Source: an uncultured Bacteroidota bacterium (lineage in GTDB: Bacteria > Bacteroidota > Bacteroidia > B-17B0 > Aurantibacillaceae). From it: a stretch of DNA of 38,903 nt. Each line of letters starts with the position of its first letter. The stretch's first letter is position 1. The notes under the pieces are model-generated. The model was not told the DNA's origin. It made no database searches and saw only the letters and a list, made by a program, of their open reading frames with translations. A program made the position numbers and the translations under genes. Location: NCBI GenBank assembly GCA_937873155.1, contig CALMVZ010000007.1, forward strand, positions 1-38,903. The letters run 5' to 3'. Below are positions 1 to 38,903 of the stretch, piece by piece.

Positions 1-8
1 AATTGGAA

Positions 9-23
9 GTCACAATTTGTGAC
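9..23. repeat. 15-bp dyad at the left window edge
   Basis: GTCACAA-T-TTGTGAC is a perfect palindrome with 7-bp arms and a single central base. It is followed directly by ACCTCAAAAAAC. The rest of 1-240 has no gene but holds several short direct repeats. Its role is unknown; it could be a protein-binding site in an integrase-proximal region. Confidence 0.5.
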
Positions 24-50
24 CTCAAAAAACCTAAGCCCATACAATCT

Positions 51-70
51 TACCCAAATATACCCAAATT
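51..70. repeat. 10-bp tandem direct repeat
   Basis: TACCCAAATA is followed immediately by TACCCAAATT, two copies with one mismatch. It lies about 200 bp upstream of the integrase. Short direct repeats at one helical turn in this position are typical of integrase arm-type or excisionase sites. That function is inferred from position only. Confidence 0.5.
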
Positions 71-135
71 ATCAGAGAGTTACGAAAGAGAGGATTTAGA
101 CCCGTATAGGTCAAATTAGGTCGCTTTTGGAAAAA

Positions 136-157
136 TTTGTTACCCATTTGTTACTCG
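136..157. repeat. 11-bp tandem TTGTTAC repeat, candidate att or arm site
   Basis: TTTGTTACCCA is followed by TTTGTTACTCG, so the TTGTTA core occurs twice 11 bp apart. A similar arrangement, TTGTTACCC-N2-TTGTTA, recurs in the same orientation at 38818-38834. The pair could be element end sites or arm-type integrase sites. No target duplication can be proven from this window alone. Confidence 0.45.
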
Positions 158-169
158 GCTTTTTTCAGA

Positions 170-192
170 GGGTTCATGACGGTTCAAGAACC
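170..192. promoter_or_regulatory. GGTTC repeats upstream of the integrase
   Basis: GGTTC occurs twice exactly 10 bp apart (171 and 181). The second copy forms the inverted pair GGTTC-AA-GAACC at 181-192. Bases 170-188 match the reverse complement of 3481-3499 at 16 of 19 positions. The two copies therefore flank the int side and the HEPN/xis intergenic region. They may be operators or arm sites for the integrase or the excisionase-like protein (inference). Confidence 0.5.
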
Positions 193-267
193 GAATGAAA
201 CCCGATTCAGCTATTTAAAATTGTAGGCTGAAAAGGGGGAATGTTAAACCCTTTAAAAACTAAAAGT

Positions 268-1422
268 ATGGGAGTGCAATTAAGAGAAAAGAAAATGAAG
301 AGCGGACAAGTATCCTTCTATCTGGATATTTACCACAACAAAAAGCGATGGTATGAATTCCTCGACATTCATATCAACAAGAAAAAACCAAGTCCTGAAG
401 ACAAAGAAAAAAAGAGGCTGGCGCAGGAAATAAGATCAAAGCGTGAAAATGAATTAATAGTACAGGACAACGGCCTTCAGGACAAGTCAAGAAAAAAGGC
501 AGATTTTGTTTCATGGTTTCATTCTTATATGAATGCAAAGAAAAAGAACTACAAAAATAATCTTAAAACCTACAAGCACCTAACTGCTTACGTGGACGGC
601 AAGCCTTTATCTTTTCAAGACATTACACCTGATTGGATAAAGGACTGGAGCAATTATCTTTTGAAAAAGGTAAGTAACAATAGTGCTATTGATTATAATA
701 AAAACATATTTACGGCACTTGAAGAAGCAGTACGAAAAGGCATTATTTACGTAAACCCGTTTAGAAAAATCCCACGCCATGAAAGACTTAAAGTAAAGGA
801 CATATACCGCAATGCTTGGACGTTTGATGAATTGTTACATTTAATGCAAACTCCCTGCAAAATGGAAAAACAATATAGGCAGGCTTATTTGTTTTCTTGC
901 TTTAGCGGACTTAGGTGGAGTGATGTTAATCCCTTAAGATGGACAGAGATCATTATAAAAAATATTGACGGAAAAGAAGAATGGTTTGTTTATTTCGAGC
1001 AAGAAAAAACAGAGGACATAGAATATCTGCCCCTATCAGATCAGGCTGTTGAAATATTAAAAGAATGCAAGCGTGAACAAATAGAAAACAAAGAAATAAG
1101 CCCTTATGTATTTCCAAAAGTAAAAGAAGTGAATGAGGAAAAAGCCAAAACATATAAGCGGGTTTGGTACTTTCTAAAAAAGTGGGCAAGAGCAGCAGGT
1201 TATGATGAAAAAAGAATGCACTTCCATACCGGAAGGCATACATTCGCCACTAATGTACTTGAGAACAGCCCAGATGGGGATTTATGGACGGTTTCCAAAC
1301 TCTTAGGTCATAAGAGCATTAATGCAACTATGATCTATACTCATGTTAGGGACAGCAAGAAAAAAGCGGCAGTTAAGGCTTTGCCTGTATTAAAGATTAA
1401 AATCCCTCAAAATGCTGCTTAA
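268..1422 (+). CDS. tyrosine recombinase / integrase
   Basis: This is a phage-type tyrosine recombinase that catalyses integration and, with an excisionase, excision of the element. Numbered from the ATG at 268 (384 aa), it has an N-terminal arm-binding region (about 1-65), a SAM-like core-binding domain (about 80-165) and a C-terminal catalytic domain. All catalytic residues are present: R216 (GLRWSD), K247, H320 and R323 (HTGRH), H348 (LLGHKS) and the nucleophile Y357 (IYTH). An in-frame ATG at 241 would add nine residues. I prefer 268 because Bacteroidota integrases of this type usually begin with a short leader before the REKK-SG-SFYLDIY segment. The gene lies at the window's left end, reads inward, and ends just before a strong terminator. 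It appears intact and is not related in detail to the integrase fragment near 5292. Confidence 0.93.
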
Positions 1423-1444
1423 AACATCATTGTAATCGAAAATA

Positions 1445-1471
1445 AGCCCTGTATTGAGGCAGGGCTTTTTG
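1445..1471 (+). terminator. rho-independent terminator after the integrase
   Basis: AGCCCTG (1445-1451) pairs with CAGGGCT (1460-1466) around an 8-nt loop, followed by a run of T. It separates the integrase from the next gene. The next gene's likely promoter box starts at its end. Confidence 0.85.
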
Positions 1472-1479
1472 TATCTTTG
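1472..1479 (+). promoter_or_regulatory. candidate Bacteroidota -7 box (TATCTTTG)
   Basis: TATCTTTG matches the Bacteroidota -7 consensus TAnnTTTG exactly. It ends only 4 bp before the ATG at 1484, so transcription from it would give a leaderless or nearly leaderless mRNA. A convincing -33 box is not obvious, because the TTG at 1454 is too close. Confidence 0.45.
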
Positions 1480-1483
1480 GAAT

Positions 1484-2338
1484 ATGAACTCAGACGGATA
1501 TAAACTAATATTAAATCATCTTACCTACGGTGAGTCTGTACTTAATGAAACTAAGCCAAAAAAACAGGAAGAATATAAACAAATGGTTTTTTTGTTTTTA
1601 AACCGAAAGGGCAAATTCCTTTTTGAAGAAGATATCTTAAAGCATTATCGGGAAGGAATGACCTTAGAAAAATTATTTGAGCAAGAAGGCCATCGTTTTG
1701 CACAGGGAGCAAATCAGAAAAAGAACGGTAAAATGCAAAAGACATGGTATGATCTCTGGGCATCTGAAGAAATAAAGTATGGGGATGATTTTTTTGATTA
1801 TTTCTTCGCTTGCAAATTAAGACATATCAGCTTACTGGAAATAGACGACTTTCTGACTTTTCATTTAGAATACAGCTTCGATAATAATGCAAAGATGTAT
1901 TCCAGGTTTCTGGTATTGGTTATACGTAAATACAAAGGAGAAATTATTAGCGAGAATATTTCTGAAACTATAAAGGAATGGATGACGCAGAACGAATCTT
2001 CATCCGAATTATCAGGAAGTCCAAAAGAAACCAAAGTAAAAGGCAAATTAAAGCGCGAAAGGGAAGACAAGATCACAAAGCTCAATCAGGAACAGACTGC
2101 ATTGCTTATATACTGCCTGAAAGAAACTAAAATAATTCTAAAGGACGAATATCTTAATAATAAAGAAGCGGGTCAGGCATTTTCCGTGCTTACCGGATAT
2201 AGCGCGGAAACCTTGCGGCAGAATTTAAATAAGTCTGAACAAACAAGAATTTCAACAAAAAAGAACAATGAGGTTGTTAAGAAAGCTCTAAAGGAAGTTC
2301 TCAGTTTTATAGAGAATGAAATGGAACCGGAGCTTTAG
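1484..2338 (+). CDS. hypothetical protein next to the integrase
   Basis: This is a 284-aa soluble protein of unknown function. A TTG further upstream (1454) would extend it, but that codon lies inside the terminator hairpin, so the ATG at 1484 is chosen. The N-terminal two thirds is rich in aromatic and charged residues. A Lys/Glu linker near 175-200 precedes a C-terminal helical part of about 90 residues beginning LNQEQTALLIYCLKE. The layout (alpha-helical C-terminal module, position beside an integrase) recalls RteC-like or other regulatory proteins of Bacteroidota mobile elements, but no diagnostic motif is visible and I would not assign it. It converges with the HEPN gene on the opposite strand. 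Confidence 0.75.
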   Translation: MNSDGYKLILNHLTYGESVLNETKPKKQEEYKQMVFLFLNRKGKFLFEEDILKHYREGMTLEKLFEQEGHRFAQGANQKKNGKMQKTWYDLWASEEIKYGDDFFDYFFACKLRHISLLEIDDFLTFHLEYSFDNNAKMYSRFLVLVIRKYKGEIISENISETIKEWMTQNESSSELSGSPKETKVKGKLKREREDKITKLNQEQTALLIYCLKETKIILKDEYLNNKEAGQAFSVLTGYSAETLRQNLNKSEQTRISTKKNNEVVKKALKEVLSFIENEMEPEL

Positions 2339-2391
2339 AGAATGTCTACCTGCATTTTAAACTTGGCTCTAGTCCCTTTTTAGCATAAGTA

Positions 2392-3432
2392 CTACGTTTT
2401 CGATTTCTTTTTCCGTTCTACCTTTTTCATGTGTTCATCTACTCTGTCCATTATTGCTTTATGAGACTCCTGGGCAGCGAGGACAAAAGAATCAATCACA
2501 AGGAAAAAGTCTGTCCTAATGCTCATATACTTTTCTAACGCTTCTCCAGAAGGCAAATTCGGTAGCTCCTCACCAATTTTTTTGAAGGAATCAATCCGTT
2601 TTTCGCTTATAGGTCTGTAATTCTGTTTATAGACTTTAAAAAGTTGATTCACCTCGGTCTTGGCTTTTTTCTTGTCCTGCATTTCTCTTAGTCTTTGCAG
2701 TTCATCCTTGTGTTTGATCTTAAAAGAGTAATTCAACAGTACTTCGTCAAAACTTAATTTTTTCTTAGTTCTTTCAGTTGCAAATTTCAGCGCTGATTTT
2801 AAATGCTCAACGCCTCCAACGATGAATTCTGATAGCAATTTTGAAGGAGATTGATCTTTATTTAAACTCTTAAAATTATGCTGTACAAAATCAAGCCAAT
2901 CCTCCTTGCTTCCGGTTTCATAGGCTTTAGAGCCGAGTTCCTTTTTCCTGTGTTTGGTAAACGGATGTTCCATGTCGATTGGTGTACCATCCATACTAAT
3001 CGGAACGCCAATTATATCTGTTCCACCCCTCCATTCAGGCTGACGATTCAGAATGATTTCATAAAGTGTGCTGAGGGCAATTCTTATTAATAAACTGTGA
3101 TCATCTCCTTTGTGATAGACGCGGTTTCTTATATCATGACAAAAACTTATCATAGCTCGCTCGTGCGATGTTATTATTCCTTCCTCAAAACATGCTTTAA
3201 GTAATCTATCATGCTTACCGAGTATCTCCTGTCTTTTATCCAAAGGATATTTTAATACTTTATAGTCATTCAGGAACTCCGTCCTGAACCGAAAGTGCAT
3301 TTGTCTTCCAAGCTGAATCTCTACAAGGTTGTCCATGAGGATCACTGCCAGACGATCATGGCCTAAGATTGATGAGTTTGCGAAGCGAGCGGCCTCTTCC
3401 AATTGAGTTTTTACTTTGTAGATATTTTCCAT
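2392..3432 (-). CDS. HEPN-like RX4H protein, putative RNase cargo
   Basis: This is a 346-aa soluble, mostly helical protein. Residues 98-110 contain FCHDIRNRVYHKG, in which R102-N-R-V-Y-H107 fits the RX4H active-site motif of HEPN ribonucleases. HEPN domains of this kind occur in abortive-infection proteins, toxins and some uncharacterised Bacteroidota proteins. The segment before the motif (about 20-97) is helical and could be the rest of the HEPN bundle. The C-terminal half (about 190-346) is Lys-rich, with coiled-coil character around 240-275, and is unrecognised. The gene is divergent from the xis-like gene and shares its 120-bp regulatory region, where GAACCC repeats sit. A defence or toxin role is inference from motif and location; a housekeeping RNA-binding role is not excluded. 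Confidence 0.7.
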   Translation of the reverse strand: MENIYKVKTQLEEAARFANSSILGHDRLAVILMDNLVEIQLGRQMHFRFRTEFLNDYKVLKYPLDKRQEILGKHDRLLKACFEEGIITSHERAMISFCHDIRNRVYHKGDDHSLLIRIALSTLYEIILNRQPEWRGGTDIIGVPISMDGTPIDMEHPFTKHRKKELGSKAYETGSKEDWLDFVQHNFKSLNKDQSPSKLLSEFIVGGVEHLKSALKFATERTKKKLSFDEVLLNYSFKIKHKDELQRLREMQDKKKAKTEVNQLFKVYKQNYRPISEKRIDSFKKIGEELPNLPSGEALEKYMSIRTDFFLVIDSFVLAAQESHKAIMDRVDEHMKKVERKKKSKT

Positions 3433-3467
3433 CGCTTTAAATCAGGTAATTAAAGATAATACTTATA

Positions 3468-3500
3468 GTTCAGAACCCCTCCTGAACCCTCAAGAACCCA
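3468..3500. promoter_or_regulatory. three GAACCC repeats at 10-bp spacing between the HEPN and xis-like genes
   Basis: GAACCC occurs at 3473, 3484 and 3494, about one helical turn apart, in the divergent intergenic region. 3481-3499 on the minus strand matches 170-188 upstream of the integrase (16 of 19). This is a likely operator set controlling both divergent genes, possibly bound by the HTH protein encoded at 3553 (inference). Confidence 0.5.
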
Positions 3501-3552
3501 ACAAAATCCAAAAATGTACTTTTTCTTTGTGGTGTAATTAAAAAGCATCACA

Positions 3553-3894
3553 ATGGATACACCTATTTTTATCAGCATTTCGCTGGAGCAATTTAGACAG
3601 CTTCTAAAAGAAACTATCAGAGAAGTTTTATTGGAGGGCGGATCTCCAAAGCAATCAACTCCTGAGATTCTTAACGTACAACAAGCAGCAGATTTCCTTA
3701 AGCTCAAATTGAACACACTTTACGAGAAGACATCCCGTAAACAAATCCCTCATTTTAAAAAAGGGAATAGACTTTATTTCCACTTATCAGAATTGGAAAA
3801 CTGGGTCAAGCAGGGCAAGGTGAAAACACACAAGGAGATCGAAAGCGAAGCACTTACTCTTACCTTCAACAATAATCTAAGGAAGGTCGCCTAA
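3553..3894 (+). CDS. excisionase-like helix-turn-helix DNA-binding protein
   Basis: This 113-aa protein has a winged helix-turn-helix of the excisionase/MerR-like HTH_17 type at about residues 39-88. It shows the family pattern: L-x-V-x-x-A-A-x-F-L, then N-T-L-Y, then I-P-H-F-K-K-G-N-R-L-Y-F, and finally L-x-x-W. Residues 1-30 form a predicted amphipathic helix that may mediate oligomerisation. Such proteins act as recombination directionality factors or as local repressors. Its position, divergent from the HEPN gene and downstream of a three-copy 10-bp-spaced repeat, fits autoregulation. A strong terminator follows. Excisionase rather than simple repressor is inference. Confidence 0.85.
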   Translation: MDTPIFISISLEQFRQLLKETIREVLLEGGSPKQSTPEILNVQQAADFLKLKLNTLYEKTSRKQIPHFKKGNRLYFHLSELENWVKQGKVKTHKEIESEALTLTFNNNLRKVA

Positions 3895-3945
3895 ATAAAC
3901 AGAAACAAACATAGACCAAGATTAAAAGACTCTAATTATTCGATT

Positions 3946-3975
3946 AAAGCGGCAGAAAAAACTGCCGCTTTTTTT
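3946..3975 (+). terminator. rho-independent terminator after the xis-like gene
   Basis: AAAGCGGCAG (3946-3955) pairs with CTGCCGCTTT (3962-3971) around a six-A loop, ending in a T run to 3975. This is one of the strongest terminators in the window. It isolates the repeat array downstream from transcription of the xis-like gene. Confidence 0.9.
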
Positions 3976-4018
3976 ATGTCAACTTATTTCAGGACGATAC
4001 AAGGAGTTATTGTGTAGT

Positions 4019-4258
4019 AATTAAGGAGGAATTGGGGAACCATGGAGAAGAATTAGGGAGTCATGTGTTTGGATTAGGGAGTAATTAGGGAGTGTTACGA
4101 CAGTATTGAATATTGTTTGTTCGCATGTACAATCATGTGTAAGTCATCGTGTATGGCATGTATAAGTAATGTGTAAGCATGGTGTATAGCATGTGGTAAT
4201 CATGCAAAAGCATGTGGTTGACATGTAATTGGTCATGCGGTAGTAATGAAGAATGCTA
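4019..4258. repeat. helically phased array of about 11-bp units, non-coding
   Basis: The 435-bp gap between genes (3895-4329) contains a degenerate array with a period close to 11 bp. Block A (4019-4093) has units like AATTAGGGAGT at 4019, 4030, 4051, 4072 and 4083, with CATG-type units at 4041 and 4062. Block B has CATGTGTAAGT-like units starting at 4124, 4134, 4145, 4157, 4168, 4178, 4190, 4201, 4211, 4222, 4234 and 4245, spaced 10-12 bp with a mean of 11. A period of 11 excludes coding. The array resembles iterons or a cooperative protein-binding platform, but no replication protein gene is visible. Confidence 0.75.
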
Positions 4259-4277
4259 TGTTAATTTCCAGGAAATG

Positions 4278-4285
4278 TATTTTTG
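4278..4285 (+). promoter_or_regulatory. candidate -7 box (TATTTTTG) downstream of the array
   Basis: TATTTTTG fits TAnnTTTG and lies 45 bp before the GIY-YIG start, directly after the repeat array. No clear -33 TTTG is seen. If real, the array would sit at the position of an upstream activator or repressor region. Confidence 0.35.
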
Positions 4286-4329
4286 ATCGGACTTTTTGCT
4301 ATTATCTATTGATTCCATAAATTTAAATT

Positions 4330-5184
4330 ATGGAATCAGGCGTAGTTTATATTTTGTGTAATCCAGCTTTCCCAAAACTGTTAAAAGTAGGAATGACAAC
4401 AGGAACAGCAGATAGCCGGGCAAAACAACTGTCAAGGTACACTGGTGTACCGAAGGATTATATTGTGCTTTGGGAAAGAAAAGTACCTAACATAACATTA
4501 GCGGAGAGTGTCCTTCATTATTTTCTTCACAAATACGCTTATAATAAAGAATTCTTTCAATTACCATCCGAACTTGCAATAGAAATATGTCATGAAGCAA
4601 TTAATCGGGTATTTGCCCCCCTTGACTTTAAAAAGATAAAGCAAAATGCCAAACTAGCATCGGGTTTAACTAAAATAAGTATAGAATTAGATGAAGAGTT
4701 AAAACGAATGAAACTTACAAAAGCAGTAAGGGAAGGGACAGAAATAGAAAAATTTAATAAAGAGAAAACAAGTGGTTTAAGTATACTACCTGTTGGGAAT
4801 ACCCAAACAAATTGGCAGTCAATTTCTGACTCTTTGAATTACAAATTCGGAAAAGAAGCAATTAGGCTTATATTAAAAGAAAGAAAAAAAGGGGATCCAT
4901 TACGCAAAAGATTTGTTTCGTATAGAAGGCGATATTATTATACCGAAGCAATCCACTTGTTTTTTACTAAAAATCATATTTTGGTGTATGCAATTACTTT
5001 GAATACTGATATAAAAAAGGCGTTGGAAAAAAGATATGGTAAAAATTTTAAAAGGATAGAATTTAAAGCTATTGATAAAGGTTATTCTTTTAAGATCAAG
5101 AATAATGAAGATTTTCAAGTGTTAAAAGCAATGCTTCATATGGGAGAAAGAGCTTTCCTTCAGTACCCTTTAAGAAAAAAGTAA
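4330..5184 (+). CDS. GIY-YIG (T5orf172/MUG113-like) nuclease-family protein
   Basis: This is a 284-aa protein. Its N-terminus (about 4-80) matches the T5orf172 variant of the GIY-YIG fold. VYIL (6-9) stands for the GIY strand and KVGMT (19-23) for the YIG strand. They are followed by R30 in R-A-K-Q-L-S, E59 in A-E-S, H63, and KEFFQLP (73-79). These are the residues that normally form the GIY-YIG active site. A Lys/Glu helical stretch (about 110-145) leads to an unrecognised, very basic C-terminal region (about 155-284, with YRRRYYY near 200) that may bind nucleic acid. The family occurs in phages and mobile elements, sometimes with DNA-modification or defence roles. The gene stands alone between the repeat array and the integrase remnant. 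Nuclease activity is likely by family but unproven. Confidence 0.8.
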   Translation: MESGVVYILCNPAFPKLLKVGMTTGTADSRAKQLSRYTGVPKDYIVLWERKVPNITLAESVLHYFLHKYAYNKEFFQLPSELAIEICHEAINRVFAPLDFKKIKQNAKLASGLTKISIELDEELKRMKLTKAVREGTEIEKFNKEKTSGLSILPVGNTQTNWQSISDSLNYKFGKEAIRLILKERKKGDPLRKRFVSYRRRYYYTEAIHLFFTKNHILVYAITLNTDIKKALEKRYGKNFKRIEFKAIDKGYSFKIKNNEDFQVLKAMLHMGERAFLQYPLRKK

Positions 5185-5291
5185 TTTGCTGTTTTTTAAA
5201 TATGCACCTTAATTCTTTGCTAATACTTTCTATTCTCCGAACAAGCGAGTAAAAGGTAAAGACAAGTAAACCCTTTCAGTAAAAATCATAA

Positions 5292-5468
5292 ATCGTTTCG
5301 AACAGCGATATCAAAACCACTCAGGTCTATGCTAAAATTGTCAATGAGGAACTCGATAACGCAATGGATGTCTTTAACGAATCGCCTAACAAATACAACT
5401 ACAAAGTGTACGAAATAAGACGTGGATTTTGTAAAATTATGAAATTCAGATGCTTACGGACGAATTAA
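5292..5468 (+). pseudogene. C-terminal remnant of a second tyrosine recombinase
   Basis: The open frame from 5292 has no start codon and encodes SNSDIKTTQVYAKIVNEEL near its beginning. This is the conserved end of tyrosine recombinases around the catalytic Tyr (in TTQVYAKI). The preceding Gly-His of the usual LGHS motif is replaced by Ser-Asn. The rest of the protein is missing and a stop (5289-5291) lies just upstream. It differs from the intact integrase at 268 (NATMIYTHV), so it comes from another element. It runs directly into the start of the Cys-rich gene at the metal island's left edge. Confidence 0.7.
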
Positions 5469-5488
5469 AATTTCATATATTTGTATGG

Positions 5489-5797
5489 TTGAAAAGAATC
5501 TTCTACATACTCTTCGCTTTTTACTTCGCTGCATTGGCCTTTACTCCATGTAGTGACAAAGAAGATTGTAATGAGGTAAATCACGAACAAACCGCGCAAA
5601 ACCAAAATCACGAACATCAGGATGAAGCCTGTACTCCTTTTTGCGTTTGTTCATGCTGCGCTACACACGTGGTAAATACAACCTTTCAAAATCAATTTGT
5701 AATAGCTTCAATTGAAGTTAGTTCATACCGCGAGATCCCGACTTCAAAAGTTCAGGGTGCAGTTCTTCCTATCTGGCAACCACCTCAACTCAGTTAA
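5489..5797 (+). CDS. small Cys-rich membrane/secreted protein (DUF6660-like)
   Basis: The frame opens with an ATG at 5450, but that would prefix 13 residues read from remnant integrase DNA. A TTG at 5489 gives a conventional N-terminus, (M)KRIFYILFAFYFAALAFTPC, a hydrophobic signal or anchor. The resulting protein is about 102 aa. It has a Cys/His-rich middle (CSDKEDCNEV, several HE pairs) and then CTPFCVCSCCATHV, which could bind a soft metal. Small proteins with this CxPFCxCxCC pattern are common beside RND heavy-metal pumps in Bacteroidota. It precedes the Czc-type pump by 100 bp. The start is uncertain: a standard caller would choose 5450. Confidence 0.65.
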   Translation: MKRIFYILFAFYFAALAFTPCSDKEDCNEVNHEQTAQNQNHEHQDEACTPFCVCSCCATHVVNTTFQNQFVIASIEVSSYREIPTSKVQGAVLPIWQPPQLS

Positions 5798-5844
5798 TGG
5801 ATTACTTTATCATTCAGCTAAAGTTGAATGATATTGATTTGTAG

Positions 5845-5866
5845 TGCAATTCTATTGCATTGCAAT
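5845..5866. promoter_or_regulatory. alternating TGCAAT/ATTGCA palindromes upstream of the RND pump
   Basis: TGCAAT-TCT-ATTGCA (5845-5859) and ATTGCA-T-TGCAAT (5854-5866) are two overlapping perfect inverted repeats built from three copies of the same hexamer. They lie 30 bp before the chosen start of the pump gene, a sensible operator position. No metal-responsive regulator is encoded nearby, so any binding protein would act in trans. Confidence 0.5.
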
Positions 5867-5896
5867 ATTTATTTATTAATTCATCAACTGAAACAA

Positions 5897-8800
5897 ATGT
5901 TAGATAAAATAATTTCATTCAGTATAAAAAATAAGTTCATCATTGGATTGATGACGTTTGCTCTAATTATATGGGGCATATGGAGTGCAAGTAAACTCCC
6001 AATTGATGCTCTTCCTGACATCACAAATAATCAGGTTCAAATCATTACACTTTGTCCAACTCTTGCTGGACAGGAAGTAGAACAATTGGTTACTTATCCA
6101 ATTGAACAAAGTATTTCTAATCTGCCTGATCTGGTGGAATTACGAAGTATCTCTCGTTTCGGACTTTCTGTTATTACAGTTGTTTTCGATGATAAAGTAG
6201 ACATCTATTTTGCAAGACAATTAATTAACGAAAGAATAAAGGAAGCCGAAAGCAAAATACCAAAAGGTATTGGAACACCTGAATTGGCACCTGTAAGTAC
6301 AGGTCTAGGTGAAGTTTATCAATACATTATTCACCCTGCAAAAGGGAGTGAATCAAAATACACTGCAATGGATCTGCGAACCATGCAGGACTGGATTGTA
6401 GCAAGACAACTTTATGGAACCCCCGGCATTGCTGAAATCAATAGTTTTGGTGGGCAACTAAAACAATACGAAGTTGCAGTTAATCCAGATCGCTTATTGG
6501 CAATGGGAATAAGCATTCCTGAAATTTTTACTGCTCTGGAAAAGAACAATGAAAATACAGGTGGCGCCTACATTGATAAAAAACCAAATGCTTATTTTAT
6601 TCGTGGTGTTGGTCTTATTGGTTCTTTCGAAGACATAAAGAATATTGTTGTTAAAACAGCCCCTAACGGAATTCCAATTCTTATCAAGGATGTTGCTGAC
6701 GTACGTTTAGGGAGCGCCGTTCGTTATGGAGCTCTTACTTACAATGGGCAGGTTGATGCGGTTGGTGGTGTTGTAATGATGCTTAAAGGATCAAACAGTG
6801 CTGAAGTTGTAAATCGGGTGAAAGATAAAATGACCACTATTCAAAAGTCTTTACCGAAAGACGTAGTCATTGAACCTTATTTAGACAGGACCGATTTAGT
6901 TAACCGTGCTATCGCAACAGTAGAGAAGAACTTAATTGAAGGAGCTCTAATTGTTATATTTGTACTTGTTCTATTCCTTGGAAATCTTAGAGCGGGTTTG
7001 ATCGTTGCATCTGCAATCCCATTATCTATGCTCTTCGCTTTGGCAATGATGAATCTTTTTGGAGTAAGTGCTAACTTAATGAGTTTAGGTGCTATTGATT
7101 TCGGTTTAATTGTTGATGGTGCAGTAATTATTGTGGAAGCAACACTCCACCACCTTTCTCTGCGAAAAGTAACCGGAAGATTAACACAGCAGGAAATGGA
7201 CGAAGAAGTATTTGTATCTGCATCCAAAATCAGAAGCAGTGCAGCATTTGGTGAGATAATTATCCTTATTGTTTATATTCCAATTCTTACACTTGTAGGC
7301 ATCGAAGGAAAAATGTTCGGACCAATGGCACAAACAGTTGGTTTTGCAATTTTTGGAGCTTTGTTATTGTCACTAACCTATATTCCGATGATGTGTGCCT
7401 TGTTTTTACCTAAAAATATTTCGCACAAAGAAACATTCAGCGATAAACTAATGAACTTTTTTAAACGCCGATATGTTCCGGTTTTAGAAAAAGCAATTCG
7501 TTTTAAGAAATCAGTTGTCGCCATAACAGTTTCTGTTTTCTTTATTTCTGTTTTCATTTTTTCAAGAATGGGCGGCGAATTCATTCCAACCCTTCAAGAA
7601 GGTGACTTTGCGTTTCACTGCATCCTTTCACAAGGAACATCATTATCTCAAAGTATAGAAACATCTATGCAGGCATCTCGCTTGATCAAAGAATTTGATG
7701 AAGTAAAAATGGTTGTGGGTAAAACAGGTGCTGCGGAAGTGCCAACTGATCCAATGCCGCCCGAAGCAACGGATATGATGATTATTCTAAAACCTCAAAG
7801 CGAATGGAAAAGAGGTATTTCATATGATGAACTAGCAAATGAGATCGAAGAAAAGCTGGAAAGTATTCCTGGTGTTTTCTTCGAAAAGAATCAGCCCATC
7901 CAAATGCGTTTTAATGAATTAATGACTGGTATACGACAAGATGTTGCTGTTAAGATTTTTGGTGAAAATATGGATACGCTATTAGCTTACGCAAACAAAG
8001 TCAATGCGGTCGTTCAAAGTGTAAAGGGAGCAACTGAACCCAGCGTAGAACGTGTCGCGGGTCTGCCACAAATTGTTATTAAATATAACCGTTCACAAAT
8101 TGCCAATTATGGTTTGAACATCGAGGACATTAACCACATAGTAAGTACTTCATTTGCTGGTGGCGATGCAGGGGTTGTTTTTGAGAACGAACGTAAATTC
8201 GATCTGGTGGTAAGATTGGATAGCACCCACAGAAATAACATTGACGATGTGAACCATTTGTATATACCGGCCGCAAACGGCACACAAATTCCTTTGTCGC
8301 AAGTGGCAGAAATAAAAATGGAATTAGGACCTGCACAAATTAGCCGTGAAAGTGGTAAGCGAAGAATTGTGATTGGCTTTAATGTGAAAGGAAGAGATGT
8401 AGCAAGCGTGGTTACTGATATTCAAAAACAATTAGGCGAAAAAGTAAAACTACCGGAAGGTTACTATTACACGTATGGAGGTACTTTTGAAAATCTCCAA
8501 GCTGCTTCTAAACGTTTAATGATAGCGGTACCGGCGGCATTAGCTCTCATATTTATGTTATTGTATTTTACATTCAATTCTGTAAAACAAGCAACATTAA
8601 TATTCACAGCCATTCCAATGTCTGCAATTGGTGGTGTATTTGCTTTGCTTGTTCGCGATATGCCATTTAGTATTTCAGCAGGCATCGGATTTATTGCATT
8701 GTTCGGTGTAGCGGTTCTAAATGGGATAGTATTAATTGGAACTTTTAATCAATTAGAAAAGGACGGTATGAATAACATTTTAGAAAGAGTAAGAGAAGGA

Positions 8801-10255
8801 ACTAAAATTCGTTTAAGACCGGTATTAATGACGGCTGTTGTAGCTTCTTTAGGGTTTTTACCAATGGCATTATCGCATGGAGCGGGCGCTGAAGTACAAA
8901 AACCACTGGCAACAGTAGTAATTGGAGGTTTAATTACAGCAACGTTCTTAACACTATTTGTATTACCCTTGCTTTATCTTTTATTTTATAAAGCAGGAAA
9001 AATCAAACCGGGCATTTCCACCACAGTGGTTGTATTCATATTTTTATTAGGGTTTAATAACACAAACGCACAAACAGCACCAAAATCAATTACAGTTGAA
9101 CATGCTGTTTCAATTGCTTTAAAAAATAATTTAAGCCTGCAATCGCAACAACTTAAAGTACAATCCTCCACAGCTTTGAAAAAATCACCATTTGAACTGC
9201 CAAAAACAAACGTGAATCTTCAAATGGGGCAATACAATAGCATTAATCAGGATAAAGCACTTCAGGTGTCTCAAAACATCCCTTTTCCGGGTTATTATTC
9301 TGCCAGGTCAGGTTTATATAAAGCACAATTACAGGCAAGTGAACTTTTGAAGGAAGCAAGCATAAACGAAATTAAAACGCAAGTGCAGTCTTATTTTTAT
9401 CAATTGCAATACTTGCAAAACACCAGGAAACATTTGCAGGAATTAGATAGCTTATATGACGATTTTGTTAAAGCATCAGTGATCCGCTATAAAACTGGGG
9501 AAACTAATTTATTAGAAAAAACAACCGCTGAAAGTAAACGAGGGCAAATAACTCAAATGCTAAAACAAAATGAAGCTGATATATCTATTGCTTATGCGAC
9601 ATTAAGATCGCTTATGAATTCCACTGACGATTTTGTCATTAGCGATAATAAAGACTTTCAACCCTTAACTTTAAGCAATTCTTTAGATACAGCGTTGATC
9701 TCAAATAATCCTTCGGTGAAATTTTTGTATCAACAAGCAATAATTGCTGAAAAAACAAAAAAGGTAGAAGCCTCAACAGTAATGCCAGATTTTACGGTAG
9801 GCTATTTTAATCAATCTCTGATAGGAACTCAAACGATTAATGGCAGTGATGTTTATTTTGACGGAAGTAAACGTTTTCAGGGTTTTAATATAGGAATAGG
9901 AATTCCTCTTACTTTTTTCAGTAGCTCTTCGAGAATAAAATCGTTAAAATATACTCAGCAATCATTAGTTAAAGAAGCTGATAATAATAAGCTGGTTTTA
10001 AAAACTCAAATGCAAAATGCCTTTAACCAATACTATCAAAATCTATCCGAGTACAACTATTATAAATCAATTGCTTTGCCAAACGTTGACACAATAATTA
10101 ATACCGCAACGGTAAGCTTTAAAAGCGGAGATATTGGATATATCGAATATCTGCAGGCTTTACAAACCGCTAACGATGTGCGATTAAGCTATCTCCAATC
10201 TGTAGATCAGCTTAATCAATCCATTATCAATATAAATTTTTTACTAAACAAATAA
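5897..10255 (+). CDS. czcA: CzcA-type heavy-metal RND pump fused to a TolC-like outer-membrane factor
   Basis: This proton-driven inner-membrane pump extrudes divalent metals through a tripartite complex. The 1452-aa protein (from ATG 5897; an upstream in-frame ATG at 5828 gives an atypical N-terminus) joins two usual polypeptides. Residues 1 to about 1035 are the RND pump. The proton-relay segment DFGLIVDGAVIIVE places D401, D407 and E414 as in CzcA (D402/D408/E415), which points to Zn/Co/Cd or Ni rather than Cu/Ag. After the last pump helix comes a further hydrophobic segment ending NTNAQ (about 1037-1059). This looks like the former signal peptide of the channel. Residues 1059-1452 are a TolC/CzcC-like helical barrel protein. 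Such fusions are known in Bacteroidota. The adaptor gene starts 10 bp downstream, so the three parts form one operon. Confidence 0.93.
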   Translation: MLDKIISFSIKNKFIIGLMTFALIIWGIWSASKLPIDALPDITNNQVQIITLCPTLAGQEVEQLVTYPIEQSISNLPDLVELRSISRFGLSVITVVFDDKVDIYFARQLINERIKEAESKIPKGIGTPELAPVSTGLGEVYQYIIHPAKGSESKYTAMDLRTMQDWIVARQLYGTPGIAEINSFGGQLKQYEVAVNPDRLLAMGISIPEIFTALEKNNENTGGAYIDKKPNAYFIRGVGLIGSFEDIKNIVVKTAPNGIPILIKDVADVRLGSAVRYGALTYNGQVDAVGGVVMMLKGSNSAEVVNRVKDKMTTIQKSLPKDVVIEPYLDRTDLVNRAIATVEKNLIEGALIVIFVLVLFLGNLRAGLIVASAIPLSMLFALAMMNLFGVSANLMSLGAIDFGLIVDGAVIIVEATLHHLSLRKVTGRLTQQEMDEEVFVSASKIRSSAAFGEIIILIVYIPILTLVGIEGKMFGPMAQTVGFAIFGALLLSLTYIPMMCALFLPKNISHKETFSDKLMNFFKRRYVPVLEKAIRFKKSVVAITVSVFFISVFIFSRMGGEFIPTLQEGDFAFHCILSQGTSLSQSIETSMQASRLIKEFDEVKMVVGKTGAAEVPTDPMPPEATDMMIILKPQSEWKRGISYDELANEIEEKLESIPGVFFEKNQPIQMRFNELMTGIRQDVAVKIFGENMDTLLAYANKVNAVVQSVKGATEPSVERVAGLPQIVIKYNRSQIANYGLNIEDINHIVSTSFAGGDAGVVFENERKFDLVVRLDSTHRNNIDDVNHLYIPAANGTQIPLSQVAEIKMELGPAQISRESGKRRIVIGFNVKGRDVASVVTDIQKQLGEKVKLPEGYYYTYGGTFENLQAASKRLMIAVPAALALIFMLLYFTFNSVKQATLIFTAIPMSAIGGVFALLVRDMPFSISAGIGFIALFGVAVLNGIVLIGTFNQLEKDGMNNILERVREGTKIRLRPVLMTAVVASLGFLPMALSHGAGAEVQKPLATVVIGGLITATFLTLFVLPLLYLLFYKAGKIKPGISTTVVVFIFLLGFNNTNAQTAPKSITVEHAVSIALKNNLSLQSQQLKVQSSTALKKSPFELPKTNVNLQMGQYNSINQDKALQVSQNIPFPGYYSARSGLYKAQLQASELLKEASINEIKTQVQSYFYQLQYLQNTRKHLQELDSLYDDFVKASVIRYKTGETNLLEKTTAESKRGQITQMLKQNEADISIAYATLRSLMNSTDDFVISDNKDFQPLTLSNSLDTALISNNPSVKFLYQQAIIAEKTKKVEASTVMPDFTVGYFNQSLIGTQTINGSDVYFDGSKRFQGFNIGIGIPLTFFSSSSRIKSLKYTQQSLVKEADNNKLVLKTQMQNAFNQYYQNLSEYNYYKSIALPNVDTIINTATVSFKSGDIGYIEYLQALQTANDVRLSYLQSVDQLNQSIININFLLNK

Positions 10256-10265
10256 AGTCAGGACA

Positions 10266-11573
10266 ATGAAAAACATAACAATCATATCAATAATAGCTAT
10301 AAGCATTTTCTTCTCGTCTTGTGGAAGTTCATCATCAACAAAAGAAGCTGAAGCAGAAACAGAGCATCATGATGAGCATGAAAATCCGAGTACTGCGAGT
10401 TTAACTGAAGCGCAGATGAAATCAATTAAGATAGAATTCGGAACCATCGAAAAAAAGCAACTAACAGCTTCACTAAAAGCGAATGGTATCTTAAAAGTGC
10501 CTAATCAAAATAAAGCAACCATTAATTCCTTAATGGGTGGTGTCATAAATTCTATTTTGGTTTCGGCTGGTAATACAGTAACTAAAGGTCAGGTAATTGC
10601 AACTATTAAAAACACCTTATTTATTACCATGCAGGAAGAATATCTAAGTGTTTCTTCTAAAGCAGCCTTATCTGAATTAGAAGTTAGCCGGCAAAAAGAT
10701 CTGCAGGCTGGTAATGCAGGAGCCTTAAAAAATTATCAATCAGTTGAATCGGAACTGAAAATTTTAAAAGCACGCAAAACGAGTTTACAAAAGCAGCTAG
10801 AATTAATAGGTATTAATGCAAACTCTTTAAGTAACGAAAACATTCAATCAGTAGTAAATATTACAAGCCCCATTACTGGTGTAGTAAGTAATGTATTGGT
10901 AAACATTGGCAGTTATGTAGACGTTAATAAGCCCGTTGCCGAGATCGTAGATAATAGCCAGCTACATTTGGATCTATATGTGTACGAAAAGGACTTGCAA
11001 AAAATGAAAGTTGGTCAAACCATTCATTTTACACTTACCAATAATGCGGGAAAGGAATACGACGCTGACGTATATGCTATCAGTAATACTTTTGAAGAAA
11101 GTACAAAAGCAATTGCTGTACACGCAATGGTTAAAGGTGACAAAACAGGATTGATAGACGGAATGAGCATTTCTGCATTAGTAAGTTTAGAAAACGCAAA
11201 CGTTGATGCAGTGCCAACAAATGCAATAGTTAGCCATGATGGTCAGGATTACATTTTTGTTGTCACAGATGCCCACACAGAAGCGGAGCACCATGAAGAA
11301 GGAGATAAAGAGGAACATGATGAGCATGGACATAAACACACAGAAAAAGGGCATGAGAAAGAAGGACACAAGCATAGTGAAAACGAAGAAAGCGGACACG
11401 AGGAAGAAGGAATAACCTTTGAAAAGATCCCCGTTCGTAAAGGCACAACAGATGTTGGATACAGTGAAATTACTTTATTAAAAGATATTCCGCAAAACAG
11501 TAAAGTAGTTGTTAATGGCGCGTTCTTTATCCTAGCAAAAATGAATAACAAGGGCGAAGGACACTCTCATTAA
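10266..11573 (+). CDS. czcB: periplasmic adaptor (membrane-fusion) lipoprotein CzcB/CusB family
   Basis: This 435-aa adaptor links the RND pump to its outer-membrane channel. It has a lipoprotein signal with the acylated Cys at C19 (FFSSC), a short His-rich stretch after it (EHHDEHE), and the barrel-sandwich/lipoyl halves (about 75-115 and 195-230) around a helical hairpin. A beta-barrel domain follows. Residues 337-382 form a low-complexity His/Glu insertion, with many HxxH and EEH pairs, just before the membrane-proximal C-terminal part, and the protein ends GEGHSH. His-rich segments suggest metal capture in the periplasm, consistent with a divalent-metal pump. It is co-transcribed with the pump gene. 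Repetitive codons in the His-rich region create long antisense open frames that are not genes. Confidence 0.92.
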   Translation: MKNITIISIIAISIFFSSCGSSSSTKEAEAETEHHDEHENPSTASLTEAQMKSIKIEFGTIEKKQLTASLKANGILKVPNQNKATINSLMGGVINSILVSAGNTVTKGQVIATIKNTLFITMQEEYLSVSSKAALSELEVSRQKDLQAGNAGALKNYQSVESELKILKARKTSLQKQLELIGINANSLSNENIQSVVNITSPITGVVSNVLVNIGSYVDVNKPVAEIVDNSQLHLDLYVYEKDLQKMKVGQTIHFTLTNNAGKEYDADVYAISNTFEESTKAIAVHAMVKGDKTGLIDGMSISALVSLENANVDAVPTNAIVSHDGQDYIFVVTDAHTEAEHHEEGDKEEHDEHGHKHTEKGHEKEGHKHSENEESGHEEEGITFEKIPVRKGTTDVGYSEITLLKDIPQNSKVVVNGAFFILAKMNNKGEGHSH

Positions 11574-11635
11574 AAATTTGGAATTAGAGAAAACAAGTTT
11601 AAGGTTCTTAATTAATAATTTTTAAAATATGAATC

Positions 11636-12526
11636 ATGAAAACACAAATTTTTATTTTAGTGATTGTCATTTTAATATTGCTCTCACTTACAAACTGTAC
11701 CACTATAAGACCAGGTGAGGTTGGACTTAAACAACGTTATGGCGTTTTAAAACCTGGTACAGTTGCAGGAGGCTTAAAAATATTAAGTCCGTTTAGTTCT
11801 AAGATCGTTAAAATAAATACAAGAATCGTTGAGCATAAAACAACTCTTCATCTACCTACAAAAGATGGGTTGGAACTAACTGCAGAGGTAAGCCTGTTTT
11901 ATCATGTACGACCCGAAAGCGCTCGGGACTATTATCTGCGTTTCGGGGCGGATTATGATAATGGTGTTGTGATCAGCGCACTAAATTCGGCGGCCAGAGA
12001 AAGCAGTATTTTATATAACGCAAAAGATTTAATAGTGCTAAGAGAAGAACTTGAAAAAGCTATAAGTGAAAAGACAGCTTCTCATATTACATCATTTGGA
12101 TATGCCGTAGATAATTTCTTAATAATGGACCTTACCCTGCCCGCAGAAATTGCTCAAGCGATTAAAAACAAAGTAACCGCCGAACAGATCGCCTTACAAA
12201 CTGGTATTGATATAGAACGAAAGAAAAAAGAACTGGCTTATGATATAGAAAAGCAAAAGGTGGAGAATAATTGTAACGTTGAAAAGCAACTTCAGGCCGC
12301 CGATTTGGCAATTGAGAAACAGAAGAAAGAAGCCGAGCGAATGCAGATTGAGGCAGAAGCAATTAAAAAAGCACAACTTACTATTAATGAAACTTTAACC
12401 GATAAAATTATTAAATATAAATCTCTCGAAATTTCAAAGAATCTTACCACATCACAAAACACGAAACTTATAATAACGGATGGAAAGAATATTGGTATGC
12501 ATAATGATCTGGGAGATATAAAATAA
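11636..12526 (+). CDS. SPFH/prohibitin-like lipoprotein
   Basis: This 296-aa protein has a lipoprotein signal (LSLTNC, C21), a band-7/SPFH domain (about 25-180, with RPGEVGLKQRYG and LPTKDGLELTAEVS typical of prohibitins) and a long charged coiled coil (about 180-260). SPFH proteins form large membrane-associated rings and scaffolds that control proteases or membrane order. Here the anchor appears to be a lipid rather than a transmembrane helix, so it would face the periplasm. It lies 62 bp after the czcB-like gene and before a DUF1345 membrane protein. A role in stabilising envelope metal exporters is only an inference from neighbourhood. Confidence 0.88.
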   Translation: MKTQIFILVIVILILLSLTNCTTIRPGEVGLKQRYGVLKPGTVAGGLKILSPFSSKIVKINTRIVEHKTTLHLPTKDGLELTAEVSLFYHVRPESARDYYLRFGADYDNGVVISALNSAARESSILYNAKDLIVLREELEKAISEKTASHITSFGYAVDNFLIMDLTLPAEIAQAIKNKVTAEQIALQTGIDIERKKKELAYDIEKQKVENNCNVEKQLQAADLAIEKQKKEAERMQIEAEAIKKAQLTINETLTDKIIKYKSLEISKNLTTSQNTKLIITDGKNIGMHNDLGDIK

Positions 12527-12600
12527 AATTTGGGCAGAGGCTTGGTTTCTTTTAAGTTGATTAATTTTTTTCAAAGCCAGGTTCTCTTGCCCGCCAAATT
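12527..12600 (+). terminator. long imperfect hairpin between the SPFH and DUF1345 genes
   Basis: AATTTGG (12527-12533) pairs with CCAAATT (12594-12600). Inside it GCAGAG pairs with CTC(T)TGC, and CTTGG with CCAGG, giving roughly 20 pairs with a few bulges and an AT-rich loop. There is no trailing U run. It may be an attenuator, an mRNA-stability element or a miniature repeat rather than a classic terminator. Confidence 0.5.
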
Positions 12601-12611
12601 AAAGAGTGAAT

Positions 12612-13301
12612 ATGACGGAAATTAAAAAACATACACATCACTGGTCTGAAAATGTAACAGGCCCGATCAAACTGATTATAAGTATTCTGTTTGGACTTAT
12701 CGCCTATTTTTCGCTGTACTTGTTTTTTAATTTGGAGTCAGACAACAGTCTCATATTAAGCTGGGATATCTTTTGCTTAGTGATGTTGGGTTTTAGTTGG
12801 ATTCTCTTTTGTAAAACCAATTCTGCTGATTTATGTGTGGTTGTAGAAAAGCAGGATGATGGGCTGAAAATAATTTTTGCAATTGTTTCTGTTGCGATAT
12901 TTTTTAGTGTATTCGGCGCCATTATTCTTATACTGAAAACCGAAGAAACCACAACAAAAAAATTATTACAAATTGCCATTTCCATTTCACCGGTTTTACT
13001 TTCTTGGGCACTACTACATACTATGTTTACCATTCGCTACGCACATTTGTATCACGATCATGGCAAGCTTAACACTGGAAGTAATGTGGGAGGTGTTAAT
13101 TTCCCTTCAGAGGAAGATCCTGACTATCTTGACTTCGCCTATTTTTCCTTTGTTATAGGAATGACCTTTCAGGTGTCGGATGTTACGATCAGCTCTCGTG
13201 CTATACGAAGGTTTGTACTGTTACATAGTATGATATCATTTGCTTTCAATACTATCATTGTTGCCCTAACAATAAATACGCTTGCGGGATTAAAAGGATA
13301 A
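12612..13301 (+). CDS. DUF1345 family membrane protein
   Basis: This is a 229-aa integral membrane protein with about five to six helices (roughly 20-40, 50-68, 88-108, 120-140, 174-190, 203-225). The segment at 171-191 (DYLDFAYFSF then GMTFQVSDV) is the most conserved stretch of the DUF1345 family. An in-frame GTG lies six bases upstream of the ATG at 12612, which is preferred. The N-terminus has KHTHHW. The molecular function of the family is not established. The neighbours suggest a membrane or ion-homeostasis role in the metal island. Confidence 0.85.
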   Translation: MTEIKKHTHHWSENVTGPIKLIISILFGLIAYFSLYLFFNLESDNSLILSWDIFCLVMLGFSWILFCKTNSADLCVVVEKQDDGLKIIFAIVSVAIFFSVFGAIILILKTEETTTKKLLQIAISISPVLLSWALLHTMFTIRYAHLYHDHGKLNTGSNVGGVNFPSEEDPDYLDFAYFSFVIGMTFQVSDVTISSRAIRRFVLLHSMISFAFNTIIVALTINTLAGLKG

Positions 13302-13398
13302 AGACAAATGAAAATGAGTTATTAGATAAGGACTTATAAAGTACTAGATTGAATGAAAAAAATAAACAAAAAATTAACTTGAATTAAAACTTCATACT

Positions 13399-14280
13399 AT
13401 GCTATTAAACAAAAGAATATCCGTATGGTATTTTATTAATCAGATTAAATTTCAGATTTTATTAATCATTTGCTTTGCTGTACTTGTCGGTTTTGCTGAC
13501 ACACATCCTTGGCTTGAAAATGTTTCTCTTCCCTTGTCTGTAACTGCTATACTAGGAACAGCAGTATCGTTACTATTAGCTTTCCGCACGGCGCAATCAT
13601 ATGACCGGTGGTGGGAAGCACGTAAAGTATGGGGAGCCATTGTAAACGACTCACGTTCGTTCGTTCGCCAGGTTATTCAATTCATTCCTGAGGATCGCAA
13701 GAACGACATTAAAGAGTTTTCAGAAAGACAGATTATATGGACTTTTGCTCTTGGTGAATCGTTGAGAAAGCAACCTTTTTCAGAAAATGTAAAAGCTTAT
13801 CTCACAACGCATAAAATTGAAGCGGTGAATATCCCGAACGCGCTTATAGATGAGCATTCAAAACAAATAAAAAAACTTGCCGGGGAAAACATCTTATCGG
13901 AATTTCAAATTATGCAGTTAAATACGACAATCACTAATTTTTGCAATAGTATGGGTATGTGCGAACGCATTAAAAACACAATATTCCCAAGAGCCTATAG
14001 TTTACTTCTTCATACACTTATTTACGTGTTTACTTTACTTCTGCCATTCGGTTTGGATGATTCTAAAATTATTGTTGAAATAGCACTGACAATTCTTATT
14101 CCCATAATTTTCATAAGCATCGAAAAAACAGCAATTATTATGCAAGATCCTTTTGAGAATTCTCCGGTGGATATTCCCGTAACAGCACTGGCTCAAACTA
14201 TCGAAATGAATATTAAACAAATGATCGGAGAAAATGTAAGTTCTAATAAGCGAAATGATAATCTGTATTATCAAATGTAA
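13399..14280 (+). CDS. bestrophin-family anion channel
   Basis: This is a 293-aa membrane protein of the bestrophin family (formerly UPF0187), whose bacterial members form pentameric ion channels. Diagnostic parts are the pore-lining start around 50-80, where RTAQSYDRWWEARKVWG (63-79) is the family signature, the helical middle, and the C-terminal DPFENSPVDIPV motif (about 251-262). N-terminal helices at 15-33 and 45-62 and a pair near 200-240 form the membrane part. Length is normal for bacterial bestrophins. Within the metal island it might balance charge during cation export, which is inference. Confidence 0.92.
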   Translation: MLLNKRISVWYFINQIKFQILLIICFAVLVGFADTHPWLENVSLPLSVTAILGTAVSLLLAFRTAQSYDRWWEARKVWGAIVNDSRSFVRQVIQFIPEDRKNDIKEFSERQIIWTFALGESLRKQPFSENVKAYLTTHKIEAVNIPNALIDEHSKQIKKLAGENILSEFQIMQLNTTITNFCNSMGMCERIKNTIFPRAYSLLLHTLIYVFTLLLPFGLDDSKIIVEIALTILIPIIFISIEKTAIIMQDPFENSPVDIPVTALAQTIEMNIKQMIGENVSSNKRNDNLYYQM

Positions 14281-14308
14281 TAATAGATAATTATAATAAA
14301 ACAAAGAC

Positions 14309-14599
14309 ATGAATAGTGAAAATTTGGAAAAATTGAGTGGGAATATCTCACTTATTGAAAAGATACTCGAAGCTATTAATGCTGATTTAACGCAGCTAAA
14401 TAATAGAATTTCTCATGCGAACCATAAACTAGTTGAAGATCTAATTGACTTAAAGAAAGCTGTCAGCGAAGGATATGTGGATAATTTTTTAATTCAGGCT
14501 GAATTGGATAACATAGGAAAAGAAGCGGAAACATTACGGATTGAAGTTAAAGAAATGATGGTTAAATACTATTCTAAGCATAGTTATAATGGTATATAA
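14309..14599 (+). CDS. small coiled-coil protein, unknown
   Basis: This is a 96-aa soluble protein with heptad-like hydrophobic spacing over most of its length (NLEKLSGNISLIEKILEAI, then DLIDLKKAV and LRIEVKEMMVKYY). It has no signal peptide, cysteine or recognised motif. It lies 28 bp after the bestrophin gene and 50 bp before the P-type ATPase, so co-transcription is likely. No function can be assigned. Confidence 0.7.
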   Translation: MNSENLEKLSGNISLIEKILEAINADLTQLNNRISHANHKLVEDLIDLKKAVSEGYVDNFLIQAELDNIGKEAETLRIEVKEMMVKYYSKHSYNGI

Positions 14600-14649
14600 A
14601 TAACCTATTAAATTATGATCAAATCACACGCAACATTAAATAGAAGAAT

Positions 14650-16689
14650 ATGATAAACAAAGATCCCAACCATAAGCACACCTATGATCAGAAAGGTAAT
14701 ATTACCTGTTGCACATTGGAAGAAAAGATTGATAGAAAGACAGGTAAGCCTCATGCTCATTCAAAAAATGATGAACATAATCATAAAGATGGTGATGACC
14801 ACGACCATTCACATGAGTCGGAAGAAGGTGCAGATTTGAAAACCTATTTACCTGCCATCATCAGCTTTATTCTTTTAATGACTGGGATTGCTTTCGATAA
14901 CTGGCTTAAGCCATCATTCTTTAAAGATTACATACAGCTTGGCTGGTATATCGTTGCTTACCTACCCGTAGGTCTTCCTGTTATGAAAGATGCGGTTAGG
15001 GCTATTCGCAAGGGAGAGATATTCACTGAGTTTATTCTAATGACAATAGCAACCGTTGGGGCTTTTTTCATTAAAGAATATCCTGAAGGTGTTGCCGTGA
15101 TGTTATTTTATGCCATTGGTGAATTATTCCAGTCCGCAGCGGTTAACCGTGCCAAGCGTAGCATCAAAGCCTTGCTAGATATACGTCCCGATAAAGCGAA
15201 TGTTTTACGTAACGGTTTAATTACAGAAGTTTCACCGGACAACGTACAAGTGAATGAAATAATTCAGGTAAAGGCTGGTGAAAAAGTGGCCTTGGATGGT
15301 ACCATGCAGTCAGCGAGAAGCTCTTTTAATACAGCGGCTCTCACAGGAGAAAGTAAGCCAACTACCATTAAAGAAGGTGAAGCAGTATTGGCAGGAATGA
15401 TAAACATAGATAAAGTGGTGGAAATAAAAGTTACCAAAGTTTTTGGTGAAAGCTCTCTTGCACGTATTCTCGATATGGTGCAGAATGCAGGCTCACGCAA
15501 AGCACAAACCGAATTATTCATTAGGAAGTTCTCGAAAATATATACCCCCTTTGTAGTGTTGATGGCCATATTACTTACTTTACTGCCCTACCTCTTTGTT
15601 GATCAGTATGTGTTTTCACAGTGGTTGTACCGTGCGCTTATTTTCCTTGTGATCTCTTGTCCATGTGCTTTAGTTATTTCTATTCCGCTTGGTTACTTTG
15701 GGGGCATTGGTGCTGCATCACGTAATGGTATTTTATTCAAAGGCTCTAATTACCTCGACCTGATGAATAAAGTAAATGCTATTGTAATGGATAAAACAGG
15801 AACATTGACAAAAGGTGTATTCAAGGTTCAGGAAGTAAATGCAGTAAAACATTCCAAAGAAGAATTTGTCAGTATGGTAGCTGCTGTGGAATCTCAATCC
15901 AATCACCCGATTGCAAAAGCTATTGTTGAATATGTAGGAGACAAAATAAAGAATGTTTCAGTTACCAACGTAGAAGAAATTTCCGGTCATGGTTTAAAAG
16001 CAAGTTATCAGGGAGCAGTGATCTTAGCTGGTAATACGAAGCTGTTAAAGAAATTCAACATTACCTATCCGGCAGAAGTTGATGCAGTAACTGATACGAT
16101 TGTTGTAGCTGCAATTAATAATGAGTATGCCGGTTACATAACCATAGCGGATGAATTAAAAGAGGATGCAAAAGAAGCCGTTTCTGAAATGCACAAAAGT
16201 ATCCCAAAAATTGTGATGCTTTCCGGAGATAAACAAAGTGTAGTTGATAAGGTGGCCAAAGTATTGAACATTCAGGATGCTTTTGGAAATTTATTACCTG
16301 AACACAAGGTTGAGAAGGTTGAAGAACTAAAGAAAGATCACGCACGGGTAGTAGCGTTTGTAGGGGATGGCATCAACGATGCGCCCGTATTGGCACTAAG
16401 CGATATCGGAATAGCTATGGGTGGCCTTGGCAGTGATGCAGCTATTGAAACTGCTGATGTAGTAATACAAACCGATCAGCCTTCCAAAATTGTTACAGCG
16501 ATTAATATTAGCAAAACCACCAAAAAAATTGTTTGGCAGAATATTTCTCTGGCTTTCGGGGTAAAGGTTGTTGTATTAGCGTTAGGAGCCGGAGGACTGG
16601 CAACGATGTGGGAAGCTGTATTTGCTGATGTAGGCGTTGCTTTACTCGCCATATTAAATGCTGTTAGAATACAAAAAATGAAATTTTAA
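14650..16689 (+). CDS. P1B-type Zn/Cd-exporting ATPase
   Basis: This ATP-driven cation exporter moves Zn, Cd or Pb from the cytoplasm to the periplasm, where the Czc pump can take over. The 679-aa protein lacks a CxxC HMA domain. Instead residues 1-60 are rich in His, with one CC pair, and likely serve as a metal-binding tail. It carries TGES (232-235, actuator), the CPC motif (C337-P-C339), the phosphorylation site D381 in DKTGTLT, an HP locus (SNHP) and GDGIND (572-577). The last helix has an Asp in FADVGVALL, equivalent to the ZntA metal-site Asp. This favours divalent Zn/Cd over Cu. Length is normal for ATPases without HMA domains. A zntA/cadA name is reasonable but the exact metal is unproven. 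Confidence 0.94.
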   Translation: MINKDPNHKHTYDQKGNITCCTLEEKIDRKTGKPHAHSKNDEHNHKDGDDHDHSHESEEGADLKTYLPAIISFILLMTGIAFDNWLKPSFFKDYIQLGWYIVAYLPVGLPVMKDAVRAIRKGEIFTEFILMTIATVGAFFIKEYPEGVAVMLFYAIGELFQSAAVNRAKRSIKALLDIRPDKANVLRNGLITEVSPDNVQVNEIIQVKAGEKVALDGTMQSARSSFNTAALTGESKPTTIKEGEAVLAGMINIDKVVEIKVTKVFGESSLARILDMVQNAGSRKAQTELFIRKFSKIYTPFVVLMAILLTLLPYLFVDQYVFSQWLYRALIFLVISCPCALVISIPLGYFGGIGAASRNGILFKGSNYLDLMNKVNAIVMDKTGTLTKGVFKVQEVNAVKHSKEEFVSMVAAVESQSNHPIAKAIVEYVGDKIKNVSVTNVEEISGHGLKASYQGAVILAGNTKLLKKFNITYPAEVDAVTDTIVVAAINNEYAGYITIADELKEDAKEAVSEMHKSIPKIVMLSGDKQSVVDKVAKVLNIQDAFGNLLPEHKVEKVEELKKDHARVVAFVGDGINDAPVLALSDIGIAMGGLGSDAAIETADVVIQTDQPSKIVTAINISKTTKKIVWQNISLAFGVKVVVLALGAGGLATMWEAVFADVGVALLAILNAVRIQKMKF

Positions 16690-16704
16690 CGTAAAACTCA
16701 AATC

Positions 16705-17268
16705 ATGTTTTTACCACCGGTATTCCCAAGAAAATCTGTCACAATAATAAGTGCAGTTCTATTTTCAGTAATAGCCATCTATTTAGGATATGCAGCGCTT
16801 GGCATTATACCTGCATTCATATTTACCTTTGGTTACGCAGGTGGATTTTTAATATGGCTATTCGTTGAAAAAGAAGTTTCATTTAAAAGAATTGCAGCTC
16901 CATATTTTGTTACACTGTCTTTATTTGTCGTTCATAAAATTGAAGAACGCAAAATGGATTTCTTTCCGGCTCTTTCTGAACTCACAGGTGTGCCGGTTCC
17001 GGAGGCAACTTCATGGCAGGCCTTATCACTATACACTATAGCGTTCGCATGGCTACTCATTCCTTTATTAATATATAAGAGATTCTTGTTTGGCTATTAC
17101 TTAGCCTGGACATTTTTTGCATCAATGGGAATTACGGAATTGGCCCACTTCGTATTTCCATTTTTCAGAGATGAATCTTATGGCTATTTCCCGGGAATGT
17201 GGAGTGTAATTCTATTAGCACCTGCTGCATGGTGGGGTATGTATAAACTTATTACAGCACAGAAATGA
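16705..17268 (+). CDS. HxxEE-motif integral membrane protein
   Basis: This is a 187-aa protein with about six hydrophobic segments. Residues 77-81 read HKIEE at the edge of a membrane helix, matching the HxxEE motif that defines a small family of uncharacterised membrane proteins. A second polar pair, E-L-A-H, lies within a later helix (about 144-147). Such membrane-embedded His/Glu residues could bind metal or form a catalytic site. The gene starts 15 bp after the P-type ATPase stop, so it is almost certainly co-transcribed with it. Family membership is suggestive and the function unknown. Confidence 0.65.
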   Translation: MFLPPVFPRKSVTIISAVLFSVIAIYLGYAALGIIPAFIFTFGYAGGFLIWLFVEKEVSFKRIAAPYFVTLSLFVVHKIEERKMDFFPALSELTGVPVPEATSWQALSLYTIAFAWLLIPLLIYKRFLFGYYLAWTFFASMGITELAHFVFPFFRDESYGYFPGMWSVILLAPAAWWGMYKLITAQK

Positions 17269-17331
17269 TTCGGATTTTGCTTAGCCAATATAAAATGACT
17301 AAAACGAAAAGTAAACTTTGATTATACAGCA

Positions 17332-17985
17332 ATGTTAATAGAAAAAATAAAAATAATTCGGAGAAAGGCCTTGAGACTTTTAGAGCTTAGACCCATTCAT
17401 AGAGTTATACGTCAATTAAAACAGAACGATTACCTGATCATGGATCATGTCTTAGAAGTGTATGGTTATACAGGAGAGTTTCATACCCTTGATTACGTCA
17501 AATACGTAAACCAATTGGATATTTGGGAGATAGATCCTACCTGTGAAATTCACCTCAAAAACAATTTACCGCGAGCAAATGTAAAAATAACTGACTCATA
17601 TGCTGAATTGCGGAAAACGGATGAAAGATTTGACACTGTTGTACTTGATAACCCAAGAGGAATTTTCGGAGATGAAAAGTGTGAGCATTTTGAGATAATT
17701 GAGGATTGTTTTCGTGTATTGACAGATAGGTCTGTACTGATCGCTAATATAATCCCTGATATATTAGTAAGCAAATACGTCACGCCGAAGGAAACAGTCT
17801 TTATGCATATACTTAAAAGAAAGTCATTCTATAGGCATGAAGATGGCATATCAATTTCTGAGCAGCACTTTAGCACATTTTATACCGATATGGCTTGCAA
17901 AAATGGTTTTATTGTTAGGAATATTTTCTTCGTGAAAAGAAATTACTTATTTACTTATATCATTCTATGCTTAGAAAAGAATTAG
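17332..17985 (+). CDS. SAM-dependent methyltransferase-like protein
   Basis: This 217-aa soluble protein appears to have a class I Rossmann methyltransferase fold. A first strand and glycine loop lie at about 40-52 (VLEVYGYTGEFHTL, less glycine-rich than usual). An acidic residue ends strand 2 (DIWEID, 63-68), followed by NVKITDSY (83-90) and FDTVVLDNPRG (100-110) in the motif IV position. The weak motif I leaves open a divergent or SAM-independent role. The substrate is unknown. It follows the HxxEE gene within the island; why a methyltransferase sits in a metal-export operon is not clear. Confidence 0.6.
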   Translation: MLIEKIKIIRRKALRLLELRPIHRVIRQLKQNDYLIMDHVLEVYGYTGEFHTLDYVKYVNQLDIWEIDPTCEIHLKNNLPRANVKITDSYAELRKTDERFDTVVLDNPRGIFGDEKCEHFEIIEDCFRVLTDRSVLIANIIPDILVSKYVTPKETVFMHILKRKSFYRHEDGISISEQHFSTFYTDMACKNGFIVRNIFFVKRNYLFTYIILCLEKN

Positions 17986-18030
17986 TAATTATACAAACAG
18001 GATGTTAAACTATTTAATTTATAATTAGCA

Positions 18031-18540
18031 ATGAAGGAAAGAACGGGAAAATATTTTTTTATACTACTGCTGCTTCCTTTTGCGGTTTTAAGTCAGTTCA
18101 GGAAAGTGGAGTTTGGTGTAGATGGTTTAACATGTTCAGCATGCTCAAGAGCAGTTGAATTGAGTATTAGAAAACTGAGCTTCGTTGATAGTGTAATCAT
18201 GAATCTTGAACATACAAATGGTGAGATATTTTTCAAAAAGGAAGAAGACGTTAGTATCAGAAAAATTGCTGATGCCATAACAGATGCCGGATTCTCTGTG
18301 CGATATATTACTGTTTTTTTCAATTTCAGCAATCTGTCTGTAAGTGATAATTTTTGCTGGAACTACAAAAATCAGGAGTATCTTTTTATAAAAACTGGAT
18401 CCAGGATTCTAAACGGGGAATTTCAATTAAAAGTGATTGGAAGAAAATACCTCACTAAAACAGAAATGAAAAAATGGAGTACTACACTTAAAAACGCTAA
18501 AGGATGTAATCAAAAAAATGCCTACTATATATCGTTATAA
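18031..18540 (+). CDS. exported HMA-domain (CxxC) metal-binding protein
   Basis: This is a 169-aa protein with a signal peptide (about 1-21, hydrophobic LLLLPFAVLS then Q) and a ferredoxin-like HMA domain at about 24-92. GLTCSACSR carries the metal-binding pair C35-x-x-C38. About 75 further residues, with a Cys near 157, are not recognised. HMA domains deliver Cu, Zn or Cd, and export to the periplasm is unusual compared with cytosolic chaperones. Its stop codon overlaps the start of the next gene by 23 bp, implying translational coupling with the outer-membrane barrel protein. Confidence 0.83.
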   Translation: MKERTGKYFFILLLLPFAVLSQFRKVEFGVDGLTCSACSRAVELSIRKLSFVDSVIMNLEHTNGEIFFKKEEDVSIRKIADAITDAGFSVRYITVFFNFSNLSVSDNFCWNYKNQEYLFIKTGSRILNGEFQLKVIGRKYLTKTEMKKWSTTLKNAKGCNQKNAYYISL

Positions 18541-19537
18541 TAGAATCATTATTTTAACCGGATTGTTGGTTGTCGCTGTAATCTCTCAGGCACAGGAACT
18601 TTTTCCACATAATGAACCGGCTAGCAATTTACCTAAGCGGGTGATAGGCATTAGACCCTTTTTTAAAGCTTATCCTGAATTAGGAGTGGTGCGGCAAATG
18701 TACGCGCTAAGATTAATGTATGGCTTGACACCAAAACTTACAATCATGGGAACCATAAGCGTTACTAATCACCATGGAAAAGATCTGCCGCCAAATCTGG
18801 TATCGCATATTCATTCGGGTACACAAACCGTTTATTCGACAAACAATATACAGCGTGGCATAAAGTATCCATATTTATTTAGTGGGATTTATTTATATGC
18901 TAAATACAGATTTATTACTGTCGACAGAAAAAACGAACATTTCCGTATGGCAGCATACGCCGATTGGTCAAACGTAGGCGTACCGCACGATGAAGCAGAA
19001 CCCAGTCTTATGGATGATACGAAAGGCTACGGAGGCGGATTAATAGCAACATATCTTAAAAATCATTTTGCAGCATCATTTACCGGTGGCTTTATAATTC
19101 CGGGACATTATAATGGGTATTCCCCAGATCCCGGGTCGCCTGATGTACCAACTCGCATACAATATGGCAAGGCAGCTATTTACAATTTGTCTTTTGGCTA
19201 CTTGTGGTTTCCAAAGCAATATTCAGATTATGGCCAAACTAATATTAATCTGTATATGGAATTTATTGGTAAATCTTATGAAGCGGCAAAGGTCACCCAA
19301 TTTGGCTATGTCAACGTACCAATACAAACACCGTTGCTTGAAAAAGGAAATTACATTGAACTGCATCCTTCAGTTCAGGCCATATTTAATTCCAACCTGA
19401 GAATAGATCTGTCAATAGGGCTTCCAATAGTTAGACGTTCCTATGCGAGATTCTATCCGGTTTTTTACCTGGGGATACAGCGTTATTTATTTCCTAAATT
19501 AAAAAAGAAGACTTCTAAAACTAAAGAAAATGAATAG
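18518..19537 (+). CDS. outer-membrane beta-barrel protein of the metal island
   Basis: This 339-aa protein has a signal peptide (cleavage after SQAQ, about residue 26) and alternating amphipathic strands ending in aromatic residues (for example YGGGLIATYLKNHF, AIYNLSFGYLWF, FYLGIQRYLF), typical of a transporter-like barrel. Residues 88-104 hold several His (HHGKD, HIHSG). It overlaps the HMA-domain gene by 23 bp and the next small gene by 8 bp, so the three are translated together. The barrel may be the outer-membrane partner of the exported HMA protein. Substrate and direction of transport are unknown. Confidence 0.75.
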   Translation: MPTIYRYNRIIILTGLLVVAVISQAQELFPHNEPASNLPKRVIGIRPFFKAYPELGVVRQMYALRLMYGLTPKLTIMGTISVTNHHGKDLPPNLVSHIHSGTQTVYSTNNIQRGIKYPYLFSGIYLYAKYRFITVDRKNEHFRMAAYADWSNVGVPHDEAEPSLMDDTKGYGGGLIATYLKNHFAASFTGGFIIPGHYNGYSPDPGSPDVPTRIQYGKAAIYNLSFGYLWFPKQYSDYGQTNINLYMEFIGKSYEAAKVTQFGYVNVPIQTPLLEKGNYIELHPSVQAIFNSNLRIDLSIGLPIVRRSYARFYPVFYLGIQRYLFPKLKKKTSKTKENE

Positions 19538-19895
19538 GTTATTCTTCATATTTGTTTTCCTTAGCATCTTACTGCAAAACTTTAGTAAGATTTACATTTT
19601 ATTGCGCTTTGAAATGAACCAAGATTATATCGAAAAGAACTTATGTATAAAAAAAGATGAACCCGATAATTGTTGTAAAGGAAAATGTTACTTAAATAAA
19701 CAATTAGAAGAAGATGAAGAAAAGCAGAAGCCGCAGACCTCAGATAATTTAAAGGAAAAAGAAGATATCCAGTATTGCGAAAGCGTATTAACTACTTTGC
19801 TTGGCACATTTGAATTAACAGAAATAGTTTCAGAATATATACTCACCGCATCCTTAGGGATAGGTATTTCTGTTTTTCGGCCGCCAAAAGTTTGA
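19530..19895 (+). CDS. small Cys-rich envelope protein
   Basis: This is a 121-aa protein with an N-terminal hydrophobic segment, then NQDYIEKNLCIKKD, CCKGKCYLNKQL and a charged Glu/Lys stretch. The pattern LC-x(9)-CC-x-x-x-C-Y-L-x-K-x-L is a recurring one in small Bacteroidota proteins near metal and TonB genes, where the cysteines may bind metal. A second hydrophobic stretch lies near the C-terminus. It overlaps the preceding barrel gene by 8 bp. Function is unassigned. Confidence 0.7.
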   Translation: MNRLFFIFVFLSILLQNFSKIYILLRFEMNQDYIEKNLCIKKDEPDNCCKGKCYLNKQLEEDEEKQKPQTSDNLKEKEDIQYCESVLTTLLGTFELTEIVSEYILTASLGIGISVFRPPKV

Positions 19896-19942
19896 TTGTT
19901 TATACCGTCTTTAAATAGTATTAATTCAAACATAAATAAACA

Positions 19943-20887
19943 ATGAAAAAAAATTTATTGGCTGTCAGTGCTTTACTGTTAAGCATTAACAACCTGTTAG
20001 CTCAATGTGCCTGTTGCGCCGGAGCAGGTTCTGCTCTGAATAGCGACAATAGCAACGGCGTATTCACATTAAACAAAAAACAATTTTCGATTGAAGCCAT
20101 AGGTGATTATAGGACAATTATGGTCGAAGAAACCGGAGGGCATCATGAAAGCGGTGGTGATTCTACAGCAGTTGAAGAAACTCCACTGACCAGTATTTTT
20201 CTTAGTTCTATAGGTTTAAAATATGGAGTAACTAAACGAATTACCCTTTCAGCAATACTTCCCTACGCCATACTTAATACAAGCAAAGGTAGTGACAATG
20301 GACTCGGTGATCTTATGTTTACCGGGACATTTAATGTTGTGCAAAAAAACACATTTAACCTGGCGCTATCTTTAGGAGTTGAATTTCCCACTGGAGTAGA
20401 AAAGGGTTCTGCGTTTGATGAAACAACTGTAGTAGTAGGTTCCGGTTCATTTGATCCGATACTCAGTATTGCAGCATCTAAAAGATGGAATAAACTTACA
20501 CTCATTGGCAGTGCCTTTCACAGGCAAACTACCGTAGGGTTTGAAAACACGACGTACAGCAGTGTGTCACTTCAAAATCTTATGCTATCCTACACTATCA
20601 AAGGTCATGGAAATTCTTGCGAAGCCGATAGTGTTTGTTTGAAGCATAAGATTAACTGGAATATTAACGGTGGATATTATGGTGAATGGTTGGGTTCGAT
20701 AAAGGAAGGAGATGAAGTAGATCCTAATTCAGGTTATTATGTGGGCTTTGCTACATTAGGAACAAGCCTGTCAATTAAAAACTGGAGCATCCCCTTAACT
20801 TTTTCTTATCCCTTAATTCAGCAGATGAACGGCCAGCAAAATATGGCAGGAGCTAGAGTACGTTTAGGCATTTCAAAGAAGTTTTAG
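19943..20887 (+). CDS. outer-membrane transporter-like barrel with N-terminal Cys cluster
   Basis: This is a 314-aa protein with a signal peptide cleaved at LLAQ (about residue 21). The mature protein begins CACCAGAGSA, a compact Cys cluster that could bind a soft metal at the periplasmic end of a barrel. A HHESGG stretch (about 67-72) adds possible ligands. The remainder is antiparallel beta with a terminal Phe (RLGISKKF), the usual signal for barrel assembly. Similar barrels occur beside metal or cytochrome genes in Bacteroidota. A strong terminator follows, ending this transcription unit. Confidence 0.78.
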   Translation: MKKNLLAVSALLLSINNLLAQCACCAGAGSALNSDNSNGVFTLNKKQFSIEAIGDYRTIMVEETGGHHESGGDSTAVEETPLTSIFLSSIGLKYGVTKRITLSAILPYAILNTSKGSDNGLGDLMFTGTFNVVQKNTFNLALSLGVEFPTGVEKGSAFDETTVVVGSGSFDPILSIAASKRWNKLTLIGSAFHRQTTVGFENTTYSSVSLQNLMLSYTIKGHGNSCEADSVCLKHKINWNINGGYYGEWLGSIKEGDEVDPNSGYYVGFATLGTSLSIKNWSIPLTFSYPLIQQMNGQQNMAGARVRLGISKKF

Positions 20888-20892
20888 AAATA

Positions 20893-20930
20893 AAGGCCCT
20901 GTTAAACAAACGACAGGGCCCTTATTTAAA
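20893..20930 (+). terminator. rho-independent terminator
   Basis: GGCCCTGT (20895-20902) pairs with ACAGGGCC (20913-20920) around a 10-nt loop, with an AT-rich tail. It closes the long + strand metal operon series that starts at the Cys-rich gene. The next gene begins about 100 bp later. Confidence 0.85.
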
Positions 20931-21026
20931 TTCAAATTGAAAATAATAACCTCGGTTTAACCTTAAGGATTTTAAGAGAACCTGATTATTGATAAAGTAG
21001 TTAACAAGTATAAATAAAGAAGAAGT

Positions 21027-21404
21027 ATGAAAACCAAAACAATGATCGCAGTGATAACCATTCTGATTATAGCTTCTTGTAAAAAGGAAGGAACAGGCGG
21101 CCGGGCTGATATAACAACAATTGTTCAGCATCATGGTAAAAACATTCCATTCTCTACAGTTTATGTAAAGTATGGCGCTAAAGATTTTCCGGGGCAGGAC
21201 GTAAGCAAATATGATGCGAACCAAAAAACGGATAAGGAGGGGCATACTTCCTTTAAAAGTTTAAAAAGAGGAGACTATTATTTTTTTTGCGTTGGCTACG
21301 ATAGCGCGATTGCCGCAATTGTTAAGGGTGGTATAGGGATAGAGATTAAAAGAAAAGAAAGAAAAAATGCATTTGAAAAATTTTTGCCTGTAACAGAAGA
21401 TTAG
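21027..21404 (+). CDS. lipoprotein with predicted Ig/prealbumin-like fold
   Basis: This 125-aa protein has a lipobox IIASC (C18) followed by KKEG. The mature part has an alternating beta pattern and a DKEGHTSFKSLKRGDYYFF stretch like that of carboxypeptidase-regulatory/SpaA-like beta-sandwich modules. These are often small envelope adaptors. It is followed 11 bp later by a barrel protein, so the two probably act together at the outer membrane. No enzymatic motif is seen. Confidence 0.72.
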   Translation: MKTKTMIAVITILIIASCKKEGTGGRADITTIVQHHGKNIPFSTVYVKYGAKDFPGQDVSKYDANQKTDKEGHTSFKSLKRGDYYFFCVGYDSAIAAIVKGGIGIEIKRKERKNAFEKFLPVTED

Positions 21405-21415
21405 ATTGTAAAATT

Positions 21416-22243
21416 ATGCAAAGAAAACTTATTTCAACTTTCATTTTTCTTTTTATGATTGGTTCTGCAGTTTCGCAAACTGGCGGAAGGGTTTATTTTG
21501 GATGGGGATACAACCGGGATTGGTATAGTAAAAGTGACATCCGTTTGCAAAATAGTAACCCGCAATTAATAAATGGAAAATACTATACGTATGATTTTAC
21601 TGTGTATGATGCCGCAGCAAAAGACAGGCCGGATTTTAACCAGATAACAGATGTGGTAAATATCACAATACCTCAATTTAGTTTCAGGATCGGATATTAT
21701 TTAGGGAACAAAAAAGATTTTGGAATTGAATTGAATTACGATCATGCAAAATATGTGGTTAACGATTATCAAAAAGTACGGGTAAAAGGACAGATAAGTG
21801 GCGATTACTTTGATAAAGATACCATCCTTGATCCGAAAACATTTCTTCATTTTGAACATACGGATGGAGCTAACTTTTGGATGATGAATTTTGTGAAGAG
21901 ATGGAAATTAGTTGAATCAAAAAATCAAAAGAATAATATCGCCTTCATACTAAAACCCGGAATAGGCATTGTTTATCCGCGTACAGATGTAACAATATTT
22001 GGCAACAGAATAAACAATGAGTGGAAAATTTCCGGAATGATCGCCGGCATAGAACTTGGCCTCCGTGCTGAATTTTTAAAATATGGATTTATCGAGTTTA
22101 CTGGTAAAGGTGCTTATGCTAACTATATGAACGCAATTGTACAAGGTAAAGGTTACGGAAAAGCGAGTCATAAATTTTGGGTCGGAGAAGCCGTCCTGAT
22201 AGTAGGATATCAGTTGGGTATAAAGAATAACAAATTAAAGTAA
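21416..22243 (+). CDS. outer-membrane beta-barrel protein
   Basis: This is a 275-aa protein with a signal peptide (IGSAVSQ, cleavage about residue 20). Strands are rich in Tyr/Trp/Phe, with GWGYNRDWYSKSD near the mature N-terminus and HFEHTDGANFWMMNFVKRW around 141-160. The C-terminal VGEAVLIVGYQLG resembles a closing strand. This barrel type recurs in Bacteroidota, but its function is not known to me. It is probably paired with the preceding lipoprotein. Confidence 0.7.
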   Translation: MQRKLISTFIFLFMIGSAVSQTGGRVYFGWGYNRDWYSKSDIRLQNSNPQLINGKYYTYDFTVYDAAAKDRPDFNQITDVVNITIPQFSFRIGYYLGNKKDFGIELNYDHAKYVVNDYQKVRVKGQISGDYFDKDTILDPKTFLHFEHTDGANFWMMNFVKRWKLVESKNQKNNIAFILKPGIGIVYPRTDVTIFGNRINNEWKISGMIAGIELGLRAEFLKYGFIEFTGKGAYANYMNAIVQGKGYGKASHKFWVGEAVLIVGYQLGIKNNKLK

Positions 22244-22261
22244 CGCTTAATAAAATGTATT

Positions 22262-23758
22262 ATGCATAAATTATCTGATTTTAAATTCTTGAACGCATAC
22301 AATCGCTTAAAAGTGATTTTTAGTATGTTATTTCCGTCAATAATACTACTTTCTAATTGCACAAAAGATAAAGTAGCATTGGATTACACCGGCACTGGTT
22401 ACCCTCAGGATGTCGGTAAAATAGTAATGACCAAATGTGCAACAAGTGGTTGCCATAATGAACAAAGCAAGGAAGCGGCTGGAGGATTATCCCTTGTTTC
22501 TTGGGATAAACTATTTGAAGGTAGCAATGGTGGTTCGGTCGTAATTCCTTATCGTCCCGATTTCAGCACGTTCATTTTTTACACGAACTCCTACAATCAA
22601 TTCGGCACAATTCAGCTCGTTCCAAAAATGCCCTATAATGAAGATCCGCTTTCAAAAGAAGAAATCGATTGCCTTTACCATTGGATTAAAAATGGTGCAC
22701 CCAATGCACAAGGGCAAATTAAATTTGCAGACAATCCTGATCGAAAAAAATTCTATGTATCAAATCAGGGGTGTGATGAAGTTACCGTGTTTGATGCGGC
22801 AACCATGTTAGCTATGAGATTACAAAACGTAGGAAAGATTCCTGGTTATGTTGAAGCGCCGCACTTTATTAAGATATCTCCGGATAACCGGTATTGGTAT
22901 GTTTCATTTCTTGGCGCTCAAGTATTTCAAAAATACAGCACAAGCGACAATGCATTCATAGGCGAAGCAAATATAGGTTTCGGAAGCTGGAATACGTTTG
23001 CGCTTTCGTCGGATGGTAAATACGCTTATTTAGCAGATTGGTCCAGTAACGGAAAAGTAAAGCAGGTTAAAACCGATAGCATGATCGTAAAGAATACCAT
23101 TGGCGGATTACAGTGGCCGCATGGCACTGCACTTAATGCCACTGATGATACAGTGTATGTGACATCACAATTCGGTAATTACATCTTTAAGATGCCGACA
23201 GATTTTTCCAATGTATACCAGATAGTTTTAGATGGTACAACAATTCCAAATAATACACCCAGCTTGGATCCGCACGAAATTTTTATGAATCCGGGGCTTC
23301 CGGCGTATTACATAAGTTGTCAGAAGTCAAATGAAATTAAAGTAGTGAATAAGATCACAAATCAGGTTACTGCAACTATTCCCGTTGGTGATTATCCCCA
23401 GGAAATGGCATTATCCCCTTCTAAAAAATATTTATTTGTCTCATGTATGGAAGATGTAACAACATTCGGTAGTAGCAAAAGAGGTTCAGTGTATGTTATA
23501 GATTGCGTAACAAACACAGTAATAAAATCTGTTTATACGGGTCATCAGCCACACGGCTTAATGGTGGATGAAGCAAACAAACGGGTATATGTTACCAATC
23601 GTAATGTAATTTCGGGCGGGCCGGCACCACACCATGCGGCAGCTTGCAATGGCAAGAACGGTTACGTTACAGCTATTGATTTAAACACTTTGGATTTAGT
23701 TCCAAAGTTTAAAACAGAAGTATCAGTCGATCCGTATGGATATTCTATAACACATTAA
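22262..23758 (+). CDS. cytochrome c-like lipoprotein with YVTN beta-propeller
   Basis: This is a 498-aa lipoprotein (LLSNC, C33). Residues 50-150 resemble a cytochrome c domain of the kind found before propellers. The haem site reads C59-ATSG-C64-H65, a CX4CH spacing instead of CXXCH, and a candidate distal Met lies in KMPYNEDP. Residues 160-498 form a YVTN/YncE-type propeller with repeated blades (FYVSNQGCDEVTVFD, YISCQKSNEIKVV, VYVTNRN). The chain could carry an electron or bind a small ligand at the outer-membrane periplasmic face. It is 7 bp upstream of the His-rich gene. Haem attachment is inferred from the motif only. Confidence 0.82.
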   Translation: MHKLSDFKFLNAYNRLKVIFSMLFPSIILLSNCTKDKVALDYTGTGYPQDVGKIVMTKCATSGCHNEQSKEAAGGLSLVSWDKLFEGSNGGSVVIPYRPDFSTFIFYTNSYNQFGTIQLVPKMPYNEDPLSKEEIDCLYHWIKNGAPNAQGQIKFADNPDRKKFYVSNQGCDEVTVFDAATMLAMRLQNVGKIPGYVEAPHFIKISPDNRYWYVSFLGAQVFQKYSTSDNAFIGEANIGFGSWNTFALSSDGKYAYLADWSSNGKVKQVKTDSMIVKNTIGGLQWPHGTALNATDDTVYVTSQFGNYIFKMPTDFSNVYQIVLDGTTIPNNTPSLDPHEIFMNPGLPAYYISCQKSNEIKVVNKITNQVTATIPVGDYPQEMALSPSKKYLFVSCMEDVTTFGSSKRGSVYVIDCVTNTVIKSVYTGHQPHGLMVDEANKRVYVTNRNVISGGPAPHHAAACNGKNGYVTAIDLNTLDLVPKFKTEVSVDPYGYSITH

Positions 23759-23764
23759 AAACAC

Positions 23765-24181
23765 ATGAAATTTTTGTTTTTTATAAATCTGTTTTTTGCT
23801 TGTAGTTTCCTGCAGGCTCAGCATGATCATTCTTCTGAAGAATCAGAGCATAAAAAAGTAGATCCTCCTCATGGAGGCGTTGTGGTAGAAGCAGGAAAAT
23901 ATCATATAGAACTTAAATTGGATCCGTTAGCTAGCGAAGAAAAGCTACTGGTATGGATTTTAGATTCTAGATACAAGGTACGTCATCCCAAAAATAGTAC
24001 CCTGCTTGTTAAGTTCAAATATAAAAACGGAGAAGTTATAGAGACAAACATGACAAGTTCATCAGATAGATTTCATTGCAATGTGCCTGACGTGAGCTTA
24101 CCATTCAATGCATTTTTAATTCTTACGGTAAATAATAAAACTTATGAAGCATCCTGCTATTTTAAAGGATTAGGGAAGTAG
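23765..24181 (+). CDS. exported His-rich metal-binding protein
   Basis: This 138-aa protein has a signal peptide (FLQAQ) followed by HDHSSEESEHKK, then PPHGGVVVEAGKYHIEL. The HGG-x(5)-AGxYHxEL pattern resembles a beta-sandwich metal-binding module also seen attached to CusB/CzcB-type adaptors. A Cys near 135 and another near 118 are present. It is tightly downstream of the haem/propeller gene. It is probably a periplasmic metal buffer or sensor for the island; the metal is unknown. Confidence 0.72.
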   Translation: MKFLFFINLFFACSFLQAQHDHSSEESEHKKVDPPHGGVVVEAGKYHIELKLDPLASEEKLLVWILDSRYKVRHPKNSTLLVKFKYKNGEVIETNMTSSSDRFHCNVPDVSLPFNAFLILTVNNKTYEASCYFKGLGK

Positions 24182-24251
24182 TATTTATGTAGAAACTAAA
24201 AAATGAACTATGGAACACTTGTGCTTTTATAATATTTAATAATAGAAAAAA

Positions 24252-27200
24252 ATGAAGAAAAAAAGAAACATATATTTTGTGATTTTAATTGTCAAGATGA
24301 CGATCTTATTTCCTCAGAACAAAAAGGATTTGAATGTAACAAGGAATAAGCAAGTTGATTCTGATACAAAAATTATTTCAAACACAGAGATCATTGATAA
24401 TTCAGCTTTTCCTGTCAATTTAACAAACGCACAATTTGATGTGAAAAAAGGTAACGCTCCCTACTTTTTAGAAGCTAAAAAAATTACGCAGAATTTAAGC
24501 GCAACTGTTACTTTATCTGACGTAAAAACTGTTGTTCTTTCCAATGAAATTTCACAAAAACTGATCGCACTTTATAAAAATAATCTGAGTTCAGAATTCA
24601 GTATTGAAATGGAATATGGAAAAGGCGGAAGAGATGTTTGGGTTTACGCAAAAATAAGACCTTATCGTATCAATAATGGTGGACAAATTGAAGAACTTGT
24701 GTTATATAACGTACTTTGGACAACGGCAGAAGGAAATCCTTTAACCCAACGGAAACCAAGCAGTACTCCATTTAAATCAACTTCTGTTCTGGCATCAGGA
24801 AATTGGTATAAGATCGGCGTCACCAAAAGCGGGATCTATAAGTTAGATAAAGCTTTGCTTAAAACTATCGGGTTGGATGTAAATAACATCAATCCAAAAA
24901 ACATCCGTATCTATGGCAACGGCGGATACATGCAGCCGGAAGAAAATAACTTTTACAGAACTGACGATCTTGAAGAGAATGCTATTCAGGTCGTAGGAGA
25001 GTCTGATAACGTACTCGATAATGGAGATTACGTTCTGTTCTATGGGCAAGGTACAAGCCGTTGGACGTATGATCCGACACACGCCAGGTATTGCATAGAT
25101 TATAACCTTAAACAAAATTATTACTCTGATACTTCATATTATTACATTACAACAGATTTTGTAACGGGTAAAAGGATAGCTGACAGAGCTTCGTCATCAA
25201 CTGCGCCAATCAATTCAACAACTACATATGATTATTATGATTTTCATGAGCAGAATACAACCAATTTTATCAAATCTGGCACAGAGTTTTATGGTGAATA
25301 TTTTGATTTTACCAACTCTTACACTTTCGCCTACCCCATCCCGAATTTAGTGATGAACGATACAGTTCAAGCATGGGTAAAAGTAGCGGCACGTGGAGCT
25401 TCTCCTTCAACTTATAATTTTTCATTTAGCGGTAACAGCACGAATTTTAATTCCGGGGTCGTAAACCTCAACGATTACCTCGGCGATTATGTATCGATTG
25501 TTTCAAGTTGCAGTAAAGCACTTTGTAACAGTTCATCACTTTTATCATTTGCAATTACAAAACAAACACCGGCTGTTGTGGGATGGTTGGATAAGATCAT
25601 GTTCAATTGCAGAAGAAGTTTGGTTTTTAATAATTCGCAATTCCAATTCAGAGATCAGAGGACTATTGGTGCAGGTAATTTCACTAACTACAGCATAAAT
25701 ACAAACGCATTTACCAACGTTTCAGTTTGGGATGTAACAGACATCTTAAATGTAACTAATCAACAATTTACTTTGAATGCGAATTTTCTTGATTTTACTG
25801 TGGCAAACGATTCTTTAAAGGAATATGTTGTATTTAATGGCTCTGATTACCTAACGCCAACGTTTGTCAATAAAGTCATCAACCAGAATTTGCACGCTGT
25901 TACACAGGCTGATTATGTTATTGTAACTTACCCGGGTTATTTGACACAGGCACAAAAACTAGGGCAATTACATCAGCAATACGATGGCTTTTCGTATACT
26001 GTTGTAACAACCGATCAGGTCTATAATGAATTCTCAAGCGGAAAACCGGACCCGGTTGCGATCAGGGATTTTGTTCGTATGCTTTACAATCGCAATTTAT
26101 CTTCAGGAAAAGAAGTAAAATATCTTTTACTATATGGTGATGGATCTTATAAAGTAAAAGACCGTTACGGCTCTAACAACTCATCAATGATCCCGGTTTG
26201 GGAAGTGGGTGGCTTCCCTAAAGACAATTCTCACAACCCAACTATTTCAACCGTGTGTGACGATTTTTACGGATGGATGGGTGACACAGAAGGTGAAGAC
26301 TGGAGCAACTCGCTTCTGGATGTGGGTGTAGGTCGTTTCCCGGTTAGAAGTGTGGAGGAAGCAAATGTTGCTTTAAACAAGGTGGAAGCCTACTACAGAA
26401 AGAATTACAATTTTTCGATAACCAAAAATGACGATCAATGTAATAATACCTCAACTTATCCGCTTGGAGATTGGAGAAACTGGATCTGCTTTATCGCTGA
26501 TGACGAAGATAACCAGACCCACATGAGCGATGCTGACCAATTGGCAAAAAAAGTAAAACTCAACCATCCAGAATTAAACATTGATAAGTTATATGCAGAT
26601 GCATTCCAACAATATTCTACTCCGGGTGGTGATCGTTATCCGGACGTGAGCTCGGGTATTGACAAAAGATTCGGAAGGGGAGCACTAACAGTTAATTATA
26701 CTGGACATGGAGGCGAAGTTGGATTGGGCCATGAACGGTATCTCGAAATTTCTCAGATACAGTCCTATACTAATAAAAATAATATGCCCTTGTTCATTAC
26801 TGCAACTTGTGAGTTCAGCCGTTTCGATGATCCGGATCGGACTTCAGCAGGGGAGCTTTGTTTTCTGAATCCGAATGGTGCAGCAATCGCTTTGTTGACC
26901 ACTGTGCGTTTAGCATTTTCAAATACTAACTTTACCTTAAACTCCAACTTATACGATGTCGTATTTGATACTTTACCGAATGGGAAAATGCCATCACTCG
27001 GAGATGTCGTGCGTATTACTAAAGTAAAATCGGGGATACAATTCTATTTTTTGAACTTTCACTTACTTGGAGATCCTGCATTGAAACTAGCTTATCCTGA
27101 ACAACAAGTGTATACTACACAAATCAATAATAAAGCTGTTTCTTCAACTTCGTACGATACACTGACCGCGCTTTCAAAAGTAACTGTAAAAGGCTTCGTT

Positions 27201-28199
27201 GGTGATAAAAGTGGTAGTAAATTAACTTCATTCAATGGGGTGCTTTACCCTACCGTTTTCGATAAAGAACAACAAATAACTTGTTTAGGTAATGATATCA
27301 CTTCGTTACTTGGTGGAACAAGCCCGTTCAAATTCTATTTGCAAAAGAATATCATCTACAAAGGAAAAGTTCAGGTCAATAACGGGGATTGGAGTTTTAC
27401 TTTCGTGGTTCCTAAGGATATATCATATAGCTATGATTTTGGCAAACTTAGCTATTATGCCCATAACGGCTCAACTGACGCTACAGGTTATAACAAGAAT
27501 TTTTACATTGGCGGCACATCGTCTTCCTTTATTCCGGATGCAACTGGCCCCGTTGTTAATTTGTTTCTTAACGACAAAAAATTTGTACAAGGTGGCATAA
27601 CCAATGAAAAACCTAATCTTTACGCGGAAGTATCTGATTCGAGCGGAATTAATACGATTGGCAGTGGGATTGGTCACGATGTTACGGCAGTATTAGATGA
27701 AAACAGTCAAAAACCAATTGTTTTAAACGATTATTACGAAGCAGATCTTAATAGTTATCAATCCGGAAAAGTAAAATATCCATTTGATCAGTTGTCTGAG
27801 GGGAATCATCGTTTAAGCTTAAAGGTGTGGGATGTTCAGAATAATTCCAGCGTAGCATATACAGATTTTGTTGTAGCTAAAAGTGCTGATATGGCATTAA
27901 CTCATGTTTTAAATTATCCTAATCCCTTCAGTACACGAACCAAATTTTATTTTGAAAGCAATCAGGTCTGTGAGGCTTTAAAAGTAAGTATTCAAATATA
28001 TACTATTAGTGGAAAGGTAGTTAAAACTATAAAGATGACGGTTAATAATCCCGGCTTCCGTTCGGAGGGTATAGAATGGGATGGTAAAGATGAGTTTGGT
28101 GATAGGTTAGCGAAAGGTGTTTATATATATAAACTCAGTGTAACCGATTATCAAAATAAAAAAGTAGAAAAAACAGAAAAATTGGTTATCCTGAATTAA
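24252..28199 (+). CDS. porU: T9SS sortase-like gingipain-fold protease PorU
   Basis: PorU removes the sorting domain of T9SS cargo at the cell surface and attaches the cargo to A-LPS. The 1315-aa protein has a hydrophobic signal region (about 7-24). It carries the PorU N-terminal module (SVLASGNWYKIGVTKSGIY, NIRIYGNGG and DNGDYVLFYGQG, about 178-275) and then a C25 peptidase domain (about 555-945). The putative catalytic dyad is H819 (NYTGHGGE) and C853 (ITATCEFSRFDDP). A C-terminal sorting-type domain (about 1230-1315, NYPNPFSTRT to KGVYIYKLS) is retained, as in known PorU. No porV gene lies next to it, contrary to the common porU-porV order. An accessory C25 paralogue is possible but less likely given the PorU N-terminal module. 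Confidence 0.88.
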   Translation: MKKKRNIYFVILIVKMTILFPQNKKDLNVTRNKQVDSDTKIISNTEIIDNSAFPVNLTNAQFDVKKGNAPYFLEAKKITQNLSATVTLSDVKTVVLSNEISQKLIALYKNNLSSEFSIEMEYGKGGRDVWVYAKIRPYRINNGGQIEELVLYNVLWTTAEGNPLTQRKPSSTPFKSTSVLASGNWYKIGVTKSGIYKLDKALLKTIGLDVNNINPKNIRIYGNGGYMQPEENNFYRTDDLEENAIQVVGESDNVLDNGDYVLFYGQGTSRWTYDPTHARYCIDYNLKQNYYSDTSYYYITTDFVTGKRIADRASSSTAPINSTTTYDYYDFHEQNTTNFIKSGTEFYGEYFDFTNSYTFAYPIPNLVMNDTVQAWVKVAARGASPSTYNFSFSGNSTNFNSGVVNLNDYLGDYVSIVSSCSKALCNSSSLLSFAITKQTPAVVGWLDKIMFNCRRSLVFNNSQFQFRDQRTIGAGNFTNYSINTNAFTNVSVWDVTDILNVTNQQFTLNANFLDFTVANDSLKEYVVFNGSDYLTPTFVNKVINQNLHAVTQADYVIVTYPGYLTQAQKLGQLHQQYDGFSYTVVTTDQVYNEFSSGKPDPVAIRDFVRMLYNRNLSSGKEVKYLLLYGDGSYKVKDRYGSNNSSMIPVWEVGGFPKDNSHNPTISTVCDDFYGWMGDTEGEDWSNSLLDVGVGRFPVRSVEEANVALNKVEAYYRKNYNFSITKNDDQCNNTSTYPLGDWRNWICFIADDEDNQTHMSDADQLAKKVKLNHPELNIDKLYADAFQQYSTPGGDRYPDVSSGIDKRFGRGALTVNYTGHGGEVGLGHERYLEISQIQSYTNKNNMPLFITATCEFSRFDDPDRTSAGELCFLNPNGAAIALLTTVRLAFSNTNFTLNSNLYDVVFDTLPNGKMPSLGDVVRITKVKSGIQFYFLNFHLLGDPALKLAYPEQQVYTTQINNKAVSSTSYDTLTALSKVTVKGFVGDKSGSKLTSFNGVLYPTVFDKEQQITCLGNDITSLLGGTSPFKFYLQKNIIYKGKVQVNNGDWSFTFVVPKDISYSYDFGKLSYYAHNGSTDATGYNKNFYIGGTSSSFIPDATGPVVNLFLNDKKFVQGGITNEKPNLYAEVSDSSGINTIGSGIGHDVTAVLDENSQKPIVLNDYYEADLNSYQSGKVKYPFDQLSEGNHRLSLKVWDVQNNSSVAYTDFVVAKSADMALTHVLNYPNPFSTRTKFYFESNQVCEALKVSIQIYTISGKVVKTIKMTVNNPGFRSEGIEWDGKDEFGDRLAKGVYIYKLSVTDYQNKKVEKTEKLVILN

Positions 28200-28252
28200 C
28201 TCTAAATAAGAATAAGATGGCAGTTAAAGTTTAACAATAAAACAATTGAAAA

Positions 28253-30490
28253 ATGAATAATCGAATAATTGTATTTTTCCTATTAACTTTTGGATTTCAG
28301 AAAGTCCATTCACAATTGCCTGTTGGCAGGGACACTGTAACTGTATATGATAACGGAAAAGTTTTAAAGTTAGCTTGGGCAGGTGGGTTGAATTTCTCAA
28401 TGTTTTCTCACATTGATCTCAATCAGGATGGTAAACAGGATATAGCTGTTTTTGATAAAGTTAACTACATGGCTTATGGCACTATCCGTTGTTTTATCAA
28501 CGAAGGTGGTGTTGGTGAAATTAAATACAGTCACGGTTTTGATTATGAAAATAAATTCCCGCCGGTGCAACAATGGGCAATATTTGCTGATTATAATAGC
28601 GATGGAAAAGCAGATCTTTTTACAAGCGAATCTTTCGCGATCAAGGTGTATAAAAACACTTCTACAATAGGAAATTTATCATTTCAGTTAGAAAAATTCA
28701 AACTCACTTCAAATTTTACACCAACCGTAAGTGCAAATATTTTTGCCAGCCCGGTTTCATTCCCTGGTATTTCTGATATAGATAATGATGGGGACTTAGA
28801 TATTCTCACTTTCAATTCTTCCGGCATCGAAATAGAATACCATAAAAATAAAAGCATGGAATTATATGGGAATGCCGATAGTTTGGTATTTGATCTGGAT
28901 GAAGACACCTGGGGCGATATAACTGAAAGTAACTGCTCGGTCGCTTTAAATCAATTTATCACAACTAATACGGGCGGTCCTAATCCCAATAAAGTTTATC
29001 ATGCCGGTTCTGGTTTAATGGTTTTCGATCGTGATGGTGATGGAGATAAAGATTTATTGATGGGTGATATAGCTTGCGATAGAATTAATTATTGCGAAAA
29101 TGGAGGAACTATAGCAAACGCACATATCACTGATACCACAAAGTTATACCCCAATTTTCCTGCTAAAGCCAGTACACAAATTATCAAATTCAACAATTTT
29201 CCATGCGGATATAATTTGGACGTAGATAATGATGGAAAAAAAGATTTGATTGCGAGTCCCAACGCCCCAAATAGCGAAAACACGAATAGTACGTGGCTAT
29301 ACAAGAATAATGGTGTAATACCCGTATCAGACTTTCAACTTTCAAAAAAGAATTTTTTACAGGATGAAATGATAGAACACGGAGAGGGGTCATATCCGGT
29401 TGTTTTTGACGTAGATAATGATGGATTACAGGATCTGGTCGTTGGTAACATAGGCTATTATACCATAACCACAAACAAAACCAAGTTAGCGTATTATAAA
29501 AACATTGGTACATTAACTCAACCCACGTTTTCTCTTATAACGAGAGACTTTGCTAACCTTTCAACAACGGCTCCTTCAAGCTCCTTAACAACATTGGTTC
29601 CTACATTTGGAGATATTGATGGTGATGGGGACAAAGATATGTTGTTAGCTGATTATTATGGAAAGATACATTGGGCGGAAAATACGGCTGGTGCAGGAAA
29701 TCCTTGCAATTTCAATATTTTTAAACAGAACTATTTTGGCATATCAACTACTTTTCCAGCGGCACATCCTCAGCTAATCGATGTTGATAAAGATGGAGAC
29801 CTTGATCTGTTAATCGGGCTTAAAAATGGAAGAATAGCATATTACAGGAATAACGGATCTTCAACCTCAGCCAGTTTTGCATTAGTAACGAATAGTTTTG
29901 GCAATATTAATGTCAAACGTAATGCCGCATTATACACAAGCGAAGGGCATTGTACTCCATTCATTTTTGATGATGGTGGGACATATAAACTATTATGCGG
30001 CTCCATTAGCGGTTATATTTATCTCTACGACAACATAGATGGTAATTTATCAGGAAATTTCAATTTGATCGACAGTTTAGTTAATAAAATAAATGTCGGT
30101 CCAAACGCCGCCCTTCAGTACACAGATATAGATGGTGATAATAGCAGGGACTTATTAGTAGGTAATTGGGGAGGAGGATTAGCATTTTACTCTTCTAAAA
30201 AAGCCATAATTGGTATTAACGAAATTGAAAATGAAGCCGCAAATAAATTAAAACTCTATCCCAATCCTGCTCACGATGTAATTAATATAAATTATTTAGG
30301 CAATGCAGATAAAATTGAAGTTGTAGTTTATGATGAGCTTGGAAGACAATTACATGTTCAATCTTCAAATATTCCTTCTTTCAGTATTAATAGTCAATCA
30401 CTTTGCGCGGGAATTTACTTTTTAAGAGTCAATTGTTATTCCAACACTTTAACATCAACTGTGATACACAAAAAAATAGTAATCGAATAA
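28253..30490 (+). CDS. FG-GAP/VCBS repeat protein with T9SS sorting domain
   Basis: This is a 745-aa secreted protein. It has a signal peptide to about residue 20 (FQKVHSQ). At least nine Asp-rich calcium-binding loops of the DxDxDGxxD kind occur along its length (for example DLNQDGKQD, DIDNDGDLD, DVDKDGDLD, DIDGDNSRD), as in FG-GAP/VCBS propellers of adhesins. The last about 80 residues begin LKLYPNPAHD and end in VIHKKIVIE, a type A T9SS sorting domain cleaved on export. It lies 53 bp after porU, a likely substrate beside its sortase. An adhesive or surface-display role is inferred. Confidence 0.88.
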   Translation: MNNRIIVFFLLTFGFQKVHSQLPVGRDTVTVYDNGKVLKLAWAGGLNFSMFSHIDLNQDGKQDIAVFDKVNYMAYGTIRCFINEGGVGEIKYSHGFDYENKFPPVQQWAIFADYNSDGKADLFTSESFAIKVYKNTSTIGNLSFQLEKFKLTSNFTPTVSANIFASPVSFPGISDIDNDGDLDILTFNSSGIEIEYHKNKSMELYGNADSLVFDLDEDTWGDITESNCSVALNQFITTNTGGPNPNKVYHAGSGLMVFDRDGDGDKDLLMGDIACDRINYCENGGTIANAHITDTTKLYPNFPAKASTQIIKFNNFPCGYNLDVDNDGKKDLIASPNAPNSENTNSTWLYKNNGVIPVSDFQLSKKNFLQDEMIEHGEGSYPVVFDVDNDGLQDLVVGNIGYYTITTNKTKLAYYKNIGTLTQPTFSLITRDFANLSTTAPSSSLTTLVPTFGDIDGDGDKDMLLADYYGKIHWAENTAGAGNPCNFNIFKQNYFGISTTFPAAHPQLIDVDKDGDLDLLIGLKNGRIAYYRNNGSSTSASFALVTNSFGNINVKRNAALYTSEGHCTPFIFDDGGTYKLLCGSISGYIYLYDNIDGNLSGNFNLIDSLVNKINVGPNAALQYTDIDGDNSRDLLVGNWGGGLAFYSSKKAIIGINEIENEAANKLKLYPNPAHDVININYLGNADKIEVVVYDELGRQLHVQSSNIPSFSINSQSLCAGIYFLRVNCYSNTLTSTVIHKKIVIE

Positions 30491-30550
30491 AAACAGAACG
30501 GGGCAGCCGAAAACCCGACCAGAGTAGGCAACAATTTAATAAACAAAAAA

Positions 30551-30796
30551 ATGAATGCAGAACTAAAAGAGTTTTTTGACAAAAATGGAAACATCATTGT
30601 TGCTGTAATTTGGGTAACAGCTTCTCCTTTTAACGTTACACAGATGAACTTAGCAAGAGTTAAACTTAACGACTTTATTAGTAAGTATGTAAGTAACAAA
30701 GGACACAACGTTTACATGCACACCGAAAACGACACCGTTTCAGCAACAATCACGTTTGACTTAAATAATTATCCGGGACAAACAATTCAAATTTAA
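30551..30796 (+). CDS. small hypothetical protein
   Basis: This is an 81-aa soluble protein without a signal peptide or cysteine. It has a predicted alpha-beta mix (VAVIWVTA strand, VSATITFDL strand). No family is recognised. It lies 12 bp before a secreted Cys-containing protein, so the two are likely co-expressed. Confidence 0.6.
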   Translation: MNAELKEFFDKNGNIIVAVIWVTASPFNVTQMNLARVKLNDFISKYVSNKGHNVYMHTENDTVSATITFDLNNYPGQTIQI

Positions 30797-30808
30797 AAAA
30801 ATCAAAAA

Positions 30809-31555
30809 ATGAAAAGAAAAAACAAGATTGCTTTAATTATCTGTATGATAGCTGTGTTCGGTCATTCATTCGCTCAGACTTATGAATTAAAAACAAATGC
30901 AACCTACTACTATGCAAAAAAGGTATGGACAGCACCACAAGACAAGTTTGATAACTCAGATCAGGTTGCCTATTTCATAAAGGGCGATAATACACTTGAT
31001 AAAGTATATCAGATTAATGCATGTGGTGGCGGACCTTATTACGTTTCAAAAATAGAGTGCAAAGACAATTGTGCCTTTGGAACAGGTAAGCAAACCTGGA
31101 CTGATGGTTGTAGCATAAATTATAGGTACGAATGGGTTCATCCCGACAGCCCCAGTGTGAAAATTAAAGTTCACTTATTGTTAGACCGGGATCATGTTAA
31201 TGGTACACAGACTTATTGTAATTTTGGTTTAAGATTTGATTACACGTGCAAGAAGGTTGACCAAAGATCTGCGCCAACTGAACAGAAATATTTCATGAAT
31301 AACCCAAACGACAACTCATTTAAAAAATGTAGTTACAACATTCAGCATAATAATAGTGGAACAGACACTTTATTGTATGCATATTTTGCGTTCAGAATAA
31401 TAAAAAACAATACAACAGACGTTGGCGGAGGTAAGATATTCATGAATAAAGAAGGGAATATTAGTGGCAATACAACCTTTGTTGCAGATGGCAAAACATT
31501 CAATGTAAACATTACTAATAATCCTAGGAGACTAGAATTTGTTTTTCCTAATTAA
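30809..31555 (+). CDS. secreted Cys-containing protein, unknown
   Basis: This is a 248-aa protein with a signal peptide cleaved at SFAQ (about residue 23). The mature part is beta-rich. It has seven cysteines, including CGGG, ECKDNC, DGC, YCNFG, YTCKK and KKCS, that may form disulphides in the periplasm or outside. It follows the 81-aa gene closely and is followed by a small lipoprotein gene 4 bp downstream. No domain is recognised. Confidence 0.65.
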   Translation: MKRKNKIALIICMIAVFGHSFAQTYELKTNATYYYAKKVWTAPQDKFDNSDQVAYFIKGDNTLDKVYQINACGGGPYYVSKIECKDNCAFGTGKQTWTDGCSINYRYEWVHPDSPSVKIKVHLLLDRDHVNGTQTYCNFGLRFDYTCKKVDQRSAPTEQKYFMNNPNDNSFKKCSYNIQHNNSGTDTLLYAYFAFRIIKNNTTDVGGGKIFMNKEGNISGNTTFVADGKTFNVNITNNPRRLEFVFPN

Positions 31556-31559
31556 CGCG

Positions 31560-31751
31560 ATGAGCAAAATGAAAACTAAGATCATTTTCAGTTTACTTCT
31601 AATTGCGTTTATATGTTGTTTAAGTCAATGTAGAAAGAAAAATCCTGATTCAATAGAAGGTTGTACGGATCCCAATTCACTAAATCATAATTCGGATTCA
31701 GCACAGGATATGGGATCATGCAAATATGCCCCTTCTGATTCAGTTGGTTAA
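31560..31751 (+). CDS. small lipoprotein with GCTDP-type motif
   Basis: This 63-aa lipoprotein has the lipobox CLSQC. Its mature part carries GCTDPNSLNHNSDSAQDMGSC, a version of the GCTDPxAxNYNPxAxxDDGSC motif that recurs in secreted Bacteroidota proteins. A TTG-started longer frame exists from 31539, but the ATG at 31560 (or 31569) yields the signal peptide directly and is preferred. The two cysteines of the motif likely pair. Function is unknown. Confidence 0.6.
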   Translation: MSKMKTKIIFSLLLIAFICCLSQCRKKNPDSIEGCTDPNSLNHNSDSAQDMGSCKYAPSDSVG

Positions 31752-31798
31752 AATCATGGATATAGAACTGCGTTTTATTAGAAACCCGTATAAGCAAC

Positions 31799-31822
31799 AA
31801 AAGCATTCACAAGATTGCTTTT
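31799..31822 (+). terminator. weak hairpin before the truncated-sensor gene
   Basis: AAAAGCA (31799-31805) and TGCTTTT (31816-31822) form a 7-bp stem over a 10-nt loop just before the next ATG. It could be a weak terminator of the small-gene run or incidental AT-rich pairing. Confidence 0.3.
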
Positions 31823-31828
31823 AAAGAC

Positions 31829-32767
31829 ATGAAAAATTATATTATTGTTTTAATTCTCGTATTTAATCTTCGATTGATTGGTCAAATTGGATTTATTAGT
31901 AAGTCAGACTCTATGACTTTTTTTTTAAATAAGGCAAAAATCGAAAAATATCTTTTTGATAGTCTTTCTAAACGACACGGTCAGATAAATCTTAAATGTG
32001 ACACAAACGTTTCTAATAACTATATTGCAGCTCTATCTCGTAAATGGCGCCAAACTATCGACTATTCAAAATACGATATCTACCATAACGATTCGATCTA
32101 TGGCCAATTAATAAAAAATGCTGAAATTGCTTATCTCTATGGTTATTGCAATGACACAATAAAAAAAGAAATAAAAAAAATCATATTTGGTCTTTATGTT
32201 AGTAAATTCGTTCGTCTTTATTACTCAAATTCTAATGGAGACACTTCCTCTTACGCTATTACCAAAGCTATACACTTATTGACCGAAAGAGATATACAGT
32301 TCTTCGAGGAAGAATATTGGCGAGTAAGAAAATTGTTCCATGATGATTTTACAAATTATAAGCTATATCATTTCTTTGATGAACAAATCTCAAGAAAATT
32401 TGACATTACCTTTTATTTTACTCCATTAGACAATTTTTTATTTACTTCTGAATTCAGTTTTACTTTATCAGAATTACAAAAAGAGAAAATTACAAAACAA
32501 CGGAACATTATAATTGTTGCAATAGCCGTTACGTTCATTTGTTTGATTTTTATAATTTTATTGGTCCGCCGAAGGACTTCCCTTTTAAAATCGGTTGAGG
32601 CATCTAAAATCGAAATTGAAAAAATCAATCATTTACTCAAAGAAAAAAATCAGGAAATACTTGATAGCATTCATTACGCCAAGAGAATTCAGGACGCTTT
32701 AATTACGAATCAGAAATACATAGACAAAACATTAACCCGAATGCAGAACAAAACGTCAAGTAACTAA
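31829..32767 (+). CDS. membrane protein ending at a SpoIIE-type linker, output domain absent
   Basis: This 312-aa protein has a signal or anchor at the N-terminus, an extracytoplasmic region of about 200 residues, a transmembrane helix (about 225-246) followed by RRR, and a coiled coil. The end of that coiled coil, KNQEILDSIHYAKRIQDAL, is the linker that normally precedes a SpoIIE (PP2C-type) phosphatase domain in Bacteroidota sensor proteins. Here the chain ends about 20 residues after the linker, so the phosphatase is missing. It may be a truncated sensor, a dominant-negative partner for another SpoIIE protein, or an intact short form. The residual tail TRMQNKTSSN is not informative. Confidence 0.65.
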   Translation: MKNYIIVLILVFNLRLIGQIGFISKSDSMTFFLNKAKIEKYLFDSLSKRHGQINLKCDTNVSNNYIAALSRKWRQTIDYSKYDIYHNDSIYGQLIKNAEIAYLYGYCNDTIKKEIKKIIFGLYVSKFVRLYYSNSNGDTSSYAITKAIHLLTERDIQFFEEEYWRVRKLFHDDFTNYKLYHFFDEQISRKFDITFYFTPLDNFLFTSEFSFTLSELQKEKITKQRNIIIVAIAVTFICLIFIILLVRRRTSLLKSVEASKIEIEKINHLLKEKNQEILDSIHYAKRIQDALITNQKYIDKTLTRMQNKTSSN

Positions 32768-32768
32768 C

Positions 32769-32990
32769 ATGGCACCTTATGGTGAACATTCGAACTCGCA
32801 TCAGCACATGCTTGTATTTTCTTGTAAATTAGAAAACTCAAAAGAAATTCTCGGACAATTACCCCACTTAATTATCGACGGAGTAAAATCCTTTGTCGGA
32901 GAAATTCCTGTGGGAAATTCCGGAATAGCTAACGTTCCGCCACTAAAGTCTATGCAAGTTCCAGAAGATTTGAAAATGAATCTTAAGTAA
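32769..32990 (+). CDS. possible small hypothetical protein
   Basis: This 73-aa open frame starts one base after the preceding stop. It has an N-terminal HxxxHQH stretch and no recognised motif. It ends 12 bp before the convergent DtxR-type gene. The frame could be genuine and translationally coupled or chance; little supports it beyond position and an absence of competitors. Confidence 0.3.
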   Translation: MAPYGEHSNSHQHMLVFSCKLENSKEILGQLPHLIIDGVKSFVGEIPVGNSGIANVPPLKSMQVPEDLKMNLK

Positions 32991-33001
32991 GTATAAATAA
33001 C

Positions 33002-33658
33002 TTATTTGACAGCAACAATAATATTCCCCGCTACTTTCGGAGAAACAATAACCTCTTTCTTATTGCACAACACAACAAGAGAGCCATCAACCTCTTCAAT
33101 ATTTTTCACCTGCACCTCAGCGCCAATGATCAGCTGATGTTTCTCCAGGTACTTTAAAAATACAGGTGAGTGATCCGAAACACCCATTATTTTGTAAGCC
33201 CCTTTTATTTTACCCTCCGACAAATTAACGAACTTGTTCTTCTGGAATTTTCCCTTCGCATCAGGAATCGGATCACCATGAGGGTCAAAACTTGGATTCC
33301 CCATTAATTCCGCAAGCTTATTGATCAGCTTATCATTTTTCACATGTTCCAGTTCCTCTGCAATCTCATGTACCTCATCCCAGCCAAAACCTAGTTCTTT
33401 TGCAAGGTAAGTTTCCCAGATCCTGTGCCTCCGCACCATATCAATAGCCATCTTCGCGCCGGTAGCAGTTAATCTTGTTCCGTAAGATTTCTCATACACA
33501 ACATACTTAAGCTCATGCAACTTACGCAGAGCCTCGGTTACAGAAGCAGGGTTTATATTCAGCTTATCGGCCAACTTTTGGTTGGTCACTACCGCGGTGT
33601 TGTCGGATGAAAGGTTATAAATGGTCTTGAGGTAATTCTCAACGGTTTCTGTCCTCAT
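33002..33658 (-). CDS. DtxR/MntR-family metal-dependent repressor
   Basis: This 218-aa regulator has an N-terminal winged helix (about 1-65), a metal-binding dimerisation domain (about 66-140) and a C-terminal SH3/FeoA-like domain (about 143-218). Likely ligands are H78, E82, H97, E101, E104 and H105. Glu101 replaces the Cys of Fe-sensing DtxR, which favours manganese-type sensing as in MntR, although the MntR residues D8 and E11 are N8 and K11 here. The gene is divergent from the cytochrome/Rieske/porin operon. A GGCATGCC palindrome 8 bp upstream of its start codon suits autoregulation and shared control of both units. Metal identity is not settled by sequence. Confidence 0.88.
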   Translation of the reverse strand: MRTETVENYLKTIYNLSSDNTAVVTNQKLADKLNINPASVTEALRKLHELKYVVYEKSYGTRLTATGAKMAIDMVRRHRIWETYLAKELGFGWDEVHEIAEELEHVKNDKLINKLAELMGNPSFDPHGDPIPDAKGKFQKNKFVNLSEGKIKGAYKIMGVSDHSPVFLKYLEKHQLIIGAEVQVKNIEEVDGSLVVLCNKKEVIVSPKVAGNIIVAVK

Positions 33659-33666
33659 AAATTATC

Positions 33667-33684
33667 TTTTAGGCATGCCAAAAT
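33667..33684. promoter_or_regulatory. candidate DtxR/MntR operator (TTTTAGGCATGCCAAAAT)
   Basis: A perfect 8-bp palindrome GGCATGCC is flanked by TTTTA and AAAAT in the 76-bp divergent gap between the DtxR-type gene and the di-haem cytochrome operon. TTAGGnnnnCCnAA-like symmetry is a feature of DtxR-family boxes. The position fits control of both divergent genes. Binding by the neighbouring regulator is inferred. Confidence 0.6.
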
Positions 33685-33734
33685 TAATAATTATGATTCA
33701 TTAAAAAGTCATCAACTTTGTTAAAATTTAAATC

Positions 33735-34958
33735 ATGAAGAAATTATACATTGTTTACTCGTTGTTGGTTTTGATGATCCTGGGGATAGCAGCATGTAAA
33801 AAGCTTCTGCCAAAAGCGCCTAAAGATGATGAGATTCTCGATGGTCCCGTAGAAGGGTTAACCGCCGAGGAAAAAATAAGATTCTTAGAAGGAGATCGTG
33901 CTTTTAATAATGAAATATTTACATCCGAAACCGGCTTAGGCCCCTACTTCGTTGCAAATTCATGTGGTTCTTGTCACGCAGGTGATGGCAAAGGGCATCC
34001 CTTTACAACACTTACACGTTTCGGACAAGCGGATTCAACAGGAAACACATATATGAATTTCGGAGCACCGCAATTACAGAACAGGGCAATCCCCGGTTTT
34101 TCCCCTGAACAAATTCCGGCGGGCGCAGCATTTTCAAAATTCACACCACCGGCAAATACAGGCTTAGGATTTCTCGAAGCATTAACCGATGTGCAAATTC
34201 TCGCAAATGCAGATCCAACAGATGCAAACAACGATGGCATATCAGGTGTACCTAACTATGTAAATGCACCTGCTTATTTTATTCCTAAATCACATCATAT
34301 AACCTGGAGCGGAAAATTCGTTGGCCGCTTTGGAAAAAAAGCAGCAGCAATTGATCTGTGGAATCAAACAGTAAACGCCTATGTACAGGATATGGGAATT
34401 ACGTCCGAATACGCAATGCTCGAACCGGCCATCAATGGAGTAGCAAGCCCGTATGGCGATCCTACACCCGATCCTGAAGTACCTTCCTCTCGCGTACAAA
34501 ACCTCATCTTTTACTTACGCACCTTAAAAGCACCTGTTCAACGGGATCAAAATAATTCAGATGTACAGGCAGGAAAACAAGTCTTCATGAATATCGGCTG
34601 CGAAAAATGCCACAAAGCAGAATGGACAACACAAAAAGCCGATATAAATGCGCTTTCATATAAAACCTTTTATCCCTATACAGATTTGTTATTACACGAT
34701 ATGGGTTCAGGCTTAAACGATGGGTATACAGAAGGAACCGCGAAAACTTCCGAATGGAGAACACCACCACTATGGGGTTTAGGGCTGTCTAAAAATTCCC
34801 AGGGCGGACAGTACTTTCTCTTACACGATGGCAGGGCAACCTCAATTCAACAAGCAATTGAAATGCACGGTGGCGAAGGACAAAGCAGTAACAGCGCTTA
34901 CCAATCACTTTCTCAAACAGAAAAAGATCAGCTCATTAAATTTTTAGAAAGCCTCTAA
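33735..34958 (+). CDS. di-haem c-type cytochrome lipoprotein (COG3488-type oxidoreductase)
   Basis: This is a 407-aa lipoprotein (GIAAC, C21) with two CXXCH haem sites: C77-G-S-C80-H81 and C289-E-K-C292-H293. The second half contains EWRTPPLWGLG, FLLHDGRATSIQQAIEMHGGE and the closing LSQTEKDQLIKFLESL, as in di-haem oxidoreductases of the putative peroxidase group (COG3488). A peroxidase or electron-transfer role in the periplasm is likely; the substrate is unknown. The start codon of the Rieske gene overlaps its stop by 1 bp. This operon is divergent from a DtxR-type regulator with a shared operator, suggesting metal-controlled expression. Confidence 0.9.
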   Translation: MKKLYIVYSLLVLMILGIAACKKLLPKAPKDDEILDGPVEGLTAEEKIRFLEGDRAFNNEIFTSETGLGPYFVANSCGSCHAGDGKGHPFTTLTRFGQADSTGNTYMNFGAPQLQNRAIPGFSPEQIPAGAAFSKFTPPANTGLGFLEALTDVQILANADPTDANNDGISGVPNYVNAPAYFIPKSHHITWSGKFVGRFGKKAAAIDLWNQTVNAYVQDMGITSEYAMLEPAINGVASPYGDPTPDPEVPSSRVQNLIFYLRTLKAPVQRDQNNSDVQAGKQVFMNIGCEKCHKAEWTTQKADINALSYKTFYPYTDLLLHDMGSGLNDGYTEGTAKTSEWRTPPLWGLGLSKNSQGGQYFLLHDGRATSIQQAIEMHGGEGQSSNSAYQSLSQTEKDQLIKFLESL

Positions 34959-35398
34959 TGGATCGTAAAGAATTTATAAAAGTTTGCAGTGGAACCTGTC
35001 TGGGTTTGATCGGTATTTCTTTGCTAAACCAAAGTTGCACAGCAACACACTATGTTCAGAGTACTGTTTCCAATAACAATCTATCGGTAGCAAAAACAGA
35101 ATTCACAATAACAAAAAAAGGACAAACAGACTTCAGAAAATACATTATCGTAAAATCAGAAACACTCGAATTCCCTATAGTAGTTTATCGCCTTAGTGCA
35201 AATTCATATCAAGCCATGTTAATGCGTTGCTCACATCAGGGCATTGAATTGTCTGTGAACGGCGATATCTTAAGTTGCTCAGCACACGGCAGTGAATTCA
35301 GTAAGCAAGGAGCAGTTATACAAGGTCCCGCAGATCAGCCGCTAAAATCATTTTCCGTTACTGAAGATGAAAATAACATTTATATAAAATTGAGTTAG
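34958..35398 (+). CDS. Rieske [2Fe-2S] protein
   Basis: This is a 146-aa protein with an N-terminal export segment (about 10-28), possibly lipidated or Tat-like: KEFIKVC, then GLIGISLLNQSC. The Rieske fold shows C91-S-H93 (RCSHQG) and C107-S-A-H110, followed by QGPADQPL, the usual Gly-Pro loop. It is a soluble or anchored redox carrier with the normal ligand set, probably exchanging electrons with the di-haem cytochrome encoded immediately upstream (1-bp overlap). The porin gene follows 2 bp after its stop. No cytochrome b partner is encoded here, so this is not a bc1 complex. Confidence 0.93.
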   Translation: MDRKEFIKVCSGTCLGLIGISLLNQSCTATHYVQSTVSNNNLSVAKTEFTITKKGQTDFRKYIIVKSETLEFPIVVYRLSANSYQAMLMRCSHQGIELSVNGDILSCSAHGSEFSKQGAVIQGPADQPLKSFSVTEDENNIYIKLS

Positions 35399-35399
35399 G

Positions 35400-36623
35400 A
35401 TGAAAAAAGCAATTATACTGTGTCTAATCATATTAAGCCATCAGGTCTTTTCTCAAAAAGATTCTTCATTTATAAAACGTACACCCGCCGATACAAGCAA
35501 GATGAAAATGAATATGGACGCTGTATACAACCGTCCGTTTTTAACTGCAGGAAAATTCCCGGTAGCACTCGGCGGTTATCTGGAAGCAAACAGCAGTTAC
35601 TTTGGAACAGATGGTGTAACCGAAGGTTTATCATTCCAGATTCCGCGATTAACGCTCTTTCTTTCATCCACAATAAAAAAGAGAATCAAATTTTTATCAG
35701 AGATTGAATTTGAAGAAGGAGGAAAAGAAATTGCAATTGAATTCGCATCAATGGATATCGAATTACACCCCCTCTTGAATTTACGCGGCGGTGTTATCAT
35801 GAATCCTATCGGAGCATTCAATCAAAACCACGATGGCCCAAAATGGGAATTCATCAGCCGTCCAATTTCCGCAACGTCAATCATTCCCTCTACATGGAGC
35901 AATGTAGGTTTTGGCATCTTTGGGAAATATGCACGTAATAATTTTGTGTGGGCCTATGAAGCATACATGACAAACGGCTTTGATGATAAAATAATTTCAA
36001 ATTCCGAAAGCCGTACATGGCTTCCTGCAAGCAAAGAAAACCCTGAACGATTCGAAGAAAGTTCAAACGGCGTTCCCTTGATCACCGCTAAAACTGCATT
36101 TCGTCACCGTAAAATCGGAGAGATCGGTGTATCATGGATGGGCGGCGTGTACAATAAATTTGAAGATGATGGCTTAGTCATCGACAAACAAAGAAGAATT
36201 GATCTCTACGCTATTGATTTCAATACAAACCTTCCTCGCATCAATACCTACATAACAGGAGAATGGGTGTGGGCAAATGTTGATGTTCCTGAAACTTACT
36301 CTCAGGCCTTCGGCAGTAAATTACAGGGAGGATTTTTAGATATTGTACAACCCATTTTAAAACGCAAAGTATTCGGTTGGGAAAACGCTACACTTAATTT
36401 AGCATTCAGAACAGAGTATGTAGATTACAACGTCGGCAACTTCCGTGAAACAGGAGGAAACATTTCCGATCACATCGTAGCAATTGTTCCCGGTATTAGC
36501 TTCCGCCCCTCACAGCAAACAGTAATTCGTTTCAATTACCGTTACCACTGGCAAACTGATCTCTTAGGTAATCCCGCTTCACGAACAGCAGGATTTCAAT
36601 TTGGATTTAGTACTTATTTTTAA
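35400..36623 (+). CDS. outer-membrane porin of the DtxR-linked operon
   Basis: This is a 407-aa protein with a signal peptide (HQVFSQ, about residue 19) and a long run of amphipathic strands, ending TAGFQFGFSTYF with a terminal Phe as needed for barrel assembly. The layout (GGYLEANSSYFG near 58-69, LRGGVIMNPIGAFNQNH near 128-144, and WMGGVYNKF) resembles phosphate-selective porin-like barrels of Bacteroidota. It lies 2 bp after the Rieske gene. The three genes would share one mRNA, coupling a redox pair with an uptake pore. The solute is unknown; a metal or metal chelate fits the DtxR context. Confidence 0.82.
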   Translation: MKKAIILCLIILSHQVFSQKDSSFIKRTPADTSKMKMNMDAVYNRPFLTAGKFPVALGGYLEANSSYFGTDGVTEGLSFQIPRLTLFLSSTIKKRIKFLSEIEFEEGGKEIAIEFASMDIELHPLLNLRGGVIMNPIGAFNQNHDGPKWEFISRPISATSIIPSTWSNVGFGIFGKYARNNFVWAYEAYMTNGFDDKIISNSESRTWLPASKENPERFEESSNGVPLITAKTAFRHRKIGEIGVSWMGGVYNKFEDDGLVIDKQRRIDLYAIDFNTNLPRINTYITGEWVWANVDVPETYSQAFGSKLQGGFLDIVQPILKRKVFGWENATLNLAFRTEYVDYNVGNFRETGGNISDHIVAIVPGISFRPSQQTVIRFNYRYHWQTDLLGNPASRTAGFQFGFSTYF

Positions 36624-36712
36624 ATTTATTTGAAACGAACAATGTAGCGGATGCAATATGTTCTTTTTCAATATATTAATAACGATTTTTAATAAAAGTC
36701 AGTATATTTTGT

Positions 36713-36720
36713 TACTTTAG
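36713..36720 (+). promoter_or_regulatory. candidate -7 box (TACTTTAG) close to the start codon
   Basis: TACTTTAG resembles TAnnTTTG (one mismatch) and ends 5 bp before the ATG at 36726. This suggests a nearly leaderless mRNA for the nucleotidyltransferase-HEPN gene. No certain -33 box is seen. Confidence 0.3.
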
Positions 36721-36725
36721 CAGGA

Positions 36726-37592
36726 ATGAAAACGGATTTAAGCCACTTACCCGAAAATAAAAGATCGGAATTGGGTGCGATTATAAGCGCTGTTATTCCC
36801 CGGTTTTCAGAGATTGAAATGATTATCCTGTTCGGTTCCTATTCGACAGGAAAATGGGTGGAAGATTCATATATAGAAAAGGGCATTACCTACGAGTATA
36901 AAAGTGATTATGATCTGTTAATCATTCTTTCAAAAACGGCTCAGGCTAATAGTGAAGCTCTAACTGATAATATTACAGGTACTATTGACAGTCTAAATCT
37001 TGCAACACCTGTTACACCCATTTTTCATAGTGTAGAGTTTGTAAATGCTGCTTTGAGTGAGGGTAATTACTTCTTTAATGATATTCAAGATTTTGGAACC
37101 TTACTGTTCACCACTAATCGTTATCAACTAGCTCCTAAACGTAAATTAAGTGCAGAAGAAACCAAGGCAAAAGCTGAAAGGGATTTTAATAATTGGTTCG
37201 AAAGTGCCAACGACTTTTATTCTCAGTTTCAATACGCATTAGGTCAAGGCAAGTTAAATGTTGCTGCTTTTTTATTACATCAGGCAGTCGAACGATATTT
37301 TAATACGGTTCAATTAGTCTTTACAGGTTACAAATCAAAAACTCACAATATTGAAATACTTGGTAAGATTGCTAATAGCTGTGATATCCGCTTTAGTAAA
37401 ATATTCCCCCAGGCAACAGTTCAGGAGAAAAACCGTTTTAAGCTTTTGAAAAAGGCGTATAAAGATGCGAGGTATGATATGGATTTTACAATAAGTATGG
37501 AAGATATCCAATACTTGAGTGAAAGAGTTGAATTATTAAAAAAATTAACGGCTGAAATATGTCGTGATAAGATAAACAGTTTTGTAGAGTAA
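36726..37592 (+). CDS. nucleotidyltransferase-HEPN fusion protein
   Basis: This 288-aa protein joins a minimal nucleotidyltransferase (about 20-130) to a HEPN domain (about 145-280). The NTase motif is GSYSTG (37-42) with the acidic pair D61-Y-D63 in KSDYDLLIIL. The HEPN part has LLHQAVERYF (183-192), THNIEIL (206-212) and YKDARY (245-250). The usual RX4H RNase motif is absent, so the HEPN half is probably a substrate-binding module. Separate MNT and HEPN proteins often form toxin-antitoxin pairs in which the NTase modifies the HEPN toxin. In the fused form the role may be nucleotide transfer to an unknown acceptor. It stands alone after the porin operon. Confidence 0.85.
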   Translation: MKTDLSHLPENKRSELGAIISAVIPRFSEIEMIILFGSYSTGKWVEDSYIEKGITYEYKSDYDLLIILSKTAQANSEALTDNITGTIDSLNLATPVTPIFHSVEFVNAALSEGNYFFNDIQDFGTLLFTTNRYQLAPKRKLSAEETKAKAERDFNNWFESANDFYSQFQYALGQGKLNVAAFLLHQAVERYFNTVQLVFTGYKSKTHNIEILGKIANSCDIRFSKIFPQATVQEKNRFKLLKKAYKDARYDMDFTISMEDIQYLSERVELLKKLTAEICRDKINSFVE

Positions 37593-37650
37593 TAATTTTA
37601 TGTCATTGAGTAATGGTTTAAAGGGTTGATAAATCTGCTAAACCAAAACA

Positions 37651-38400
37651 ATGAAACTAAAAGAAAACTCTGTTAAAGACATTTGCAATTATGTTCTGCA
37701 ACAGCTACAAAAAGAGGTAAATGTAAAACTTACCACAGAAGAAATAAGAGTATTCCAATCTTATTCCACTAACCTGGATTATGATAAGGTCGCTAAAGAG
37801 CTTGACATTAAACCGATTCAAGCGATTCGAATCAATGACAACATTTTTCGAAAATTAAAGATCAAAGATTGTCATATCAAATTCGAAAGTAAGGATGATT
37901 TTCTAAAAGCACCTCTGTTTCTTCATGGCCTTTCTTCAAGATTGTATAATTGCCTCCGTTCAAGGGATTACATAAATCTCAACGAAGTAGTTAAGACACA
38001 AGCCATAGATTTAAAACGAATAAGGGGCTTCGGAAAAAAAGCCTTCAAAGAACTTTATATGTGTTTGTCATGCAGTGTTTGGCAAATTTATGGCGTTGGT
38101 AAAGAACACATCAGATGGCAGGACAAAATGCTCTCACACCTGAAATTCACCAAATACTATCCCGATGAACAAAATACTGACTATGCCTGTTATCGCAGGG
38201 ACTTTGAAGATCCTCTTATGAAAAATATTCATTTGATAGTTGATGAAAAAATCTCTTGCTATTGTACTGCGCTTATACAAAATAATCCGAACAAGTACGG
38301 AAAAGACGTTATGCTTTTCTCTATTGATGCTACTCACGACAATTTAATCCTGGCGGTTAATTATTGTAAAGGTTTATCCCCGCTAGATTGTAAAAAGTAA
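37651..38400 (+). CDS. protein joining a sigma-4/LuxR-like HTH to an RNA polymerase alpha-CTD-like domain
   Basis: This is a 249-aa protein. Residues 27-70 (LTTEEIRVFQSYSTNLDYDK and AKELDIKP) look like a sigma region 4 or LuxR-type helix-turn-helix. Residues 88-140 match the C-terminal domain of RNA polymerase alpha: SSRLYNCLRSRDY then NEVVKTQAIDLKRIRGFGKK. R97, N100, C101, G128 and K130 align with R265, N268, C269, G296 and K298, the DNA-contact residues of E. coli alpha; S299 is Ala here. The remaining about 105 residues, with several cysteines, are unrecognised. It could bind UP-like DNA or compete with polymerase, but this is inference. It is followed 5 bp later by a small gene, likely its partner. 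Confidence 0.75.
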   Translation: MKLKENSVKDICNYVLQQLQKEVNVKLTTEEIRVFQSYSTNLDYDKVAKELDIKPIQAIRINDNIFRKLKIKDCHIKFESKDDFLKAPLFLHGLSSRLYNCLRSRDYINLNEVVKTQAIDLKRIRGFGKKAFKELYMCLSCSVWQIYGVGKEHIRWQDKMLSHLKFTKYYPDEQNTDYACYRRDFEDPLMKNIHLIVDEKISCYCTALIQNNPNKYGKDVMLFSIDATHDNLILAVNYCKGLSPLDCKK

Positions 38401-38405
38401 TTACT

Positions 38406-38642
38406 ATGGATAAAAACAAAAGACGAAAGCAACGCACCGAAAATACCGACTATAAGAAAATAGTAACTAAATTAAAACAAGATTTAAAACAGGAAATAGA
38501 ATGGCAGCCTTGGTGTCTGTATGCTCATGATGAAAAATATGATCTTTCATTTCATGACGATATTTATGTTTTACGCAAAAAAAGGAAATGGGTCTATTCC
38601 ATTAGTGAACCTGATCTTGATTTCGATGAAGGGGCCTTTTAA
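38406..38642 (+). CDS. small charged partner protein
   Basis: This is a 78-aa protein beginning 5 bp after the alpha-CTD-like gene and probably translationally coupled. A Lys/Arg-rich N-terminus (KNKRRKQR, KLKQDLKQE) precedes aromatic residues (WQPWCLYAH) and an acidic end (EPDLDFDEGAF). No domain is recognised. The bipolar charge may suit binding of DNA or of the neighbouring protein. Function is unknown. Confidence 0.6.
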   Translation: MDKNKRRKQRTENTDYKKIVTKLKQDLKQEIEWQPWCLYAHDEKYDLSFHDDIYVLRKKRKWVYSISEPDLDFDEGAF

Positions 38643-38903
38643 GCGAATCTTGGAAATAATGGCATGAATAAGTCATTATATTAAGTGAAAAAAGATGCAT
38701 TTCATAATCAAAAATAATTGCTAACTTAGCTATAGAATTCTTTGAAATACTGCCGGGGAGAGATGGGAGCAGAGCCCAACAGAACCTAAGGAACATTTTG
38801 ATCTATTTAGGTAAACATTGTTACCCTCTTGTTATTCCTTACTTTAAAATTCCCTCCTATATCTCTGATAAATAGGTTAATTCGGGCAGTTTTTGAGGTG
38901 CCA
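38643..38903. other. non-coding right end
   Basis: There is no credible gene, tRNA or terminator in the last 261 bp. The stretch contains TTGTTACCC-N2-TTGTTA (38818-38834), which recurs in the same orientation at 137-153. It also holds TTTTTGAGGT near the very end (38890-38899), whose reverse complement ACCTCAAAAA lies at 22-31. These may be element end structures, but the window gives no flanking chromosome to confirm it. Confidence 0.5.
38817..38838. repeat. 11-bp tandem TTGTTA repeat, counterpart of 136-157
   Basis: ATTGTTACCCT is followed by CTTGTTATTCC. It matches 136-157 at 17 of 22 positions, with a 9-bp identical core (TTGTTACCC) and TTGTTA again 11 bp later. Same-strand repeats near both window ends suit element boundary or integrase-binding sites, but could also be a shared regulatory motif. 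Confidence 0.45.

Follow-up and report, generated by a model that had tools for sequence, protein, structure and literature searches.

The stretch of DNA analyzed here (the window, 38,903 bases) represents the entire contig 7 of a 4.85-Mb genome whose kin are Bacteroidota. An integrative element begins near its left edge with a module that consists of a tyrosine recombinase gene (int), two ORFs of 294 and 346 aa and a gene for an excisionase-family protein (xis), and that is closed by an intrinsic terminator (table 1). Located 3' of this terminator and 5' of a GIY-YIG gene and a metal efflux cargo (judged by eye from a CzcA-like protein) is an array of approximately 20 degenerate direct repeats of two unit types, which starts 109 bp after the end of xis.

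Table 1. Features of the integration module, the array and the adjoining region (positions in the window).
Feature	Position	Strand	Evidence or remark
Tyrosine recombinase (integrase) of the element	241..1422	+	Pfam Phage_integrase 1.8e-26, SAM_5, Arm-DNA-bind_5
294-aa ORF, which relatives also have next to int and xis	1454..2338	+	Homologues in G009 and G011
346-aa ORF within the int/xis module, family unassigned	2392..3432	-	No Pfam or PHROGs match
Excisionase-family helix-turn-helix protein, 113 aa	3553..3894	+	Pfam HTH_17 1.9e-12
Intrinsic terminator of the int/xis module	3946..3975	+	Scan; stem 3946-3971 and T run
25-bp IS-end-type sequence, TGTCAACTTATTTCAGGACGATACA, adjoining the array on its left	3977..4001	+	One copy elsewhere beside an IS3 family transposase
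Array part 1	4003..4093	+	Unit near ATTAGGGAGTA, ~8.5 copies, spacing 10-11 bp
Array part 2	4124..4256	+	CATGTGTAAGT-type, 12 units, spacing 10-12 bp, 33-bp higher order
GIY-YIG (T5orf172) protein, first gene past the array	4330..5184	+	Pfam T5orf172 7.9e-12
C-terminal tail of a second tyrosine recombinase	~5271-5381		38% over 37 aa, 8e-7

The product of xis also matches the NCBIfam model TIGR01764 (excise, 30.7 bits with a cut-off of 28.8) and a PHROG excisionase profile (1.2e-6). Its best match in the PDB is RdfS (8dgl), a weak match with an E-value of 0.039, and its AlphaFold model, built from a two-sequence alignment, is poor (mean pLDDT 41.8). The 294-aa ORF has no match in Pfam, PHROGs or NCBIfam and looks RteC-like by position and by eye alone. 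No relatives of the GIY-YIG gene were found in the genome contigs, and the recombinase tail between the GIY-YIG and efflux genes is a remnant of another element. A search for direct repeats of at least 11 bp between positions 1-300 and 3900-5500 found none, and direct repeats defined no convincing ends of the element.

The original prediction described approximately 19 units with helical phasing, of which twelve CATG-type units were preceded by units of another type from position 4019 onwards. All twelve start positions were exact and the recomputed spacings within part 2 (10, 11, 12, 11, 10, 12, 11, 10, 11, 12, and 11 bp) have a mean of 11.0 bp. Among these 12 units, A at position 2 and T at position 3 are fixed, G at position 4 is present in 11 and A at position 9 in 10. 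The upstream AATTAGGGAGT-type units were recovered at the predicted 10-11 bp spacing by a tandem repeat search (TRF period 11, 8.5 copies, score 67) and begin upstream of position 4019. Part 2 was detected with a period of 11 (4124-4248, 11.4 copies, score 90) and its top-scoring description has a period of 33 (4118-4239, score 125), in agreement with the predicted higher-order similarity.

For each half of the array, the TRF score at a period of 10-12 bp was reached by none of 2000 dinucleotide shuffles; if any period was allowed, the scores of 67 (part 1), 90 and 125 (part 2) were reached by 42, 47, and 1 of 2000 shuffles, respectively. The best lag in an autocorrelation of positions 4012-4260 was 11, and 6 out of 1000 shuffles matched this autocorrelation at any lag. 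For the Fourier power at 10-12 bp, 9 out of 1000 did so. The plain Fourier power is unremarkable within the window, where all twelve of the best 249-bp stretches in 38.9 kb (some of which overlap) exceed it, because the unit length wanders. Chains of one exact 3-mer with gaps of 9-13 bp reached nine members in part 2 (0/1000 shuffles) and three in part 1, which is not beyond chance (652/1000). Taken as a whole, these tests confirm that a phased 11-bp array exists beyond chance.

No open reading frame spans the array, which rules out a protein-coding repeat, and the absence of any match at the gathering threshold within the window rules out a known RNA family. The terminator that had been predicted on one side of the array was identified by the scan; the promoter-like box on the other side was not substantiated (one found, 3.9 expected in shuffles). 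The 25-bp sequence at the left edge corresponds to the ends of IS elements that occur in many places without an array beyond them and is therefore at most a scar here; a mini-transposon between inverted ends was rejected on the same grounds. Plasmid sequences gave two short matches, both restricted to the IS-end sequence, and viral contigs gave no match to the IS-end pattern. A shorter core, CAGGACGATACA, is located directly 5' of arrays in L271 (genome G029), L338, and L375, where the remainder of the IS end is missing.

The survey for related arrays was initially unit-specific (models R1 and R2). The closest copy of the array sequence, with 79% identity over 78 bp, was identified in G009, a genome of the same family, where it also adjoins int, xis, and a homologue of the 294-aa ORF. 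A sequence-only model based on five arrays, that of the window included, gave 26 matches in 21 out of 87 family genomes, the weak ones being uncertain. A Viterbi-trained profile defined the common unit as A-T-T-R-R-G-R-A-G-N-A, with a length of 11 bp and occasionally 10 bp. The scores of 363 background stretches of 410 bp had a median of 4.9, a 99th percentile of 9.4, and a maximum of 44.6, the last presumably the array of G084, whose locus belonged to the background set. The exact GGGAG pattern was found at no fewer than 80 loci in the genome contigs; 18 of these were viewed and the matches, present in 17, were by eye mostly coding or unrelated hairpin-type repeats.

The gene neighborhoods were analyzed for 17 of the 26 R1 matches (G025:C2, G072, G026:C109, G082, G083, G060:C98, G001, G006, and G056 were left out; G025:C2 is by eye a different simple repeat, and G072 and G082 do adjoin a serine recombinase). 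A large serine recombinase is encoded within 7 kb at 10 of the 17 loci, and all 11 such genes are located on the strand opposite to the GGGAG strand of the array. For comparison, 85 serine recombinase matches were found for the 87 genomes, roughly one per 3.7 Mb, a search in which the recombinases of the array loci in G016, G048, and G086 fell below the threshold. An excisionase-type gene is present on the array strand at four of the 17 loci, together with a tyrosine integrase at three of them; the fourth, in G077, also belongs to the 10 serine recombinase loci. The recombinase gene ends inside a tRNA gene in G026, G005, G084, G029, G086, G077, L340, L378, L335, L344, and L383, and overlaps a tRNA gene in L339. 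Among 20 further recombinase loci, chosen because the array searches had not retrieved them, four carry a GGGAG-type array, in each case located upstream of the recombinase gene on the other strand; one of the four belongs to the genome of the window. The other 16 carry none, and one of these is truncated by a contig end. GGGAG-type arrays are also found in serine recombinase islands without a gene matched by the xis seeds.

In the cargo of five serine recombinase islands (L338, L339, L374, L376, and L301), Pfam identifies a TOTE conflict protein in L374 and a GMT-wHTH protein in L338; genes for type I restriction-modification and genes resembling AbiE and Wadjet were recognized by eye. At two other loci, L336 (G241) and L337 (G351), the arrays are longer and have a double unit of 21 bp (10 plus 11), and no nearby recombinase matches the seeds.

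A unit-blind survey was added when xis loci that were meant as controls proved to contain other 11-bp arrays. The sample consisted of 34 of the 43 xis matches found besides that of the window (nine were unused and the window was excluded). Arrays of period 10-12 are frequent in these related elements: 16 of the 34 loci contain them in non-coding DNA, with a total of 23 arrays compared with a mean of 0.55 and a maximum of two in 20 shuffles. Other periods were rarer, with six arrays of period 7-8 (none in shuffles), three of period 20-24 (0.3 in shuffles) and one in each of the remaining bands. As a control, 400 kb of the genome of the window were sampled as twenty 20-kb stretches at even spacing; their 41.6 kb of non-coding DNA contained a single array of period 10-12, or two under a slightly looser count. 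The same unit-blind count in 20 serine recombinase loci gave four arrays of period 10-12 and five of period 20-24. The remaining 18 xis loci, L052, L053, and L054 included, were without an array at the survey threshold, and some of the weaker, AT-rich arrays may be spurious.

The units found at the xis loci include AAGGTCCATAC, TGTAGCATAAC, AGCAATTTTAT, GTGCTATGAAA, and AAGCAATCAAT; the unit sequences differ between related elements while the period and the neighborhood recur. In other elements the array precedes int, follows it, or is located 1-3 kb from xis. Palindromic 11-12-mers form the arrays of L056, L060, and L445 and some of those in L058, L439, and L440, and at these loci they are close to a gene for a RadA-like ATPase. 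Palindromic repeats of the TTAATCGATTAA or TTAAGCGCTTAA type are located beside the gene of a cysteine-rich RadA-like ATPase in L056, L439, L440, L445, and L058, on both sides of it in L056, L440, and L445, and are candidates for an origin or operator. L058 (G000:C26:74000-86000) is a second int/xis element in the genome of the window with a cargo 80% identical to positions 5469-8444; its module and cargo are separated by 171 bp of array built from another 11-mer, TGTAGCATAAC. L439 (G011:C30) and L440 (G011:C17) belong to one genome; their arrays open with the same units, after which the unit order differs, so that by eye they seem to evolve by unit rearrangement.

The elements with the closest xis genes were inspected for a comparable array, as the original prediction had proposed. 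The four closest matches have 60-62% identity to xis of the window (G013:C125 or L052, G058:C205 or L053, G013:C184, and G048:C30 or L054); the contig of G013:C184 ends just at the position of the array, leaving three readable relatives. In all three, xis is followed by a small gene and by the same terminator stem halves as in the window (by eye), and ACG motifs occur right after the terminator at intervals of 9, 10, 11, 12, 11, and then 21 bp in L052, of 7, 10, 13, 12, and 12 bp in L053 and of 9, 10, 11, 12, 11, and 13 bp in L054. TRF called no array for these series, which are shorter and too weak. The longest chain of one 3-mer with gaps of 9-13 bp has six members in L052, five in L053, and seven in L054, lengths equaled in 12, 11, and 0 of 1000 shuffles, respectively. 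The phased series after the same terminator thus retain place and phase, and the letters have been replaced. The complete lack of comparable arrays in close homologous elements, which would have contradicted the original prediction, was therefore not observed. In each relative the next gene after the ACG series encodes an ATPase. The window contains neither the small gene nor the ATPase gene, and the IS-end-like sequence occupies their expected place, which suggests that both were lost by a deletion through an insertion sequence.

Helical phasing for cooperative binding, as put forward in the original prediction, fits these data best since the period recurs and the sequence does not, and since excisionase-type proteins bind such repeats (PMC7498355, PMC11963761); the more specific partition or synapsis role that accompanied it is not supported, as the scan of the flanking genes revealed no partner gene. 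PMC7498355 describes excisionase operators as direct repeats of 10-11 bp with weakly specific and cooperative binding, where winged-helix excisionases presumably place one monomer on each repeat and Apl needs three adjacent sites. RdfS forms helical filaments and was proposed to recognize long, poorly conserved regions without a consensus (PMC11963761), and lambda Xis forms a three-subunit filament (PMC7145599). The spacing of the array and the neighboring excisionase-family gene make these operators the simplest match. Our tentative interpretation, to which we assign somewhat less than an even chance, is that the array is a long operator of the integrative element on which an excisionase-family protein, most likely the xis product, polymerizes with weak sequence preference. 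With one of the approximately 20 degenerate repeats per helical turn, all of them would be exposed on a single face of the DNA, and a small winged-helix protein related to excisionases (recombination directionality factors) would polymerize along them with one subunit per turn. The filament, most likely formed by the product of the neighboring xis gene, would bend or coat ~250 bp and thereby control the gene that follows, the excision complex, or both; the assembling subunit may instead be a similar factor. The recognition regions of the closer xis relatives are nearly alike and their arrays differ, with unrelated repeat units, which suits a recognition of period or phase together with shape. 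A different binder, for example the 294-aa protein, fits this observation equally well, and our preference is held at this level for that reason. Several results speak against the excisionase operator: the 18 xis loci without an array, the GGGAG-type arrays in serine recombinase islands, the variable position in other elements, and the six array-bearing xis loci that owe their arrays partly or wholly to palindromes.

Alternatively, the arrays might be recombination boundaries, where either a recombinase or homologous recombination joins gene blocks or exchanges them between islands. Two genomes, G016 and G035, share 99.7% identity over 8006 bp and are fully identical until a point inside an array, the rest of which is merely similar; the alignment ends 14 bp beyond the array and unrelated modules follow. 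G482 contains a 140-aa gene and one array that are both absent at the single array of G300. G184 contains nine matching arrays on three contigs, each of which holds a serine recombinase, with five arrays in the same orientation among the genes of one contig, and a block with a 192-aa gene starts and ends inside arrays in L338. Across 35 array-bearing loci, 17 of 224 block ends are located in or within 15 bp of an array, compared with a mean of 6.3 and a maximum of 15 for random placement among non-coding positions (0/1000 reach 17). Against this stand the 207 block ends located elsewhere, the fact that block ends are not independent and the copy of the 192-aa block in L340, which has an array at just one of its ends. 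Furthermore, repeats of 60-90 bp would draw ordinary homologous recombination, which is a sufficient cause for the excess, and the pattern was seen in the serine recombinase islands only and not at the window, where the cargo shared with the sister element L058 begins ~540 bp past the array of the sister, outside of it. We consider a boundary role improbable as an explanation of the array in the window. A broader version, for which the block ends argue as a possibility only, is similarly doubtful: that Bacteroidota islands with tyrosine or serine recombinases share fast-evolving, period-coded sites whose signal is the 11-bp phase and whose letters can vary almost freely, and that in serine recombinase defense islands the arrays would also act as cassette exchange sites, integron-like without attC hairpins.

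The ATPase genes raise the alternative of a module for replication or maintenance, with the array as its iterons or control region; the window would have lost the ATPase gene of this module and kept the phased array. The order of terminator, ACG series, and ATPase gene in L052, L053, and L054, the palindromic repeats that flank the ATPase gene in L056, L440, and L445 and the nature of the proteins (489-596 aa, cysteine-rich and RadA/RecA-like; a profile from eight of them matches RadA at 3.3e-10) agree with such a module. It is nevertheless an unlikely origin of the array, given that the window lacks the ATPase gene, that RadA-like proteins are not known as replication initiators, and that L058 and L056 carry a separate non-palindromic array besides the palindromic ones. 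No replication initiator was recognized among the flanking genes of the window. A functionless, degenerate minisatellite produced by replication slippage would account for the variation of unit number and order from one array to a related one (by eye in L439 and L440, and in G300 and G482). Against it stand the excess at the xis loci, which is largely limited to a period of 10-12 (23 arrays, compared with six for 7-8 and at most three for any other), and the phased series with other letters after the same terminator in close relatives. Neutrality appears rather improbable to us.

If the excisionase operator interpretation is true, the arrays would represent regulatory or recombination sites of Bacteroidota mobile elements that can be located by period and not by sequence. 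Such sites would be previously undescribed in the literature searched: by title and start of abstract, the PMC full-text literature, to which the search was confined with subscription literature outside its scope, yielded no such arrays in Bacteroidota elements. They would make it possible to test directly if proteins of the excisionase type recognize DNA by its helical phase, and would mark where integration modules and cargo, such as defense and metal efflux genes, are joined and swapped.

Among known systems, the parC centromere of ParMRC plasmids consists of 11-bp direct repeats arrayed along one face of the DNA; the window differs in that no parM- or parR-type gene is present among the scanned flanking genes (Pfam, PHROGs, NCBIfam). 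The arrays of the serine recombinase islands resemble integron attC/attI and SCC sites in being located between the recombinase module and the cargo and, in some islands, between cargo genes. In contrast to attC, they are direct repeats. Of five stretches folded as single strands, three are no better than shuffles and two are moderately better (z = 0.05 for 4003-4110 and -2.72 for 4120-4255 in the window; 1.05, -0.65, and -2.79 for three arrays from relatives). The integrase of the window scores far below the cut-off for integron integrases (TIGR02249, 46.3 bits with a cut-off of 265) and the recombinase of the L339 island is far below the Ccr cut-offs. Lambda Xis on X1-X1.5-X2 and RdfS of ICEMlSymR7A are excisionases of the winged-helix type whose subunits line up head to tail along DNA with low sequence specificity (PMC7145599, PMC11963761), and differ from the window in that lambda uses three Xis protomers and the RdfS sites lack a consensus motif whereas units are visible in the array. 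The sites of phage 186 Apl, an excisionase and regulator, number five and seven and are located at attP and between promoters, whereas the putative operator of the window comprises ~20 units of two types after the terminator of the module; in both systems, direct repeats at intervals near one helical turn (10-11 bp for Apl), weakly specific for Apl and presumably so in the window, adjoin an integrase and excisionase system (PMC7498355).
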